Origin: Sphaerisporangium krabiense
GTDB lineage: Bacteria; Actinomycetota; Actinomycetes; Streptosporangiales; Streptosporangiaceae
Direction of reading: 5' to 3'
Length of the DNA stretch: 64,000 nucleotides
Assembly (NCBI RefSeq): GCF_014200435.1
Contig: NZ_JACHBR010000001.1
Location: forward strand, 2,294,001-2,358,000
Below are positions 1 through 64,000 of the stretch, piece by piece. How positions within the stretch are numbered: the stretch's first letter is position 1; each line of letters begins with the position of its first letter. The position numbers and the translations under genes are program-made. Under the pieces are notes generated by a model. The model searched no databases and was not told where the DNA came from. It saw only the letters and a program-made list of their open reading frames with translations.

Positions 1-1
1 C

Positions 2-982
2 GACGTCCTGACCGGGCCCGACCTCGGCTACCTCTCGCTGCTCGCCGTCGGCCCGGCGTTCGCGAGCCTCGTGGGCGGCGTGCGGCGCACCGTGCTGATC
101 GGCGTCATCGCCCTGGTCACCTCGCTGCTGCTCGCCGTCTACAACGACCTGCTCGGCGACCGGCAGAGCACCATGAGCCTGGTCTCCATCACCGGCGTGA
201 CCGCCGCGAGCATCCTGGCCACGGTCGGGCGCCAGCGGCGCGAACGCGAGCTCGCCACCGTGCGCTCGGTCGCCGAGGTCGCCCAGCGGGTGCTGCTCAG
301 GCCCGTCCCGCGCCGGGCAGGCCACTTACGCGCGGCGGTGTCGTACACCTCGGCCAACGCCGAGGCCCGCATCGGCGGCGACCTGTACGAGGTCGTGACC
401 GGCCCCGGCGGGGTGCGCGCCATCGTCGGCGACGTCCAGGGCAAGGGCCTGGAGGCGGTCGAGACCGCCGCGCTCGTGCTCGGCGCGTTCCGCGAGGCCG
501 CGCACGACGAGCCCGACCTGCGCGGCGTCAGCGGGCGGCTGGAGAAGGCGCTCAACCGGCGCCTGTCCGGCGAGGAGTTCGTCACCGCGATCCTCGTGGA
601 CGCCGACCCGGCCGGGAAGCTGACCCTGCTCAACTACGGGCACCCGCCGCCGTTGATCATCCACGCGGACGGGGAGATCACGCTGGCCGAGCCCGCGGAC
701 AGCGCGCCGCCGCTGGGCCTCGCCGTCCTGGAGGTCGAGGGGCCGAACCCGCACCAGGTCGCGTTCGGTCCGGGAGACCAGGTCCTGCTCTACACCGACG
801 GGGTGATCGAGGCACGCGACCGCGCGGGCCGGTTCTATCCCCTGGCCGAGCGGGCGTTCCTGCTGAAGGACGACGACCCCGAGGCCGCGCTCGAAGCGCT
901 CAGGCTCGACCTGGTCCACCACGTCGACGCGCCCCTGCACGACGACGCGGCGATGCTGCTGTTGCGCTTCCGCGACGGGTGA
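2..982 (+). CDS. SpoIIE-type PP2C serine phosphatase, 5' end outside window
   Basis: The frame is open to the window edge, so the true start lies upstream; the first in-window GTG (71) is probably internal. A hydrophobic stretch (VLIGVIALVTSLLLAVYNDLL) is followed by a linker and a SpoIIE/RsbU-like PP2C domain. Metal-binding motifs are all visible: IGGDLYEVV, GDVQGKGLEA, YGHPPPL, LLYTDGVIEARD and HDDAAMLLL. Family members are membrane-anchored phosphatases that dephosphorylate anti-anti-sigma factors or other phosphoserine targets. No sensor domain (PAS, GAF) is visible in this part. It is convergent with the protease gene on the other strand, 15 nt between stops. The family call is firm; the target is unknown. 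Confidence 0.9.
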   Translation, partial: DVLTGPDLGYLSLLAVGPAFASLVGGVRRTVLIGVIALVTSLLLAVYNDLLGDRQSTMSLVSITGVTAASILATVGRQRRERELATVRSVAEVAQRVLLRPVPRRAGHLRAAVSYTSANAEARIGGDLYEVVTGPGGVRAIVGDVQGKGLEAVETAALVLGAFREAAHDEPDLRGVSGRLEKALNRRLSGEEFVTAILVDADPAGKLTLLNYGHPPPLIIHADGEITLAEPADSAPPLGLAVLEVEGPNPHQVAFGPGDQVLLYTDGVIEARDRAGRFYPLAERAFLLKDDDPEAALEALRLDLVHHVDAPLHDDAAMLLLRFRDG

Positions 983-997
983 CGCCCCGGCCGCGCC

Positions 998-2182
998 TCA
1001 GCCGCCGGGACCGTCGCGCAGGGCCTGGCCCGGCTGGTCGGGCCGCGGGCCGGTCCCCGCGGGGGCGCGCAGGGCGGCCTGCTGCAGCGCCCGGCCGAGG
1101 TCGGCGGTGGTGACGATGCCGACGACGCGCCCTCCCTCGACGACCACGGCCACCAGCTCCCCCGCGACCCGCGACGCCGACGGCTCCAGGATGCGCGTGG
1201 CGTCGTCGTCGGGAGAGAGCAGGTGGCCGGCGCTCAGGGGACGGGCCAGCGCGGAGACGCGCGTGTCGCGGCGCCGCCCGGCCGGGACCGCCGTCAGGGC
1301 CTGGAGCGGCAGCGCCCCGGTGACCGCGCCGCCGAAATCGACGACGGGGAAGACGCTCTGGCGGGAGCGCAGCGCGGTGGAGTCCACGAAGCTCTCCACG
1401 TCCTGCCAGGCGGGGGCGACGTCCGGCGCGGGGGTCATCACGTCGCGGATCCGCCAGCCGCCGAGGCCCTCGTGCGCGGCCCTGATCATGCCCTCGCCAC
1501 GGGCGGCGGTGATCAGGAACCAGCCGATCAGCATCATCCAGAGCCCGCCGGTCCAGCCCATGAGGATGAGCTCCAGCGCCCCGAGCCCGATGAGGCCGGC
1601 GCCGAGGCCCTGCCCGGCCCGTGAGGCGGCCAGGTCGGCGCGGGCACGGTCGCGGCCGCGGTGCCACAGGAAGGCGTGCAGCACCCGCCCGCCGTCCAAG
1701 GGCGCGCCCGGCAGCATGTTGAAGACCGCGAGCACGGCGTTCATGAGCGCCAGCCAGCGCACCGCCGCCACGATCAGCGGAGGGCCGCTCACCGGCAGGA
1801 CGCAGAGGTAGAACACGACGGCGAGGATCAGGCTGACGAGCGGCCCGGCGACGGCGATCCTGAACTCGTCCTTCGGCGTCTTGGACTCCCCGGCGAACTC
1901 GGTGACCCCGCCGAGCAGCCACAGGGTGATCGAGGTGACCGGCACGCCCCTGCGCCGGGCGACGAGGGCGTGGGCCAGCTCGTGCGCGAGCAGCGAGACC
2001 AGGAACAGGACGGCGGTGGCCGCGGCCACCGCCCAGTAGTGGACGGCCGGCCGGCCGGGGCTCGCCTGGGGCAGCACCGTGCTCGCCAGCACTCCGCCGA
2101 TCAGGATCATGATCAGCAGCGTGGACCAGTGCGCCCCCACGGGGATGCCCGCGACGCGGCCGAGGCGCACGCTCTGCTTCAT
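998..2182 (-). CDS. Site-2 protease (M50) with C-terminal CBS domains, Rip3-like
   Basis: 394 aa. Start ATG 2182 overlaps the stop of the upstream stress-protein gene (ATGA) and has a GGAGGAG site, so the longer open frame upstream is not used. Several membrane segments carry the zinc site HELAH (residues 67-71) and the second metal motif NMLPGAPLDGG (about 155-165). After the last membrane segment (about 208-227) come two CBS-like units (about 240-375, with DVMTPAP and VGIVTTADLG). The family cuts membrane proteins within the bilayer, and CBS domains often sense adenine nucleotides. Layout and neighbours match Rip3 (Rv2625c) of Mycobacterium tuberculosis. Its substrate cannot be inferred. 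Confidence 0.92.
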   Translation of the reverse strand: MKQSVRLGRVAGIPVGAHWSTLLIMILIGGVLASTVLPQASPGRPAVHYWAVAAATAVLFLVSLLAHELAHALVARRRGVPVTSITLWLLGGVTEFAGESKTPKDEFRIAVAGPLVSLILAVVFYLCVLPVSGPPLIVAAVRWLALMNAVLAVFNMLPGAPLDGGRVLHAFLWHRGRDRARADLAASRAGQGLGAGLIGLGALELILMGWTGGLWMMLIGWFLITAARGEGMIRAAHEGLGGWRIRDVMTPAPDVAPAWQDVESFVDSTALRSRQSVFPVVDFGGAVTGALPLQALTAVPAGRRRDTRVSALARPLSAGHLLSPDDDATRILEPSASRVAGELVAVVVEGGRVVGIVTTADLGRALQQAALRAPAGTGPRPDQPGQALRDGPGG

Positions 2183-3090
2183 GTGCCCCGCTCCTCCCAT
2201 CGGGCGGCCTCCTCCGAGCCCGGCCCGCCGGGGCGGACGTGGACGACCGCGACGGGGCAGCGCGCGTGGTGCAGCACGCCGTGGCTGACCGACCCGAGCA
2301 CGGCCGCCCGGAGGGCGCCCCGGCCCCGCGACCCGACGACGACCAGGTCGGCGGTGGCCGACGCCTCCGACAGCGCCTCGACCGGGTGCGCCCAGGGCAT
2401 CGACTCCGTCACGCGGAGCTGCGGGTACTTGTCCCGCCACGGCAGCAACTGTTCCTTGGCGGCCTTGCGGCCGAGGTCGTACAGCCGCTCCATGTGCGGG
2501 GTGTGGCTGGCCGGCATGGGCAGCCACGCGGACTGCTCCCAGGCGTAGATCGCGCGCAGGCGGCAGCCCCGGCGCGCGGCCTCCTCGAAGGCGTACCGCA
2601 GCGCGGGCTCGGACTCCGGCGACCCGTCGTGCCCGACGACGATCTCGCCGTGCTCGCGGGACTCCTCGTCGTACCTGACCACGATCACCGGGCAGCCGGC
2701 GTGCCCGGCGACGCCGATCGACACCGAGCCGAGCACCATCCCGAGGAACCCGCCGTGCCCCCGGGTGCCGACGACGAGGGCCTCGGCGTCGTGGGACTGG
2801 CGCAGCAGCTCGGTGCGCACGTCGCCCACCCGCGACACGGTCTCGATCTCCAGGTCCGGCGCCTGGTCGCGCGCCTCGTCGGCGGCCTGGGCGAGCACGG
2901 CCCGGGAGGCCTCCTCCAGCGAGTCCTGGAAGCCGGGGGGCGTGGCGAGCGGCTGGACGTACATCCACGGCTCGCTGACGTGGACGACGCGCAGCCCGGC
3001 GCCGCGCCGCCGCGCGTCCTCGGCGGCGTAGCGGGCGGCGGTCACCGAGGAGGGCGAGCCGTCGACCCCTACGACAACGTGTCCGCTCAT
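2179..3090 (-). CDS. Tandem universal stress protein (UspA x2)
   Basis: 303 aa with two UspA domains (about 1-140 and 150-292). Each has the start motif (V)GxDGSP and the ATP-binding loop G-2x-G-9x-G(S): GTRGHGGFLGMVLGS in the first and GSRGRGALRAAVLGS in the second. The intact loops predict an ATP-binding USP like M. tuberculosis Rv2623. It is the middle gene of a three-gene minus-strand operon and overlaps the protease start by 4 nt, so translation is probably coupled. The start ATG 3090 follows a GGAGGAGA site. This pairing of tandem USP and CBS-protease is the same as in the mycobacterial dormancy regulon. Confidence 0.93.
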   Translation of the reverse strand: MSGHVVVGVDGSPSSVTAARYAAEDARRRGAGLRVVHVSEPWMYVQPLATPPGFQDSLEEASRAVLAQAADEARDQAPDLEIETVSRVGDVRTELLRQSHDAEALVVGTRGHGGFLGMVLGSVSIGVAGHAGCPVIVVRYDEESREHGEIVVGHDGSPESEPALRYAFEEAARRGCRLRAIYAWEQSAWLPMPASHTPHMERLYDLGRKAAKEQLLPWRDKYPQLRVTESMPWAHPVEALSEASATADLVVVGSRGRGALRAAVLGSVSHGVLHHARCPVAVVHVRPGGPGSEEAARWEERGT

Positions 3091-3159
3091 GGGTGTCTCC
3101 TCCCGCGCGGGCCTACGGCCCCGTGAACCCCGCCGTCCGGCCGTGCCGGGGCGGGGCGG

Positions 3160-3765
3160 TCACGGCTGCCTGGGACGCCGCCAGCGGTCGTGGACGGCCG
3201 TCCACTCCTTCTCCCACTCGACGTAGCGGCGGCGGTCCAGCATCCACCGCAGGAGGGCGAGGTTCAGGAAGAGCAACCCTCCGATCCCGGCGACGACGCC
3301 GAAGCCCGCCACGACGGCGTCGGCGACCGTCTGGGCGTGCGTGCGGGGGGCGGTGGTGGGAGTGCCGTGCGCGTCGACCCACATCTCCAGCGACGACCCC
3401 GCCTTGGCGTGCGCGGGCACCGCCACCACGCCCTGGTGGACGCTGCCGTCGGGCATGTACCAGCGGGCCTTGGCCTTGACCCCGATCACGGCTCCCTGGG
3501 ACGGGACAGGGTTGGTGGCGGTGCCGTTCTCCAGCAGCACGGCGGTGACCTGCTGGCGCACCTCCGGGTCCACACGCTCGGCCGTCAACCCCCGCTGGTA
3601 CACCATGCGACCGGCCAGCAGGGCGGGCCACACGCTGGCGACCAGGACCAGCAGGGTGAGCAGGACGGCGACGGCCTCGATACGGTCAGAGCGCCGGCGC
3701 AGCGGATTGTGGTCGAACCGATAACGGCGAACACACCTCGCCGTCCACCTGGCCAAGGATCGCAT
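3160..3765 (-). CDS. Rv1733c-family two-helix membrane protein
   Basis: 201 aa. ATG 3765 was chosen because GGGAGGTG sits 5-6 nt upstream, whereas the open frame continues without a better start. Two membrane helices (about 32-54 and 148-172) bracket an extracellular segment containing a conserved-type 'KAKARWYMPDGSVHQG...VPAHAKAGSSLEMWVD' pattern, then a short basic C-terminus (RRRYVEWEKEW). This is the signature of the Rv1733c family, a DosR-regulated membrane antigen family in mycobacteria that is widespread and uncharacterised in actinomycetes. It is first in an operon with the stress protein and protease, and a DosR-like palindrome lies 83 nt upstream. Confidence 0.8.
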   Translation of the reverse strand: MRSLARWTARCVRRYRFDHNPLRRRSDRIEAVAVLLTLLVLVASVWPALLAGRMVYQRGLTAERVDPEVRQQVTAVLLENGTATNPVPSQGAVIGVKAKARWYMPDGSVHQGVVAVPAHAKAGSSLEMWVDAHGTPTTAPRTHAQTVADAVVAGFGVVAGIGGLLFLNLALLRWMLDRRRYVEWEKEWTAVHDRWRRPRQP

Positions 3766-3847
3766 AGTGCACCTCCCTGTCAGGGAATCTCCATCCAGCG
3801 TCGGGTATGGACGAGCGACCCGACAGGGTCTTACGACGCCTCGCGGC

Positions 3848-3861
3848 GGGACGTTCGGCCC
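3848..3861 (-). promoter_or_regulatory. Candidate DosR/DevR (OsdR) box
   Basis: The 14-mer GGGACGTTCGGCCC is an imperfect palindrome that fits GGGAC-N4-G-N-CCC, the core of the mycobacterial DosR box GGGACTWWAGTCCC (11 of 14 positions). It sits 83 nt upstream of the Rv1733c-like start. A second structure, a perfect 7-bp inverted repeat (GTCGGGT / ACCCGAC, 3800-3806 and 3818-3824), lies between it and the gene. The 3766-4086 intergenic stretch holds nothing else recognisable. Binding is inferred, not shown. Confidence 0.4.
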
Positions 3862-4086
3862 TGCCCGCCACCTGCGTGTTCTCACGCATGGTGACCACCT
3901 AACCCCTAACGTACGACGCCGCGGGCACCGGGGGTGTACCGGCCCGCCGACGGCGCGCTCCGTGCGGCCACGGGCACGCCGGCGGTGACGATCCGGTCGT
4001 GAACTGCCCACGACGCGGGCCGGGAAGCGTCAAGGAATTCAAAACTCACCTCACGGATCGTTCTCCGCCGGGTTGCGCGGGTTCCG

Positions 4087-5577
4087 CTACGCGGGACGCG
4101 TGTAGCGATGTTTGACGCCGGGCGGGAAGTACTCCGGGTCGCCGGTCTCGCGCAGCTCGACCGCGGGGGTCTGGTGCTCCGGGGGCACGTAGTGGGCGAA
4201 CTCGCTGTTGAGGCGGAGCAGCTCGGTCCGGATGGAGGCGGCGATCACCGGGACGAGCGCCGGGTCGGGCCGGACGCCGGGGGCCAGCTCGACCACGACC
4301 GACAGGCGGCGGTCGCGATCGGCGTCCTCCTCGGCGCGCAGCACGAACTTGCCGGTGACCTTCTCGCCGATGTCGGCCCGCTCCAGGCCCACGGTGACGT
4401 TCTCGGGGTAGACGTTGGCCCCGAAGAACGAGACGGTGAACATCGAGCGCCCGAAGACGTACACGAAGGGCAGCTCGGGGACGGCCTCGCCGGGCCCGTG
4501 CCCCGCGGCGGGGTCGAAGCCGTGCGCGCGGCAGAACTCCAGCATCGCGTCGAAGGGCACGACGCCGCCCTCGTCGGCGATGTGGTAGCGGATCAGCGGC
4601 ACCCCGTTGTCGCCGGTGAAGAGCAGCGTGCCGTCCCGGGTCTCGAAGTAGCGGCTCTCCGGGTCGTACTGCACGAGGGTGGGCAGGCGGGAGTCGCCGA
4701 ACAGCTCGCGCGCGGCGTCGGGACGCCCGGCGAGGAACCGGCGGGCCCGGACGCTGAGCGGGGTCTCGGTGCCGAGCACGCCGGCGTCTGCGGTGCCGTA
4801 GAGGGACGCCGAGTCGTGGCAGGGGTCGGTCATGCCCGCCCGGCGCCCGACCAGGTCGCGCCACTGCTCGCTGAACACCTCTCCGGCGAGCACCATCTTG
4901 ACGTGGCGGGCGGGCCAGTCGACGCCCTGGGCGAGCCCCGCGTCCACGACGTTCTTGACGAACGGGGGATAGCCGAGCAGGACCACCTGGTCGAAGTGCG
5001 GCCCGAGCTCGCCGACGACCCGCAGGATCTCGCCGATGTCGTTGCCGGGGGTGGCCACGGTGATCGGGTAGCCCTTGGCGGCGAGGTGGCGGCAGCAGGC
5101 CGCGGTGTACATGCCGCCCACCCAGGTGCCGAGCGCGAAGCAGATGACGGCGAGGGTGGTGCGCTCGCCGGCGTGGAAGGCGTCGCGGAAGACCTGCTCG
5201 AAGCGGGCGGCGACGAGGCGCTCGTCGAGCACGGACCGCGGCCAGACGGTCGGCGCGCCCGAGGAGCCTGAGGAGACCGCGACCATGTCGCAGGCGTCGA
5301 GCCTGCCGTGCCGGCAGAGCCGGGGCAGAGGATGGCGGCGGTGGTAGGAGTCCTTGTCGAGCAGGGGGACGCGCGCGAAGTCCTCCACCGTACGGATCGC
5401 GGCGGGGTCCACCCCCTTCTCGCGCAGGAAGTCCGCGTACGCGGGGACGGTCGCGGCCACGTCGTGGAACAGGGCGAGCGCGGCCTCGGCGCCGCGGCGG
5501 GATGTGACGGGCGGAGGGGTCTGGTAGAACTCCCGCAGCCCGGCCAGCACGCGGGCGGGACGATCTTCGTCGATCAC
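4087..5577 (-). CDS. PaaK-like AMP-forming ligase (phenylacetate-CoA ligase family)
   Basis: 496 aa, GTG start 5577 with GGAG upstream. The ANL-superfamily P-loop is VSSGSSGAPT (residues 101-110). Other landmarks are the adenine-binding region with SLYGTADAG, the DGTLLFTGDNGVPLIRYHIADEGGV stretch and a C-terminal PaaK-type subdomain. Length and motif spacing fit phenylacetate-CoA ligase or coenzyme F390-synthetase-like proteins rather than long-chain acyl-CoA ligases. No other phenylacetate catabolism gene is nearby, so the substrate is unknown. It is transcribed alone, divergent from the membrane-protein gene at 5789. Confidence 0.82.
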   Translation of the reverse strand: MIDEDRPARVLAGLREFYQTPPPVTSRRGAEAALALFHDVAATVPAYADFLREKGVDPAAIRTVEDFARVPLLDKDSYHRRHPLPRLCRHGRLDACDMVAVSSGSSGAPTVWPRSVLDERLVAARFEQVFRDAFHAGERTTLAVICFALGTWVGGMYTAACCRHLAAKGYPITVATPGNDIGEILRVVGELGPHFDQVVLLGYPPFVKNVVDAGLAQGVDWPARHVKMVLAGEVFSEQWRDLVGRRAGMTDPCHDSASLYGTADAGVLGTETPLSVRARRFLAGRPDAARELFGDSRLPTLVQYDPESRYFETRDGTLLFTGDNGVPLIRYHIADEGGVVPFDAMLEFCRAHGFDPAAGHGPGEAVPELPFVYVFGRSMFTVSFFGANVYPENVTVGLERADIGEKVTGKFVLRAEEDADRDRRLSVVVELAPGVRPDPALVPVIAASIRTELLRLNSEFAHYVPPEHQTPAVELRETGDPEYFPPGVKHRYTRPA

Positions 5578-5681
5578 GGCAGGCTCCAGTCGTCGGGGAC
5601 CGGGTCAAGCTTGGCAGGTTCCGCCGGTCAGGCGGCGAATCCGGGGCTCCGGACCTGTGACTCCCGTGACACAGGAGAGTC

Positions 5682-5771
5682 ATGAAATGGTTGCGAATCT
5701 TGGGGAAATTTGTGAAGTTTCCGGACAGATCGTTGTCGAAGCTGCTAAGAAGATGCGCGGCCGAAATGTAG
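5682..5771 (+). CDS. Possible small ORF encoding a 29-aa cationic peptide
   Basis: An ATG (5682) lies just after AGGAGAG (5673-5679) and opens a 29-codon frame ending TAG, 17 nt before the next gene. The peptide starts MKWLRILGKF, is strongly basic (eight Lys/Arg, two acidic) and alternates hydrophobic and basic residues like an amphipathic helix. The stretch is visibly AT-richer than its surroundings. Against it: the Shine-Dalgarno spacing is only 2 nt, and the same site has better spacing to an ATG at 5687 in the frame of the downstream gene. It is a candidate only. Confidence 0.3.
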   Translation: MKWLRILGKFVKFPDRSLSKLLRRCAAEM

Positions 5772-5788
5772 AAACAGAGAGGTTCGGT

Positions 5789-6766
5789 ATGGACCGCGAC
5801 GGCACCCCGCGCCCGCAGGAAGAGGAGCCTCTGAAGCAGACAGGTCCGTTGGGCGTGGCGTGGACCGGCGAGCCGGAGCCCCGGGCCGGAGACGTACTGT
5901 CCGACGGCTGGAGCCCTGATCAGGAGTCCGCCCCCGTCCCCGGGGACGACACGCCGGAACACCCGCGCCCCGAGCACGAGCGCGCGGACCACGCCGAGCT
6001 CGGCGTCGCCGCTCCTTACGGGCCCGGCGACCGGGCGCTGGACGGCGACCACGACCTTCGCGAGGGCGGTTTCGACGGAGCCGACGATTATGAGCGTCCG
6101 GAAGGCTACGCGAGCCCCGACGACGGCTGGGACGCCGACCGCACCCAGCACGACCCCGACGACGAGCCGCGCACCGGCTTCCTCGGGTCCGGCTGGACCG
6201 GCGAGGACGACGCGGAAGAGGAGAAGAAGGGCCAGAACCGGCGGCTGATCCTCGCCATGGTCGCGATCGTGGTCCTCGCGGTCTCCGGCGGCTGGATCGT
6301 CTCGTCCTCGGTCGGCTCCCGTCCCGAGGCGGCGTGCTCGTCGCCGTCCGACTGCGCCCCCGCGGGCCAGCCGCTGCCGACCCTGAGCGACGGCACCACG
6401 CCCGCCCCCTCCTCCACGGACCCCACGACCGAGCCGCCGGCCGAGGAGCCGAGCGCCACCCCGTCGCCGACCTCGCCCACGCCCGGCGCGACGGCGCCGG
6501 CGGCGCGCACCACCACCGACGCGCCGACGCGGGACGAGCGTGACCCGACGACCCGGCCCGAGCCGACCCACACGCGCGACCGCGCCCCCGATCCCCGCCC
6601 GAAGGGCACCGAGGACCCGCAGGTCCCCCGGCCCGAGACTTCGGAGGACCCCGAGCCCACCGAGAAGCCGTCCCCCACGCCCCCGCCCACCACCGAGGCG
6701 CCCGAGCCCGCCCCGACCCCGACCAAGAAGGAGCGCGGCGGCGGCCTGCTCGACTGGCTGTTCTAA
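5789..6766 (+). CDS. Membrane protein with acidic cytoplasmic and Pro/Thr-rich outer regions
   Basis: 325 aa from ATG 5789 (GAGAGG 6 nt upstream). An in-frame ATG at 5687 with AGGAGAG would add 34 residues, so the start is not settled. The N-terminal ~145 residues are rich in Asp, Glu, Gly and Pro and repeat a short W-containing motif (LGVAWTGE, SDGWSP, LGSGWTGE). One membrane helix (about 153-172, LILAMVAIVVLAVSGGWIV) follows a basic KKGQNRR stop. The remaining ~140 residues are Pro/Thr/Ser/Glu repeats ending in GGGLLDWLF, and would lie outside the cell. I recognise no domain; a wall-spanning or scaffold role is a guess. Its stop overlaps the convergent permease stop. Confidence 0.8.
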   Translation: MDRDGTPRPQEEEPLKQTGPLGVAWTGEPEPRAGDVLSDGWSPDQESAPVPGDDTPEHPRPEHERADHAELGVAAPYGPGDRALDGDHDLREGGFDGADDYERPEGYASPDDGWDADRTQHDPDDEPRTGFLGSGWTGEDDAEEEKKGQNRRLILAMVAIVVLAVSGGWIVSSSVGSRPEAACSSPSDCAPAGQPLPTLSDGTTPAPSSTDPTTEPPAEEPSATPSPTSPTPGATAPAARTTTDAPTRDERDPTTRPEPTHTRDRAPDPRPKGTEDPQVPRPETSEDPEPTEKPSPTPPPTTEAPEPAPTPTKKERGGGLLDWLF

Positions 6767-8022
6767 CGCCGCAGCGCCCTGCGGACGCCCCAGACGGCCA
6801 GGCCGGCGGCGAGCACCGCGCCGCCCGACACCACCGAGGCGGCCGGAAGGCTGAAAGCCAGCGCCAGGCAGCCCGCGATGCCCGCCACGGGGACGACCCG
6901 CGGCGGGCGGTGCTCGGCCGGGGTCAGCCTGAGGGCCGAGGCGTTGGCGATGGCGTAGTACACGAGCACGCCGAAGGACGAGAAGCCGATCGCGCCCCGC
7001 ACGTCGGCGACCGCGGCGATCACGGCCACCACCAGGCCGGTCGCGGTCTGGGCGTGGTGCGGCACGCCGGTGCGCGGGTGGACGGCGTCGAGCGCGCGGG
7101 GCAGGTGGCCGTCCCTGGCCATCGCGAGCACCGTGCGCGACACGCCGAGCAGCAGCGCCAGCAGCGACCCGAGCGCCGCCGTCGCCGCGCCCACCGTGAC
7201 CAGCGGGACCAGCGGCCCGGCTCCGGCGGCGCGCACCGCGTCGGCGACGGGCGCCGTGGCGCGCGCCAGCCGGTCGGGGCCGAGCGCGGCGAGCAGCGCG
7301 ACGGCCACGGCGGCGTAGACGAGCAGCGTGATCCCGAGGGCGATCGGGACGGCCCGCGGGATGGTCCTGGCGGGGTCGCGCACCTCCTCGCCGAGGGTGG
7401 TGATCCTGGCGTACCCGGCGAAGGCGAAGAACAGCAGCGCGGCCGCCTGGAGGACGCCGCCCGCCGTCGTCGCGAGCGGCTCCTGCCCCGCCAGGCCGGC
7501 CCGGCCGCCGGCGAGGCAGGCCGCGACCGCCACGGCCAGCGTGAGGAGCACGACGGCGACGATCAGGCGGGTCGCCCAGGCGGCCTTGCGCACGCCCGCG
7601 TCGTTCAGCGCGGTCAGCGCCACGACGGCGGCCACCGCCACCGGGTGCTCGTGCCCCGGCCAGAGGTAGGCGCCGACGACGAGCGCCATCGCGGCGCAGC
7701 TCGCGGTCTTGCCCGCGACGAACGCCCACCCGGCGAGGTAGCCCCACACCTCGCCCAGCCGCTCGCGGCCGTACACGTAGGTGCCACCCGAGAGCGGGTG
7801 GCGCGCCGCCAGGCGGGCCGAGGAGGTGGCGTTGCAGTACGCGACCAGGGCGGCCAGGCCGAGCGCGGGTAACAGCGCGTCGCCCGCGGCGGCCGCGGCC
7901 GGGGCGAAGGCGGCGAACACCCCCGCGCCGATCATCGCCCCGAGGCCGATCACCACGGCGTCGCCGACGCCGAGCCGCCGGGCGAGCCCCGCGGGAGGCG
8001 TCGGGGGGCCGCCCCCGGTCAT
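6763..8022 (-). CDS. APC-family amino acid permease
   Basis: 419 aa with about 12 hydrophobic segments. The first helix carries the APC motif GLGAMIGAGVFAAF, and the GGTYVYGRERLGEVWGYLAGW and FFAFAGYARITTLGEEVRDPARTIPRA segments are typical of amino acid/polyamine antiporter-superfamily permeases. ATG 8022 overlaps the stop of the upstream DedA gene (ATGA), with AAGGA upstream, so the two are probably translated together. The longer frame upstream is DedA antisense-free overlap in another frame and is not used. Substrate cannot be told from sequence. The stop codons of this gene (TAG) and the convergent gene (TAA) share bases 6764-6765. Confidence 0.88.
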   Translation of the reverse strand: MTGGGPPTPPAGLARRLGVGDAVVIGLGAMIGAGVFAAFAPAAAAAGDALLPALGLAALVAYCNATSSARLAARHPLSGGTYVYGRERLGEVWGYLAGWAFVAGKTASCAAMALVVGAYLWPGHEHPVAVAAVVALTALNDAGVRKAAWATRLIVAVVLLTLAVAVAACLAGGRAGLAGQEPLATTAGGVLQAAALLFFAFAGYARITTLGEEVRDPARTIPRAVPIALGITLLVYAAVAVALLAALGPDRLARATAPVADAVRAAGAGPLVPLVTVGAATAALGSLLALLLGVSRTVLAMARDGHLPRALDAVHPRTGVPHHAQTATGLVVAVIAAVADVRGAIGFSSFGVLVYYAIANASALRLTPAEHRPPRVVPVAGIAGCLALAFSLPAASVVSGGAVLAAGLAVWGVRRALRR

Positions 8023-8651
8023 GAGGGATCCTTGCGACGGCGGCGCCGCAGCAGATGGCGGGCGATCAGCGCCACGACCAGGAGCGCGACGGCGATCACG
8101 ATGTAGGTCTCGTACCGGGTGAACTCCTGGTAGAGCTCGGTGATGTGGTAGCCCGCCAGGTAGCCGGCGGCGGTCCACATCGAGACCCACAGCACCGCGC
8201 CGATGACGTTGTAGAGCAGGAAGCGGCGCCACGGCATGGACGTCGCGCCGGCCACCAGGCCGTTGGCCTGGCGCAGCCCGTCGATGAAGCGGGCGACGAC
8301 GATGATCGGCGCGCCCCTGCGCCGGAAGAACGCCTCGACCCTGTCGAACCGCTCGGGGGGCAGGAAGACGTACTTGCCGAAGCGGTGCACCAGCGCGCGC
8401 CCGCCGGTGCGCCCGATCAGGTACCCGAGATTGTCCCCGAGGACCGCGGCGGCGAACGCGACGGCGGCCACGACCACGACGTCGAGGCGCCCGGCCCCGG
8501 CGTAGACGGAGGCGGCGATCAGCACGGTCTCGCCCGGGACGGGGATGCCGAAGTCCTCGACGAAGATCAGCGCGCCGACGGCCAGGTAACCGTAGCGATC
8601 CAGCAGCGGGGCCAGGTCGGCCAGCGGGCCCGGCAGCGGTGACGGCGCCAT
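8019..8651 (-). CDS. DedA-family membrane protein
   Basis: 210 aa. The SNARE-associated/DedA pattern is clear: FVEDFGIPVPGETVL near the N-terminus, GDNLGYLIGRTGG, and the second half-repeat RFIDGLRQANGLVAGATSMPWRRFLLYNVIGAVLW, followed by a membrane helix and a basic tail (LLRRRRRK). DedA proteins are thought to translocate or scramble phospholipid or undecaprenyl-phosphate carriers and to support membrane homeostasis. It is the first gene of a two-gene unit with the APC permease and sits 37 nt downstream of the CopD/CtaG gene, so all three may be co-transcribed. Confidence 0.92.
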   Translation of the reverse strand: MAPSPLPGPLADLAPLLDRYGYLAVGALIFVEDFGIPVPGETVLIAASVYAGAGRLDVVVVAAVAFAAAVLGDNLGYLIGRTGGRALVHRFGKYVFLPPERFDRVEAFFRRRGAPIIVVARFIDGLRQANGLVAGATSMPWRRFLLYNVIGAVLWVSMWTAAGYLAGYHITELYQEFTRYETYIVIAVALLVVALIARHLLRRRRRKDPS

Positions 8652-8688
8652 GCCGTCACTCTATGTGATCATGCCGGACGGGGCCCGT

Positions 8689-10533
8689 TCACGGCCGCGC
8701 GGCGACGGGCGCATCGGAGGCGACGCGACGCGCGGCGACGCGCCTGCGGACCGCCAGCACGACGAGCAGCGCCGCGATCGTCACCGCGGCCACGCCCGGC
8801 CCGAGCGCGGCGCCGCGGAGCTGGTCCGCCGCGCGGTCGGGCGCCCAGGGCAGCGCCAGGTCCTCGTACCAGTCCTGGCCCTGGACGGGGCCCGCGAGGA
8901 ACACGACGGCCATCCACGCCTGCACGGCCAGGGCGCCGGCCAGCATGAGCATGCGCTGCAGCGGTCCGATCGCGCGCGGCAGCGGGTCCAGGCCGAGGGC
9001 GACGCAGAAGAACCAGGTGCCCGTCGTGAACAGCACGACCCAGACGGCCAGGCGCACGGCGAGGCTCGACTGCGCGGGCTCGAACAGCCCGGCGGCGTAG
9101 AAGATCAGGTAGGGGGCGGCGTACAGGCCGAACGCCGCCCACGGGTGGGTGAGCGCCCGCGCCTGCGGGCCTTCGACCGCGGCGCGCAGCGGCGTCCACA
9201 CCTCGCGCAGGGGGACGAGCGGCGCGGACAGCGCGATCAGGGCCGGGGCCAGCGTGCCCACGAGGGCGTACTGCAGGGCGTGCGCGGAGAAGATCGCCGG
9301 AGCGTAGGCGGCGAGGCCGCCCGCCGTCGCGTACAGCAGGACGGCCAGGCCCACCAGCGCCGCCACCACGCGGCCGGCCGGCCAGGAGCCGCCGGCCCAG
9401 CGGCGCGCGCCGAGGAGGTAGGCGACGGCCAGGCCGGCGACGGCGAGGATCACGATGGGGTCGGGGCGGATGTCGGTGATCAGGCGGCCCGCGGTGAAGG
9501 GCCGCAGCGTGTAGCCGAGCAGCTCGTGGGAGGAGTGCGCCGAGCCCGCGCCCGGCGGCGGCGTGCGCGACAGGGCCACCGCGAGGCCGAGCGTGCACGC
9601 CATCACGCCGACCTCGGCGGTCGCCAGGCGCAGGAACGGCCGGGACGCCGTGCCCGCCTCCAGGGCGGCGATCGTGCGGCGGCGGTGCCGCAGCCCGAAC
9701 CAGCCGAGCGCGACGAGCGCGACGATCTTGCCGACGACCAGGAGGCCGTAGCGGGACTGCCAGAGCTCGCTCAGGTCGCCGATGCGGATCCAGGCGTTGA
9801 CCGCGCCGGAGAAGCCGACCGCGACGAAGCAGCACAGCGCGAGGGCGCTGAACCTGCGCACCGCGGCGGGCAGGTCGTCGGACCCGCGCAGCGCGAGGAC
9901 GAGCGCGAACAGGCCGCCCACCCACATCGTGACCCCGGCGATGTGCAGCATGAGGCTGGAGACGGCGAGGTTGTGGTCCGCGGCCGAGGCCGAGTGGCCG
10001 ACGTAGGCCGGGGGCAGGACGGCGAAGACGGCGAGCGCGAGCAGCAGGGCCCGGCCCAGGGGGCCGAGCGTGAGCGTGGTGGCCGCGGCGATGACCAGGG
10101 TGATCAGCGTGACGATCAGGAACGCCTCGCCCTGCGGCACCTCGGTGCTGAAGTTGATCAGGAACCCCGACTCCAGCGCCTCGCCGATGGGCAGCCCGAG
10201 CAGGTCGGAGAGGGTGAGCACCTGCGTGACCACCGCCGTGGCGGCCCAGGCGAGCGCCCACTGGCCGGCGATGCGGGTGAGGCGCCGCCGGTCGTCGGAC
10301 CCGCCGGCGAGCGCGACGGCGGCGAGCAGCAGCCCGACGGTCGCCACGGCGCAGGCGTCGTGGACGACGCGCACGATCGGCAGGCCGAAGGAGGTGAGGG
10401 GGCCCGGCGAGGGAAGGCCGGGGATGTCGGGCTGTGGCCAGCCGCCTCCGAGCCATAAGGCCGCCAGGAGCACGGCGAACGTGCCGGCGGCGATGATCGC
10501 GTACACGGCCGGGCGCCGTCGGAGTGTGCTCAT
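8689..10533 (-). CDS. CopD/CtaG fusion: copper import and cytochrome c oxidase assembly
   Basis: 614 aa, ATG 10533. It is nearly all membrane-embedded. The N-terminal half (about 1-330) looks like a CopD copper-resistance domain (e.g. LMLHIAGVTMWVGGLFALVLALR and a GKIVALVALGWFGLRHRRR tail). The C-terminal half (about 345-585) is a caa3-type CtaG domain (HALQYALVGTLAPALIALSAPLVP, HPWAAFGLYAAPYLIFYAAGLFE, WFFCVALGLDPLPR, QAWMAVVFLAGP). Such fusions are common in actinomycetes and are thought to supply copper to the Cu(B) or Cu(A) site of cytochrome oxidase. A SURF1 gene occurs at 52.3 kb in the same window. Confidence 0.9.
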   Translation of the reverse strand: MSTLRRRPAVYAIIAAGTFAVLLAALWLGGGWPQPDIPGLPSPGPLTSFGLPIVRVVHDACAVATVGLLLAAVALAGGSDDRRRLTRIAGQWALAWAATAVVTQVLTLSDLLGLPIGEALESGFLINFSTEVPQGEAFLIVTLITLVIAAATTLTLGPLGRALLLALAVFAVLPPAYVGHSASAADHNLAVSSLMLHIAGVTMWVGGLFALVLALRGSDDLPAAVRRFSALALCCFVAVGFSGAVNAWIRIGDLSELWQSRYGLLVVGKIVALVALGWFGLRHRRRTIAALEAGTASRPFLRLATAEVGVMACTLGLAVALSRTPPPGAGSAHSSHELLGYTLRPFTAGRLITDIRPDPIVILAVAGLAVAYLLGARRWAGGSWPAGRVVAALVGLAVLLYATAGGLAAYAPAIFSAHALQYALVGTLAPALIALSAPLVPLREVWTPLRAAVEGPQARALTHPWAAFGLYAAPYLIFYAAGLFEPAQSSLAVRLAVWVVLFTTGTWFFCVALGLDPLPRAIGPLQRMLMLAGALAVQAWMAVVFLAGPVQGQDWYEDLALPWAPDRAADQLRGAALGPGVAAVTIAALLVVLAVRRRVAARRVASDAPVAARP

Positions 10534-10641
10534 GCTCCTGACTTCCTCGCTTCGGGGGCCGAACCCACGATGTCATCTTGTGATCAAGTATCACCGCATC
10601 CGGTGTCCGCGGCGAGGGTTTCAGGGGTTCGCAGCACCACA

Positions 10642-10704
10642 AGGGCTTTTATTGCTCTATGTCATGACTTGGGGGAGTGCGGAAGCTGCCAGGGCGTTTA
10701 TTGC
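10642..10704. repeat. Direct repeat upstream of csbD
   Basis: AGGGCTTTTATTGC (10642-10655) recurs as AGGGCGTTTATTGC (10691-10704), 49 bp apart, one mismatch. Both lie in the 10534-10761 spacer, 58-120 bp upstream of the CsbD start, and may be a regulator-binding or duplicated promoter element. I could not assign a sigma-B promoter with confidence. Confidence 0.35.
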
Positions 10705-10761
10705 CTCGCACACCGGACAGTCAACGAAGGGGATGGACCCGTACACCGAAGGGGGCATGTC

Positions 10762-10956
10762 ATGGGTGCCGACGACAAGGCGGCCAACAAGGCCGAGCAG
10801 CTCAAGGGCAAGACCAAGAAGGGGCTCGGCGACCTCACCGGCGACGACGAGCTGCGTGCCCAGGGCGAGGCGGACGAGGCCAGGGGCAAGGTCAAGCAGG
10901 CAGGGGAGCGCGTGAAGGACGCCGCCAAGAACGTCAAGGACGCGTTCAAGCGCTGA
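10762..10956 (+). CDS. CsbD-family stress protein
   Basis: 64 aa. ATG 10762 was chosen over longer in-frame starts because the CsbD domain begins here (MGADDKAANKAEQLKGKTKK) and GAAGGGGG lies 6 nt upstream. It is Lys/Asp/Ala-rich and hydrophilic with repeated helix-forming heptads (GDLTGDDELRAQGEADEARGK; KQAGERVKDAAKNVKDAFK). CsbD proteins are abundant general-stress proteins of unknown biochemical role, sigma-B-controlled in Bacillus and many actinomycetes. It stands alone, followed by a strong hairpin. Confidence 0.92.
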   Translation: MGADDKAANKAEQLKGKTKKGLGDLTGDDELRAQGEADEARGKVKQAGERVKDAAKNVKDAFKR

Positions 10957-10969
10957 GCCTGACCCACCG

Positions 10970-11003
10970 CGGCGGAGGCCCCGTGACCGGGGATCCTCCG
11001 CCG
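10970..11003 (+). terminator. Hairpin after csbD
   Basis: CGGCGGAGG (10970-10978) pairs perfectly with CCTCCGCCG (10995-11003), and the interior CCCC/GGGG extends the stem. No T-tract follows, as is usual in high-GC actinomycetes. It begins 13 nt after the csbD stop and also lies downstream of the convergent RraA gene. Confidence 0.6.
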
Positions 11004-11043
11004 CCGCCGTGCCGGAGCCCGACCGGCACGGCGCGGACGGACC

Positions 11044-11787
11044 TCACGAACGGCGCAGCTCGCCGACCACGCCCTCATAGTCCCCGTGTCCCCGGTAGGC
11101 CCGGTGCCCCCCGTAGGGGTCGTAGGCTCCGGCGCCTCGCGCCCCCGCGTCGTCCAGCGCGCGCCCGTCGCGCAGCGTCCGGACCACGTCCTCCTTGTAC
11201 CGGTTGGCCTCGGCCAGCGACGCGCCGTCGCGCAGGGCTCTGACCACGTCCTCCTCGGCGTCCGCGTACATGTAGGAGTCGGGGAAGACGTCGGTGGAGG
11301 GCAGCGCGACCACGCCCGACCCGTCCATGACGATGGACGTGGTCTCGTCCACGACCACCCCGGCGATCTCCACCGGGCCGCCGACGCAGGCCACGTGCAC
11401 GTCGGGCCCGGGCCCGGCCGTGGCCTCGTAGAGCGCCCAGACGGGCAGGCCGAGGTCGCGGAAGGCGTTCACGTCGCGGACGCCGCCCTCCACGAGAAGG
11501 CCCGTCGCGCCACGGGCGAGCGCGGCGCGGGTCAGGATCTCTCCCCACACCGCTCCGGCCGCCGCCTCCGCGCCGGCGACCACGATCACCCGGTCCTCCA
11601 GGTCCTCGTCCATCATGCGGTGCAGGGGATCCAGCCCGTCGACGCCGGGTCCCGGCGCCAGTCGTACGGTGCGGGCCCTGCCCAGCAGGCCGAGCGATCG
11701 GTGTATGGGACGCAGCGGCGGGCTGAGCCACCCGGTGAGCCCTCGCAGCTGAAGTACGTCCGCGATCGCGGTGGTAGGCGGAACCAC
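11044..11787 (-). CDS. RraA-family protein with duplicated C-terminal motif
   Basis: 247 aa from GTG 11787 (AGAGGTG about 9 nt upstream); GTG 11799 is an alternative, and the 350-aa open frame extends into non-coding sequence. The RraA/HMG-aldolase-like core has the family motif LLVEGGVRDVNAFRDLGLPVWA, containing the G...RD residues that bind divalent metal and substrate in aldolase-type members, plus a conserved VDETTSIVMDGSGVVALP. Family functions range from RNase E inhibition to 4-hydroxy-4-methyl-2-oxoglutarate aldolase; which applies is unknown. The tail holds two copies of a DVVRxLRDGxxLxxA unit followed by a Gly/Tyr/His-rich end, not typical of the family. Confidence 0.8.
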   Translation of the reverse strand: MVPPTTAIADVLQLRGLTGWLSPPLRPIHRSLGLLGRARTVRLAPGPGVDGLDPLHRMMDEDLEDRVIVVAGAEAAAGAVWGEILTRAALARGATGLLVEGGVRDVNAFRDLGLPVWALYEATAGPGPDVHVACVGGPVEIAGVVVDETTSIVMDGSGVVALPSTDVFPDSYMYADAEEDVVRALRDGASLAEANRYKEDVVRTLRDGRALDDAGARGAGAYDPYGGHRAYRGHGDYEGVVGELRRS

Positions 11788-11846
11788 GGTATCGATCACC
11801 TCTTGTAAAGAGATTTTCAGATCTCGCCGTCCGGAGGCGGCGAAGG

Positions 11847-11860
11847 GTTGTCCGGACAAC
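11847..11860. promoter_or_regulatory. 14-bp perfect palindrome upstream of the RraA gene
   Basis: GTTGTCCGGACAAC is a perfect palindrome 60 bp upstream of the chosen GTG, a position suited to an operator. No regulator gene is adjacent. The rest of 11861-12340 (upstream spacer shared with the VOC gene's 3' end) shows nothing I can name. Confidence 0.35.
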
Positions 11861-12340
11861 ACGTCGTCGATCTCAGCGATCCCGGCCTGGAGCGGGGCCT
11901 CCCCGGTTGGCGACCGGTCCGTGACGGGCCGGCCGCGGTGGAACGGCGCGGCCCAGCGCATCCGGCTCGCCTGCCCCCACGGCGATGATCTGATGCACGG
12001 CGCTTCCTCTCCCCGGCCACGGGAACGGTGGTTCCGGTGGCGTGCGAAGGACCTGACCCTCTTTTCGTGCCCTGTGCCGCTCGAATGATCGGGCAATCAC
12101 CTGCCCGTTCATTCACAATAACCGGCTTTTCTCACGGACAAGAGTCCCGCATCAGACTAAGTAGACGGTAGAGCCGATGTGCGGGAAAGAGTGGCGGTTT
12201 CATTACGGAGATGCGTGAAGACGGTTTCGTCTACGTCGCTCCGCGGCCCCGCGAAGGGCCCCAGGCGGCGAAAGCGCTGGTCGGGACCGGTCCAGGTGAA
12301 GCGGTTCACCGGTCAAGGGGGGAACCGATACCCACCCGGG

Positions 12341-12808
12341 TCAGCCTCCGGCGCCGCGTGACCCCCAGAGCGAGCGGACCTCCTCGAAGACCTTCTGATC
12401 ATGGGAGATCTCGACGACGTTCCCGTCGGGATCGGTCAGCGCGCACACGTAGCCGACCGGCGGCGGCAGGAGCCGCGGCTCCCAGTGGAGGCACCCGAGC
12501 GCGCGCGCCCGCGCGGCGGCCGCGTCCACGTCCTCGCGGCGCGGCACCTCCATGCCGAGGTGCGCGAACGGCGTGAGCTGCGGGCTCGGCCGTCCCCTGT
12601 CCCTGGCGAACTCCACCAGCACCAGCACGAACGGCGTCTCCGCCTGGCCGGGGTTGGAGAGCCAGGCGTTGCGTCCCTGCTCGTCGCTGTGGGTCGAGAC
12701 CACGACGAGCGGGGTCATGGCGGTGTAGAACGCGACGGACGCGTCGAGGTCGGCGCTCGGCAGGGCGACGTGCGTCCAGCGTGCCTCGGTGAGCCTCTCT
12801 CCTGACAT
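12341..12808 (-). CDS. VOC-family (glyoxalase/bleomycin-resistance fold) protein
   Basis: 155 aa; ATG 12808 has GGGAGGAG 6 nt upstream. The single VOC module shows WTHVALPSADLDASVAFYTAMTPL at the start, PFAHLGMEVPRREDVDAAAARARALG in the middle and GYVCALTDPDGNVVEISHDQ at the end. The candidate metal ligands are His15-type, His in FAHLG and Glu in VVEIS. VOC enzymes include glyoxalases, dioxygenases and antibiotic-binding proteins; the substrate is not predictable. It is transcribed alone, divergent from the PPOX gene. Confidence 0.88.
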   Translation of the reverse strand: MSGERLTEARWTHVALPSADLDASVAFYTAMTPLVVVSTHSDEQGRNAWLSNPGQAETPFVLVLVEFARDRGRPSPQLTPFAHLGMEVPRREDVDAAAARARALGCLHWEPRLLPPPVGYVCALTDPDGNVVEISHDQKVFEEVRSLWGSRGAGG

Positions 12809-13027
12809 GGCGTCTCCTCCCGGGACCACCGGGGTCCGCGGACGACCTTTCCCCCTCCGAAACCCCGCTCATTCGAGCTCTTTTGTCGGTGAGGTCGTTC
12901 ATCTCGCTAAGCGATTGAGCGTTTCGAGGAATCGTGCCCGCCCATTCACATGTGAACCGCGGCGCGGAATGATCCGCGGCCTCGCGGCGTTCGGGCTCGC
13001 GGAACCTCTGTAGATCGGGAGAGATCG

Positions 13028-13420
13028 ATGAGCAAGCTGAACGACGACGCCAAGGCCCTGCTCCGCAGGCCGGTACACGCGTGGGCGACCGTGGTGCGGC
13101 CCGACGGGGCGCTGCACAGCACCGTGGTGTGGGTGGACCTTGACGGCGACGAGGTCGTCTTCAACACCGCCGTGGGGCGGGCCAAGGAGCGCTACCTGCG
13201 CGAGAACCCTCACGTGTCCATCGGCGTCCTCGACCCGGACAACGCCTACCACCTGGTCAGCGTCTCGGGCACGGCCCGGCTGGAGCTGGAGGGGGCGGAC
13301 GAGGTCATCGACGGCCTGGCCAAGAAGTACCTAAACGCCGACTCCTACCCGTTCCGGCAGCCGGGTGAGCAGCGGGTCAACGTGCGGATCACCCCGGAGC
13401 ACGTGATCCACAACGGCTGA
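13028..13420 (+). CDS. PPOX-class F420-dependent oxidoreductase
   Basis: 130 aa with start ATG 13028 after GGGAGAG. The split-barrel fold is indicated by WATVVRPDGALHSTVVWVDLDGDEVVFNTAVGRAKERYLRENPHVSIGVLD and the C-terminal YPFRQPGEQRVNVRITPEHV. This small PPOX subgroup in actinomycetes usually binds coenzyme F420 rather than FMN and reduces or oxidises small molecules such as biliverdin or quinones. The R-x-N-x-R-I ending is the family-typical C-terminus. It is a single-gene unit followed by a GC-rich inverted repeat. Confidence 0.88.
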   Translation: MSKLNDDAKALLRRPVHAWATVVRPDGALHSTVVWVDLDGDEVVFNTAVGRAKERYLRENPHVSIGVLDPDNAYHLVSVSGTARLELEGADEVIDGLAKKYLNADSYPFRQPGEQRVNVRITPEHVIHNG

Positions 13421-13440
13421 CGACGGGCCCGGCGCCCGGT

Positions 13441-13463
13441 CCCCGCCCGGTTCTCCGGCGGGG
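13441..13463 (+). terminator. GC-rich hairpin after the PPOX gene
   Basis: CCCCGCC (13441-13447) pairs with GGCGGGG (13457-13463) around a 9-nt loop, and flanking GGGCCCGG / CCCGGCC can lengthen it. It begins 20 nt after the stop. There is no T-run. Confidence 0.4.
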
Positions 13464-13588
13464 CCCGGCCGCCTCCGGCAGGGGGCTCACGAGAGGACGG
13501 CCACCCGCCCGTTCCGATACGGTTTCCGCGGATAACTGCATCTGTCGCATGGTCTCGTCTCCTGGCGGGCTTCGCGGGAGGCCGCACC

Positions 13589-14914
13589 GTGATCGTCGAA
13601 CTGCTCTTCCTGCTGGGCGCGATGGCCCTCGTCCTCGCGAACGGCCTCTTCGTCGCGGCCGAGTTCTCGCTGGTCACCGTGGAGCGCGGCGAGGTGCGGC
13701 GCCTCGCGGGCGCGGGCGACCGCGGCGCGCAGGGCGTCCAGGCGGCGATCCGGCGGCTGTCCTTCCAGCTCTCGGGCGCGCAGCTCGGCATCACGATCAC
13801 CTCGCTGTTGCTCGGCGTCACCGCGGAACCCGCCATCGCCGGGCTGCTGCGGCCCGCCCTCGGCGCCGTCCCCGGCCTGCGCGGCCCGGCGGCCGGCACC
13901 GTCGCCGCGCTGCTGGGACTGCTGATCGCCACGGTCGGCCAGATGGTGCTCGGCGAGCTGGTCCCGAAGAACGCCGCCCTGTCGCGCCCCATGATGGTCG
14001 CCCGGCTCGCCACGCCTCCCCAGCGCGCCTTCTCCGCCGTGTTCGCCCCGCTGATCAAGGCGTGCAACGCCACCGCCGACGCGATCGTGCGGGCGTTCGG
14101 CGCCGAACCGCAGGACGAGCTGGCCTCGGCGCGCTCGCCGGACGAGCTCAGCCTGCTGATGAGCCTGTCCGCCCAGGCCGGCGCCCTGCCCGGCGGGACC
14201 GCCGCCATGCTGCGCCGCGCGCTGCGGTTCGGCGACAGGACGGCGGCCGAGGCGATGACCCCGCGCACCGACTGCGTGACCGTGGCCGGCGGCGCCGCCG
14301 TCGCCGAGTTCCTGACCATCGCCCGGCGGGAGCGCCACCTGCGGCTGCCCGTCTCCGGCGGCGACCTCGACGACATCGTCGGCGTGGCCTCGGTGGCCGG
14401 GGCCTTCGCCGTCCCCGCCGACCGGCGCGCGAGCACGCCGGTCGCGGCGATCGGGCACCCGCCCGTCCTCGTCCCCGGATCCCTGGACCTCGCCACGGTG
14501 CTGGAGCGCCTGTTCGCGGCCGGGCAGGAGATGGCCGTCGTGGTCGACGAGTACGGGGGCTTCGCCGGGATCGTCACGGTGGAGGATCTGGCCGAGGAGC
14601 TGATCGGCGACATCGCCGACGAGTACGACCTGCCCGAGGAGGGCTCGGCCGAGCCGGCGTCCGCGCTGCTGGCGCCCGGGGCGTCGGTGGCCGTGCCCGC
14701 CGGGCTGCGCGCCCACGAGGTCGAGGAGCGCACCGGCTTCCAGATGCCCGAGGGGCCCTACGAGACGCTCGCCGGGCTCCTGATCAGCAGGCTCGGCCGC
14801 CTCCCCGAGACGGGCGACGGGGTGTCCGTGCACGGGTGGGGGCTGCGGGCCGACGTCGTGCGGCGGCGCAGGATCGAGCGCATCACGCTCACCGCGCCGG
14901 GCGAGGAGTCATGA
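13589..14914 (+). CDS. CNNM/CorC (hemolysin-family) membrane protein, full length
   Basis: 441 aa, GTG 13589 with GGGAGG 8 nt upstream. An N-terminal DUF21/CNNM membrane domain (about 1-190, with LFVAAEFSLVTVERGEVRRLA and LGELVPKNAALSRP) is followed by a CBS pair (about 215-345, with EAMTPRTDCVTV and VVDEYGGFAGIVTVEDLAEELIGDI) and a CorC_HlyC domain (about 360-441). Homologues take part in magnesium or cobalt efflux and ion homeostasis rather than haemolysis. A paralogue starts 19 nt downstream, so the two are an operon and may form a heteromer. Confidence 0.93.
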   Translation: MIVELLFLLGAMALVLANGLFVAAEFSLVTVERGEVRRLAGAGDRGAQGVQAAIRRLSFQLSGAQLGITITSLLLGVTAEPAIAGLLRPALGAVPGLRGPAAGTVAALLGLLIATVGQMVLGELVPKNAALSRPMMVARLATPPQRAFSAVFAPLIKACNATADAIVRAFGAEPQDELASARSPDELSLLMSLSAQAGALPGGTAAMLRRALRFGDRTAAEAMTPRTDCVTVAGGAAVAEFLTIARRERHLRLPVSGGDLDDIVGVASVAGAFAVPADRRASTPVAAIGHPPVLVPGSLDLATVLERLFAAGQEMAVVVDEYGGFAGIVTVEDLAEELIGDIADEYDLPEEGSAEPASALLAPGASVAVPAGLRAHEVEERTGFQMPEGPYETLAGLLISRLGRLPETGDGVSVHGWGLRADVVRRRRIERITLTAPGEES

Positions 14915-14933
14915 CCACCTCCGGAGGCGGCCG

Positions 14934-15959
14934 GTGAGCCTGGTGGACGCGCTCGTCATCGTGGCCCTGCTCGGGGTCAACGGCTTCTTCGTCGGCGCGG
15001 AGTTCGCGCTGATCTCCGCGCGGCGCACGCAGATAGAACCGCTGGCCAGGGGCGGCTCGCGGCGGGCGCGTGCCGTGCTCGGCGCGATGGACGACGTGCC
15101 GCTCATGCTCGCCGCCGCGCAGCTCGGGGTGACGCTGGCCTCGCTCGCCCTCGGCGCCGTGGGGGAGCCGGTGCTGGCCCACGCGCTGGAGCCGCTGTTC
15201 GCCGCCCTCGGCGTCCCGCACGCCCTGGTGCACCCGGCCGCCTTCGCGCTGGCCCTGCTCGTGGTCGTCTCGGCGCACGTGATCATCGGCGAGATGGTGC
15301 CGAAGAACCTCGCCCTGTCCGGGCCGGACGAGGCGGCCCTGTGGCTGGTGCCCACGCTGCGCACGGTCGCCCGCACCCTGCGGCCCGTGCTGGTGGCGAT
15401 CAACGCGGTGTCCGTGGCGGTGCTGCGGGCGCTGAGGATCCCGCCGACCGGGGAGGTCCGCTCGGTCTTCACCTCCGACGAGATGCCGGCCGTCATCCAG
15501 GAGTCGCGCCGGCACCTGCTGCTCGACCAGGACGAGTACGACCGCATGATCGCCACGCTGGCGCTGCGCGCGCGGCCGGTCACCTCGGTCATGGTGCCCG
15601 TGGCGGACGCGGTGACCGTGCCCGCGACCACGACCGCGGCCGACCTTCAGGAGTACGCGGGGCGGCACGGCCACTCGCGCTTCCCGGTGCGCGGGAACGA
15701 GCCGGGCAGGCTGTCGGGGTACCTGCACGTGCTGGACGCGCTGAACGGGTACGCGCCGGACGAGCCGCTGCCCGCCCGTCCGCTGCCGGTCGTCCACCGC
15801 GAGACCTCGCTGGCCGACGTCCTGGCGACGATGCGCAAGCGGCGGGCACAGCTCGCGGCGGTGGGGGACGACGGCGGGGCCGTGATCGGGGTGGTCACGC
15901 TGCAGGACGTGCTCACCGGCCTGCTGCGGCACGCGGACCCGGAGACCACCCCTGGATAG
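14934..15959 (+). CDS. CNNM/CorC paralogue lacking the CorC_HlyC domain
   Basis: 341 aa, GTG 14934 with CGGAGG upstream. The DUF21/CNNM domain (GFFVGAEFALISARRTQIEPLA, IIGEMVPKNLALSGPD) and a CBS pair (SVMVPVADAVTVPATTTAADL to AVIGVVTLQDVLTGLL) are present, but the chain ends right after CBS2, so the C-terminal CorC_HlyC domain of its upstream paralogue is missing. This tandem long/short arrangement recurs in actinomycetes, and the short copy probably works with the long one. Ion specificity is unknown. Confidence 0.92.
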   Translation: MSLVDALVIVALLGVNGFFVGAEFALISARRTQIEPLARGGSRRARAVLGAMDDVPLMLAAAQLGVTLASLALGAVGEPVLAHALEPLFAALGVPHALVHPAAFALALLVVVSAHVIIGEMVPKNLALSGPDEAALWLVPTLRTVARTLRPVLVAINAVSVAVLRALRIPPTGEVRSVFTSDEMPAVIQESRRHLLLDQDEYDRMIATLALRARPVTSVMVPVADAVTVPATTTAADLQEYAGRHGHSRFPVRGNEPGRLSGYLHVLDALNGYAPDEPLPARPLPVVHRETSLADVLATMRKRRAQLAAVGDDGGAVIGVVTLQDVLTGLLRHADPETTPG

Positions 15960-15970
15960 CCGCCCCTAAC

Positions 15971-15982
15971 CCTTAGCTAAGG
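15971..15982. promoter_or_regulatory. 12-bp palindrome in front of the acyltransferase gene
   Basis: CCTTAGCTAAGG is a perfect palindrome in the AT-rich 15960-16047 spacer, 66 bp upstream of the GTG start. A TATTCT at 16006-16011 could be a -10 element, without a good -35. It may be an operator. Confidence 0.3.
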
Positions 15983-16047
15983 CGTGATTTATACCCTTAT
16001 GCGGCTATTCTCACTTTTCACCGTGTTTGACCCAGTAAGGTGAACCG

Positions 16048-17388
16048 GTGGTTAGGGAAGCGGACATCCGGGGTAGCGCGGTCCAAATGCCCGTCGACGG
16101 TCGCATCGAAACCTCCGCACCATCCGTTGACTCCGTCTCCCGGTCACCGTCCGCCCCGCCGATCGCCCGCCAGGCGTGGCTGGACGCGCTGCGCGGGCTC
16201 GCGGCGCTCGTGGTCGTGTTCGAGCACTCGCTGGACGCCCTGCTGCCCGAGGTCCGCGGCGCCGTCAGCCCGTGGTTCGACTTCGGCCAGTACGGGGTGC
16301 TGCTCTTCTTCCTGATCAGCGGCTACGTCGTCCCGGTCTCGCTGGAGCGGCGCGCCAGCGTGCGCGGCTTCTGGATCACCAGGTTCTTCCGCATCTACCC
16401 CTTGTGGGCGGTGGCGGCGGCCGTCGGCACCGCGTTCGCCGTCGCCGGCGTGTGGAACGTCATCCCCGGCCAGACGGCCGAGCGGCCGTGGACGGCGCTG
16501 CTGGCCCACCTCACCATGCTCCAGGACCTGCTCCAGGTGCCGAGCGTGGTCAACGTCTTCTGGACCCTCTCCTACGAGATGGCGTTCTACCTGCTCGTCA
16601 CCGCGATGTTCGTGCTCGGCTCACGCGGCGCGGGCGCGGGGACCTCCCTGTCGTTCGCGGCGTGCGGCCTGCTCGCCGGCCTGCTGATCCCCGCGGGCTG
16701 GCTGACCAGGAACCTCGGGGTGGCCGTGGTGGGCGTGGCGACGGTCGCCCTGCTCGGGGGCATCGCCGCCGTCGTCAGCACCGACCGGAACGTACGGACG
16801 CGGGGCGCGGTCGTCATCGCCGCCCTCGCGCTGGTGCTGCTGACCTTCAACAGCAGGGTCGGCGCCTGGCAGAGCCTGGTCATCCTCGCCACCATGTTCG
16901 CCGGGACCGCCGTCTACCGCCTCCAGCACTCCGAGGCCCCCGCGCGCACGCGCTGGATGCTCGCGCTGGTGCCCGTCGTCTCGGTCGCCGCCGCCGTGCT
17001 GCTCGGGCCGGGCTGGGGCATGTCCGAGAGCGCCGAGCAGGCGTTCAAGTGGAGCTGGTCGGCGGCCCTGATCGGCGCCTGGCTGACGTTCGCCGCCGGG
17101 CTCGCGCTGCGCCACCGCGCGGTCTCGCGGGCGCTGGTCTGGCTCGGGCTGGTGAGCTACTCCATCTACCTGCTGCACCCGCTGATCCTGCAGGTCGTCC
17201 GGCGGCTCACCATGGACCCCTCGCAGATCTCGCTGCCGGCCCGGCTGGCGTGGGAGGCGGCGCTCTTCGCGCTCGTGCTCGGGTTGGCGGCGCTCGGCCA
17301 CCGTTTCGTGGAGCGACCGGCCCAGCGTGTGGGGCGCCGTCTCGCCCGCGCGGTGCCGCGGGAGTCCGCGATTCACCTGGAAAAATGA
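16048..17388 (+). CDS. Acyltransferase-3 (OafA/YrhL-like) membrane protein
   Basis: 446 aa, GTG 16048 with AAGGTGA upstream; ATG 16087 is an alternative. About ten membrane segments follow a ~35-residue polar start. Family motifs are RQAWLDALRGLAALVVVFEHS (the family R-x10-H pattern), FFLISGYVVPVSLERR, ITRFFRIYPLWAVA and SYSIYLLHPLILQVV. These enzymes O-acylate cell-surface polysaccharides, peptidoglycan or secondary metabolites using membrane-delivered acyl groups. The next gene, 145 nt downstream, is an LCP ligase for wall polymers, so a cell-envelope polysaccharide is the more likely acceptor here. Confidence 0.9.
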   Translation: MVREADIRGSAVQMPVDGRIETSAPSVDSVSRSPSAPPIARQAWLDALRGLAALVVVFEHSLDALLPEVRGAVSPWFDFGQYGVLLFFLISGYVVPVSLERRASVRGFWITRFFRIYPLWAVAAAVGTAFAVAGVWNVIPGQTAERPWTALLAHLTMLQDLLQVPSVVNVFWTLSYEMAFYLLVTAMFVLGSRGAGAGTSLSFAACGLLAGLLIPAGWLTRNLGVAVVGVATVALLGGIAAVVSTDRNVRTRGAVVIAALALVLLTFNSRVGAWQSLVILATMFAGTAVYRLQHSEAPARTRWMLALVPVVSVAAAVLLGPGWGMSESAEQAFKWSWSAALIGAWLTFAAGLALRHRAVSRALVWLGLVSYSIYLLHPLILQVVRRLTMDPSQISLPARLAWEAALFALVLGLAALGHRFVERPAQRVGRRLARAVPRESAIHLEK

Positions 17389-17533
17389 CGATTTCCTGCG
17401 AATACTGCGACACCGGGCCACAAATATCCTGGTGCTCGCTAGACTGGCCTGCGGCTTGCCGGGCACGAGGATCCGGCGCCTGGAGTCGGCGCGTGGCCTC
17501 GGGCCACCAGCCCTGGCCATTTCCGTGGGGACG

Positions 17534-18961
17534 ATGAACGGCGGGCTTGTCGATGTGCGCCCTGTCCAGCCCGCAGGCGACCCGGCCACCGGTCGCCGCA
17601 AGCGGTGGTGGACCTCATGGCTCTGGTGCCTGGTCGCGGCCGTGGCGGGGGTCGCCGTCGCGGCGAGCGCCACGCTCATCGGCGCCTATACCAAGCTGAG
17701 CGGCAACATCAAGCACGTCACGGTCGACGCCAAGGACCTCGGCACGCGCCCGGCCAAGGTGAGCAAGGCGCTGAACATCCTGATGGTCGGCTCCGACACA
17801 CGGGCGGGCGCCAACGTCAAGTACGGCCACCGGGAGTACGGCGAGCGCACCGATACGATCATCCTCGCACACATCTCGCCGAGCCGGGACAACGCGCTCC
17901 TCATCAGCTTCCCGCGTGACTCACTGGTACAGCTCCCTTCGTGCCCGGCCAAGAACGGCCTCACCGGACAGCGCGCGCACATCGGGATGATCAACGAGTC
18001 GTTCAACTTCGGCGGCATCGGCTGCACCTGGAAGACGATCGAGTCCCTCACGGGCATCCGCATCGACCACTTCGTCAAGGTCGACTTCACCGGCTTCAAG
18101 AGCATGGTGAACGCCCTCGGCGGCGTCGAGATCTGCGTGCCCAAGCCCATCGACGACACCAAGGCCCTGCTCCACCTGCCCGCGGGCCGGCAGACGCTCA
18201 AGGGCGAGCAGGCCCTCGGCTACGTGCGCGTCCGCTACTCCATCGGGGACGGCTCCGACATCGGCCGCATCCAGCGGCAGCAGATGTTCCTCGCCTCCAT
18301 GGTCAAGAAGGCGATGAGCGGCGCCACGCTCACCGACCCCGCCAAGCTGTTCGGCTTCCTGGACGCGGCCACCAAGTCGGTCACGACCGACCCGGAGCTG
18401 ACCCTCGGCGTGATGAAGGACCTGGCCACCAGCGCCCAGGGCCTCGCCGCCGGCGACATCCACTTCATCACGACGCCGTGGCGCTACTCGCTCACCCAGC
18501 CGGGACGCGTCGAGTGGGTGCAGCCGCAGGCCAGGCAGCTCTTCCGGCTCGTCGCCACCGACACCAAGGTCAAGGGGTCGGCCATCAAGACCGGCCGCGA
18601 GGCCAAGGTGCCCAAGGCCAAGATCGAGATCTCGGTGCAGAACGGCACCGCCCGCGCCGGCCTCGGCGCCCAGGTCGCCGCCGCGCTGGAGCAGCGCGGC
18701 TACAACGTGGTCAAGGTCGGCGACGCGAAGGTCAAGCCGTACCCGAAGACCACGATCAAGTACGCGGCCGACGGGCAGTCGCGCGTCCCGACCCTCGCCG
18801 GGGACCTCGTCCTGTCGCGCAACGCCATGGTCGCCGACGTCACCACGACGCGGCTCGTCCTGGTGATCGGCGCGGACTGGAAGGGCCTCAAGCCCGCTCC
18901 GGTCTCCGACGAGGAGCTCAAGGGCATCGACGCGACCCAGGACTCCTGCTCCGACGCCTGA
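17534..18961 (+). CDS. LytR-CpsA-Psr (LCP) wall-polymer ligase with LytR_C domain
   Basis: 475 aa from ATG 17534 (GGGGA 4 nt upstream); GTG 17525 is possible, and the longer open frame overlaps the previous gene. A cytoplasmic basic start (TGRRKRWW) leads into one membrane helix (about 27-50). The LCP catalytic domain (about 85-265) includes ILMVGSDTRAG, RTDTIILAHI, LLISFPRDSLVQLP and GGVEICVPKPIDD, with the Arg/Asp residues that bind the polyprenyl-pyrophosphate. The C-terminal LytR_C domain (about 360-465) begins KIEISVQNGTARAGL. LCP enzymes attach teichoic-like or arabinogalactan-like polymers to peptidoglycan. Confidence 0.92.
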   Translation: MNGGLVDVRPVQPAGDPATGRRKRWWTSWLWCLVAAVAGVAVAASATLIGAYTKLSGNIKHVTVDAKDLGTRPAKVSKALNILMVGSDTRAGANVKYGHREYGERTDTIILAHISPSRDNALLISFPRDSLVQLPSCPAKNGLTGQRAHIGMINESFNFGGIGCTWKTIESLTGIRIDHFVKVDFTGFKSMVNALGGVEICVPKPIDDTKALLHLPAGRQTLKGEQALGYVRVRYSIGDGSDIGRIQRQQMFLASMVKKAMSGATLTDPAKLFGFLDAATKSVTTDPELTLGVMKDLATSAQGLAAGDIHFITTPWRYSLTQPGRVEWVQPQARQLFRLVATDTKVKGSAIKTGREAKVPKAKIEISVQNGTARAGLGAQVAAALEQRGYNVVKVGDAKVKPYPKTTIKYAADGQSRVPTLAGDLVLSRNAMVADVTTTRLVLVIGADWKGLKPAPVSDEELKGIDATQDSCSDA

Positions 18962-19112
18962 GCCGTTCCTGATCGGCCGCGGACGGTTCCTGTTGGACCG
19001 GCGCTCTCCGGGGTACGGAACCGGACACGTGGCCGTCGCGGGGGCGTCGGCGGCCGGGCGTTCCCACGGGGCGGGACGGGCCACGACCCGGTGATTCCAG
19101 GATGGTGAAGCG

Positions 19113-19781
19113 ATGCGGCGCGGGGTTATCTTCGATCTCGACGGCACCCTGGTCGACACCACGTACCTGCACGTGGTGGCGTGGTGGGAGGCCTTCCGGC
19201 GCAACCGGAGGGACGTCCTCATGCTGGACATCCACGGGGCCATCGGCCGCGCCGACCGGGCCCTGCTCGACTACCTGCTGCCCAAGGCGAGCGAGGAGGA
19301 GGCGCAGGCCATCTCCGACGCGCACGCCGAGATCTACAAACCACGGCTCGACGACGTGCGCCCCGTGCCCGGCGCGGGCGAGCTGATGCGGACGCTCGCC
19401 GACCGGGGGCTGACCGTGGTGGTCGCGACCAGCGCGCCCAAGGACCAGGCCGAGCGGCTGGTGAAGATCACAGGCGCGGAGGACGCGGTGGCGGTGCTGG
19501 TGCACGCCGGGGACGTCGACAAGTCCAAGCCGCACCCCGAGCCGGTGCGGCAGGCGCTCGACAAGTCGGGCATGGCCGCCGAGCAGGCTTTCATGATCGG
19601 GGACAGCGTCTGGGACGCGCTGTCGGCCCGCGCGGCCGGGGCCGCGTGCATGGGCGTGCGGTCCGGGGGCATCGACACGGCCTCGCTGCTGGACGCCGGG
19701 GCCGAGGCCGTCTACAAGGACTGCCGCGACCTGCTCTACAACCTGGAGGAGAGCCCGCTGGAGCGCCTGCTCCGCTCCTGA
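19113..19781 (+). CDS. HAD-superfamily phosphatase (phosphoglycolate phosphatase-like)
   Basis: 222 aa, ATG 19113, GGTGAAG upstream. All four HAD motifs are visible: I, IFDLDGTLVDT (nucleophile Asp8-type); II, VATSAPK; III, the Lys in DKSKPHPEP; IV, MIGDSVWDALSA. A cap domain lies between motifs I and II. Length and the C1 cap suggest a beta-phosphoglucomutase/phosphoglycolate-phosphatase-type enzyme. It is 178 nt upstream of 6-phosphogluconate dehydrogenase on the same strand, which hints at sugar-phosphate turnover, but this is weak. Confidence 0.9.
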   Translation: MRRGVIFDLDGTLVDTTYLHVVAWWEAFRRNRRDVLMLDIHGAIGRADRALLDYLLPKASEEEAQAISDAHAEIYKPRLDDVRPVPGAGELMRTLADRGLTVVVATSAPKDQAERLVKITGAEDAVAVLVHAGDVDKSKPHPEPVRQALDKSGMAAEQAFMIGDSVWDALSARAAGAACMGVRSGGIDTASLLDAGAEAVYKDCRDLLYNLEESPLERLLRS

Positions 19782-19959
19782 CCCTCGCGCGCGGCCCCGC
19801 GACGGCCCTCCTTCACAATTGGATCCGCCCCGGAAACGCCGCGGACGGCCCCGGGCGCCCAGCCGTCGCCGGCCGATCCTCGCCGCGACGCGCCCGCCGT
19901 CCCGTCGAACCTCGCGGCCCTCCACGGCGTATCGCTGATCGGAAGGAGAGTGATCGGAC

Positions 19960-21396
19960 ATGACGACAGAGCGCGCGGTCATCGGAGTCACCGGACTCGG
20001 TGTCATGGGCCGGAACCTTGCGCGGAACTTCGCCAGGCACGGCTACCCGGTGGCCGTGCACAACCGGACGGAGGCCAAGACCAAGGCGCTGATCGAGCAG
20101 TTCGGCGCCGAGGGCGAGTTCCTGCCCGCCGAGACGCCCGAGGCCTTCGTCGCCTCGCTGGCCCGCCCCCGCAAGATCGTGATCATGGTCAAGGCGGGGG
20201 CCTCGACGGACGCGGTGATCGAGGAGTTCGCGCCCCTGCTGGAGCCCGGCGACATCCTGGTGGACGGCGGCAACGCCCACTTCGCCGACACGCGCCGCCG
20301 CGAGAAGGCGCTGCGGGAGCGCGGCGTCCACTTCGTCGGCACGGGCATCTCGGGCGGAGAGCAGGGCGCCCTGGAGGGCCCGAGCATCATGCCGGGCGGG
20401 TCGCGCGAGGCGTACGAGCACCTCGGGCCGATCCTGGAGGACATCGCGGCGAAGGTCGACGGGGTGCCGTGCTGTGCTTACGTTGGACCGGACGGTGCCG
20501 GACATTTCGTGAAAATGGTGCACAACGGCATCGAGTACGCCGACATGCAGCTCATCGCCGAGGCCTACGACACCCTGCGCCAGGGCGCCGGCATGTCCCC
20601 GGCGCAGATCGCCGAGGTGTTCCGCGTCTGGAACACCGGCCGCCTGGAGTCGTACCTCATCGAGATCACCACGGTGGTGCTCTCGCACCGGGACGCGGCC
20701 ACCGGTAAGCCGTTCGTCGACGTCGTGCTCGACCAGGCCGAACAGAAGGGCACGGGCCGCTGGACGGTCCAGACCGCGCTCGACCTCGGCGTGCCGGTCA
20801 GCGGCATCGCCGAGGCCGTCTTCGCCCGCTCCCTGTCCGGCCACGCCGGGATGCGCGAGGAGGCGCGCGTCCTGCCCGGCCCGTCCGGCGACGGCCTGGA
20901 GTCGTCCTTCGCCGACGACGTCGAGCAGGCCCTGTACGCCTCCAAGGTGGTGGCCTACGCCCAGGGCTTCAACGAGATCCAGGCCGGCAGCGCCGAGTAC
21001 GGGTGGGACATCGATCTCGGCGCGATGGCGACGATCTGGCGCGGCGGGTGCATCATCAGGGCCCGCTTCCTGGACCGGATCCGCGCCGCCTACGAGGCCG
21101 ACCCCGGCGTGCCCACCCTGCTGGCGGACGCGTCGTTCGCGGACGAGCTGTCGCGGGCCCAGCGGGCCTGGCGGGACGTCACCGTCGCCGCCGCCCGCCG
21201 TGGCGTCCCGGCGCCGGGTTTCTCCAGCTCGCTGGCCTACTACGACGCCCTGCGCGCCGAGCGCCTGCCCGCCGCGCTGATCCAGGGCCTGCGCGACTAC
21301 TTCGGCGCGCACACCTATCGGAGGGTCGATCGCGACGGCGTCTACCACACCTGGTGGGAGCTGCCCGGGCAGCCGGAGACCCGCGTGGACGTCTGA
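19960..21396 (+). CDS. gnd: 6-phosphogluconate dehydrogenase, decarboxylating
   Basis: 478 aa, ATG 19960 with GGAAGGAGAG upstream. It oxidatively decarboxylates 6-phosphogluconate to ribulose-5-phosphate in the pentose phosphate pathway. The Rossmann motif GVTGLGVMGRNLARNFARHG is followed by HNRT, the NADP-phosphate contact. The substrate-site signature GTGISGGEQGALEGPSIMPGG and the catalytic Lys/Asn segment KMVHNGIEYADMQLIAEAYD are intact, as is the C-terminal SLAYYDALRAERLPAALIQGLRDYFGAHTY tail. Length (about 470-480) fits the long dimeric NADP-dependent type. Confidence 0.97.
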   Translation: MTTERAVIGVTGLGVMGRNLARNFARHGYPVAVHNRTEAKTKALIEQFGAEGEFLPAETPEAFVASLARPRKIVIMVKAGASTDAVIEEFAPLLEPGDILVDGGNAHFADTRRREKALRERGVHFVGTGISGGEQGALEGPSIMPGGSREAYEHLGPILEDIAAKVDGVPCCAYVGPDGAGHFVKMVHNGIEYADMQLIAEAYDTLRQGAGMSPAQIAEVFRVWNTGRLESYLIEITTVVLSHRDAATGKPFVDVVLDQAEQKGTGRWTVQTALDLGVPVSGIAEAVFARSLSGHAGMREEARVLPGPSGDGLESSFADDVEQALYASKVVAYAQGFNEIQAGSAEYGWDIDLGAMATIWRGGCIIRARFLDRIRAAYEADPGVPTLLADASFADELSRAQRAWRDVTVAAARRGVPAPGFSSSLAYYDALRAERLPAALIQGLRDYFGAHTYRRVDRDGVYHTWWELPGQPETRVDV

Positions 21397-21402
21397 GGCC
21401 GG

Positions 21403-21696
21403 TCAGAGCGCCGAGCGCGCGCGCTGCTCCTGCTCGGCGATCAGCTCGGCGAGGGTGGTGGCGTCGTCGGCGTCCACCGTGCGCCACACCCCCGCCGCCT
21501 CGGTGGCGTCGTCGAAGCGCAGGCGGGTCGCCCAGAAGCGCCCGGCGTCGGAGCGGAAGACCACCCACCCGGAGGCGCCGGCCGGCGCGGGGTTCACCGG
21601 GCCTCCCCTGCCCGGGGGCTCGGCGGTGGCGCGGCGTGGCGCCGGCGGAGGTGGAATGCTCTGATCTGTCGCACGTGGCCCGACCTCGGTTCGCAT
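21403..21696 (-). CDS. Small hypothetical protein
   Basis: 97 aa from ATG 21696; an upstream in-frame GTG would give 105 aa. The first half is Pro/Ala/Arg-rich and low complexity. The second half (GWVVFRSDAGRFWATRLRFDDATEAAGVWRTVDADDATTLAELIAEQE) reads like a compact folded unit with normal codon use, which is the main reason to believe it. It is convergent with gnd, with a 6-nt gap. I do not recognise the family. The antisense frame across 21003-21803 is not convincing. Confidence 0.5.
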   Translation of the reverse strand: MRTEVGPRATDQSIPPPPAPRRATAEPPGRGGPVNPAPAGASGWVVFRSDAGRFWATRLRFDDATEAAGVWRTVDADDATTLAELIAEQEQRARSAL

Positions 21697-21861
21697 CAGT
21701 AGGCCCACAAGCACCGGCAATCGCTCCTATGGGCCTGTCCTTTATGGCGTCATCGGTCTGCGCGAGACGCATCCGCGCTACGGTCAGTGTGAGGGATCGG
21801 TGACACGGTGTCATCATTGCCATGGTGCCGCACCGTCATTGCCGCAACACCTGGAGTAACG

Positions 21862-23097
21862 ATGACCATCGGCGAGGATCTCAGGGCCGCGCGCAGGCAC
21901 GCCGGGCTCAGCCTCGGCCGGCTCGCCGCGCTGACCGGCGTTTCCGCAGGCCACCTCAGCCGGGTGGAACGCGGGGACCGCGAGGCCACCCCGGCCATCA
22001 TGCGCCACTACGAGGTCGCTCTGGGTATGCCGCCGGTTCGGTTCATGGCAACGGAAACCCCCCATTCCCGCGACGCCGAAACGGGTACCGTCGATGACAT
22101 GAAGCGCAGGGGCCTACTCTCGGTCATCGCGGCGGCTTCGGTGGGGGTCGCCACGGGCGAGCCTCTGACACGCCTGCTTGACGGATTGTCGACCGAACCG
22201 CCAAACCTCGTCGGCTTACCCGAAGTGCGAGCGGTCGAGGCCGCCGCCGACCTGTACATGCGCATGGACCTCGCCCGCGGGGGCAACGCCGCCATCGCCA
22301 TGGCGCGCGGCTCCCTCGAGTGGGCGGTCAAACTCCGGGACCGGCCCATGGCCGAGTCCACCCGCGACCGTCTCAGCTCCGCCATCGGCCTCCTGGCCGA
22401 CCGCGTCGGCTGGGCCACCTACGACCAGGGCCGCCTCGAACCGGCCACCAAACTCCTCACCTTCGCCCTCGACTCCGCGGCCCGCGGCTCCGACCGCGAC
22501 CTGCGGGCGCACACCATGCTGGACCTGTCGGTGGCCTTCGCCGACCTCGGCCGCCCGCGCGACGGCGTCGACATCCTCCGCATGGCGCTCGGCGACGAAC
22601 GCATCTCCAGCGCCGAGCGCGCCAACCTCCACGCCGTCGCCGCCCGCCACTGCGCCGCCGCGGGCGACCGCGCGGCCGGGCTGCGGCACATCGGCCTCGC
22701 CGAGGAGGCCCTCGCCAGGGCCGAGCCGGCGCTCGCGCCCGACTGGGCGCACCACATCACCGTCTCTCCCGGCCACCACGACAGCGCGCTCGGGCTGGCG
22801 CTGTTCCAGCTCGGCGAGGACGCCCGCGCCCGCGCGCGTCTCAGCGCCGCGCTGGACCGCCTCGGCGAGAGCCGCACGCGCACGGGCCTGCGGTGCCTGA
22901 CGCGTCTCGCCGTGCTGCGCATCCGCGAGGGTGACCGGGAGGCGGGCGCCGAGCAGGCCCGCCGCGCGGTCACGCTCGCCTCGGACGTCCAGTCGATGCG
23001 CGTGGCCAACGACCTCCGCATGATGATCGACGACGTCCGCCAGTGCGGCATGACCGAGCTCGCCCGCGAGCTGTCCCGGTCGCTGGTGGCGGCCTGA
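21862..23097 (+). CDS. XRE-family regulator with C-terminal TPR-like region
   Basis: 411 aa; ATG 21862 has GGAG 7 nt upstream and starts exactly at the helix-turn-helix domain (about 1-60: IGEDLRAARRHAGLSLGRLAALTGVSAGHLSRVERGDREATP). Around residue 78 there is MKRRGLLSVIAAASVGVATG, a hydrophobic, twin-arginine-like segment found inside many Streptosporangiales XRE regulators. The rest is alpha-helical, with tetratricopeptide-like Ala/Leu/Arg repeats (e.g. AAARHCAAAGDRAAGLRHIGLAEEALARAEPALAPDW). A peptide- or stress-responsive regulator is plausible; the target is unknown. The small basic gene pair usually next to such regulators is not seen. Confidence 0.85.
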   Translation: MTIGEDLRAARRHAGLSLGRLAALTGVSAGHLSRVERGDREATPAIMRHYEVALGMPPVRFMATETPHSRDAETGTVDDMKRRGLLSVIAAASVGVATGEPLTRLLDGLSTEPPNLVGLPEVRAVEAAADLYMRMDLARGGNAAIAMARGSLEWAVKLRDRPMAESTRDRLSSAIGLLADRVGWATYDQGRLEPATKLLTFALDSAARGSDRDLRAHTMLDLSVAFADLGRPRDGVDILRMALGDERISSAERANLHAVAARHCAAAGDRAAGLRHIGLAEEALARAEPALAPDWAHHITVSPGHHDSALGLALFQLGEDARARARLSAALDRLGESRTRTGLRCLTRLAVLRIREGDREAGAEQARRAVTLASDVQSMRVANDLRMMIDDVRQCGMTELARELSRSLVAA

Positions 23098-23157
23098 GGT
23101 CCGGCGCGGCACACCCTCGCTCCCCGCGACCGGTCACGGGGGCAGGAAGGCACCGAA

Positions 23158-23190
23158 GCCGTACGGCCGACCATATATCGGCCGTACGGC
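23158..23190. terminator. 13-bp perfect inverted repeat after the XRE gene
   Basis: GCCGTACGGCCGA (23158-23170) and TCGGCCGTACGGC (23178-23190) form a perfect 13-bp stem with a 7-nt AT loop (ccatata). It starts 60 nt past the XRE stop and ends 95 nt before uppP. A factor-independent terminator without a T-run is the simplest reading. Each arm also contains the self-complementary GCCGTACGGC, so it could instead bind a dimeric protein. Confidence 0.5.
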
Positions 23191-23284
23191 CGAGCCCCGG
23201 GGACCGGAATTCGGCTAACCTCGCCTGGTCCCCGCACATGCCAGGCGCTTCGCCGCGTCCCGGCCCTTCCGAAAGGTGTGTTCG

Positions 23285-24115
23285 TTGATCGGCTGGTTCG
23301 AGGCGCTCGTGCTGGGGGTGGTGCAGGGGCTGACGGAATTCCTGCCGATCTCCTCCAGCGCGCACATCCGGGTGGTGTCGGCCTTCTTCGGCTGGAAGGA
23401 TCCCGGGGCCGCGTTCACCGCGGTCATCCAGCTCGGCACCGAGGCCGCCGTGCTCATCTACTTCCGCCACCGCATCTGGGACATCGTCTCCACCTGGGCC
23501 CGCTCGCTGGGGAAGCCGGACCTGCGGGCGGAGCCCGCCGCCCGCATGGGGTGGTACATCATCGTGGGCAGCATCCCCCTCGGCGTCGGCGGCGTGATCT
23601 TCAAGGAGCAGATCGAGACCACCGTGCGCGACCTGCGCCTCGTCGGCACCTGCCTGATCGTCTTCGGCCTGCTGCTCGCGGTCGCGGACCGCATGGCGCG
23701 CAACGAGCTGACCCTGGACAAGAACCTCAACACCCCGCACGCGCTGACGTACGGCCTCGCGCAGGCGCTGGCGCTGATCCCGGGCGTGTCGCGCTCGGGC
23801 GGCACCACCGGCGCGGGCCTGCTGCTCGGCTACCGGCGCGAGGAGGCGGCCGAGTACTCGTTCCTGCTGGCGATCCCGGCGGTGCTGGGGTCCGGGGTGT
23901 TCGAGCTCTTCAAGATCGGCGACGGGGAGACGACGCCGAACTGGGGCCCGACGATCCTCGCCACGATCGTGTCGTTCGCGATCGGCTACGCCGTGATCGC
24001 CTGGCTGATGCGGTACATCAGCACGCACCGTTTCACGCCGTTCATCATCTACCGGGTCGCCCTCGGCCTCGTGGTCATCGCGGCCGTGAGCTTCGACCTC
24101 ATCCCGGCGATCTAG
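23285..24115 (+). CDS. uppP: Undecaprenyl-diphosphatase (BacA/UppP)
   Basis: 276 aa. A TTG start at 23285 is preferred: GAAAGG (23271-23276) lies 8 nt upstream, while the in-frame GTG at 23276 would overlap that site. The polytopic protein removes a phosphate from undecaprenyl diphosphate to recycle the lipid carrier for wall synthesis. Both catalytic signatures are present: GLTEFLPISSSAHI near the N-terminus and ALIPGVSRSGGTTGAGLLLGYRREEAAEYSFLLAIPAV in the second half, with the Glu and Arg residues in place. Its partners here may be the LCP and acyltransferase genes, although they are not linked directly. Confidence 0.96.
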   Translation: MIGWFEALVLGVVQGLTEFLPISSSAHIRVVSAFFGWKDPGAAFTAVIQLGTEAAVLIYFRHRIWDIVSTWARSLGKPDLRAEPAARMGWYIIVGSIPLGVGGVIFKEQIETTVRDLRLVGTCLIVFGLLLAVADRMARNELTLDKNLNTPHALTYGLAQALALIPGVSRSGGTTGAGLLLGYRREEAAEYSFLLAIPAVLGSGVFELFKIGDGETTPNWGPTILATIVSFAIGYAVIAWLMRYISTHRFTPFIIYRVALGLVVIAAVSFDLIPAI

Positions 24116-24205
24116 AGCCGGGCCGCGCTTCGATCGTGCCGCGGTAAAGAGCAGGTAGATTCCGAGCAGGGGGAAATTTCACGACAATCGAGTACGGGGG
24201 GCGCG

Positions 24206-25168
24206 ATGAAGGCCCGTATCGCGGGCGTCGCGGCGTACCTGCCGGAACGCTCCATGACCAGCGACGAGGTCGAGTCGCGGATCGAGGGTTACGTCCCGTA
24301 CCGCGGGGTCATCGAGCGCATGACCGGCATCAGGCGGCGGCACCTCGCCGCGGACGACGAGCAGGCGTCCGACCTCGCCGTCGCCGCCGTGCGCCGGCTC
24401 CCCGAGCCCGGGGAGCCCGACCTGCTCATCTTCGCGTCCGCGTCGCAGGACATGGTCGAACCGGCCACCGCGCACATGGTGGCGGCCAAGCTCGGCCTGT
24501 CCTGCCCCGTCTTCGACGTCAAGAACGCCTGCAACAGCCTGCTGAACGGCATCCAGGTGGCCGAGGCGCTGATCCGCACCGGCGCCCACCGCACGGTCCT
24601 GGTGTGCAGCGGCGAGCTGCCCTCCCGTGCCGTGCGGTGGCGGGTCGAGAGCCGGGCGCAGTTCGCCGACGCCTTCGCCGGGTACACGCTCTCGGACGCC
24701 GGCGCCGCGGTGCTGGTCACCGCCGACCCCGGCCGGGGCATCTTCTACCGCGCCTTCGCCGCGGACTCCACGGCCTGGTCGGCGGGCACGCTGCCCGGCG
24801 GCGGCTCGGCGCACCCGCGCGACCCCGAGTACACCTACTTCCGCGGCGACGGGCGCCGGCTGAAGGAGGCGTTCGAGCTGGCCGGGCCGGACCTCTTCCT
24901 GACGGCGCTCAAGCGCACCGGCCTGACCTGGGATGACTTCTCCGTCGTGGCCGTACACCAGGTGGCGATGCCCTACCTCGACGTGCTGGCCCAGGCCCTC
25001 GGCATCCCCGGCGACCGGCTGGTCGTGACGCTGCCCGAGCACGGCAACTGCGCGTCGGCCACGCTGCCGCTCCAGCTCGCGGCGGCGGGCGCCGGGCCGG
25101 GCGACCGGGTGGCGCTGCTCGGGCTCGGCGGCGGCATCAGCCTCGGCGTGCTGTTCGCGGACCTGTGA
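24206..25168 (+). CDS. KAS III/OleA-like thiolase-fold condensing enzyme
   Basis: 320 aa, ATG 24206 after GGGGGGCG. The thiolase-fold triad is intact: Cys109 in VKNACNS, His251 in VVAVHQVAMPY and Asn281 in EHGNCASATLPLQL. The C-terminal LLGLGGGISLGVLF matches FabH-like proteins. FabH enzymes start fatty acid chains; OleA homologues instead join two acyl chains head-to-head to give a 2-alkyl-3-ketoacid. The downstream OleC- and OleD-like genes make an OleA-type role more likely than housekeeping FabH, whose usual partners (fabD, acpP, fabF) are missing. It opens a tightly packed five-gene unit; TAGATT at 24156-24161 could be its -10 element. Confidence 0.87.
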   Translation: MKARIAGVAAYLPERSMTSDEVESRIEGYVPYRGVIERMTGIRRRHLAADDEQASDLAVAAVRRLPEPGEPDLLIFASASQDMVEPATAHMVAAKLGLSCPVFDVKNACNSLLNGIQVAEALIRTGAHRTVLVCSGELPSRAVRWRVESRAQFADAFAGYTLSDAGAAVLVTADPGRGIFYRAFAADSTAWSAGTLPGGGSAHPRDPEYTYFRGDGRRLKEAFELAGPDLFLTALKRTGLTWDDFSVVAVHQVAMPYLDVLAQALGIPGDRLVVTLPEHGNCASATLPLQLAAAGAGPGDRVALLGLGGGISLGVLFADL

Positions 25169-25178
25169 GGACGGACCG

Positions 25179-25925
25179 ATGGACCTCTGGGTGATCGTCC
25201 CCGCCTACGACGAGGCGAAGGGGATCGAGGCGACGCTGCGCGCGCTCGAGGACCAGGACGACCGCGCGTTCACGCTGGTCGTGGTCGACAACATGAGCAC
25301 CGACGGCACCGCCGAGGTCGTCCGCGCCTACGCCGCGGGCTCCTCCCTGACGATCGAGATCGTCACCGAGCGGCGCAAGGGCACGGGGGCGGCGTCCGAC
25401 ACCGGCATGCGGCACGCCATCGCGCGCGGCGCCACCCACCTGCTGCGCACCGACGCCGACTGCCTGCCGCGGCGCGACTGGGTGCGTGCCATGAAGCGCG
25501 GGTTCGCCGACGGCCTGGAGATGGTGGGCGGCCTGCTGCGGCCCCGCACCGACGAGTTCCGGCTGAAGTTCTGGGAGCGGTGGCTGCTGCCGTCCGTGGT
25601 GGAGGCGGCGGCGCTGTTCGGCCGCCTGCGCCCGAGCAACCGCGGCGCCTACCTCGGGCCGTACGTCATGATGCCCGGCGCCACCGTGGGCATCACCGCG
25701 GCCCTGTACGAGCGGGCGGGCGGGTTCCCGCGCACCGCGATCGAAGAGGTCCACGAGGACCGCGCCCTGGTCAACCGCGTGCGCGCGATCACCCGCGCCT
25801 ACGGCACCCGGCGGGACGTCGTGGTGTACGGCTCGGTGCGGCGACTGCGCGCGTACGGGCTGGCGGGGACGCTGGCCTGGTACGCCGACCACCACTACCG
25901 GCCCGAGGTGGTCGACGTCCGGTGA
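25179..25925 (+). CDS. Family 2 glycosyltransferase in the beta-lactone-like cluster
   Basis: 248 aa, ATG 25179, 10 nt after the condensing-enzyme stop, with GAGGACGG as the ribosome site. GT-A fold landmarks are WVIVPAYDEAKGIEATLRAL at the start, VVVDNMSTDGTAEVV (nucleotide-sugar Asp), the LLRTDADCLPRRDWV DXD-type motif at about residues 90-104, and a later EVHEDRALVNRVRA segment with the catalytic-base-like ED. There is no clear membrane anchor. In this operon it may glycosylate the lipid product or an intermediate; it could also be a polyprenyl-phosphate sugar transferase. Confidence 0.88.
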   Translation: MDLWVIVPAYDEAKGIEATLRALEDQDDRAFTLVVVDNMSTDGTAEVVRAYAAGSSLTIEIVTERRKGTGAASDTGMRHAIARGATHLLRTDADCLPRRDWVRAMKRGFADGLEMVGGLLRPRTDEFRLKFWERWLLPSVVEAAALFGRLRPSNRGAYLGPYVMMPGATVGITAALYERAGGFPRTAIEEVHEDRALVNRVRAITRAYGTRRDVVVYGSVRRLRAYGLAGTLAWYADHHYRPEVVDVR

Positions 25926-27079
25926 GGCCCCGTGACGCGGGGCGGGCGATGGCCGCCGAGCGGCGGCTCTACCTGGCCGCCCATCCGGTCGCCTATCCCC
26001 TGGTCCGCCTGCTCGCCCGGTTCGGCCCGGTGGTGCGGGTGCCGGGGCTCGGGGTGGTGGTGAACGACGCCGCGACCGCCCGCGCGGTGCTGACCGACCC
26101 GCGGTTCCGCAAGGACGGGCCCGGCTCACCCGGCGACCTGTGGACGCCCGTGCTCGGGCCGTCGGTGCTGCTCAACATGGAGGGCGAGGCGCACGCGGCG
26201 CTGCGGCGCAGGCTCGCCCCGCTGTTCACGCCCGCGCACGTCACGGCGCTGGTGGACGACGTGCTGGCCGGGCCGCTGCGCGACCTGTCGGAGCGGCTGG
26301 CGCGCGGCGCGACCGTGGACCTGGTGGACGAGATGCGGCTGATGGCGGGGGCGGTGATCTGCCGGCTGATCGGCATGCGCGAGGTGCCGGCACGGGAGGC
26401 GCGGTCGCTGTTCGCCGACGGGGAGCGGGTCGCGTCCATGATCTCACTGCGCTCCCGGCGGCTGACGGACCGGCAGGTCGCCGTGGCGCGCCGGGTGCTG
26501 GACCGGGTCGGCGCCATCGCGGTGGACGCCTACGCGAAGGGCGACGCGGCGACGGTGATGGGGCGCATGCGGGCGCTCGGGCTGTCGGAGGCCGAGGCGC
26601 GCGGCGCGGCGGGCGCGTTCTTCCTGACCGGCACCGAGACCGTCGCGACGTTCGTCCCGAGGCTGGTCGCCCTGCTGCACGACTCCGGCACGCCGGTCGA
26701 GGCGCCGGAGGACCTGGACCGGGTCGTCGAGGAGGCCATGCGGGTGACGACGCCGACGCCGGTCATGCTGCGCTCGGTGGCGGCGCCCGCCCGGGTGGGA
26801 CGGGTCCGGGTGCGCCCCGGGGACCGCGTGGTGATCGCCACGCACAACTGCGCCCGCGCCTACGGCCCGTTCGACCCGGCGGCCGAGCACCCGGCCGAGC
26901 TGCGGCGGCTCTGGTTCGGGGCGGGGCCGCACTTCTGCGTCGGCCATCCGCTGGCGATGGCGGAGATCCGGGCCGTGGCCGGGACGGTGCTGGCCCACCG
27001 GCCGCGAGTGGTCGGCCGTGAGGTGGCCCGGGGCGTGCTCATCCCCACCTATCGACACCTGTGGATAACTTGTGGATAA
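25922..27079 (+). CDS. Cytochrome P450 with unusual I-helix, beta-lactone-like cluster
   Basis: 385 aa from GTG 25922, which overlaps the glycosyltransferase stop (GTGA); ATG 25949 is the alternative. P450 landmarks are EAMR (K-helix ExxR) and the heme loop FGAGPHFCVG (Cys near residue 338). The I-helix reads GAFFLTGTETVATF, where the usual A/G-G-x-D/E-T proton-relay motif appears as TGTET. At 385 aa it is a little short for bacterial P450s, mostly at the N-terminus. No ferredoxin or reductase gene is nearby. Overlaps at both ends show it is translated as part of the cluster; a hydroxylation or desaturation of the lipid product is likely. Confidence 0.88.
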   Translation: MRPRDAGRAMAAERRLYLAAHPVAYPLVRLLARFGPVVRVPGLGVVVNDAATARAVLTDPRFRKDGPGSPGDLWTPVLGPSVLLNMEGEAHAALRRRLAPLFTPAHVTALVDDVLAGPLRDLSERLARGATVDLVDEMRLMAGAVICRLIGMREVPAREARSLFADGERVASMISLRSRRLTDRQVAVARRVLDRVGAIAVDAYAKGDAATVMGRMRALGLSEAEARGAAGAFFLTGTETVATFVPRLVALLHDSGTPVEAPEDLDRVVEEAMRVTTPTPVMLRSVAAPARVGRVRVRPGDRVVIATHNCARAYGPFDPAAEHPAELRRLWFGAGPHFCVGHPLAMAEIRAVAGTVLAHRPRVVGREVARGVLIPTYRHLWITCG

Positions 27080-27090
27080 CGTGTGGACAG
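27060..27090 (+). repeat. Three DnaA-box-like 9-mers in 11-bp phase
   Basis: TGTGGATAA occurs at 27060-27068 and 27071-27079 and TGTGGACAG at 27082-27090. The first two are perfect complements of the classic DnaA box TTATCCACA; the third differs from the actinomycete box TTGTCCACA at one base. All face the same way at exactly 11-bp spacing. They overlap the last codons of the P450 and the first codons of the AMP ligase. Confidence 0.6.
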
Positions 27091-28673
27091 GCGACGTCGT
27101 GGGCGACGTCCTCGACGGGCCGGGGCGCAACGGCCAGGCCGCGATCATCGACGGGCGCGGGCGGACGCTGCGGTACGGGGAGCTGCGCCGCCGCGTCCAC
27201 GCCGTCGCCGGGGCCATGGCCGGCCTGGCGCCCGGCGAGGCGGTGCTGTTCGCCGTGCGGCCGGGGCCGGACGCCGTCGTCTGCGCGCTGGGCGCGGTCG
27301 CGGCGGGCGGCATGCTCGTGCTGGCCGACCCCGGGCTCGCCCCCGCCGTGGCCGCCGCACGCCTGAAGCTCGCCCCGCCGCGCTGGGTGGTCGCCGACTC
27401 CCTGGTCTACACGCTCGGCGGCCCGCTGCGCGCCCTGGCCGCCCGTCGCGGCCTCCACCTCCCGCACCTGCGCGACCCCGTGCCGGGCCGCCCGGTGCGC
27501 CACTTGTACGCGGGCCCCTGGCTGCCGGGCGTGCCCCGCGGGGCGACCCGCCTGCGCTCCCTCGGCGCGGCGGACCTCTCGTCCGGCCGCCTGCCGCACC
27601 TCGCGGCACAGGATCCGGCCGGCCCGGGTGCCCTCGGACCGGGCGCGCCGGAGGCGCGCGAACCGTCCCACGCGGCGCAGCCGGCCGTCGTGGCCTTCAC
27701 CTCGGGGACCACGGGGCGGCCGCGCGGGGTCGTGCACACGCGCGGATCGCTGGCCGCGGGGTCGGCCCTGTTCCGCGCCGCCGTCCCGCTGGCGGACGGC
27801 GACGTCGTCCACACCGACCAGCTCATGGTGGGCCTGCCCGCGCTGGCGGCCGGGGCCACGTGGTCGCTGCCGGGCCCCGGTCCCTGGGCGGCCGAGCTGG
27901 CCGCGCGCGGGGCGACGCACGCCTTCCAGGTGCCCGTACGGCTGGACCGCGACCTGCGCGACGCCCCCGCGCTGCCCCGGCGGCTGCGCTGCCTGCTGCT
28001 CGGCACGGCGCCCAGCCCGCCCGCCGTGCTGCGCCGCGCCCGGGACGCCGCGCCGCACGCCGAGATCCTGTCGGTGTACGCCCTGACCGAGGCGCTGCCG
28101 GTCGCGGTCGCGCGCGCCGAGGACAAGCTGGCCTGCCCGGAGGGCGATCTGCTCGGCACGCCGCTGCCCGGCGTACGGACACGGATCGCGGGCGACGGGG
28201 AGCTGTTGGTCTCGGGGCCGCAGCTCGCCCGCGGCTACCTCGGCGAGCCGCCGCTGCGCGAGGTCGCGACGGGCGACCTGGTCCGCCTCGACGCGCAGGG
28301 GCGGCTGGTGCTGCTCGGCCGCAAGAAGGACATGCTGCTCAGGGACGGCGTGAACATCTATCCGGGCCTGTACGAGCCCGCGATCGGCGCGCTGCCGGGG
28401 GTGGCGGAGGCGGCGATCGTCGGCGTGCCGGACCCGGAGACCGGGGACGAGGAGGTCGTCCTCGCCGTGGTCCCCGGGCCGGGCTTCGACGCGGGGGCGC
28501 TGCGCCGCGCGCTGCCGGGTGTCGTGGACGCGGGGGCGCTGCCGGACCGGGTGGCGGTGCTGGAGGACTTCCCGCGCGGCGGCCGCACCGGCAAGCTCGA
28601 CCGCGCCGCCCTGCGGGCCGCCGTGGCGGGGCAGGAGACGCGGGTGCCGCCCGATGCCGGTGGCGCGGGATGA
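27072..28673 (+). CDS. OleC-like AMP-dependent ligase (candidate beta-lactone synthetase)
   Basis: 533 aa from GTG 27072, overlapping the P450 stop by 8 nt; GTG 27081 is equally possible. ANL motifs are the P-loop FTSGTTGRPRGVVHTRGS (about residue 210), YALTEALPVAVA at the A5 position (about 335), ATGDLVRLDAQGRLVLLGRKKDM (A7-A8 hinge), VNIYPGLYEP and the catalytic Lys in GGRTGKLDR. The TEALPV version of the A5 motif and the size match OleC, which closes 2-alkyl-3-hydroxyacids to beta-lactones using ATP, better than CoA ligases. The OleD-like partner directly follows. An ordinary acyl-AMP or acyl-CoA ligase remains possible. Confidence 0.8.
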   Translation: MDNVWTGDVVGDVLDGPGRNGQAAIIDGRGRTLRYGELRRRVHAVAGAMAGLAPGEAVLFAVRPGPDAVVCALGAVAAGGMLVLADPGLAPAVAAARLKLAPPRWVVADSLVYTLGGPLRALAARRGLHLPHLRDPVPGRPVRHLYAGPWLPGVPRGATRLRSLGAADLSSGRLPHLAAQDPAGPGALGPGAPEAREPSHAAQPAVVAFTSGTTGRPRGVVHTRGSLAAGSALFRAAVPLADGDVVHTDQLMVGLPALAAGATWSLPGPGPWAAELAARGATHAFQVPVRLDRDLRDAPALPRRLRCLLLGTAPSPPAVLRRARDAAPHAEILSVYALTEALPVAVARAEDKLACPEGDLLGTPLPGVRTRIAGDGELLVSGPQLARGYLGEPPLREVATGDLVRLDAQGRLVLLGRKKDMLLRDGVNIYPGLYEPAIGALPGVAEAAIVGVPDPETGDEEVVLAVVPGPGFDAGALRRALPGVVDAGALPDRVAVLEDFPRGGRTGKLDRAALRAAVAGQETRVPPDAGGAG

Positions 28674-28704
28674 GGCCAGGGCCGGGGACGCGGGGTGGCG
28701 TGGG

Positions 28705-29652
28705 ATGAAGGTGGTGGTGACGGGCGCGTCGGGGTTCGCCGGGGGCGTGGTGGTGCGCGCGGCCGTGGCACGGGGGTGGCGGGTGCACGCCTTCGGGCGG
28801 CGGGCGGCGTCCGGGATCGGCGCGGGACCGTTCGGCGACCTGGTGCGCGCGGGCACGGTGCCGTACCGCTCGTGGGACGTCACCGCCGACGCGCCCGGCG
28901 ACCTGCCCGAGGTGGACGCGGTGATCCACTGCGCGGGCACGGTGACCGACTGGGGCCCGGCCAGGGAGTTCGCGCGGGTGAACGTGGCCGGCACCGCCCG
29001 GGTGCGCCGGGCGTTTCCCGGCGTGCGGTTCGTCCACGTCAGCACGGCCAGCGTGTACGACCCGTTCCGGCCGACCGTGATGGCCCGCGAGCACGATCTC
29101 CCCGCCCGGCGGTACGCCAACGCCTACGGCGCGTCCAAGGCCCGCGCCGAGCGCGCGGCGGGCGCGGACGCGATCGTCCTCAGGCCGCACGCGGTGTACG
29201 GGCCCGGCGATCCGACGCTGCTGCCCCGGGTGCTGGGCGCGGTGCGCGGGAGGCGTCTGTGGGCGGTGGGCGACGGGCGCCAGCGTGTCAGCCTGACCTC
29301 GGTGGCCAACCTCGCCGAGGCGTGCCTTCTCGCGGCGTCCGGGCCGGTGGAGCGAGGGGTCTTCAACATCGCGGACGCCGAGCCGGTGGTGCTCGACGAC
29401 GCGCTGCGCTGGATCCTGCGCGAGCGCGGCATCGACGCCGAGCCGTCCTACCTGCCCGCCGGGCTGGTGACGCCGGTGGCCGGGGTCATGGAGGTCGCGT
29501 TCCGCCTCCTGCGCCGTCCCTCGCCGCCGCGTCTGACCCGCTACGCGGCCGGCCACCTGGCCGTGGAGCGCACGCTGGACATCTCCGCCGCGCGGGAGCT
29601 TCTCGGGTACCGCCCGTCGCCGACCTCGTTCCACGGGGCCGCGGCGTGGTGA
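28705..29652 (+). CDS. OleD-like NAD(P)-dependent 3-beta-hydroxysteroid-dehydrogenase-fold reductase
   Basis: 315 aa, ATG 28705, 31 nt after the ligase stop with a weak ribosome site. This is an extended SDR: Rossmann VVVTGASGFAGGVVV, DAVIHCAGTVTDWG, VHVSTASVYD, and the catalytic YGASK (Tyr near 140, Lys near 144). LRPHAVYGPGDPTLLPRVL and the C-terminal LTRYAAGHLAVERTLDISAARELLGYRPS are hallmark OleD/3-beta-HSD segments. OleD reduces the 2-alkyl-3-ketoacid from OleA to the 3-hydroxyacid used by OleC. It ends the five-gene cluster. A nucleotide-sugar epimerase role is less likely because of the C-terminal pattern. Confidence 0.85.
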   Translation: MKVVVTGASGFAGGVVVRAAVARGWRVHAFGRRAASGIGAGPFGDLVRAGTVPYRSWDVTADAPGDLPEVDAVIHCAGTVTDWGPAREFARVNVAGTARVRRAFPGVRFVHVSTASVYDPFRPTVMAREHDLPARRYANAYGASKARAERAAGADAIVLRPHAVYGPGDPTLLPRVLGAVRGRRLWAVGDGRQRVSLTSVANLAEACLLAASGPVERGVFNIADAEPVVLDDALRWILRERGIDAEPSYLPAGLVTPVAGVMEVAFRLLRRPSPPRLTRYAAGHLAVERTLDISAARELLGYRPSPTSFHGAAAW

Positions 29653-29736
29653 ACTCCGGCTCACGGCCGTGCCGGACCGGCGGTGATTTCCGACGTCGTC
29701 CATGAAACGGACGCATCGAGGATGAAAGATCACCGG

Positions 29737-29768
29737 TTGTCATCATCAATCCTTACAATTCCTGACAA
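29737..29768. promoter_or_regulatory. Inverted repeat upstream of second P450
   Basis: TTGTCA (29737-29742) and TGACAA (29763-29768) flank an AT-rich core containing TACAAT (29754-29759), a good -10 hexamer. The spacer 29653-29864 is the AT-richest stretch near here, so it probably carries the P450 promoter and possibly an operator. No well-spaced -35 was found. Confidence 0.35.
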
Positions 29769-29864
29769 TCGGCATTGCGGGAACGGCGTCCGGGTGCGAC
29801 CGTCGATATGAGCCTGCTCGCGGTACCCGTCATGAGACGTTCGTCGAGGAGAGGGGCACCCACC

Positions 29865-31040
29865 GTGTCCGATCTGCCCCAGCTGCCGTTCCCGCGGCGC
29901 ACCCGGCTGGAGATTTCGCCGAAGTTCCGCGAGCTGCGGGCCACCGCGCCGATCATCCGCGTGCGCACGACCACGGGCGACGAGGCGTGGTTCGCGATGA
30001 GCTACGACGTGGTGCGGACGCTGCTGGGAGACGACCGGTTCGGGCGCACCCATCCGGATCCGGAGAACGCCCCCCGCGTGTCCCACGCGGTGATCGCGGG
30101 CGTGCCGCGCGGCGGTTTCGAGACCGAGAAGGCCGACCACGAGCGGATGCGCAAGCTGCTCACGCCCGCCTTCTCGGCGCGGCGCATGAGGCTGCTGAGC
30201 GGCCACGTCCAGGACATCGTGGACGAGCTCCTCGACGAGCTCGCCGCCAAGAAGCCTCCCGCCGACCTGCACGCGCACCTGTCCGTGCCCCTGCCCGCGC
30301 TGGTGATCTCCGAGCTGCTCGGCGTGCCCCGCCAGGACCGCGAGCGCTTCGGCGTGCTGGCCGAGGCGATGACCGACATGTCGGCATCAGGAAAGGCGCA
30401 CGCGGCGCTGGAGGAGCTGAGCGGCTACATCCACGAGCTCATGGTCGACAAGCGCCGCCACCCGGCCGAGGACGTGTTCTCCGACCTGGCGACGATGGAG
30501 GCCGACGACCAGGAGATCGCCGAGCTGGGCGCGATGCTGCTGTTCGCCGGCCACGAGACCACGGTGAACCGCATCGACCACGGCGTGGCGTACCTGCTCA
30601 CCAACCCCGACCAGCGGGACGCGCTGGCCGCCGACCCCTCCCTCGTGCCGGCGGCCGTCGAGGAGATCCTGCGCATGTCGGCGCCGTCCGACCTGGGCGT
30701 GACCCGGTGGGCGCGGACGGACGTCGAGATCGGCGGCGTCACGATCCGCAGGGGCGACGCGGTGATCGTCGGCACCATGGCCGCCAACCGCGACGAGGGC
30801 GTCTTCCAGGAGCCGGACCGGTTCGACGTCCACCGGCACGGCGAGGAACCGCACCTGGCCTTCGCGCACGGCATGCACTACTGCATCGGGGCCAGCCTCG
30901 CGCGGGTGGAGCTGCGCAGCGTGTTCGGCACGCTGTTCCGGCGGTTCCCTGCCCTGGAGCTGGCGGTGCCGCTGGAGAGGATCCCGGTCAGGACCGACCG
31001 CGCGACCGGCGGCTTCGCGGAGATGCCCGTCGTCTGGTGA
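29865..31040 (+). CDS. Cytochrome P450, CYP105/107-like
   Basis: 391 aa from GTG 29865, with GAGGAGAGGGG 8 nt upstream; the longer frame (from 29775) lacks a site. The I-helix LLFAGHETTVNR has the usual AG-x-E-T, ExxR is EILR, and the heme loop is FAHGMHYCIG (Cys near residue 340), with Ala in place of the first Gly of FGxGxHxCxG. HERMRKLLTPAFSARRM is the normal C-helix. It has its own AT-rich promoter region and follows the beta-lactone-like cluster by 212 nt, so it may or may not belong to that pathway. No redox partner gene is adjacent. Confidence 0.93.
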   Translation: MSDLPQLPFPRRTRLEISPKFRELRATAPIIRVRTTTGDEAWFAMSYDVVRTLLGDDRFGRTHPDPENAPRVSHAVIAGVPRGGFETEKADHERMRKLLTPAFSARRMRLLSGHVQDIVDELLDELAAKKPPADLHAHLSVPLPALVISELLGVPRQDRERFGVLAEAMTDMSASGKAHAALEELSGYIHELMVDKRRHPAEDVFSDLATMEADDQEIAELGAMLLFAGHETTVNRIDHGVAYLLTNPDQRDALAADPSLVPAAVEEILRMSAPSDLGVTRWARTDVEIGGVTIRRGDAVIVGTMAANRDEGVFQEPDRFDVHRHGEEPHLAFAHGMHYCIGASLARVELRSVFGTLFRRFPALELAVPLERIPVRTDRATGGFAEMPVVW

Positions 31041-31207
31041 CCTCCACGCCGAGATGATCACGGCCGGTCCCCGTGGCACGGGGCGCCGGCCGGCCGCCGT
31101 GAACGCGGCCTTTCTGACCACTGCCGCACGCGTGCCGAACCTCTTCCTGACGGCTGCCCCGAGGGACACGAACCGGTAACAACGCGTACCCATGTCGTCA
31201 CACCCGC

Positions 31208-31239
31208 TTGACACCGGGCACCGCATGTCGTCTTATATC
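31208..31239 (+). promoter_or_regulatory. Promoter of the sulfonate ABC operon
   Basis: TTGACA (31208-31213) is a perfect -35; CTTATA/TTATAT around 31232-31238 serves as -10 with an 18-19 bp spacer. The ribosome site GAGGAGAGG (31267-31275) and ATG 31279 follow. The operator-like inverted repeat starts 2 nt after the -10. Confidence 0.55.
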
Positions 31240-31240
31240 A

Positions 31241-31262
31241 CCTACCCGACTTATTAAGTAGG
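31241..31262. promoter_or_regulatory. Candidate Rrf2-type operator at the sulfonate promoter
   Basis: CCTAC (31241-31245) and GTAGG (31258-31262) flank ACTTATTAAGT (31249-31259), itself palindromic around one central base. The element covers the expected transcription start, so a bound protein would block transcription. The operon's last gene encodes an Rrf2 regulator, and Rrf2 proteins bind AT-centred palindromes of this sort; autoregulation is the natural inference. Confidence 0.45.
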
Positions 31263-31278
31263 AATTGAGGAGAGGTAC

Positions 31279-32355
31279 ATGAAGGTGCGCGGGCTCCGGG
31301 GGATGACGGCGGCGCTGGCCGCGGTCGCGGTGACCGCCCTCGCGGCGGCCTGCGGCGGCGGTGGCGACACCACAACCGCCTCCGGCGGTGCCGGCGGGGG
31401 CGGCACGACCAAGACCGAGCTGCGGCTCGGGTTCTTTCCCAACATCACCCACTCGACCGCCCTCGTCGGCGTCAAGAAGGGCTTCTTCACCAAGGCCCTC
31501 GGCGACAACGTGACGCTGAAGACCGCCACCTTCAACGCCGGCCCCGCCGCGACCGAGGCGATCTTCTCGGACGCCATCGACGCGACCTATATCGGCCCCA
31601 ACCCGGCCATCAACGCCTGGTCCAAGTCCAAGGGCCAGGCCATCAAGATCGTCGCAGGCGCCGCGTCCGGCGGCGTGTACCTCGTGGTCAAGCCCGAGAT
31701 CAACTCGGTCCAGGACCTCAAGGGCAAGAAGATCGCGACGCCGCAGCTCGGCAACACCCAGGACGTCGCGCTGCGCTACTGGCTGCAGGAGAAGGGCCTC
31801 AAGACCGACACCAAGGGCGGCGGCGACGTCTCCATCCTCCCGCAGGAGAACGCCCAGACCCTGCAGACCTTCGCGACCGGCGACATCGACGGCGCCTGGG
31901 TGCCCGAGCCGTTCGCCAGCCGCCTGATCCAGGAGAGCAAGGGCAAGATCCTGGTCAACGAGGCCGACCTGTGGCCCAACAAGCAGTTCGTCATCACCCA
32001 CCTGATCGTCAGGCAGCAGTTCCTCAAGGAGCACCCCGACATCGTCAAGAAGCTGATCGAGGGGCACGTCGAGGCGACCGCCTACATCAAGTCCGACCCG
32101 GCGGGCGCCAAGGAGGCGATCAACGCCGAGCTTCAGGACCTCTCCGGCAAGCCGCTGAAGAACGAGGTCCTGGAGAGCGCCTTCCAGAACATCACCTTCA
32201 CCAACGACCCCATCGCGTCCTCCCTGATCGGCAGCGCGGACCACGCGCAGAAGGTCGGGCTGCTCGACCCGGTGGACCTCAACGGCATCTACGACCTCAC
32301 GATCCTGAACCAGGTGCTCGCCGCCAAGGGGGAGCAGGCGGTGAGCGACAAGTGA
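31279..32355 (+). CDS. Sulfonate/taurine-type ABC transporter substrate-binding lipoprotein
   Basis: 358 aa. A lipoprotein signal peptide ends in the lipobox ALAAAC (lipidated Cys25), followed by a Gly/Thr linker. The mature part is an SsuA/NMT1-like periplasmic-binding fold: LRLGFFPNITHSTALVGVKKGFF, GPNPAINAWSKSKG, IKIVAGAASGGVYLVVKPEI, GKKIATPQLGNTQDVALRYWL and DGAWVPEPFASRLI. Such proteins capture aliphatic sulfonates, taurine or related small molecules. It opens a four-gene operon with ATPase, permease and Rrf2 regulator, which supports sulfur scavenging. No FMNH2 monooxygenase (SsuD) is linked. Confidence 0.92.
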   Translation: MKVRGLRGMTAALAAVAVTALAAACGGGGDTTTASGGAGGGGTTKTELRLGFFPNITHSTALVGVKKGFFTKALGDNVTLKTATFNAGPAATEAIFSDAIDATYIGPNPAINAWSKSKGQAIKIVAGAASGGVYLVVKPEINSVQDLKGKKIATPQLGNTQDVALRYWLQEKGLKTDTKGGGDVSILPQENAQTLQTFATGDIDGAWVPEPFASRLIQESKGKILVNEADLWPNKQFVITHLIVRQQFLKEHPDIVKKLIEGHVEATAYIKSDPAGAKEAINAELQDLSGKPLKNEVLESAFQNITFTNDPIASSLIGSADHAQKVGLLDPVDLNGIYDLTILNQVLAAKGEQAVSDK

Positions 32356-32452
32356 CCGGGCACCACACGGCGGGCCCGGCCGTCCGCGGAACGAACGAGC
32401 CGACGCGGCGCCCCCGGTCCACGACCGGCGGGCTGCCGGGTGAGGAGTCGAA

Positions 32453-33289
32453 GTGACAGCTCCAAGTCAGGAGCTGCGCTCCAGCCGGACCGACGGGCAC
32501 GGGCCCGCGGTCCGGCTGGACGCGGTTTCCAAGGTGTACGGCCGGGAGCTCCTGGCCCTGGACCGGGTCAGCCTGTCGGTGGACCGCGCCGAGTTCGTGT
32601 GCCTGCTCGGCGCGTCGGGCTGCGGCAAGAGCACGCTGCTCAACCTCGTCGCCGGTCTCGACCACGCCACGGCCGGGACGATCGACACGCAGGGCGGGCG
32701 CGTCGCGATGATGTTCCAGGAGCCCGCGCTGTTCCCCTGGCTCACCGTCTCGGCCAACATCGAGCTCGCGCTGCGGGTGACGAGCAAGGGCAAGAGCACG
32801 ACGAAGAAGGAGCGCCGCGAGCGGGCGGCCGAGCTGCTGGACATCGTCCACCTGACCGGCTTCGGCGGCAAGCGCCCGCACGAGCTGTCCGGCGGCATGC
32901 GCCAGCGGGTCGCCCTCGCCCGGTCGCTCGCCCAGGAGGCCGACGTCCTGCTGATGGACGAGCCCTTCGGCGCCCTGGACGCGATGACCCGCGACCTGCT
33001 CCACGACCAGCTGGAGCGCATCTGGCGGGAGCGGCGGCTCACCGTCCTGTTCGTCACCCACAACGTGCGCGAGGCCGTGCGCCTCGGCGACCGGGTGGTG
33101 CTGCTGAGCAGCAGGCCGGGCACGGTGATCCACGACTTCCCCGTCGACCTGCCCCGGCCGCGCCGCACGGACTCGGCCGAGGTCGCCGAGATGACGACCA
33201 CGATCACCGACCGGCTGCGCCAGGAGGTGCTGCGGCACGCCAAGCCGGCGCCGCAGCCGGTGGGCGCCGCGGCGAGAGGCGACGGGTGA
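32453..33289 (+). CDS. Sulfonate/taurine-type ABC transporter ATP-binding protein
   Basis: 278 aa, GTG 32453 with GAGGAG upstream, 97 nt after the binding-protein gene. Walker A is GASGCGKST, the Q-loop MMFQEPALFPWLTV, the signature ELSGGMRQRVALARSLA, Walker B DVLLMDEPFGALDAMT and the switch His in FVTHNVREA. This is the SsuB/TauB class of importer ATPase. It forms the motor of the transporter with the permease that starts 3 nt after its stop. Confidence 0.94.
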   Translation: MTAPSQELRSSRTDGHGPAVRLDAVSKVYGRELLALDRVSLSVDRAEFVCLLGASGCGKSTLLNLVAGLDHATAGTIDTQGGRVAMMFQEPALFPWLTVSANIELALRVTSKGKSTTKKERRERAAELLDIVHLTGFGGKRPHELSGGMRQRVALARSLAQEADVLLMDEPFGALDAMTRDLLHDQLERIWRERRLTVLFVTHNVREAVRLGDRVVLLSSRPGTVIHDFPVDLPRPRRTDSAEVAEMTTTITDRLRQEVLRHAKPAPQPVGAAARGDG

Positions 33290-33292
33290 GGG

Positions 33293-34153
33293 ATGACGAC
33301 CACAGAGGTATCCCAGAGCATCGCCGGCCTGGACGCCCTTGAGCTGTCCACCCGCGAGCGGCGTGGCCTGGCGTCCAGGATCTGGTCACGCGCGTGGCCG
33401 ATGATCTCCGCCATCCTGCTGGTCTTCGCGGTGTGGGAGCTGGTCGTGCTGAGCGGCTGGCGTCCCGAGTACGTGCTCCCCGGCCCGATCACCGTGCTCG
33501 GCGAGCTGTGGACGCGTCTCGGCGACCCGGAGTTCTACGACGCCGTCCTGGTCACGATGCGCCGGGCGATCTTCGGGTTCGCGCTGGCCGTCCTGGTCGG
33601 GCTGGTCGTCGGCGCGGCGGTCTCCCGGGTGCGCCCGCTGCGCGCGGCCTTCGGATCGCTGATCACGGGCCTGCAGACCATGCCGTCCATCGCGTGGTTC
33701 CCGCTCGCGATCCTGCTGTTCAAGCTGAGCGAGAGCGCGATCCTGTTCGTGGTGATCCTCGGCGCCGCCCCGTCCATCGCCAACGGGCTGATCGCCGGGG
33801 TGGACTACACGCCGCCGATCCTGCTGAGGGCCGGGCACATCCTCGGGCTGCGGCGGCTGGCGCTGTACCGGCACGTTATCCTGCCCGCCTCGCTGCCCTC
33901 GTTCCTGTCCGGTCTCAAGCAGGGGTGGGCGTTCGCGTGGCGCTCGCTGATGGCGGGCGAGCTGCTCGTGATCATCGCCCACCAGACGTCCATCGGCGAA
34001 CAGCTCGACAACGCACGAGAACTGTCCGACGCGCCCGGCCTGCTCGCCACGATGATCGTCATCCTGATCATCGGCATCGTGGTGGACATGTGTTTCGGCG
34101 CCGCCGACAACGCTCTCCGGCGCCGCTGGGGGCTCGACCAACCTGTGGGCTGA
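33293..34153 (+). CDS. Sulfonate/taurine-type ABC transporter permease
   Basis: 286 aa, about six membrane helices. The cytoplasmic coupling loop with the EAA-type motif AGHILGLRRLALYRHVILPASLPSFLSGLKQGWAFAWRSLMAGELL fits SsuC/TauC permeases. The start ATG 33293 is only 3 nt after the ATPase stop and the stop shares a base with the next ATG (TGATG), so translation is coupled along the operon. Confidence 0.94.
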   Translation: MTTTEVSQSIAGLDALELSTRERRGLASRIWSRAWPMISAILLVFAVWELVVLSGWRPEYVLPGPITVLGELWTRLGDPEFYDAVLVTMRRAIFGFALAVLVGLVVGAAVSRVRPLRAAFGSLITGLQTMPSIAWFPLAILLFKLSESAILFVVILGAAPSIANGLIAGVDYTPPILLRAGHILGLRRLALYRHVILPASLPSFLSGLKQGWAFAWRSLMAGELLVIIAHQTSIGEQLDNARELSDAPGLLATMIVILIIGIVVDMCFGAADNALRRRWGLDQPVG

Positions 34154-34548
34154 TGCGGATCTCAGCCAGGACGCAGTACGCCCTGCGCGCCGCGGCCGAG
34201 CTGGCGGCCGCTCCTCCGGGCCCCGTGCCCGCCGAGCGGATCGCCAGCTCGCAGGACATTCCGCGCAGGTTCCTGGACAACATCCTGCTCCAGTTACGGC
34301 GCGCGGGGCTCATCGAGAGCCAGCGCGGCCCCGACGGCGGCTACTGGCTCGCGAGGCCGGCCTGCGAGATCACGCTCGCGGACATCATCGTCGTGGTGGA
34401 GGGCGTGCCGACGGGCGCTGAGAGGTTCCCGGGCGTGGCGGGTCCGCTGGCGGAGGTGTGGACGGCGCTTCGGGCGTACGAGAACACGACGCTGACGGAG
34501 ATCACGCTGGCGCACATCGCCAGCGGGTCCCTGCCCCCGCTTTCGTGA
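34153..34548 (+). CDS. Rrf2-family transcriptional regulator of the sulfonate operon
   Basis: 131 aa; ATG 34153 overlaps the permease stop by one base. The winged-helix start MRISARTQYALRAAAELAAAP, the recognition region IPRRFLDNILLQLRRAGLIESQRGPDGGYWLARP and a long C-terminal helix are typical Rrf2. There is only one Cys (in RPACEI), so it lacks the three-Cys Fe-S site of IscR/NsrR and is more like CymR-type sulfur regulators. Position in the operon suggests it controls sulfonate uptake through the operator-like repeat at 31241-31262. Confidence 0.9.
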   Translation: MRISARTQYALRAAAELAAAPPGPVPAERIASSQDIPRRFLDNILLQLRRAGLIESQRGPDGGYWLARPACEITLADIIVVVEGVPTGAERFPGVAGPLAEVWTALRAYENTTLTEITLAHIASGSLPPLS

Positions 34549-34645
34549 TGCCGTCCCGGCCCGTTGCGGCGCGGCGGCCACACGACTGTGGAAGACTGCG
34601 CATCTGCTGATTTCTTGCTCTATCGCCCGCGAAGGGGCATCGCAG

Positions 34646-36118
34646 ATGGGAACTCCAGGGCAGCTCGTCGTCAAGAGGTACCGGCTCATGCGGGCGCTGG
34701 GCCAGGGCGGCATGGGCATGGTCTGGGAGGGACACGACACGCTTCTGGACCGGCCGGTCGCGGTCAAGGAAGTCCTGATCCCCGACACGCTGAACTCCCG
34801 TCAGCGGCTCAACATGATCCACAGCACCGCCCGCGAGGCCCGCATGGCCGCGCGGCTCGACCACCGCAACATCGTCAGCGTCTTCGACGTGGCCGACGAG
34901 GACGGCCGCCCGTGGATCATCATGGAGCTCGTCCCGTCGCGCTCGCTCGACCGGGTGATCGCCAGCGAGGGCCCGCTCTCGGTCGCCCGCGCGGTGGCGA
35001 TCGGCACCGAGGTGCTCACCGCCCTGACGGTCGCGCACGCCGCCGGCGTGGTGCACCGCGACGTCAAACCGGCCAACATCCTCATCGGCTACGACGGCCG
35101 CATCGTCCTCAGCGACTTCGGCATCGCCACCCTCCTGGACGACCCGCACGCCTCGCGCGGCGGCGCGACCGGCTCGCCCGGCTTCCTCGCCCCCGAACGC
35201 CGCGGCGGCCGGCCCGCGGAGCCCGCCTCCGACCTGTGGTCGCTCGGCGCGACGCTGTACGCCACCGTCGTCGGACGGCCCCCGTTCGAAGGGACGCGCG
35301 GGCAGCTCTCCACCCTGCTCGTCCAGGACGCCGAGCTGGCCAAGGCCCCCGCGGAGCTGCGCCCGGTCCTGGCGGGGCTGCTCACCGCGGAGCCGGCCGC
35401 GCGCATGGGCGCCGCCGAGGCCAAGCGGCTGCTGGACGAGATCGCGGCGCCCGAGGCGGCGCCGGCCCCCGTACGACGCCGGGGCAGGCTGCTCGCCATG
35501 GGAACGGCCGCCGCGGTGGCGGCGGTCGCGATCGGCGGGTGGGCGTTCCTGCGCCCGTCCGACCCCGCGGGCGCGGGTCCGGTCGCCGCCTCGCCGGCCG
35601 GCGCGTCGACGTCCCCGGCCGCCGCGCCTTCGGCCTCGCCCACGCCGGCGCGGCTGAAGCTGAAGTGGTACGACCCCGGCAAGGGCTGGAAGGCGGGGGT
35701 GCCCAAGGGCTGGCGGCTGTCGATCCAGGAGGACACCTACACGTGGGCCGACCGGGACGGCATCGCGCACCTCGGGATCGAGGTGATCGACGCGCGCGGG
35801 AGGAGCCCGGTGGACCTGCTGGAGGAGGTCGAGTCCTCGCTGTCCACATCGGTCAGGAAGTACCAGCGCGTCCGGCTGAAGAAGGTGCCGTCCAAGCACG
35901 GGACCGTGGCGGCGGAATGGGAGAGCACCTGGACCGGCCCCGGCTACCACTCCTGGGCGGTGCGCGGCGTCGCCTACCGCGAGGTGCAGCGGATGATCGT
36001 CACGGGCGACAGGATCAGCGTCCTGGACTGGTCGGCCACGGACGCCGAGTGGAACCGGCTCAGGCCGACGATGGACGCGGTCTTCAAGTACTACCGCCCG
36101 CCGGGCACCGACGGCTGA
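34646..36118 (+). CDS. Receptor-like serine/threonine protein kinase
   Basis: 490 aa, ATG 34646 with GAAGGGG upstream. The Hanks-type kinase domain (about 8-265) has GQGGMGMVWEGHD (Gly loop), VAVKEV (Lys), VVHRDVKPANILI (catalytic loop), LSDFGIATLLDD (DFG) and GSPGFLAPERRGGRPAEPASDLWSLGATLYATVVGRPPF (activation and substrate regions). A basic stretch and one membrane helix (about 284-302) lead to a Pro/Ala/Ser linker and an extracellular domain (about 335-490) with repeated W residues but no PASTA units. The ligand is unknown. It resembles many actinomycete PknB-like kinases. Confidence 0.93.
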   Translation: MGTPGQLVVKRYRLMRALGQGGMGMVWEGHDTLLDRPVAVKEVLIPDTLNSRQRLNMIHSTAREARMAARLDHRNIVSVFDVADEDGRPWIIMELVPSRSLDRVIASEGPLSVARAVAIGTEVLTALTVAHAAGVVHRDVKPANILIGYDGRIVLSDFGIATLLDDPHASRGGATGSPGFLAPERRGGRPAEPASDLWSLGATLYATVVGRPPFEGTRGQLSTLLVQDAELAKAPAELRPVLAGLLTAEPAARMGAAEAKRLLDEIAAPEAAPAPVRRRGRLLAMGTAAAVAAVAIGGWAFLRPSDPAGAGPVAASPAGASTSPAAAPSASPTPARLKLKWYDPGKGWKAGVPKGWRLSIQEDTYTWADRDGIAHLGIEVIDARGRSPVDLLEEVESSLSTSVRKYQRVRLKKVPSKHGTVAAEWESTWTGPGYHSWAVRGVAYREVQRMIVTGDRISVLDWSATDAEWNRLRPTMDAVFKYYRPPGTDG

Positions 36119-36130
36119 GCGGCCCCGGCG

Positions 36131-38065
<1,935 letters not shown>

Positions 38066-38146
38066 TGTCACCCCTTGTCCGAACACCACAGGATGTGAGG
38101 AACCCTACTCAACAGGCGTCCCGGCGGGACGGGTAACCGTGTCACC

Positions 38147-38637
38147 TCATCGGTGACCCGCCCGCGGCACGTCGCGGCCGGATCGCTCGCCGGTCGATGA
38201 CGGGGCCGCACCCCAGCTCCGATACGCCCCATAACCGAGAGAAAATCCGCATCGGTGTATCGCGTCCCTCCCGTCACAGCACCCTATGTACCCCAGGACC
38301 TGCGCGTAGACCTCCGACCTCTGGTCGATCCCTGCCCCGCAACTATTGTTGTCGAAGTATCTGACCGAGCCCCGAAAATTCGCACCGACATACGGACCTG
38401 TGGTGCGTTCCGGTGCGTGCGATAAAGAAACCAGCACAGAAGACGTCCCACCTCCCCGGCCGCCCGCGACATGTCACCGCGATCCCCGCCACAGCTCCAG
38501 GCGCCGCGCGGCACTCCACCGTGCCGTCCGGGCCATGCCCTTCCGCCATGCCACGGAGGTCCACGAGAGCAGGGACGCGTGGCGCGATGGCGCCACGGTA
38601 CTTGCAATGGTTTTCATAATCAGATTGGATCCGAGCC
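38147..38637. other. AT-richer intergenic stretch without a convincing gene
   Basis: Between the permease start and the ATPase gene are about 550 bp with visibly lower GC than the surroundings. A 96-codon open frame on the minus strand (38147-38437) has unusual codon use with many A/T third positions and no ribosome site; I do not call it. The right end holds the Zur-like element. The stretch may be a decayed insertion or a long regulatory region. Confidence 0.3.
38602..38620 (-). promoter_or_regulatory. Candidate Zur box
   Basis: Read on the minus strand, ATTATGAAAACCATTGCAA matches the actinomycete Zur pattern ATGAAAATCATTTTCA at 12 of 16 positions in the core. It ends 17 nt before ATG 38638 and covers CATAAT (38615-38620), a likely -10, so a bound repressor would block transcription. 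Weak evidence on its own. Confidence 0.35.
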
Positions 38638-39603
38638 ATGAGAGTCGCCTTCGTGGGAAAAGGTGGTAGCGGTAAGACCACCCTGTCCTCGCTGTTCGCC
38701 CGGTACACCGCGCGCGCCGGCGGTCCGGTGGTGGCCATCGACGCCGACATCAACCAGCACCTGGGCCTGGCCCTTGGACTGAGCCCCGCCCGGCTGCCCG
38801 CCCCCCTGGGCGCGGGCATCACCGCGATCAAGGATTACCTGCGCGGCGACAACCCCCGCATCCCCTCCGCCGCCGCCATGGTCAAGACCACCCCACCCGG
38901 CTCCGGCTCCCGCCTGATCACCATCGACGACCCCTACTTCACCCGCCACCACACCACCACCCTGCCCGAACTCGGCGGCCTCGCCCTGATGATCACCGGC
39001 CCCTTCAACGAGGACGACCTCGGCGTGGCCTGCTACCACTCCAAGGTCGGCGCCGTGGAGCTCTACCTCAACCACCTCATCGACGGCCCCGGCGAACACG
39101 TCATCGTCGACATGACCGCCGGCGGCGACTCCTTCGCCTCCGGCATGTTCACCCGCTTCGACATGACCTACCTGGTCGCCGAACCCACCCGCCAAGGCAT
39201 CGGCGTCTACCACCAATACGCCGAACACGCCCGCGACTACCAGGTCCCCCTCGCCGTCATCGGCAACAAGATCCACACCCCCGAAGACGTGGACTTCCTA
39301 CGCCGCCACGTCGGCGACGCCCTGCTGGTCACCCTCCCCCACTCCCCCGCCATCCGCGCCATGGAACAAGGCCACCCCTTCACCCTGGACGACCTGGAAC
39401 CCCAAGGCCACCACGCCCTGGCGATCCTGAAGGACCACCTGGACGCCACCCCCAAGGACTGGGCCAAGTTCGGCCGCCAGACCATCGAGTTCCACACCCG
39501 CAACGCCCACGCCTGGGCCAACCGCGCCACCGGCCAGGACCTGCTCCAGCAGATCGACCACGACTTCGTCTACGGCCGCCGCCCCACCCTCGCCACAGGC
39601 TGA
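38638..39603 (+). CDS. CooC/ArsA/MinD-like P-loop ATPase
   Basis: 321 aa, ATG 38638, no strong ribosome site. The deviant Walker A FVGKGGSGKTTLSSLFARY (residues about 6-24, with the signature Lys8-type) and VIVDMTAGGDSFASGMFTRFD (Walker B region) define the SIMIBI class. AIDADINQHLGLALGL is the switch I region. CooC-like members load metals such as nickel into enzymes; others move proteins. Family members lie near SCO5389-type genes in actinomycetes. The coding strand from about 38,900 to 39,600 is very C-rich, with nearly all codons ending in C, unlike neighbours. The Zur-like site upstream hints at a metal link. Confidence 0.85.
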   Translation: MRVAFVGKGGSGKTTLSSLFARYTARAGGPVVAIDADINQHLGLALGLSPARLPAPLGAGITAIKDYLRGDNPRIPSAAAMVKTTPPGSGSRLITIDDPYFTRHHTTTLPELGGLALMITGPFNEDDLGVACYHSKVGAVELYLNHLIDGPGEHVIVDMTAGGDSFASGMFTRFDMTYLVAEPTRQGIGVYHQYAEHARDYQVPLAVIGNKIHTPEDVDFLRRHVGDALLVTLPHSPAIRAMEQGHPFTLDDLEPQGHHALAILKDHLDATPKDWAKFGRQTIEFHTRNAHAWANRATGQDLLQQIDHDFVYGRRPTLATG

Positions 39604-39714
39604 GACCGGCGCCCGGCCGCGCGTCCCACGTGACTGTCGCTCCCGCGCCACCTTCAGCCCGCGGCACCACCCGCTTACCGTCGGATCCGTCCCCGCTGGA
39701 GAGGAGAACCTCCC

Positions 39715-40101
39715 ATGTCGCTGACCGTTCCCCCAGACCTTCTCGACCAGGCCCGCGCCGGTGAGGTCGACGACGCGGCCTTCGTGGCCTGCGTCCGCGA
39801 CTCGCTGCCCTACGCCTGGTCGCTCATCACCGGCCTCATCCGGCAACGGCAGGAGACCGGCGCGGAGTTCGCCGACAACCACACCCCGCCCCCGGACGAG
39901 GCGGCCCGTGGCCAGCTCCTGCGCTGCCTGGCGAGCGACGCGATGCGCGGCGCCCTCGAACGCCACTTCGGCGTGCGGCTCGCGTTCCAGAACTGCCACC
40001 GCGTGGCGGTGTTCGACCCGGCGGCCGAGAAGGCGCACGCCGAGTTCGTCACCGCGCGCTCGCAGATCCTGAACCAGAGCCCCGATCTGGTGGACTGCTG
40101 A
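39715..40101 (+). CDS. SCO5389-family protein
   Basis: 128 aa, ATG 39715, GAGAGGAG upstream. It shows the family pattern of Streptomyces SCO5389: a start like SLTVPPDLLDQARAGEVDDAAFVACVRDSLPYAW, then EFADNHTPPPDEAARGQLLRCLASDAMRGALERHFGVRLAFQNCHRVAVF and the ending SQILNQSPDLVDC. It is soluble, with three Cys. The function is unknown, but the family is nearly universal in spore-forming actinomycetes. It lies 111 nt after the ATPase gene and may share its transcript. A perfect 16-bp hairpin follows. Confidence 0.9.
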   Translation: MSLTVPPDLLDQARAGEVDDAAFVACVRDSLPYAWSLITGLIRQRQETGAEFADNHTPPPDEAARGQLLRCLASDAMRGALERHFGVRLAFQNCHRVAVFDPAAEKAHAEFVTARSQILNQSPDLVDC

Positions 40102-40120
40102 CCGGCGGTTCCACCACCTC

Positions 40121-40161
40121 CCACGGGGCCGTACGGCATCCCCGCCCGTACGGCCCCGTGG
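40121..40161. terminator. Bidirectional terminator hairpin
   Basis: CCACGGGGCCGTACGG (40121-40136) and CCGTACGGCCCCGTGG (40146-40161) form a perfect 16-bp stem with a 9-nt loop. It lies between the convergent SCO5389-family and LysR genes and can serve both directions. Confidence 0.75.
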
Positions 40162-40172
40162 CATGCCCGGGG

Positions 40173-41114
40173 CTAGCCGGCCGACGCGCGCACCGGCGCG
40201 AGGCCGGCGGCGAGGTAGCGTGCCGCCACGTGCAGGGCCCGCAGCGTCGCCGCGATCGACGGGCGGTTCACGCTCGACCCGCGCACCACCGCCTTGACCT
40301 CACGTGTGACGGGCTCGCCCGGCAGCTCGCGCACCGCGACGCCGCGCACCCCGGCCGCGAGGGCCAGGGCGGGCACGGCCGCGATGCCGATGCCCTTGGC
40401 GACCAGGCCGAGGATCGTCCCGAGGCCCTCGAACTCCCACGGCACCGGCTGGGCGCCGCCGGCCACGGCGAGCAGGCGGTCCACCGCCACGCGGGACGGC
40501 TCCCCCTCGGGCGTCGCCATCCACGGCTCCTCGCGCAGCCGCCGCAGGTCCACCGGCGTGGCGGTGTCGGCGACGGGATGGCGCCGGGGGACCACCAGCA
40601 CGAGCGGGTCGCGCAGCAGCGGGTAGACCCGCAGCACGTCGCCGTCCCGGACGGCTGCCTGCCCGTGCCAGTCGTCGACGAGGGCGATGTCGGCCTCGCC
40701 CGCCTCGACCTGCCGGATGCCCCGCCCGGGCCCGCTCTGCCTGAGGCGCAGGGCCAGGGACGTGTGGCGGCGCAGCGACCGGGCCAGCACGGGGGCGAAG
40801 GCGACGGCGGCGGTCGGGAAGGCGGTGACGACCACGCGCCCGGAGGGGGTGGCCCGGTGGGCGCACAGGTCGGACTCGGCCGTCTCGACCATGGCGAGGA
40901 TGCGCTCGCCGTGCCGGACGAGGCGGTGGCCGGCGTCGGTCAGCTCGGCGCTGCGCGAGGTGCGGTCCAGCAGTACCGAGCCGCTCTCGCGTTCCAGGGC
41001 CGCGAGCTGCTGGGACACCGCCGAGGCGCTGTACCCGAGCGCGGCCGCGGTCGCCGCGATGCTCCCCCGGCGCGCGAACTCGCAGAGCAGGGCCAGGCGC
41101 CGCAGGTCCAGCAT
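40173..41114 (-). CDS. LysR-family transcriptional regulator
   Basis: 313 aa, ATG 41114 with AAGGAGA upstream. The N-terminal helix-turn-helix (LDLRRLALLCEFARRGSIAATAAALGYSASAVSQQLAALERESGSVLLDRTSRS) is typical, followed by a linker helix and a two-lobed inducer domain (about 90-300). It is divergent from a PLP aminotransferase gene with 97 nt between starts, the classic layout in which the LysR protein controls its neighbour and itself. The inducer is unknown; an amino acid or keto acid is reasonable. Confidence 0.93.
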   Translation of the reverse strand: MLDLRRLALLCEFARRGSIAATAAALGYSASAVSQQLAALERESGSVLLDRTSRSAELTDAGHRLVRHGERILAMVETAESDLCAHRATPSGRVVVTAFPTAAVAFAPVLARSLRRHTSLALRLRQSGPGRGIRQVEAGEADIALVDDWHGQAAVRDGDVLRVYPLLRDPLVLVVPRRHPVADTATPVDLRRLREEPWMATPEGEPSRVAVDRLLAVAGGAQPVPWEFEGLGTILGLVAKGIGIAAVPALALAAGVRGVAVRELPGEPVTREVKAVVRGSSVNRPSIAATLRALHVAARYLAAGLAPVRASAG

Positions 41115-41211
41115 CGGTTCTCCTTACGGTCACCCCTGGAAAGCCTCGCTTGTCCTGATGGATGTACCCGCGCACGCTGGGCACGTCCCCGGATGCGAGG
41201 AGGTTATGGCG

Positions 41212-42486
41212 GTGAACATCACGCTTTCCGCCACACTGGCGGCTAATGAGGAGATTGCCCGAAGACGGAGCGCCGGGCAGCGGGTGCTGAACCTGGCCTT
41301 CGGCGAGGCCGGGCTCCCCGTCCACCCGGCGCTGCGCGAACGCCTCGCGCGGGCCGCCACGGACAACGGCTACGGCCCGGTGGCGGGCGCGCCGTCCCTG
41401 CGCGAGGCCGCCGCGGGCTACTGGACCCGCCGCGACCTCCCCACCGACCCCGGCCTGGTCGTCTGCGGCCCCGGCAGCAAGCCCCTCCTCTACGCGCTGC
41501 TGCTCGCGATCGGCGGCGACGTCGTGCTCCCCGCGCCGAGCTGGGTGAGCTACGCCGCCCAGGCCGGGCTGGCCGGCGTCCGCCCGATCATGGTCCCGGC
41601 GCCTCCCGGCGAGGGAGGGGCGCCGGACCCCGAGCGGGTGGCCGAGGCCGTGTCGCGGGCGCGCGCCGAGGGACGCCGGGTCGGCTCCTTGCTCGTCACG
41701 CTGCCGGACAACCCCACGGGACGGCTCGCCGGGCAGGCGACCGTGCGCCGCCTCGCGCGGCTCGCCCGCGACCTCGACCTGACGATCGTCTCCGACGAGA
41801 TCTACCGGGACCTCGTCCACGACGAGCGCGCCGCCTTCCTGTCGCCCGCGGCCGTCGCGCCCGAGCGGACCGTCGTCACGAGCGGCCTCAGCAAGAGCCA
41901 TGCGCTCGGCGGGTGGCGCATCGGCGTCGCGCGGCTCCCCTCCGCGCCGCTGCGCGACCGGCTGCTCGCCATCGCCTCCGAGATCTGGTCGAGCCCCGCG
42001 GCCCCGGTGCAGCACGCCGCCGCGTACGCCTACGCCGAGCCGCCCGAACTGGCCGAGCGCGTCGCCGCGAGCCGCCGGCTGCACGGCGTCGTGGCCCGCG
42101 CGGTGGCCGCCAGGTTCGCCGCGGCGGGCGCCCGCGTCCCGGCCCCGCAAGGCGGCTTCTACCTGTACCCGGACCTCGCGCCGCTGGGCCGGTTCGCCAC
42201 CTCCGGCGCGCTCGCCGCGGCGCTGCTCGACGGGCACGGCGTGGGCGTGCTGCCGGGCACGGCGTTCGGCGACCCCCCCGGCGCGCTGCGCGTGCGGGTC
42301 GCCACGAGCCTGCTGTACGGGGAGTCGGAGGAGCGGCGGCTGGCCGCCCTCACCGCCGAGCGCCCGCTGGACCTGCCGTGGGTCGCCGCGGCGCTCACGC
42401 ACCTCGACGAGGCCCTCGCCGGGATCGCCGGGCGACGCCGTTTCGCGGCCTGGATCCCCGCGGCGCTCGCCCCGGCCGTCACCTAG
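41212..42486 (+). CDS. PLP-dependent fold-type I aminotransferase
   Basis: 424 aa from GTG 41212: GAGGAGG (41197-41203) is 8 nt upstream of this GTG but only 2 nt from ATG 41206, which would add two residues. Class I/II aminotransferase landmarks are NLAFGEAGLPVHP, NGYGPVAGAPSLREAAAGYW, LPDNPTGRLA (Asn contact), IVSDEIYRDLVHD (PLP Asp and Tyr), the PLP Lys in SGLSKSHALGGWRIG, and LRVRVATSLL (substrate Arg). It resembles aspartate or aromatic aminotransferases. The specificity and the product are unknown. It is probably controlled by the divergent LysR. Confidence 0.92.
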   Translation: MNITLSATLAANEEIARRRSAGQRVLNLAFGEAGLPVHPALRERLARAATDNGYGPVAGAPSLREAAAGYWTRRDLPTDPGLVVCGPGSKPLLYALLLAIGGDVVLPAPSWVSYAAQAGLAGVRPIMVPAPPGEGGAPDPERVAEAVSRARAEGRRVGSLLVTLPDNPTGRLAGQATVRRLARLARDLDLTIVSDEIYRDLVHDERAAFLSPAAVAPERTVVTSGLSKSHALGGWRIGVARLPSAPLRDRLLAIASEIWSSPAAPVQHAAAYAYAEPPELAERVAASRRLHGVVARAVAARFAAAGARVPAPQGGFYLYPDLAPLGRFATSGALAAALLDGHGVGVLPGTAFGDPPGALRVRVATSLLYGESEERRLAALTAERPLDLPWVAAALTHLDEALAGIAGRRRFAAWIPAALAPAVT

Positions 42487-42649
42487 ACGCCATTGCCGAA
42501 CCTTTACCTTCCCGCCGACCGCCCCGACGGGTGAAATAGCTACTCTGACCTGCGGTTTCACCACTCCCAGCATCGCCTTCCCGTGGGCGTGCCAAGTTGT
42601 TCCATGTGATTTCGCCCAGCGTATGCAGGGGAGCCCCCATCATGTGCTC

Positions 42650-43294
42650 ATGCCCGCTTTTGTCACCCTGTCCGGGCGCTCCGTGCGCCTGGAACCACTC
42701 AGCCTCGCGGTGGTCGACGACCTGGTCATCGCGGCGAGTGAAGACCGTTCCACCTACGCCTTCACTCGGGTTCCCGTAGGCCGGGAAGAGATGACCTCGT
42801 ACGTCGAGGCCGCTCTGGCTGAGCAGGCGGACGGCCGCACGTTGCCGTTCGCCATCCGGTGGCTGCACACCGACCGCGTCGTCGGTGCCACCCGTCTCAT
42901 GCACCTGGAGTACTGGCAGGGCCCCCTGCCGTGGCCTCCGGGCACGCGGGGCGCGGTGGGCGAGGTCCCGTCCGTGGCGGACATCGGTTACACCTGGCTG
43001 GCCGCATCGGCCCAGGGCACCAGCGTGAACCGGGAGAGCAAGTACCTGATGCTCTCGCTCGCCTTCGAGACCTGGCAGGTCCACCGCATCACCCTGAAAG
43101 CAGACGTACGCAACGAACGATCCCGGGCCGCCATCGAGGCCCTCGGCGCACACCTGGACGGTGTGCGGCGGGCGGACAGCCGAGGCGCCGACGACACGGT
43201 CCGAGATACGGCGTACTACTCCATCCTGAGTTCCGAATGGCCGGCGGTCCGAGAACGGATGCGCACGAGGCTCGGCCTCCTGGAAGCCGCGTGA
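42650..43294 (+). CDS. GNAT N-acetyltransferase (RimJ/RimL type)
   Basis: 214 aa from ATG 42650 (MPAFVTLSGRSVRLEPLSL, the usual family start); GTG 42644 and ATG 42623 are in-frame alternatives, with CAGGGGAG at 42626-42633. The GNAT acetyl-CoA region is GYTWLAASAQGTSVNRESKYLMLSLAFETWQVHRITLKADVRNERSRAAIEALGAHLDGV, where the usual Q/RxxGxG/A loop reads AQGTSVN. Such enzymes acetylate protein N-termini or small molecules. It has a strong terminator and no operon partner. Confidence 0.88.
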   Translation: MPAFVTLSGRSVRLEPLSLAVVDDLVIAASEDRSTYAFTRVPVGREEMTSYVEAALAEQADGRTLPFAIRWLHTDRVVGATRLMHLEYWQGPLPWPPGTRGAVGEVPSVADIGYTWLAASAQGTSVNRESKYLMLSLAFETWQVHRITLKADVRNERSRAAIEALGAHLDGVRRADSRGADDTVRDTAYYSILSSEWPAVRERMRTRLGLLEAA

Positions 43295-43327
43295 CCCCCC
43301 TCTCCCTTCGATGAACTCATGGAACGG

Positions 43328-43374
43328 ACGGCCCGCCGGGAAGCTTCGCGCTTTCCCGGCGGGCCGTGTTGTTT
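43328..43374 (+). terminator. Strong hairpin terminator after the GNAT gene
   Basis: A 15-bp perfect stem (43328-43342 with 43353-43367) with a 10-nt loop is followed by GTTGTTT, one of the few T-rich tails in the window. It starts 34 nt after the stop. The rest of 43375-43668 contains short ATATGCC/ATGTCGC repetitions and otherwise nothing recognisable. Confidence 0.8.
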
Positions 43375-43668
43375 ATCCGCATATGCCGCATATGCCCTAC
43401 ATGTCGCTATGTCGTGCTGTCTCTCCGCATGTTCAGGTCTTCTCCCGGAGGCGGAGGTGAGGGTTTCCCTTGGTTCCCCCCATGGGCGCCCTCACCGCCG
43501 CCTCCGAGATCCCCCCGCCGGTTCCCCGCCGGACGTTCCCGCCGCGTGAGTCCCCTCCAGGGTGGTGCCGCCGTGTGCTCCCTGCCGGCCCTTACGCGAT
43601 CCCCACGTTCCCCCGTGACGATCCTCGTTCAGCCCCGCCGGTGTGCTCGTGCTGCCGGTGAGCAGAGC

Positions 43669-44157
43669 TCACTCGTCGTCCTGGTCGGCCTCGTAGACGT
43701 AGTCCCAGCGGCCGCAGTAGACCTTCTTGTCGCGGTTGTCGTCCCAGTAGCAGACCCGGACCTGGGCGTTGTCCACGTCCCTCTCCCAGAAGTGGAAGGT
43801 CCGGTAGCCGTTGGAGCCGCACTTGATGGCCGAGTCGATCGACTCGTCGCCGTCGGCGTTCTCGAACTTGACCTGGACGTAACCGCACAGCCAGCGCGGG
43901 GAGTCCTTGTCGTACAGCCGGCCGCTGACGTGGAGCCGGTCGGCACCGTCGACCCACACGTCGCCGCGGGCTTTGGCGCGCGAGCCGTGGAAGTACTTGC
44001 TGTAGTCGTAGCCCCAGCTGTCCTCGAAGTCGTCGAGGGCGGAGGCGCTGACCTTGGTCGTGGCGGCGCTCGCCGAGGTGGCGAGGGCGGGCACACCCAC
44101 CGCGAGGACGGTGGTGGCCGCGGCGAGTCCGAGGATGGTGCGGATGGAGCGGCGCAT
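43669..44157 (-). CDS. Small secreted cysteine-containing protein
   Basis: 162 aa, ATG 44157 with AGGAGAA upstream. A Sec signal peptide (MRRSIRTILGLAAATTVLAVGVP...ATSASA, cut near residue 31) leads to a ~130-residue acidic mature part rich in Asp, Tyr and Trp. Four Cys (RWLCGYV, AIKCGSN, VRVCYWD, VYCGRWD) could make two disulfides. The alternating beta pattern (VSGRLYDKDSPRWLCGYVQVKFENADGDESID) suggests a beta-sandwich. I do not recognise a family. A pair of 17-bp direct repeats lies upstream. Confidence 0.8.
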   Translation of the reverse strand: MRRSIRTILGLAAATTVLAVGVPALATSASAATTKVSASALDDFEDSWGYDYSKYFHGSRAKARGDVWVDGADRLHVSGRLYDKDSPRWLCGYVQVKFENADGDESIDSAIKCGSNGYRTFHFWERDVDNAQVRVCYWDDNRDKKVYCGRWDYVYEADQDDE

Positions 44158-44229
44158 CTGGTTCTCCTGTTCGAGGGTTCCCCGGTGTTCTCCTGCTGCC
44201 GGGGTGGTACGTGATTAGTGAAAGCCCGA

Positions 44230-44277
44230 CCGCCTGCAGGACGCTTACAACGGCCTTACGCCGCCTGCAGGTCGCTT
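44230..44277. repeat. 17-bp direct repeats upstream of the secreted-protein gene
   Basis: CCGCCTGCAGGACGCTT (44230-44246) recurs as CCGCCTGCAGGTCGCTT (44261-44277), one mismatch, spaced 31 bp or about three helix turns. Each contains the palindrome CCTGCAGG. They lie 73-120 bp upstream of ATG 44157, a regulator-binding position. Confidence 0.45.
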
Positions 44278-44524
44278 GAGAAGGTGGTCACGCCGTATAC
44301 CGGTGACCGCGAAGGGGCTCCGTGGAGCCGAGCCGTGCGGTGAATCCCCGAGAGCCCGTCGTCCCGGCGCCGGCGAACGCCGCCCGGGGAGGGCTGAATA
44401 TGCGGCCCTGCCGGATCCGTGTCAGGAGCCGGATCCGGCGAAGATGGCCGGCGCCTCGCGCGACCGCCCCCGCACAGGGGCCGCGCTCGACTGCCCTCAG
44501 CATGAACCCGCCCGGTCAACGCGA

Positions 44525-44543
44525 AATTAACGGGGAATCAACG
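44525..44543 (+). promoter_or_regulatory. Octamer pair 1 upstream of the SARP gene
   Basis: AATTAACG (44525-44532) and AATCAACG (44536-44543) are direct repeats 11 bp apart, the spacing SARP DNA-binding domains prefer. They are about 200 bp upstream of ATG 44747. Confidence 0.4.
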
Positions 44544-44646
44544 GACGTCGTACGCGTCCGGCTCGCCCGCCCTGGTGCGCACCGGGTCCCGACCGGCCGG
44601 GGGAGTTGCGTGGGGTTGCGTAGGAGCTGACCGGAAAACGACGCGG

Positions 44647-44666
44647 AATCAACGCCTGGATTAACG
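44647..44666 (+). promoter_or_regulatory. Octamer pair 2 upstream of the SARP gene
   Basis: AATCAACG (44647-44654) and GATTAACG (44659-44666), 12 bp apart, repeat the same AATYAACG theme 81-100 bp upstream of ATG 44747. TATGCT at 44706-44711 may be the -10. Autoregulation by the SARP protein is the inference. Confidence 0.4.
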
Positions 44667-44746
44667 TCAGGGCCGCCGCATAGGGCTGAAAGCATCGGGG
44701 GATCTATGCTTTGCATTGAATCGGCTAAAGGGTGGGGAACTCGGAC

Positions 44747-47700
44747 ATGGCTAGTCAGGGAGACGAGGCTGGCCTTCGCTTCGCGGTCCTCGGACCGGTG
44801 CTCGCCTGGCGGGACGGCCGGGAGCTGGAGCTGGGCACGCCGCTGCAACGGTCCATCCTCGCCATGCTGCTGCTCCGCGAGGGCCGCGCGGTGTCCCCCA
44901 CGGAGATGATCGACGCCATCTGGGGGGACGACGCGCCGCCGCGGGCGCTCGGCGCGCTGCGGACGTACGTCTCCCGGCTGCGCGCCGTCCTCGAACCGGA
45001 CCGCTCCCCTCGCATGCGCCCTGAGCTGCTCACCTCGGTCGGGCGCGGGTACGCGCTGCGGCTCCCGCCCGGCGCGTTCGACCTGGCCGAGTTCGAGCGT
45101 CTCGTCGCCGAGGCCGAGACCGAGCGCAGGAACGACGACCCGGCGGCGGCCGCGGCCACCCTGCGCCGGGCGCTCGGCCTGTGGTCGGGCGAGCCGCTGG
45201 CCGGCGCCGTCGGGCCGTACATCGAGAGCCAGCGCGGCCGGCTCGTCGAGCGCCGCGTCGGCGTGGTCGAGACCCTCATGGAGCTGGACCTCGAACTGGG
45301 CCGGCACGCCGACGTGGTCCACGAGCTGATCGCGCTCATCGCCGAGCACCCCCTCAGGGAGCGCCTGCGCGGGCAGCTCATGCTGGCCTACTACCGCTGC
45401 GGACGGCAGGCGGACGCGCTCGCGGTCTTCGGCGACATCCGCCGCGCCCTGGTCGAGGAGCTCGGCATCGACCCCGGCCGCGAACTGGCCTCGCTCCACC
45501 AGCGCATCCTCGCCGCCGACCCCGGCCTGGCCTGGACACGGCGCGCGCCCTCCCCCGACGGGGACGGCCCCGGCAGGGACGCGCGCGCCCCCTCGGCCGA
45601 GGCGCCGGCCGCCGAGGACGCCGAGTACGAGGGCGTCCAGGAGATGCCGCGCCCCGCGCAGCTCCCCGCCGCCGTGAGCGACTTCACCGGGCGCAGGGAG
45701 GTCGTCAACCGGCTGCGCACGCTGCTGACCAGCGCGGGCGGGGCCGAGGGCGTGCCCGTGGCCGCGGTGTCGGGCATCGGCGGCGTCGGCAAGACCGCCT
45801 TGGCCGTCCACGTCGCCCACTCGCTGCACGAGGTGTTCCCTGACGGGCAGTTGTACGCGGACCTGCGCGGCTACGGCGAGGAGCCGACGGCCCCGGAGTC
45901 GGTGCTGGCCGCGTTCCTGCGCGCGCTCGGGCTGCCGGTCGACATCATCCCCGACGGGCTGGCCGAGCGGGGCGCGCTGTTCCGCTCGCTGCTCGCCGAC
46001 CGCCGCATGATCGTGCTGCTCGACAACGCCCGCGACGCCGAGCAGGTCGAGCACCTGCTGCCGGGCACGGCGGGCTGCGCGGCGATCGTGACCAGCCGCG
46101 TCAAGCTGGCCGACCTGCCGTCCGCCCGCCTGGTCGACCTGGAGGTGATGGAGCCGGAGGAGGCGCTGAGCCTGTTCGCGGCCGTCGCCGGGCCCGAGCG
46201 CGTCGCCGTCGAGCGCGCCGCGGCCATGGACGTGGTCGCCATCTGCGGTTTCCTCCCGCTCGCCGTCCGCATCGTCGCGGCCAGGCTCGCGGCGCGGCCC
46301 GGGTGGACCGTGGCCTCGCTCGTCCCGCGGCTGGCCGACGAGCGGCGGCGGCTGGACGAGATGCGCATCGGCCACCTGGCCGTGGACGCCACCTTCTCCC
46401 TCGGGTACGGCCACCTGGACGCGGGGCAGGCCCGCGCGTTCCGGCTGCTGTCGCTGCCGAACGGCCCGGACATCTCGGTGCAGGCGGCGGCCGCGCTGCT
46501 GGACCTCACCATGATCGAGACCGAGGACATGCTGGAGTCCCTGGTCGACGTGAGCTTGCTGGAGGCGCCCGCGCCGGGCCGGTACCGCTACCACGACCTG
46601 CTCCGGCTGTTCGCGCGCCGGCACGCCGAGGCGAACGAGGGCGCGGACGCCGGGGGGCCCGCGACGCGGCGGCTGCTCGGGTTCTACCTTGCCTCGGCGC
46701 AGGCCGCGCACCGGCTCGCCTACGAGGGCAGCGTGATCTGGCGGCACCTGACCGCCACCGGGATCACGGGCCGCACGTTCTCCAGCGCCGACGAGGCCGT
46801 CCTGTGGCTGACCGTCGAGGCCGAGACGCTGTTCGCCGCGATCGGGCAGGCCGCCGAGTCGGCCCGCACCCCCGAGACGCTGCGGCTGGCCGCCGACCTG
46901 CTGCTGGCCATGGAGCCGCTGCTGGAGTCGGGCGCCTTCGTCCGCGAGTTCCACGGCCGCGCGACCACGGTGCTCGTCTCGGCGCAGGCGATCGGCGACA
47001 GGCCGGGCGAGCTGCGCTGCCGGTACGTCCTCGGCCGCGTGCTGTTCGGGGCCAACCGGCTGCGCGAGGCGGACGCCGAGTTCCGCGCCGCGCTGGAGCT
47101 GGCCGACGCCATCGGCGATCCGATCGTCACCGGCGAGACCTACAACGCGCTCGCGGTCGTCGCGGGGCGCCGCCGCCGCCACGAGGAGGCGCTGGCCTGG
47201 TTCGACTCGGCGCTGAAGGCGTTCAAGGAGAGCGGGGCGATCGGCGGCGAGGCGCTGGTGGCGAGCTACTCCTCGCGGGACCACCTGGGCCTCGGCCGCA
47301 CCGACGAGGCGATCAGCGCCGCCGAGCGGGGCCTCGCGTTGTTCTCCGAGCTCGGCAGCGGGGCCGGGATGGCCCGCGCGCGTTACCAGCTCGGCGTCGT
47401 CCTGTCCCGGGTGGGACGGCTGACCGAGGCGGTCGTCCACCACGCCGAGTGCCTGGACTTCTTCCGCGCGGGCGGGCAGAAGGTGTGGGAGCAGCGGATC
47501 TGCTGCCGTCTGGCCGAGACGTTCATCAACGCCGAGCGGTACAAGGACGCCGCGCGGCACGCCGAGCAGGCGCTGACCCTGAGCAGGGAGATCGGGCACC
47601 CGTACGGCGAGGCCCTGTCACTGACCGTGCTGGGCCGTGCCCTCGCCGGGCTCGGCAGCGTCCGCAGGAGCGGCGACTGCCTGAAGCGGGCCCTGGACAT

Positions 47701-47773
47701 CTTCACCCGGCTCGGATCCCCCGAGGCCGACGACCTTCGCGCCCTGCTGAAGCTCGATCAGGTCAGCGATTAG
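44747..47773 (+). CDS. AfsR/SARP-type transcriptional activator with NB-ARC and TPR
   Basis: 1008 aa from ATG 44747 (GGTGGGGA upstream); GTG 44732 is an alternative with poor spacing. The order is: OmpR-like winged helix (about 8-95, FAVLGPVLAWRDGRELELGTPLQRSILAMLLL), bacterial transcriptional activation domain BTAD (about 100-245, with LRERLRGQLMLAYYRCGRQADALAVF), acidic linker, NB-ARC ATPase (about 315-570; Walker A SGIGGVGKTAL near 342, Walker B MIVLLDNARDAEQVEHLLPG), then TPR-like repeats to the end. These large SARPs switch on secondary metabolism or development. No polyketide or peptide synthase genes lie beside it, so its targets are probably elsewhere or are the small flanking genes. 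Confidence 0.95.
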   Translation: MASQGDEAGLRFAVLGPVLAWRDGRELELGTPLQRSILAMLLLREGRAVSPTEMIDAIWGDDAPPRALGALRTYVSRLRAVLEPDRSPRMRPELLTSVGRGYALRLPPGAFDLAEFERLVAEAETERRNDDPAAAAATLRRALGLWSGEPLAGAVGPYIESQRGRLVERRVGVVETLMELDLELGRHADVVHELIALIAEHPLRERLRGQLMLAYYRCGRQADALAVFGDIRRALVEELGIDPGRELASLHQRILAADPGLAWTRRAPSPDGDGPGRDARAPSAEAPAAEDAEYEGVQEMPRPAQLPAAVSDFTGRREVVNRLRTLLTSAGGAEGVPVAAVSGIGGVGKTALAVHVAHSLHEVFPDGQLYADLRGYGEEPTAPESVLAAFLRALGLPVDIIPDGLAERGALFRSLLADRRMIVLLDNARDAEQVEHLLPGTAGCAAIVTSRVKLADLPSARLVDLEVMEPEEALSLFAAVAGPERVAVERAAAMDVVAICGFLPLAVRIVAARLAARPGWTVASLVPRLADERRRLDEMRIGHLAVDATFSLGYGHLDAGQARAFRLLSLPNGPDISVQAAAALLDLTMIETEDMLESLVDVSLLEAPAPGRYRYHDLLRLFARRHAEANEGADAGGPATRRLLGFYLASAQAAHRLAYEGSVIWRHLTATGITGRTFSSADEAVLWLTVEAETLFAAIGQAAESARTPETLRLAADLLLAMEPLLESGAFVREFHGRATTVLVSAQAIGDRPGELRCRYVLGRVLFGANRLREADAEFRAALELADAIGDPIVTGETYNALAVVAGRRRRHEEALAWFDSALKAFKESGAIGGEALVASYSSRDHLGLGRTDEAISAAERGLALFSELGSGAGMARARYQLGVVLSRVGRLTEAVVHHAECLDFFRAGGQKVWEQRICCRLAETFINAERYKDAARHAEQALTLSREIGHPYGEALSLTVLGRALAGLGSVRRSGDCLKRALDIFTRLGSPEADDLRALLKLDQVSD

Positions 47774-48150
47774 CTCCCGCACGCTGAAGGGGTCGTCGTC
47801 GAGCCGGGTCATTCGCACGTGATTGATCACCTTTGACCTACCGTGTCCCTTTCGAGCAGCACGCGATCCACGCGGCTCAGCGGAAAGTATCCGGATAGGC
47901 ACTCAACGCTGACGGAATTATGGAAAGCTCATATCCGCCGTTAAGTGCTTGGAGCTTAGATGAATCCGTACTGAAGTGCCCGGCCGGCCGTCTGTCGCCG
48001 CGTGACGCCTTGGGGGCCCGGTTGGCTACCGGCATGGCGCCTCGCGACGACCGGCCGCCTCACTCCGGACGACCGGCCGGACATGTCACGGATCTCGAAC
48101 CCCCCAAGTTCCGTGCACATCGCAAGGCTCCCGCCCGGTGTTCAAAATCC

Positions 48151-48167
48151 GATCAATGCCGGATCAA
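48151..48167 (+). promoter_or_regulatory. Phased GATCAA repeats upstream of the zinc-ribbon gene
   Basis: GATCAA occurs at 48151-48156 and 48162-48167, 11 bp apart, within a context similar to the ATCAAC octamers in front of the SARP gene. It is 155-171 bp upstream of GTG 48322. The remaining 47774-48321 sequence shows nothing else I can assign. Confidence 0.25.
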
Positions 48168-48321
48168 CATCACGAACCCATCACGATGGACCATGCGGGA
48201 CATCGGCCGAACAGCCTGGGGCACCGGGACGGATAAGCCCTTCGCAAGCGGCGGTCAAGGGGGTACAGGTACCACAGAGGGGCGCGAGACCCTCACCAGG
48301 AGTTGCAAGGAGCGGATCCCC

Positions 48322-48624
48322 GTGTTGATTCCGTGCTACGCGTGCGAGTCCCGGTTCCGGCCGGGTGAATACTTCGTCGCCTGCCATGACTACAACCGCG
48401 GCATGGACCTCGTCGCCTGGACGTGTCCTGCCTGCGGAAACCGCGACGATCTGCGTGTGATGCCGGACGCCATCGGTTTCGGCTATCCCTGGCGGGGCCG
48501 CTTCTCCGTCCAGGATCGCTTCCAGGTGCCCGGCCTGCGCCGCCGCCGCCGTGACCTCCGCCTGGACATCAGCCTGGACAAGGACGTGTGGCACGTCCCG
48601 ACCAAGCTGCGGCAGGTCGCCTAG
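48322..48624 (+). CDS. Small zinc-ribbon-like protein
   Basis: 100 aa from GTG 48322, which has AAGGAG 9 nt upstream; the frame stays open much further upstream but that part is not coding-like. CYACESRF and WTCPACGNRDD give a CxxC-x(30)-CxxC pattern typical of zinc ribbons, with an intervening His. The second half is basic ([30 protein letters not shown]), so nucleic-acid binding is possible. I do not recognise a named family. It lies downstream of the SARP gene and ends tail-to-tail with the reductase gene, their stops sharing the CTAG palindrome. Confidence 0.65.
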   Translation: MLIPCYACESRFRPGEYFVACHDYNRGMDLVAWTCPACGNRDDLRVMPDAIGFGYPWRGRFSVQDRFQVPGLRRRRRDLRLDISLDKDVWHVPTKLRQVA

Positions 48625-49175
48625 GCGGCCTTCCCGGCCACCCGATAGGTCAGCTCCGTCCTCCTGGGGAAGCACCGCACCCGGGGCGGTTCCAGCTCCA
48701 CCGGGCCCACGCCGCCGAACAGAGGGATGCCGGCGCCGAGCAGCACGGGCACGAGGTGGACGCGGATCTCGTCCAGCAGCCCGGCCGCCAGGAACTGCCG
48801 GGCGATGTCCGCGCCGCCCATGACGTAGACGCCCCCGTCGCCCGCGACCGCCTGCGCCTGCTCCAGGGCACTGCGCACGCCGTCGGTCACGAACGTGAAG
48901 CGCTCGCCGGCGTCGTCCGGCACGTCATGCGAAATCACGAAATAGGGGACGGGCACCGGCGGGTCGCCGCCCCAGCCGCCCGAGACGTCGTACGTCCGCC
49001 GGCCCGCGATCACCGCGCCCGTCCACGAGGTCTCCATCAGCTCGCGCACCTCGGGGCCGAAGACGGTCTGGCCGGCGTCGCTGAACACCCACGCGTGCAG
49101 CCGCTCGGTGTCGTGGTCCTGGGTCGCGACGAACCCGTCCAGCGACATCGTGATGTCCAGAACGACCGTGCCCAT
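48621..49175 (-). CDS. Dihydrofolate-reductase-fold (RibD C-terminal) protein
   Basis: 184 aa. It has the DHFR/RibD_C pattern of actinomycete 'dihydrofolate reductase family' proteins: VLDITMSLDGFVATQDHDTERLHAWVF, TGAVIAGRRTYDVSGGWGG, PYFVISHDVPD, VYVMGGADIARQFLAAGLLDEIRVHLVPVLLGAGIPLFGG. NADPH-binding segments are retained. True folate reduction is unlikely, because the family is mostly riboflavin-type or unknown reductases. It is convergent with the zinc-ribbon gene and 74 nt downstream of the LLM gene on the same strand. Confidence 0.9.
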   Translation of the reverse strand: MGTVVLDITMSLDGFVATQDHDTERLHAWVFSDAGQTVFGPEVRELMETSWTGAVIAGRRTYDVSGGWGGDPPVPVPYFVISHDVPDDAGERFTFVTDGVRSALEQAQAVAGDGGVYVMGGADIARQFLAAGLLDEIRVHLVPVLLGAGIPLFGGVGPVELEPPRVRCFPRRTELTYRVAGKAA

Positions 49176-49249
49176 GCCCTCTCCCGATGATCGCCCGCCG
49201 GTCCGACCGTACGGGGCGGCGAGGCGCGGGACAAGACACCCGGCGGACG

Positions 49250-50101
49250 TCAGGGGAGGGCGAGGGCGATCCTGTCGATCTGCCCCAGGTCGGGCGACCA
49301 GCAGTACAGCATGACCTCGTCCGCTCCGGCGTCGGTGAACGCGCGGACGGCCCGCCCGACCGCCTCCGGCGTGGTGAGCATGTCCTCGACCACATGGCCG
49401 GGCCTCTCAAGGAACCCGTAGTACGCCCGGATCTCCCGCCGCGCCTCCGCCACGACCTCGTCGGGGCCGAGGGCGACGTTGGCCTGCGCCACCAGCCGGG
49501 GACGGCCCTCGCGCCCGGCCTCCCGCCACGCCCGCTCGACCGTCCGGAAGAACCTGCCCATCTCGGGCGGAGGGAACATCGCGCCGAGGAACCCGTCGCC
49601 CCAGTGCGCCACGCGCTCGGCCGTGGCCGGGACGAACCCCCCGAACAGCACCTCGGGGCCGCCGGGCCGGGCGGGCGCGGGCCCGATCGGGCCGACCCCC
49701 TCGCCGTACGGCTCGCCCGCCCAGACGCGCCGCAGCGCCCTCGCCTGCTCGTCCAGGACGCGCCCCCGGCTCCGGCGGTCCACCCCCACCGCGCGGAAGT
49801 CGTCGTCGCGGACGCCGACGCCGAGGCCGAGCGTGAAACGCCCGCCCGAGAGGCGGTCGAGCGTCGCGGCCTGCTTGGCGAGCAGCGCGGGCCGGCGCAG
49901 CGGCGCGACCAGCACCTCGGTCATCAGCCGGATCGTGGAGGTGGCGCCCGCGACCGCGCCCAGGGTGACCATGGGCTCGGGGTTGCCGTAGACGACGCGG
50001 TCGAGCAGGCCCAGGGTGGTGAACGTGGCCGCCTCGGCGCGGCGTGCCCAGGTGAGCAGTTCGTCGACGTCGGCGATCGGAAGGCCGAGGCCCACTCGCA
50101 T
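49250..50101 (-). CDS. LLM-class flavin- or F420-dependent oxidoreductase
   Basis: 283 aa, ATG 50101 with GGGGGGTG upstream. It is a luciferase-like monooxygenase: RVGLGLPIADVDELLTWARRAEAATFTTLGLLDRVVYGNPEPMVTLGAVAGATSTIRLMTEVLVAPLRRPALLAKQAATLDRLSGGRFTLGLGVG is the classic beta-alpha barrel start with the SGGR-x3-GxG motif. Short LLM proteins of this type often use F420. The substrate is unknown. It lies between the DHFR-fold gene and a TetR gene, all on the minus strand, so a small redox operon under TetR control is possible. Confidence 0.92.
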   Translation of the reverse strand: MRVGLGLPIADVDELLTWARRAEAATFTTLGLLDRVVYGNPEPMVTLGAVAGATSTIRLMTEVLVAPLRRPALLAKQAATLDRLSGGRFTLGLGVGVRDDDFRAVGVDRRSRGRVLDEQARALRRVWAGEPYGEGVGPIGPAPARPGGPEVLFGGFVPATAERVAHWGDGFLGAMFPPPEMGRFFRTVERAWREAGREGRPRLVAQANVALGPDEVVAEARREIRAYYGFLERPGHVVEDMLTTPEAVGRAVRAFTDAGADEVMLYCWSPDLGQIDRIALALP

Positions 50102-50166
50102 CGCGGCACCCCCCGGGTCGTCAGGGGGGTCGCCTCACTGTACGTCGGCGGCGCGCCCGGGCCGGG

Positions 50167-50769
50167 TCAGGACGCGCCGGACGTGCCCTTGAGGCTGTGC
50201 CACGCGGCCTCGCCGAGCATCCTGATCTCGTCCTCGGTGGGCTGGTGGGCGCCGGAGAACCACAGGCGGCACATCTCGGTCGCGGGTCCGAGCCACAGGA
50301 CGTAGCACATGGTCGGTTCCACGGGCCGCAGCACGCCGTTCTTCATGTGCGGACGCCACCAGTCCGACACCCGGCGGAAGAAGGCGCGGCGCGCCTCGGC
50401 GACCTCGGGGCCGCCCGGCTCCTCGCGGCGGGGCGGACGCTCGCTGATCAGGATGCGGGCCCGCTCCGGGTGGCGTCCGCACCAGGCCATGTGCATGGCG
50501 ACGATCGCCTCGATGCCGTCCTTGGCGGTGTCGTGCCGGAAGAGCTCGTCGACGAACGCCTGCTGGTACATGGTCGCGATCTCGGAGTACAGCACCCCGA
50601 AGACGTGTTCCTTGCTGGCGAAGTGGTGGTAGAAGCTCCCGACGCTGACCCCGCTCTCCTCGCGGAGGCTGGCCAGCGTGGTGGAGGAGACCCCGTCCTG
50701 GCTGAAGCGTCGCAGGGCGCCCTCGATGATGCGGGTGCGGCCGTCACGTCCGTTCTTCGCGCTCTTCAC
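50167..50769 (-). CDS. TetR-family transcriptional regulator
   Basis: 200 aa, GTG 50769 with no clear ribosome site. The helix-turn-helix (RIIEGALRRFSQDGVSSTTLASLREESGVSVGSFYHHFASKEHVFGVLY) is a textbook TetR N-terminus, and the remainder is the helical ligand domain with two Trp-rich stretches. It is 65 nt upstream of the LLM gene on the same strand and likely controls it. The 50770-50970 spacer separates it from the divergent HxlR gene. Confidence 0.92.
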   Translation of the reverse strand: MKSAKNGRDGRTRIIEGALRRFSQDGVSSTTLASLREESGVSVGSFYHHFASKEHVFGVLYSEIATMYQQAFVDELFRHDTAKDGIEAIVAMHMAWCGRHPERARILISERPPRREEPGGPEVAEARRAFFRRVSDWWRPHMKNGVLRPVEPTMCYVLWLGPATEMCRLWFSGAHQPTEDEIRMLGEAAWHSLKGTSGAS

Positions 50770-50970
50770 AGCGTCAATGGTGACTCAACAGAACCTTGTT
50801 CTGCAAACCTCGGGAGTCCGCCGCGGCCTGGACGGCTCACAGGGGCCGACGGGCGCGATGATCCCGACGGTACCGCATGCGACGCACACCTCGGCGTCCG
50901 TCATCGTCCTGGACTCCGCGGGGTCACCTGGGTTTGTCAAATAGACTTAGCCGTGGTGAAGGGAGGAAAC

Positions 50971-51459
50971 ATGACCGCCTACGATGCCTGCATGAGCGCG
51001 CGTACCCCCTTCCGCGTACGGAACTGCTCGATCGAACGCACGCTCACGATCGTGGGCGAGAAGTGGACCTTCCTCGTGCTCCGCGAGGCGTTCAACGGCG
51101 TGCGCAGGTTCGCCGACATGCAGGAGGGCACCGGCGCCCCCCGCCAGGTGCTCAGCGCCCGGCTGTCCCGGCTGGTCGAGGAGGGCCTGCTGCGCAAGGT
51201 GCCCTACCGCGAGCCGGGCAGGCGCGTCCGCCACGAGTACCGGCTCACCCAGAAGGGCCTCGACCTCTATCCGATCCTCGTGAGCCTGATGCAGTGGGGC
51301 GACGTCCACATGGCCGAGTCCGGCCCGCCCGTCGTCCTCACCCACCGCGACTGCGGCGCGCCCGTCGGCGTCCACCTGAGCTGCGCCGAAGGCCACGAGG
51401 TGACCTCGCCCCGCGAGGTGACCCCGACGCACGGCCCCGGGGCGCGCCTCGCGGGCTGA
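50971..51459 (+). CDS. HxlR-family transcriptional regulator
   Basis: 162 aa, ATG 50971 with GGGAGGA upstream. The HxlR winged helix is evident: RNCSIERTLTIVGEKWTFLVLREAFNGVRRFADMQEGTGAPRQVLSARLSRLVEEGLLRKVPYREPGRRVRHEYRLTQKGLDLYPILV. The C-terminal tail adds two Cys and three His (THRDCGAPVGVHLSCAEGHE), a possible zinc or redox site of the kind seen in longer HxlR proteins. It is convergent with the VC0807-like membrane protein gene, with 5 nt between stops. Confidence 0.93.
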   Translation: MTAYDACMSARTPFRVRNCSIERTLTIVGEKWTFLVLREAFNGVRRFADMQEGTGAPRQVLSARLSRLVEEGLLRKVPYREPGRRVRHEYRLTQKGLDLYPILVSLMQWGDVHMAESGPPVVLTHRDCGAPVGVHLSCAEGHEVTSPREVTPTHGPGARLAG

Positions 51460-51464
51460 CCGCT

Positions 51465-52109
51465 TCAGCGGTGGACGATCCGCAGCACGCGGCGGAAGGC
51501 CAGCAGCGAGGCCAGCGCCGCCAGCACCATGAGCACGGCCACCGCCGCCGTCCGCACGATCAGGTACGTCTCGATCGACTCGCTCAGCAGCAGCCACAGG
51601 CTCAGCGAGCCGTTGGCGAACTGGACCGTTCCCCACAGCAGCGACAGGTGGACGAAGAACCGCCGCATGCGGGGATGGTCGGTCAGGTGCTCCGGGATCG
51701 GCACCAGGTCGGTGGTCACCCGCTGGATCAGCGGGCGCGGCGCGGCGGCCGTCCCGAGGAAGGCCAGGCTCGCGGCGTAGACGCCCAGCGTGGGTTGCAG
51801 GAAGAAGATCAGAAGGTCGCCCGTGACCAGCGCGAGCACCGCGCGCACGGTGACCGCCAGCATGGCCAGCAGGACCGTTCCCGGCACGGGCTGCCGCCTG
51901 ATCAGCCGCAGCACCGCGCCGCCGTACACCCAGGCCACCGCCATGCCCACGCCGCCGAGCTCGCCCGCCGCCAGATAGCCCACGTAGAAGATCGCGACCG
52001 GGAGGATCATGCCCTCCAGCACGCGCGGCACCGCGTGCCGGACCAGCACGGAAATCCTCGGAATGGCGGGCCGCGCGACGGGCGACAGGACGAGAGTGGA
52101 CGCGGTCAT
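51465..52109 (-). CDS. VC0807-like polytopic membrane protein
   Basis: 214 aa, about five to six membrane helices; ATG 52109, with GAGGAG 12 nt upstream. The pattern (VRHAVPRVLEGMILPVAIFYVGYLAAGELGGVGMAVAWVYGGAVLRLIRRQPVPGTVLLAMLAVTVRAVLALVTGDLLIFFLQPTLGVYAASLAFLGTAAAPRPLIQRVTTDLVP) matches the VC0807 family of unknown function, common in actinomycetes and often beside HxlR or TetR regulators. There is no catalytic motif. It may be the target of the adjacent HxlR regulator. Confidence 0.8.
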   Translation of the reverse strand: MTASTLVLSPVARPAIPRISVLVRHAVPRVLEGMILPVAIFYVGYLAAGELGGVGMAVAWVYGGAVLRLIRRQPVPGTVLLAMLAVTVRAVLALVTGDLLIFFLQPTLGVYAASLAFLGTAAAPRPLIQRVTTDLVPIPEHLTDHPRMRRFFVHLSLLWGTVQFANGSLSLWLLLSESIETYLIVRTAAVAVLMVLAALASLLAFRRVLRIVHR

Positions 52110-52322
52110 GTTCGAGAAGGCTCCTCAAGGACCGGCGCGACGGCATGCCGCAGGCGGGCGACCCAACCGACCGTACGGCATGACCTTCCCCGCCGCCATC
52201 GGTTCCACGAGAACATGATCGGAGGCTGGAAGGGCCTTCACCGCCGCCGGGCACGCCCATGGCACGGGGCCGGTGCGCTGGTCGCGGGCGTGGCCGAGTG
52301 AAGGACCACCCGGTGCCTTGCC

Positions 52323-52328
52323 TACCCT
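52323..52328 (+). promoter_or_regulatory. TANNNT -10 element for a leaderless SURF1 transcript
   Basis: TACCCT lies 7 nt before GTG 52336, the distance that places the transcription start at the start codon. The only purine-rich stretch (GAAGGG) is 1 nt from the GTG, too close to act as a ribosome site. No clear -35. Confidence 0.35.
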
Positions 52329-52335
52329 GAAGGGC

Positions 52336-53136
52336 GTGTACCGCTTCCTCTTGACACCGCGCTGGCTGGCCTTCCACGTGCTGGTCCTGGTGCTCATCCC
52401 CGCCTTCGTGTTCCTGGGCCGGTGGCAGTTCGGGCGGTACGAGGAACGGTCGGCGGCAAGCGACGTCGCGACGACCAACCTCGCGGCGGCGCCCGTGCCG
52501 CTGACCTCGCTGGACAAGCCCGGCGGGTCCGTCCCCGACTCTTCGCGCTTCCGCGCCGTGACGGTCTCCGGGCACTACGATCCGGCCGGCGAGCTGCTGG
52601 TCAGGCGCCGTACGCAGAACAGCAAGCCGGGGTACTACGTGATCACCCCGCTGGTGACCGCCGACGGCGCCGCGGTGATCGTCAACCGCGGCTGGGTGCG
52701 GGTCGGCGCCACCGCGGAGACGCCTCCCGAGGTGCCGCCGCCCCCTTCCGGTGAGGTAACTGTCACTGGCCGGCTACGTCCCGCGGAGACCGAGGAGAGC
52801 ACCGGCATCGAGGAGCGCGCAGGCCTCCCCCCGCGCCAGGTTCTGCTGATCGACACCTCCGCGATCGCCGGGCGCGTGCCGTACCGCCTGTACGGCGGCT
52901 TCGTCGAGCTGACCGAGCAGCGGCCCGCCGCGGCGAGCGCCCCCGAGCCGGTGCCCGCGCCGGACGTCGGCGGCGGAGGCGGCCTCAACCTGGCCTACGG
53001 CGTGCAGTGGTGGCTGTTCATCGCGATCGCGATCGGCGGGTGGATCGCGCTCATCCGCCGCGAGGCGCGCGACCTGAAGGCCGCCGAGGACCAGCCCGCG
53101 ACGAGCGTCGTCCCGACTACCGGCACCGGTGGGTGA
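52336..53136 (+). CDS. SURF1-family cytochrome oxidase assembly protein
   Basis: 266 aa from GTG 52336; the longer frame (from 52273) adds non-homologous residues. Two membrane helices flank an outer domain: the first is near the N-terminus (FHVLVLVLIPAFVFLGRWQFGRYEER, with the family W-Q-x-x-R signature), the second near residue 225 (GVQWWLFIAIAIGGWIALIRREAR). Between them FRAVTVSGHYDPAGELLVRRRTQNSKPGYYVITPLV and VNRGWV are typical SURF1 motifs. It helps insert heme a/Cu into cytochrome c oxidase. The CopD/CtaG fusion at 8.7 kb works in the same process. Confidence 0.93.
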   Translation: MYRFLLTPRWLAFHVLVLVLIPAFVFLGRWQFGRYEERSAASDVATTNLAAAPVPLTSLDKPGGSVPDSSRFRAVTVSGHYDPAGELLVRRRTQNSKPGYYVITPLVTADGAAVIVNRGWVRVGATAETPPEVPPPPSGEVTVTGRLRPAETEESTGIEERAGLPPRQVLLIDTSAIAGRVPYRLYGGFVELTEQRPAAASAPEPVPAPDVGGGGGLNLAYGVQWWLFIAIAIGGWIALIRREARDLKAAEDQPATSVVPTTGTGG

Positions 53137-53142
53137 GGGCCG

Positions 53143-53721
53143 ATGCCGTCGATCGTGTGGGTGAAGGACGAGGGCGCCGAGTACGCCCATGTGGAGCTCT
53201 CCGGCGGACGCCTCTCGGCGGTGGGGACGGCCGTGGGCGGGGGTCCGGTGCCCTACCGGCTCGAGTACGAGCTGCTGACCGGCCCGCGCTACGTGACCGC
53301 CGTCCTGACCGTCCGCAGCGAGGGCGCCGGGTGGACGCGGTCGCTGGACCTGCGGCGGGGGGTGGACGGCGCCTGGTCGATCGGCGCGGACGCCTCCGGA
53401 GCGCTGGAGGGCGCCGAGCCCGGCGGCGACGCCTCCCTGCTCGACGGGGCGCTGGACTGCGATCTCGGGCTGTCGCCGCTGACCAACAGCATGCCGGTGC
53501 TGCGGCACGCCATGCTCGGCGGCGGCGATCCCGTCGATCTCACGATGGCGTGGGTGAGCGTGCCGCACCTCGCGGTGGTCCGGGACGCCCAGCGCTACAC
53601 GCCGCTCGGCGGTGGCGTCGTGCGGTACGAGAGCGACGGGTTCCGGGCGGACATCGCCTTCGGGTCCGAGGGGCTGGTCGCCACCTACCCTGGGATCGCC
53701 CGGCAGGTCACGGCTTCGTGA
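53143..53721 (+). CDS. Putative glycolipid-binding domain protein
   Basis: 192 aa, ATG 53143, 6 nt after the SURF1 stop, with GTGAGGG upstream. The DUF1089/putative glycolipid-binding fold is indicated by an all-beta pattern with EYELLTGPRYVTAVLTVRSEGAGWTRSLDLRRGVDGAW, LDGALDCDLGLSPLTNSMPVLRH and VRYESDGFRADIAFGSEGLVATYPGIA. It resembles the E. coli YvqG/MTH1880-type lipid-binding barrel. Its role is unknown; the short gap suggests co-expression with SURF1, though a functional link is not obvious. Confidence 0.88.
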   Translation: MPSIVWVKDEGAEYAHVELSGGRLSAVGTAVGGGPVPYRLEYELLTGPRYVTAVLTVRSEGAGWTRSLDLRRGVDGAWSIGADASGALEGAEPGGDASLLDGALDCDLGLSPLTNSMPVLRHAMLGGGDPVDLTMAWVSVPHLAVVRDAQRYTPLGGGVVRYESDGFRADIAFGSEGLVATYPGIARQVTAS

Positions 53722-53819
53722 CCGCATAAATGCGCTCTCATCACGATATTTGGCCAGAGGTCCAGCAGCGCCGGGCGTCGCTCCGCTTGCGAACGGATAC
53801 CAACCGGAGACCTCCCAGC

Positions 53820-53849
53820 TTGTGTGGTGTTATTCCTGCGGCATACGGT
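53820..53849 (+). promoter_or_regulatory. Promoter for a leaderless amidohydrolase transcript
   Basis: TTGTGT (53820-53825) and TACGGT (53844-53849) with an 18-bp spacer form a good -35/-10 pair. GTG 53857 is 7 nt after the -10 and has no ribosome site, fitting transcription that starts at the start codon. Confidence 0.5.
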
Positions 53850-53856
53850 TTTCCTC

Positions 53857-55053
53857 GTGAACACATCGCTGCCCCCTGACCCCGAGCCAAGGCGGCGCGA
53901 CTATGTGATCATGAGCGTCGACGATCACCTGATCGAGCCGCCGGACGTCTTCGAGGGACGGCTCCCGCAGAAGTACGCCGACGTCGCCCCCAAGGTGGTC
54001 GAGACCGAGGCCGGCCACCAGGTCTGGCGGTACGGCGGCGGCACCTATTCCTGCGCGGGCATGGACGTCGGCGCCGGCCTGCCCCGCGAGCAGTGGACCC
54101 TCGACCCCGTGCGGTTCGAGAACATGCGCCCCGGCTGCCACGACATCGAGGCCCGCATCTCGGACATGGACATCGCGGGCATCTGGGCCGCGATCAACTT
54201 CCCCGGCATGCTCGCCGTCCAGTCCGGCATGGCCTTCGCCAAGACCCGCGACCAGGATCTCGGCCTGGCCCTCACGCGCGCCTACAACGACTGGCACTGC
54301 GACGTCTGGGCCGGCACCTACCCCGAGCGCATCATCGCCCTGCAGCTCCCCTGGCTCCCCGATCCCGAGGTCGCGGCCAAGGAGATCCGGGCCAACGCCG
54401 CGCGGGGCTTCAAGGCGGTCGTCTTCCCCGAGTTCCCGACCCGCCTTCGCCTGCCGTCCATCCACACCGGCCACTGGGACCCGTTCTTCGCCGCCTGTGA
54501 GGAGACGGGAACGGTCCTGTGCCTGCACACCGGCGCCTCGTCGTGGTCGCCCGTGCCCTCGCCCGACACCCCGATCGAGGCCATCACCACGATGATCCCG
54601 GCCAGCGCGATGTTCGCCTGCGCCGACTGGCTGTGGTCGGGCGTCCCGCTGCGCTTCCCCAAACTGCGCATCCTCATCGTCGAGGGCGGCGTCGGATGGC
54701 TCCCCATGCTGTCCGCCCGCGCCGACTACGCCCTCGACCACCCGGTGGCCGGCGAGGCGACCTGGGAGGGGGGCCTGAAGCCGAGCGAGGTCCTGCGCCG
54801 CAACTTCTACTTCGGCACGTTGGACGACTACGCCCTGTCCGGCGTGCGCCTCGCCGTGGGCCTCGAGCACGTCCTGCTCGAAAGCGGCTACCCCCGCTCG
54901 GAGTCCACCTGGCCCGACGTCCAGAAGGCCCTGGCCCGCAACCTCGGCAGCCTGCCGCCCGCCGACATCGCCCGGGTGGCCTACGGCAACGCCGCCCGCC
55001 TCTTCGGCCACCCGTTGCCGTCGCGGGCGTGGCTGCTGCGCGAGGAGCTCTGA
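53857..55053 (+). CDS. Amidohydrolase-2 family protein with altered active-site motif
   Basis: 398 aa from GTG 53857, which fits the leaderless promoter; a GTG at 53824 would add 11 residues upstream of the homologous start. This is a TIM-barrel amidohydrolase: MSVDDHLIEPPDVFEGRLP, INFPGMLAVQSGMAFAKTRDQDL, GFKAVVFPEFPTRL, LHTGASSW (metal His) and RFPKLRILIVEGGVGWLPML. In relatives the last metal/catalytic Asp lies in VDYPHxDSTWPD; here it reads SGYPRSESTWPD, so that Asp and the following His are Gly and Arg. The protein may be a non-hydrolytic member or use another residue. Confidence 0.85.
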   Translation: MNTSLPPDPEPRRRDYVIMSVDDHLIEPPDVFEGRLPQKYADVAPKVVETEAGHQVWRYGGGTYSCAGMDVGAGLPREQWTLDPVRFENMRPGCHDIEARISDMDIAGIWAAINFPGMLAVQSGMAFAKTRDQDLGLALTRAYNDWHCDVWAGTYPERIIALQLPWLPDPEVAAKEIRANAARGFKAVVFPEFPTRLRLPSIHTGHWDPFFAACEETGTVLCLHTGASSWSPVPSPDTPIEAITTMIPASAMFACADWLWSGVPLRFPKLRILIVEGGVGWLPMLSARADYALDHPVAGEATWEGGLKPSEVLRRNFYFGTLDDYALSGVRLAVGLEHVLLESGYPRSESTWPDVQKALARNLGSLPPADIARVAYGNAARLFGHPLPSRAWLLREEL

Positions 55054-55062
55054 CCCCGGGCC

Positions 55063-55425
55063 TCAGACGACCTCGCCGACGACCTTCCTGCGCTCCCAGT
55101 CGAGGTAGCGGCCGCTCTCGCCGAGCAGGGACGTCATCAGCCACAGGAACACGCCGAAGTCGTCGGCCACGCCGATCAGCGCGAGGAAGTCGGGGATGAC
55201 GTCGATCGGCGAGATGATGTAGACGATGCCGAGCCCCATCAGGGCGAGCTTGCCCTTGCCGAGATCGCGGTAGTCCCCGCGCATCGCGCCGGAGACCATT
55301 CTCGGCAGTGCCTTCAGGCGGGCGCCCAGGCCGTGGGACCCCGCCCGGGAGACCTCCTGGTAGGCGCGATAGGCCGCCGCCGCGCGCCCGGCCCTGCCCA
55401 CGGAACCTCCGCGACCCTTGACCAT
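55063..55425 (-). CDS. YkvA-family (DUF1232) membrane protein
   Basis: 120 aa from ATG 55425 with GGGGAG upstream. The DUF1232 core KLALMGLGIVYIISPIDVIPDFLALIGVADDFGVFLWLMTSLLGESGRYLDWE is diagnostic, with the SPIDxIPD motif between two short hydrophobic helices. The basic N-terminus is probably cytoplasmic. The function is unknown; the family is widespread. It is convergent with the amidohydrolase gene, 9 nt between stops. Confidence 0.92.
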   Translation of the reverse strand: MVKGRGGSVGRAGRAAAAYRAYQEVSRAGSHGLGARLKALPRMVSGAMRGDYRDLGKGKLALMGLGIVYIISPIDVIPDFLALIGVADDFGVFLWLMTSLLGESGRYLDWERRKVVGEVV

Positions 55426-55605
55426 GCCGGCTCCCCTCCGTTCGTGCCGCACGCGCACCGTCGGATACGTCCACCGCCGACTACCCCCGCGCGTACTCCG
55501 ATAACGTGCGCCCCCTTCGCCCGGTTCCTCCGGGGTGTCCGGTTAGGGCACTGTCACCATCCCGGCAGAGGGCCCGGCAGAGGGGTCGGCGAAGGGGCCG
55601 GCGTC

Positions 55606-56280
55606 TCAGGCGCGCAGCTCGCGCATCGCCGTGAGGAAATCCTTGGTCACCCCGCGCAGCCCGGGCAGATGCGACAGCCCCACGAGCCGGTCGATGAGCG
55701 GGACCATCACCTCGATCAGCCGGTACGTGCGCGCGCACCCCGGCGAGGTGTCGTGCACCCAGTACAGGACCATCCCCATCGACGCCAGCCACAACAGCTC
55801 GGGCAGCTCCTCGCGCAGCTCGGCGTCGATGCGCGCGTCCGACCCCTCGACGACCCGGCGGTAGACGGCCACCGCCGCCTCCCGCGCGGGGGTGGACTCC
55901 CCACTGAACGGGCTGAGCGGGTTGCTCGGCTCTGACGCGTGTTTGAAGAACTTGACGGCGAAGTCGTGGTACGGCTCCGACACCCGCACCCAGGCGCCCA
56001 GCACGCCGCTCAGCCGCGCGGCGAACTTGCGCTCCGAGGCCAGCAGATCGCGGCACGCGGCCTCGTGCTCGGACTGCGCGCGATCGTAGTAGGCCTGGAC
56101 GAGCTGTTCCTTGGACGAGAAGTAGTAATAGGCGTTCCCCACGGAGACGCCCGCCTCGGCCGCGATGGCCCGCATCGTCGTCGCCTCGTACCCCCGCTCC
56201 CTGAAGAGGCGCAGGGCCGTCTCGACGATGAGATCCCGGGTCTTCTCTCCTCCGCGCGCTCTGGGCGTCGATTCGGCCAC
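55606..56280 (-). CDS. TetR-family transcriptional regulator
   Basis: 224 aa from GTG 56280. The helix-turn-helix RDLIVETALRLFRERGYEATTMRAIAAEAGVSVGNAYYYFSSKEQLVQAYY is standard, with a helical ligand domain including SEPSNPLSPFSGESTPAREAAVAVYRRVVEGSDARI. The much longer open frame upstream overlaps the peptidase region in another strand and is not used. TACAGT (56292-56287) lies 6 nt before the GTG, so this mRNA is probably leaderless. It is divergent from the M15-like peptidase gene; which gene it regulates is unknown. Confidence 0.92.
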   Translation of the reverse strand: MAESTPRARGGEKTRDLIVETALRLFRERGYEATTMRAIAAEAGVSVGNAYYYFSSKEQLVQAYYDRAQSEHEAACRDLLASERKFAARLSGVLGAWVRVSEPYHDFAVKFFKHASEPSNPLSPFSGESTPAREAAVAVYRRVVEGSDARIDAELREELPELLWLASMGMVLYWVHDTSPGCARTYRLIEVMVPLIDRLVGLSHLPGLRGVTKDFLTAMRELRA

Positions 56281-56286
56281 GTGGCC

Positions 56287-56292
56287 ACTGTA
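56287..56292 (-). promoter_or_regulatory. TANNNT -10 for a leaderless TetR transcript
   Basis: TACAGT on the minus strand ends 6 nt before GTG 56280, with no ribosome site between. A -35 is not obvious. Confidence 0.35.
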
Positions 56293-56433
56293 CGGCCCGC
56301 AGCCCGTCAAGGTCACAGACGGCCAGCTTGTCCGCCATTTTCGCGCAAAAACACGCAGAGTAGTGGAGTCAGCACTTTCCCCGAATGGGATAGATCCTCG
56401 TGGCGGAGGGGCGCCCTGCGACAGAGGACGAAT

Positions 56434-57177
56434 ATGGGTTTGCATCCCGGTGGACGCGGGCCCGCGTGGCTCGGTGCCTGCGCGTTGCTCGCCGTGCAGA
56501 TCACAGTGACGGGGCTGGCCTCGGCGCGGCCCGCCTCCGCTTCCGCCCCACGACGGCCGGCCGCCGCGCACGGGGCCGCGGACGCCGCCCGGCACCGGCC
56601 CGACGCGACGTCACCGGCCGCGCGCCACGCCGCGCGCGTCCGCACGCTGAACAACGCGCTGCCCGCCACCCGCTACGCGACCAACGCCCCGCGGCTCGGC
56701 CGGGCCGCGGCGGCCGCCCAGGCGCGCACCGGCGTGCTCGGCGCCGCCCTGTGGCGGCAGCACAGGCTCTACCACGCCGTACGCCTGGGGCACGTCCAGG
56801 CCGCGCGGCGGCTGCGCCACGCGGGGCTCGGGCGGCGGTCGTCCGGGCACTGCGCGAACCGCCACCGGCGCTCCTGCACCTCGCTGGACACCGTGCGGCT
56901 CGGCACCCTGTGGGGAGTGGTCGACCTGAAGCGCCGCAGCCGCTGCCCGCTCGTCGTGACCGGAGGCACCGAGGCCGGCCACGCGCACGGTCCCCGCAGC
57001 CACGGCCAGGGCTACAAGCTGGACATCGAACACAACAAGTGCGTCGACCGGTACATCCGCGCGAAGCAGCGGGGCACGGTGCGCGGCGACGGCGCGGGAA
57101 CCTACTCCGAACGCCGCCCGCAGGGGCACACGGTGTACGCCGACGAGCCGAGCCACTGGGACATCACGTTCCTCTGA
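56434..57177 (+). CDS. Secreted M15-like metallopeptidase
   Basis: 247 aa from ATG 56434 (GAGGACG upstream). A signal peptide (GAWLGACALLAVQITVTGLASA) ends near residue 30, followed by a ~100-residue low-complexity Ala/Arg/His-rich region and a C-terminal catalytic-like domain: GTLWGVVDLKRRSRCPLVVTGGTEAGHAHGPRSHGQGYKLDIEHNKCVDRYI and HWDITFL. The H-x6-8-D plus late HW pattern is that of zinc D,D-carboxypeptidase/endolysin-like M15 enzymes, which trim or cut peptidoglycan. The C-terminus is complete. It is probably a wall-remodelling enzyme or autolysin. Confidence 0.75.
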   Translation: MGLHPGGRGPAWLGACALLAVQITVTGLASARPASASAPRRPAAAHGAADAARHRPDATSPAARHAARVRTLNNALPATRYATNAPRLGRAAAAAQARTGVLGAALWRQHRLYHAVRLGHVQAARRLRHAGLGRRSSGHCANRHRRSCTSLDTVRLGTLWGVVDLKRRSRCPLVVTGGTEAGHAHGPRSHGQGYKLDIEHNKCVDRYIRAKQRGTVRGDGAGTYSERRPQGHTVYADEPSHWDITFL

Positions 57178-57194
57178 CGCCCTCGCCGGCGCGG

Positions 57195-57222
57195 GGTGGG
57201 AGCCCCCGGGGGGACTCCCACC
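57195..57222. terminator. Bidirectional hairpin between peptidase gene and asd
   Basis: GGTGGGAG (57195-57202) pairs with CTCCCACC (57215-57222), and an inner CCCCC/GGGGG run extends the stem. It sits between two convergent stops. Confidence 0.65.
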
Positions 57223-57231
57223 GCGGCGGGC

Positions 57232-59612
<2,381 letters not shown>

Positions 59613-59691
59613 GGGATGTCTCCCAAAGGTTCGGTCTGCGGAGCTCACAGTCTACTTGGGCGCTCTGCGGAGCCGACTGAATTACCCACTA

Positions 59692-59700
59692 TGTGGACAA
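59692..59700 (+). other. DnaA box upstream of ask
   Basis: TGTGGACAA is the exact complement of the actinomycete DnaA box TTGTCCACA. It lies about 80 bp upstream of the aspartokinase start. A single box is often chance. Confidence 0.3.
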
Positions 59701-59757
59701 CCGGGCACTTCACGCCGTCTGTACGGCCGTTCCTCCGCGCGGGACCGCCCTCGCGGA

Positions 59758-60288
59758 TCAGGCGATCGTCGACTCCTCCACGACGTCCAGGCGCGTGTGC
59801 GCGACGAGCGCCTGCAGGGCGCGCAGCGCCGCGCCGGCGTGGTTGCCCCAGGTGTTGAAGTAGGAGTACTGCCACCACCACAGGGCCTCCAGCGGACGCC
59901 CGGCCCGGTAGTGGCCGAGGCCGTGGACCAGGTCGGCGGCGACCGCGGTGAGGTCGTCCGACAGGCGGTAGTGCGTGACGCCGGTGTCCTTGTACGGGTC
60001 GAAGACCTCGACGTAGTCGTCCACGGGGCCGAGGCGTGTGGCGAGCGCCGTGCGCATGCCGTCCAGGTCGGGGTCGGGACCGGTCGCGGGCTCGACGTTG
60101 CCCTGCAGGATCACGTCCTGAACGGCCCCGAGCTGGGCGCCCGCCAGGCTGACCTGCGAGACCTCGACCAGCAGCATCGCGAGTATGGCGTCACCGCCCT
60201 CACCGCCGGCGAGCCTCGTCAGCCCGTCGAGGTAGTTCTGCGTGTGCGCCGCGACGCTGTCGGCCAGAGCATTCCACTCGTCAAACAT
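59758..60288 (-). CDS. DUF5063-family protein
   Basis: 176 aa, ATG 60288 with GGAGGTTGC upstream; it overlaps the recR stop by 8 nt. The family pattern includes [123 protein letters not shown]. Actinomycetes keep this gene between recR and ask, but its function is unknown. Coupling with recR suggests a shared, perhaps DNA-related or growth-linked, role. Confidence 0.88.
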
Positions 60289-60880
60289 CCAGCAACCTCC
60301 GTCCTTCGAAAGCGCGGCCCAAAGTGACCTCGTCGGCGTACTCGAGGTCTCCGCCCACCGGCAGTCCGCTGGCCAATCGTGTGACTTTCAAACCCATGGG
60401 TTTGACCAGACGCGCGAGATAGGTCGCCGTGGCCTCCCCTTCGAGGTTCGGGTCGGTCGCCAGGATCAGCTCGGTGACCTGCCCGTCCGCCAGCCGCGTC
60501 ATCAGCTCGCGGATCCGCAGATCGTCGGGACCCACCCCCTCGATAGGGCTGATCGCCCCGCCGAGAACGTGGTAGCGCCCGCGGAACTCGCGGGTCTTCT
60601 CGATGGCCACGACGTCCTTGGGCTCCTCGACCACGCAGATGACGTGCGGGTCGCGCCGGGCGTCCCGGCAGATCCGGCACTCCTCCTCGGACGCGACGTT
60701 GCCGCAGACCCGGCAGAAGCGGACCTTCTCCTTGACCTCCAGCAGCGCGTGCGCCAGGCGTTTGACGTCGACCGGGTCCGCGGCCAGCAGGTGGAAGGCG
60801 ATGCGCTGCGCGCTCTTCGGACCGACGCCGGGCAGCAGGCCGAGCTCGTCGATCAGGTTCTGGACGACCCCCTCGTACAT
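60281..60880 (-). CDS. recR: Recombination protein RecR
   Basis: 199 aa, ATG 60880. It acts with RecF and RecO to load RecA on gapped DNA. The helix-hairpin-helix start ([24 protein letters not shown]), the four-Cys zinc site ([16 protein letters not shown]) and the TOPRIM domain ([43 protein letters not shown]) are intact. It starts 5 nt before the ybaB stop is reached on this strand, so ybaB-recR-DUF5063 is one operon. Confidence 0.97.
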
Positions 60881-60885
60881 GACGG

Positions 60886-61233
60886 TCAGAACCCTGGCAG
60901 CTGGAATCCGCCCCCGCCGAGCCCCTGCGCCAGCGGGCCGAGCTTCTCCTGCTGGAGCTCGCTGGCCGCGCGGACGGCGTCGCGCACCGCGGCGATCACC
61001 AGGTCGGCGATCGTGTCGGCCGTGTCCTGCGGGTCGCCGGCGTCGACGGCCTTGGGACTGATCTTCAGCTCCAGCAGCTCACCGCTGCCGTTGACGGTCG
61101 CGACGACGAGGCCGCCTCCTGCGGACCCCTCGATCTGCGCGTCGCTGAGCTCCTGCTGGGCCGTCGCGAGCTGCTGCTGCATGAGCTGCGCCTGCTCCAG
61201 CAACTGCTGCAGATTGACATCCCCTGGATTCAC
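60886..61233 (-). CDS. YbaB/EbfC nucleoid-associated protein
   Basis: 115 aa from GTG 61233 with GAGGAG 10 nt upstream; the longer 247-aa frame is non-coding upstream. It has the family form: a Gln-rich helical start ([34 protein letters not shown]), a beta core ([23 protein letters not shown]) and a C-terminal helix ([29 protein letters not shown]). It binds DNA as a dimer and is nearly always between dnaX and recR. The 432-nt spacer 61234-61665 to dnaX has no convincing gene and probably holds the ybaB-recR promoter. Confidence 0.95.
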
Positions 61234-61665
61234 GATCGTGCGCTCCTCATGGCTTCGCGTGTGGCACGAGCCTACGGGGTTTGCCACGCATGTTGCACTG
61301 GCGCACGGTGGTGTTCGGACCGCCGCCCCCGCCGGGCGCGCCGCGCCCGCGCGGCCCGCCGCAGGTCGGAGCCGGGGAGGTGACGGCGGTGGCGGGGCCG
61401 GGTGTGCCTGTGGGGACGAGGTTCCCGGCGCGCCGCGGCGGACCGGCCGCGCGCCGGGGAGCGCTCCTCGGCCCCGGACCGGCCGGGCCTCGCCGCGGGA
61501 CGCGCGGACGCCGCCGGTTCCCGCCGGGTCACGAGCGCCTGCGGCCGGCGTCAACCCCCGCTCCCCATGGAGGGCAGGACCTTCCGCTTCCGCCCATGCG
61601 CGTGCCAACGGCGCGCCGGATCGGGTCATGAAACGCCAACCCCCGACAAGGAATCGGCAAGGACG

Positions 61666-63813
61666 CTAGCCGTGGTCGATCTCGCCGATGATCTGACCGC
61701 CCAGTTCGCGCTGGACCAGGGCCATGCCGGTCAGCGCGTCGGCGTCGGCGTCCGCGTCGTTGAGCGGGTCGACCTCGTCGGCGTCCGTGACCCCGGAGCC
61801 GGCACGGCCGGGCACCGCGTCCGGCCAGCCGGCCGCGCCCGCCTGCCGGGGACCGGCCTGCGCCGCGGCGTTCGCCGCCGAGCGCGCCGCCGCGAGCCCC
61901 CCGCTCGCCGGGCCGCGTCCGCCGCCGGGAGGGCCGCCGACGTCGTCCGGGGGCGGGGCGTCCGGCCAGGGGTCGTCATCGGACTGCGCCGCCGGAGCCT
62001 GGGGCCGCCCGGCCGGCTGCCGCCGCGCGGGCGCCTGCGGGGCAGGAGACGGGGGCGGGGGCGCCTGCGGGGCGGGAGCGTTCTCGGGCCGGGACGGCGC
62101 CGGGCGGGCCGCGGGCGGAGCATGCCGCGCCGGCGCGCCTCCCGCCGGGGGTCCCGACGATCCGGCGACGACGGCCTCGACCTTCCACGTGCCGCCCATG
62201 ACCTCGGCGATCGCCGCCGCCACCACGGTGTCCTTGGTGCCGTTGACGAAGTAGCGCATGGCGCCGACCTGGCTGTAGCCCAGGGTGACGATGTTGCCCT
62301 CGACGCCGATGACCTCGGCGTGCGTGCTCACGTTGGCCCAGACCGCCGGGGAACGCCGCTTGAGCGTGTCGAGCACCTGCGGCCAGGTGTGCTGCAGGGC
62401 GCCGCCCTGCGGGGCCACCCGGGGAGCGGGGGCGGGATCGGAGGCGGGCTCCGGGCGGCTCGGCTGCCCGCCCGACCCCGGCTTCGCCGCGGCGGGCCAG
62501 TCGTCGCCCGCGGGACGCGCCGCGGGCGGGCGGGGCTCGGCCCGCTCCGCCTCCTCAACGCGCGGGGCGGGCGCGGCGGGCTCGGCACGTGCCACGGGCC
62601 GCGGGGCGGGCGGAGGCTCGGCGGACGCCGCGACGGCGGCCGGCGCCGCGGCCACGACCCCGCCGCGCTCCAGGCGCTCCAGGCGGGCCATCATCGCCGC
62701 CTCGCCCCCCTCGGCGCCGGGGAGCAGCACGCGGGCGCACATGAGCTCCAGGAGCAGCCTCGGGGACGTCGCGCCGCGCATCTCGGTCAGCCCGGCGTTG
62801 AACACCTCGGCCGCCCGGGTCAGCTCGGCGGGCCCCATCGAGGCCGCCTGCGCGGCGAGCCGCTCCAGCTCGTCGGCCGGATGGTCGAGCAGGCCGCTGG
62901 ACGTCGCCTCGGGGACGTTGGCGATCACCACCAGGTCGCGGAAGCGCTCGAGGAGGTCGGCGGCGAACCGGCGCGGATCGTGACCCCCCTCGATGACCCG
63001 GTGGACCGCCGCGAAGACCTTGGCCCCGTCGCGCCGCGCGAACGCGGTGACGATCTCGTCCAGCAGGTCGGCGTCGGTGTACCCCAGGAGCGAGACGGCG
63101 CGGGCGTAGGTGATCCCGGCGTCGTCCGCGCCGGCCAGGAGCTGGTCGAGGATCGACAGCGAGTCACGGGCCGACCCGGCGCCCGCGCGCACGACCAGCG
63201 GCAGCGCGGCCGGCTCGTACGGCACGGACTCGGAGCCGAGGATCTCCTCCATCAGCTGGCGCAGCGTCGCCGGCGGCATGAGCCGGAAGGGGTAGTGGTG
63301 GGTTCGCGACTTGATGGTGCCGATGACCTTCTCGGGCTCGGTGGTCGCGAAGACGAACTTCAGGTGCGGCGGAGGCTCTTCGACGAGCTTGAGCAGCGCG
63401 TTGAAACCCTCGCGGGTCACCATGTGCGCCTCGTCGATGATGTAGATCTTGAACCGCGCGGAGACGGGCGCGAAGAACGCGCGCTCGCGCAGGTCGCGGG
63501 CGTCGTCCACGCCACCGTGCGAGGCGGCGTCGATCTCGATGACGTCCAGGTGGCCCGGCCCGGTGGGAGCGAGGGCCACGCAGGACTCGCAGACGCCACA
63601 GGGGTCGGGCGTGGGGCCCTTCTCGCAGTTCAGCGAGCGGGCGAGGATGCGCGCGCTGGAGGTCTTGCCGCAGCCACGCGGGCCGCTGAACAGGTAGGCG
63701 TGGTTGATGCGCCCGGTGCGCAGCGCCTGTCGGAGCGGCTCGGTGACGTGTTCCTGACCCTTGACCTCGGCGAACGTCCCAGGCCGGTATTTGCGGTAGA
63801 GAGCGAGACTCAT
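61666..63813 (-). CDS. dnaX: DNA polymerase III subunit gamma/tau
   Basis: 715 aa from ATG 63813 with GGAGACGGC upstream. It is the clamp-loader ATPase. Walker A is SGPRGCGKTSSARILARSL (about 45-60), the zinc site CEKGPTPDPCGVCESC follows, Walker B is YIIDEAHMVTREGFNALLKLVEEPP, sensor I is FVFATTEPEKVIGTIKSRTHHYPFR, and the collar domain ends near residue 370. A long Pro/Ala/Arg-rich linker (about 385-480 and 565-690) surrounds a tau-type C-terminal domain (LQHTWPQVLDTLKRRSPAVWANVSTHAEVIGVEGNIVTLGYSQVGAMRYF). It needs no frameshift to make the tau form in this frame. Confidence 0.97.
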   Translation of the reverse strand: MSLALYRKYRPGTFAEVKGQEHVTEPLRQALRTGRINHAYLFSGPRGCGKTSSARILARSLNCEKGPTPDPCGVCESCVALAPTGPGHLDVIEIDAASHGGVDDARDLRERAFFAPVSARFKIYIIDEAHMVTREGFNALLKLVEEPPPHLKFVFATTEPEKVIGTIKSRTHHYPFRLMPPATLRQLMEEILGSESVPYEPAALPLVVRAGAGSARDSLSILDQLLAGADDAGITYARAVSLLGYTDADLLDEIVTAFARRDGAKVFAAVHRVIEGGHDPRRFAADLLERFRDLVVIANVPEATSSGLLDHPADELERLAAQAASMGPAELTRAAEVFNAGLTEMRGATSPRLLLELMCARVLLPGAEGGEAAMMARLERLERGGVVAAAPAAVAASAEPPPAPRPVARAEPAAPAPRVEEAERAEPRPPAARPAGDDWPAAAKPGSGGQPSRPEPASDPAPAPRVAPQGGALQHTWPQVLDTLKRRSPAVWANVSTHAEVIGVEGNIVTLGYSQVGAMRYFVNGTKDTVVAAAIAEVMGGTWKVEAVVAGSSGPPAGGAPARHAPPAARPAPSRPENAPAPQAPPPPSPAPQAPARRQPAGRPQAPAAQSDDDPWPDAPPPDDVGGPPGGGRGPASGGLAAARSAANAAAQAGPRQAGAAGWPDAVPGRAGSGVTDADEVDPLNDADADADALTGMALVQRELGGQIIGEIDHG

Positions 63814-63916
63814 GCCGTCTCCTCGCCTAGGGGGTCGGAGTGCGAAGCGCCGGCGGCCCGCGGGCGTCACGCGCGGCGATCGGATCGCGCGCCTGACGAC
63901 GGTGGCCCCAGCGAAG

Positions 63917-64000
63917 AGACCCCTCGCACACCCGCCAGAGCCCGCTTATCCTTGCTGCCTTCCGGCCCTGGGGAGGTTCACAGGATGACGCCGCGCGAGG
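63917..64000 (-). ncRNA. ffs: Bacterial small SRP RNA (4.5S-like), 5' end beyond window
   Basis: On the minus strand, the conserved SRP apical loop is clear: AACCUCCCCAGG, GGCC-GGAA-GGC and AGCAAGGAUAAGC, the universal Ffh-binding symmetric and asymmetric loops capped by GGAA. The closing helix pairs CCUCGC at the window edge with GCGAGG (63922-63927). The RNA joins Ffh to target membrane proteins to the translocon. Its position just upstream of dnaX on the same strand is conserved in actinomycetes. The 5' end lies at or beyond 64000, and the 3' end near 63917 is approximate. Confidence 0.88.

Follow-up and report, generated by a model that had tools for sequence, protein, structure and literature searches.

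The described system closest to the present locus is the cluster of Actinoplanes atraurantiacus, for which Smith et al. 2020 (PMC7064751, accessible part) list OleA, a glycosyltransferase (GT), OleC, a cytochrome P450 and OleD without OleB, and predict a hydroxylated, glycosylated beta-lactone. According to the same part of that article, OleA of A. atraurantiacus was able to hydrolyse p-nitrophenyl hexanoate, the protein that could be recovered condensed none of the acyl-CoAs tested, OleA is marked by a Glu-Pro pair whose Glu is residue 117 (X. campestris numbering), and an anti-obesity drug derives from lipstatin. In cystargolide biosynthesis, a beta-lactone is closed by CysF, an adenylate-forming, acyl-CoA-synthetase-like enzyme (PMC11427300).

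The window analysed here, a 64,000-nucleotide stretch of the Sphaerisporangium krabiense genome, contains a five-gene locus of related content. A first-pass annotation did not recognise this combination as described; it had been, as the A. atraurantiacus cluster, published in 2020 with the same prediction (PMC7064751, accessible part). Beyond that article, our literature searches, which included the accessible parts of PMC7158056 and PMC7413640 and left most subscription papers outside their scope, found no report of the gene set; other descriptions are possible. PMC8776678 was considered as a further instance and set aside, as its accessible part concerns HMGL-type clusters of Acetobacteraceae without an OleC homologue.

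Gene layout

The five head-to-tail genes at 24206-29652 proposed by the first-pass annotation are all found on the + strand at that place, with Pfam assignments in agreement:

24206-25168, +: KAS III, 320 aa; Pfam ACP_syn_III/_C; OleA type supported; E85-P86, C109, H251, N281
25179-25925, +: GT2 family glycosyltransferase, 248 aa; Pfam Glycos_transf_2; DxD at D92/D94
25922 (GTG)-27079, +: cytochrome P450, 385 aa; Pfam p450; heme Cys339, ExxR E271/R274
27072 (GTG)-28673, +: ANL (AMP-forming) ligase, 533 aa; Pfam AMP-binding/_C; A10 Lys508
28705-29652, +: extended SDR, predicted distant relative of OleD (2-alkyl-3-oxoalkanoate reductase), 315 aa; Pfam Epimerase; Y141/K145

Successive genes are separated by a 10-bp gap, a 4-bp overlap, an 8-bp overlap and a 31-bp gap, with start codons picked by eye, for which alternatives are possible. 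The residues named earlier, C109, H251 and N281 of the KAS and TEALPV at 339-344 of the ligase, were correctly placed, and catalytic residues are conserved across loci with few exceptions. A second P450 (29865-31040) was considered as a member of the unit; it is not counted, because among the loci mapped it stands behind the cluster only in those of the same genus.

Distribution and variants

The cluster GT2 was found in two actinobacterial families, in 42 of 150 sampled genomes of one and 65 of 297 of the other, and all five genes occur in 39 of the 40 loci that were chosen by their GT2 and read. Conservation of the five-gene order, which the first-pass annotation had left to be checked, was seen in 71 of the 80 loci retained from a KAS scan, so the arrangement is not due to chance; any further gene family is found in at most 37 of these loci.

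Two gene orders exist, KAS-GT2-P450-ANL-SDR as in the window and KAS-GT2-ANL-P450-SDR, the latter in 27 of the 40 loci read from two families. Relatives also carry natural fusions of GT2 with P450 and of GT2 with the ligase. In five Nonomuraea, no GT2 orthologue was found, and the ligase adjoins an ATP-grasp-like gene together with a gene for an apparently novel protein of about 358 aa, which matched PDB entries only at E>=0.054. Nonomuraea sediminis is of this kind, with its ligase gene at another place, whereas Nonomuraea dietziae has the cluster intact. The ATP-grasp label is based on a single PDB match (3df7, E 6.9e-6) and on a presumed relation to the PRK06849 family; Pfam detected no ATP-grasp domain in the protein, only a sub-threshold Glyco_transf_4 match (21.6 bits, cut-off 28.5). 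The frequency of the five-gene unit, its two orders, the two kinds of fusion and the GT2-less Nonomuraea variant are new here.

The condensing enzyme and the reductase

Sequence features support the first-pass assignment of the window KAS to the OleA type, through both the Glu-Pro hallmark and a tree clade shared with KAS of oleA-C-D-B clusters. In an alignment to 3row, numbered with an offset of 14 derived from C143 and E117 of PMC7064751, C109, H251 and N281 fall on C143, H285 and N315 of X. campestris OleA, a Cys-His-Asn set that other KAS III have too and that is not OleA-specific. The Glu-Pro pair at the OleA Glu117-Pro118 column is diagnostic: in the alignment it occupies that column in 41 of 41 cluster KAS, 14 of 15 ole-group KAS (the remaining one being a gap) and 3 of 3 lst/nlt-like KAS, and in none of 18 other KAS III (17 differ, 1 gap).

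A quick tree likewise united the 41 cluster KAS with seven ole-group KAS in a 48-row clade (SH-aLRT 99), the closest non-cluster KAS belonging to oleA-C-D-B clusters. Six of the seven adjoin OleC/OleD/OleB genes, which the remaining one (L044) lacks within the DNA stretch examined. Eight classical OleA form a separate clade of their own elsewhere in the tree. The curated model NF006720, which we take to be the OleA-type model, gave the window KAS 139.8 bits, below its cut-off of 285; the KAS from a full ole cluster of the same genus reached 134.

The SDR, described earlier as OleD-like, appears from its scores to be a distant OleD. Its two highest-scoring models are both for OleD (122.9 and 114 bits), followed by HpnA at 52.6; the best of them, NF042422, scores 122.9 against a cut-off of 580, and the OleD of L043, at 354.9, is likewise below that cut-off.

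The ligase beside OleC

The reading of the ligase as OleC holds in part. An initial three-group tree could not place the cluster ligases nearer to OleC or to CoA ligases, and other ANL rows were therefore added; an NRPS adenylation domain and the 587-aa ANL of L147 were omitted from the final tree for their long branches. In that tree, a branch (100/99) separates the cluster ligases and OleC from 14 CoA-ligase-like and 3 other ANL rows, and the cluster ligases form their own clade beside the OleC clade rather than within it. The window ligase and OleC have in common a shortened A3-A4 spacer, with an A4 loop lacking the FH segment; as an OleC trait, this is a feature found in the present analysis, not one taken from the literature. 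Among cluster ligases, 30 of 31 have a T214-G261 spacer of 46 aa, as do 16 of 17 OleC; in all 14 CoA ligases it measures 52-55 aa.

Of the TEALPV motif previously called OleC-like, the hydrophobic residue-Pro pair at 342-343 deserves the name, reading LP, FP or VP in all 31 cluster ligases and LP or MP in 15 of 17 OleC rows; in CoA ligases, position 342 is S, A, G, T or a gap, and P stands at 343 in 8 of 14. The T, E and P of the motif are not diagnostic, because some CoA ligases carry TETSPV. A regular expression tried for the A8 motif was uninformative, matching 0 of 40.

Other features point away from OleC. Among curated models, the window ligase scores best with NF004837, a generic family of long-chain acyl-CoA ligases (146.5 bits, cut-off 476). 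With the OleC-type model NF006754 it reaches 96 bits (cut-off 478), where a true OleC of the same genus reaches 534, and by the curated OleC models NF006754 and NF045786 it is not a member. Its C-terminal domain retains the CoA-ligase motif KDM...NIYP, which is lost in OleC. Because the ligase lies outside the OleC clade, scores best with a CoA-ligase family and has CoA-ligase-like C-domain motifs, ring closure by this enzyme is only plausible.

OleB and the olefin alternative

A search of the source genome with Abhydrolase_1 gave 70 matches, uninformative as a test for OleB, and was replaced by a query with the OleB of L043, which found no match in that genome at E<=1e-20; nor did the genome yield a match to the OleC model. 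Among the neighbours of the cluster, an OleB match (26%, upstream in L072) came up in one of 80 loci and in none of the 40 of a second set. The window cluster has no OleB match, as first described. An olefin pathway finished by an OleB from another part of the genome has a precedent of sorts in a genome of the same genus (G001), which has the five-gene cluster plus a separate oleA-C-D-B cluster; with no match in the source genome and a strong OleB (E<=1e-50) in just 3 of the 37 named genomes that carry the cluster, we regard it as very improbable.

Two outcomes had been named at the outset as fatal to a lactone reading, namely a ligase grouping with CoA ligases together with a KAS grouping with FabH, or an OleB within the conserved cluster of relatives. 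Neither was observed, since the KAS is of OleA type, the ligase lies on the OleC side, the SDR is nearest to OleD models and OleB is rare beside the cluster.

Proposed pathway and alternatives

We give about an even chance to an Ole-derived five-gene pathway leading to a hydroxylated, glycosylated beta-lactone. The OleA-type KAS would carry out a non-decarboxylative Claisen condensation of two acyl-CoAs, E85 serving as its base and C109 carrying the acyl group; the resulting 2-alkyl-3-oxo acid would be reduced by the OleD-type SDR to the 2-alkyl-3-hydroxy acid. The ligase would then adenylate the carboxylate and close the beta-lactone, which is proposed to be kept because OleB is absent. The P450 would hydroxylate one chain and GT2 would place a sugar on the hydroxyl so made. 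The sequences show the gene set, its conservation, the OleA hallmark residue, the kinship of ligase and SDR, and the lack of OleB and OleC matches in the genome; all of the catalysis and its sequence of steps, the nature of the acyl chains and of the sugar and, most of all, a lactone as end product of the ligase are inferred.

The ligase also admits an open-chain glycolipid, which we find possible while leaning against it. Here KAS and SDR would make a small mycolate-like 2-alkyl-3-hydroxy acid that the ligase activates as acyl-AMP or acyl-CoA for transfer without forming a ring, and GT2 and P450 would tailor it to a surfactant-like or membrane lipid. The KDM...NIYP motif, the CoA-ligase family as best model and the position outside the OleC clade fit such a product, the ligase neighbours in the five Nonomuraea lacking a detected GT2 orthologue would suit a conjugating role, and hydroxy-acid surfactants are one product class of OleA-initiated pathways (PMC7064751, accessible part); the short A4 loop and the supported branch common to the ligase and OleC speak against it. 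An ordinary FabH-type starter enzyme working with a CoA ligase towards some other lipid or a polyketide, with no relation to the Ole pathway, is improbable: the best PDB matches of the window KAS by sequence are annotated 3-oxoacyl-ACP synthases (4ryb) and a FabH-like model has a slight lead over the OleA-like one (151.6 versus 139.8 bits), but E85-P86 has no counterpart among the 18 other KAS III, seven ole-group KAS sit within the KAS clade, and SDR and ligase are kin to OleD and OleC.

More tentatively, the locus may represent a widespread, unrecognised class of actinobacterial lipids in which KAS, P450, SDR and a ligase family forming a new sister of OleC build a 2-alkyl-3-hydroxy acid core with an exchangeable polar head group. 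GT2, in some cases anchored in the membrane or fused to P450 or ligase, would normally supply one or two sugars as this group; a Nonomuraea lineage would have lost GT2 and brought its ligase next to the ATP-grasp-like and ~358-aa proteins, which would attach a different group, perhaps an amino acid.

Beta-lactones inhibit enzymes covalently. The papers that our searches found assign no product to this compact cassette, which, with its GT2 frequent in both families, is a cheap, testable target. A ligase standing beside OleC would also reveal which sequence changes mark lactone closure as opposed to acyl-CoA formation.

Comparison with known systems

The lst/nlt clusters (lipstatin, nocardiolactone) resemble the window in having KAS, OleC-like and OleD-like genes with no adjoining OleB in the loci seen. 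The two such loci compared (L209, L210), which we take to be nlt/lst-like from gene content rather than from a named record, differ in having two KAS genes and a ligase within the OleC clade, whereas the window has one KAS and a ligase outside it. With oleABCD of Xanthomonas and Micrococcus, the window has in common the OleA Glu-Pro hallmark, an OleD-like reductase and a ligase beside OleC; it differs in lacking an OleB match, in the position of its ligase outside the OleC clade and in its extra GT2 and P450. CysF, likened here by description, is adenylate-forming as the window ligase is, but its substrate is a small malate-type ester.

Compared by its published description (PMC7064751, accessible part), the A. 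atraurantiacus cluster has the same five protein kinds, no oleB and the same predicted product. If the list in that article is the gene order, it follows KAS-GT2-ANL-P450-SDR, whereas in the window the P450 gene precedes that of the ligase. The wide distribution, fusions and split forms found here go beyond what the accessible part of PMC7064751 reports.

A compact five-gene unit

The first-pass annotation described five head-to-tail genes with overlaps or very short gaps, and ORF coordinates together with Pfam matches confirm this layout. All five lie on the plus strand, with spacings between successive genes of 10, -4, -8 and 31 bp.

Genes of the cluster and its flanks
23276-24115, BacA-like gene, upstream of the cluster
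24206-25168, plus strand, KAS III condensing enzyme (Pfam support)
25179-25925, plus strand, GT2 glycosyltransferase (Pfam support)
25922-27079, plus strand, P450 (Pfam support)
27072-28673, plus strand, ANL ligase (Pfam support)
28705-29652, plus strand, SDR (Pfam support)
29865-31040, second P450, downstream of the cluster

Among the loci mapped, the BacA-like gene and the second P450 accompany the unit only in six same-genus loci (L031-L036). The top NCBIfam match of the second P450 is pentalenolactone synthase (403.9 bits against a cut-off of 700).

Conservation and distribution

Within a set of 60 genomes, own genome included, full-length KAS orthologues at at least 69% identity occur in 11 further genomes, and the five genes keep the same order in all 11 loci. 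The SDR is split into two pieces in locus L037, and L042:9943-10532 is an operon remnant in which KAS residues 1-150 are fused to SDR residues 257-304, apparently through an internal deletion. Among named genomes, a scan yielded 325 confirmed KAS relatives; in 71 of the best 80, which were retained, KAS-GT2-P450-ANL-SDR stand on one strand. The nine exceptions are five Nonomuraea loci that have just KAS-P450-SDR, two whose short contigs end before the set is complete (L052, L083), L073, where the ligase is in position but on the opposite strand, and a metagenome-assembled genome in which the KAS is the sole member (L086). No sixth gene family is present in more than 37 of these best 80 loci. 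Many Actinomadura, Actinocorallia and Catellatospora loci have a divergently transcribed P450 of the cluster family upstream of the KAS (for example, L092:7614-8810), and 35 of the 114 members of this family in the 80 loci lie on the minus strand.

Across the class, the GT2 profile matches 13 of 296 genomes, own genome included (E<=1e-20). It also matches 42 of 150 genomes of Micromonosporaceae, the family of Catellatospora (E<=1e-30), and 65 of 297 of family f20, which we infer to be Streptomycetaceae, both samples being centred on members already known to have the cluster. Forty regions were read, one in each of 20 of the 42 Micromonosporaceae genomes and of 20 of the 65 f20 genomes. All five genes are present in 39 of these 40 loci, which are uninformative on sets without a GT2 because they were selected for it; the SDR is undetected in L272 (KAS-GT2-ANL-GT2-P450). 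The order KAS-GT2-ANL-P450-SDR is found in 27 of the 40 and, with another GT2 ahead of the P450, in eight; the window's own order recurs in four.

Natural fusions of GT2 with P450 (L148), with the ANL ligase (L147) and with a BrkB/YihY membrane domain (L150 and, as called by script, L278, L280 and L282) tie parts of the unit together. The set of genome G284 is split over two loci (L146, L147), KAS-[GT2-ANL] and GT2-P450-SDR, each with its own GT2, and in L149 no SDR was called next to KAS-GT2-P450-ANL.

Active-site residues are maintained with few exceptions (own sequence counted; 11 loci occur twice). The KAS retains E85, P86 and C109 in 103/103 rows and N281 in 102/103, the exception being the L042 remnant. 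The GT2, whose solved relatives are all distant, keeps DxD in 97/97 rows ungapped at the site and E193 in 92/98. The P450 heme Cys is kept in 139/139, upstream paralogues included, and the I-helix E239 in 134/139, alongside SDR Tyr141/Lys145 (97/97) and ligase Lys508 (95/95). The 40 further loci have the KAS E-P pair in 40/40 and the P450 heme Cys in 39/39.

An OleA-like condensing enzyme with an OleD-like partner

According to Smith et al. 2020 (PMC7064751), Glu117 is followed by Pro in all but two OleA of the published alignment and is essential in X. campestris OleA. In a PDB-profile alignment, E85-P86 of the window KAS aligns with this pair, where two FabH-like structures have Phe-Pro. Across 77 KAS rows, E-P occurs in 41/41 from five-gene loci, 14/15 of the ole group (the remaining row has a gap) and 3/3 lst-like rows, and in 0/18 others (17 differ, one gap). 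The 41 cluster rows and seven ole-group rows form a single clade in a quick tree (support 99; long branches flagged). Six of these seven adjoin OleC, OleD and OleB; the seventh, L044, lies close to the end of its contig, and the stretch covered there shows none of these neighbours.

Counting against an OleA, the window KAS scores higher with a FabH-like model (151.6) than with an OleA-like one (139.8), both under cut-off. The KAS of L043, a same-genus locus with a complete ole cluster, scores likewise (137.9 versus 134). The tree does not show kinship to classical OleA, because the eight classical sequences form a separate clade. The earlier reading of an OleA-like condensing enzyme is nonetheless supported by E85-P86 and by the clade shared with ole-group KAS.

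OleA-C-D-B clusters whose KAS fall inside this clade lie at L043:6578-19468 and in L204-L207, with the order A-B-C-D in L215; all adjoin a large gene that by eye resembles a type I PKS. We take L209 and L210 to be nocardiolactone-like and lipstatin-like clusters from their gene content, which comprises two KAS genes, OleC and OleD; L210 has a 1062-aa NRPS-like gene.

The SDR had been called OleD-like, and two OleD models do rank first, though their scores (122.9 and 114 bits) are under the cut-offs of 580; HpnA follows at 52.6. The reported lack of OleB agrees with the searches. With the L043 OleB as query, own genome gives no match at E<=1e-20 (38 of 39 candidates scored), and just 3 of 37 named cluster-bearing genomes have one at E<=1e-50. 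The same query finds some match in 28 of the 60 genomes and reaches at least 50% identity in three, one being its own. An OleC model has no match in own genome at E<=1e-60 (5 of 79 candidates scored).

A ligase beside OleC

The first-pass annotation of an OleC-like ligase stood as to relationship and failed as to membership. The window ligase scores 96 bits to NF006754 (cut-off 478), to which L043 OleC scores 534; its best model is a generic CoA-ligase family (146.5 bits, cut-off 476), and cluster ligases form a clade of their own in a 62-row tree. Once CoA ligases and further ANL sequences were included, 13 cluster and 11 OleC rows share one side of a branch, with support of 99 in a quick tree and 100/99 in a careful one thinned from those 62 rows. 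This placement stands despite a sampling choice that weighs against it: the 14 CoA-ligase rows, from six Nonomuraea genomes, were picked among the better non-cluster matches of the window ligase.

The A3-A4 spacer is 46 aa in 30/31 cluster ligases (L153, 50) and 16/17 OleC rows (L211, 48), and 52-55 aa in 14/14 CoA ligases and 52-53 aa in five additional ANL rows (two the same gene). Among 25 extra rows, seven are incomplete and 13 have 46 aa; apart from the partial cluster ligase L143, those 13 are all OleC-type. Conserved columns exclusive to a pair number 19 for cluster ligases and OleC, 13 for cluster and CoA ligases, and 10 for OleC and CoA ligases. The cluster C-domain retains a CoA-ligase-like KDM...NIYP, which OleC lacks. 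On these features the window ligase is not an OleC member but stands beside OleC. CysF, as described in PMC11427300, is an ANL enzyme resembling acyl-CoA synthetases that closes a beta-lactone.

A Nonomuraea variant

Five Nonomuraea genomes (ligase loci L125-L129) keep KAS-P450-SDR together, with the ligase orthologue elsewhere (54-68% identity by piece), and no GT2 orthologue was found in them (best E 9e-8); N. dietziae has one at 74%. The ligase occupies one locus in 5/5, behind genes for an ATP-grasp-like protein and a ~358-aa protein (for example, L129:5587-9196). These neighbours were searched with the L129 copy against Pfam and PDB, the ~358-aa PDB profile being built from all five. The ~358-aa protein has no Pfam match (L129 copy), was not found in 18 other cluster-bearing genomes tested and, of 296 genomes in the family, occurs in two, each of them one of the five. 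Three of the five form a clade in the KAS tree. The five are probably close kin, and the variant is therefore likely a single event. It shows that the GT2 is dispensable to the set and that the ligase persists in a genome with KAS-P450-SDR even when it lies apart from them; the head group may have changed.

Comparison with the published cluster type

As predicted from these homologies, the cluster would condense, reduce and activate in the manner of an Ole pathway and tailor by oxidation and sugar transfer; a beta-lactone is a candidate end product. The first-pass annotation did not recognise the combination as described. In the 2020 paper on Actinoplanes atraurantiacus (PMC7064751), however, the same gene combination is already published with the same predicted product, and the OleA is reported to have esterase activity and no condensation. 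The window cluster is a further example of this published type, and what is new here is the distribution, the ligase placement, the fusions and the Nonomuraea change.
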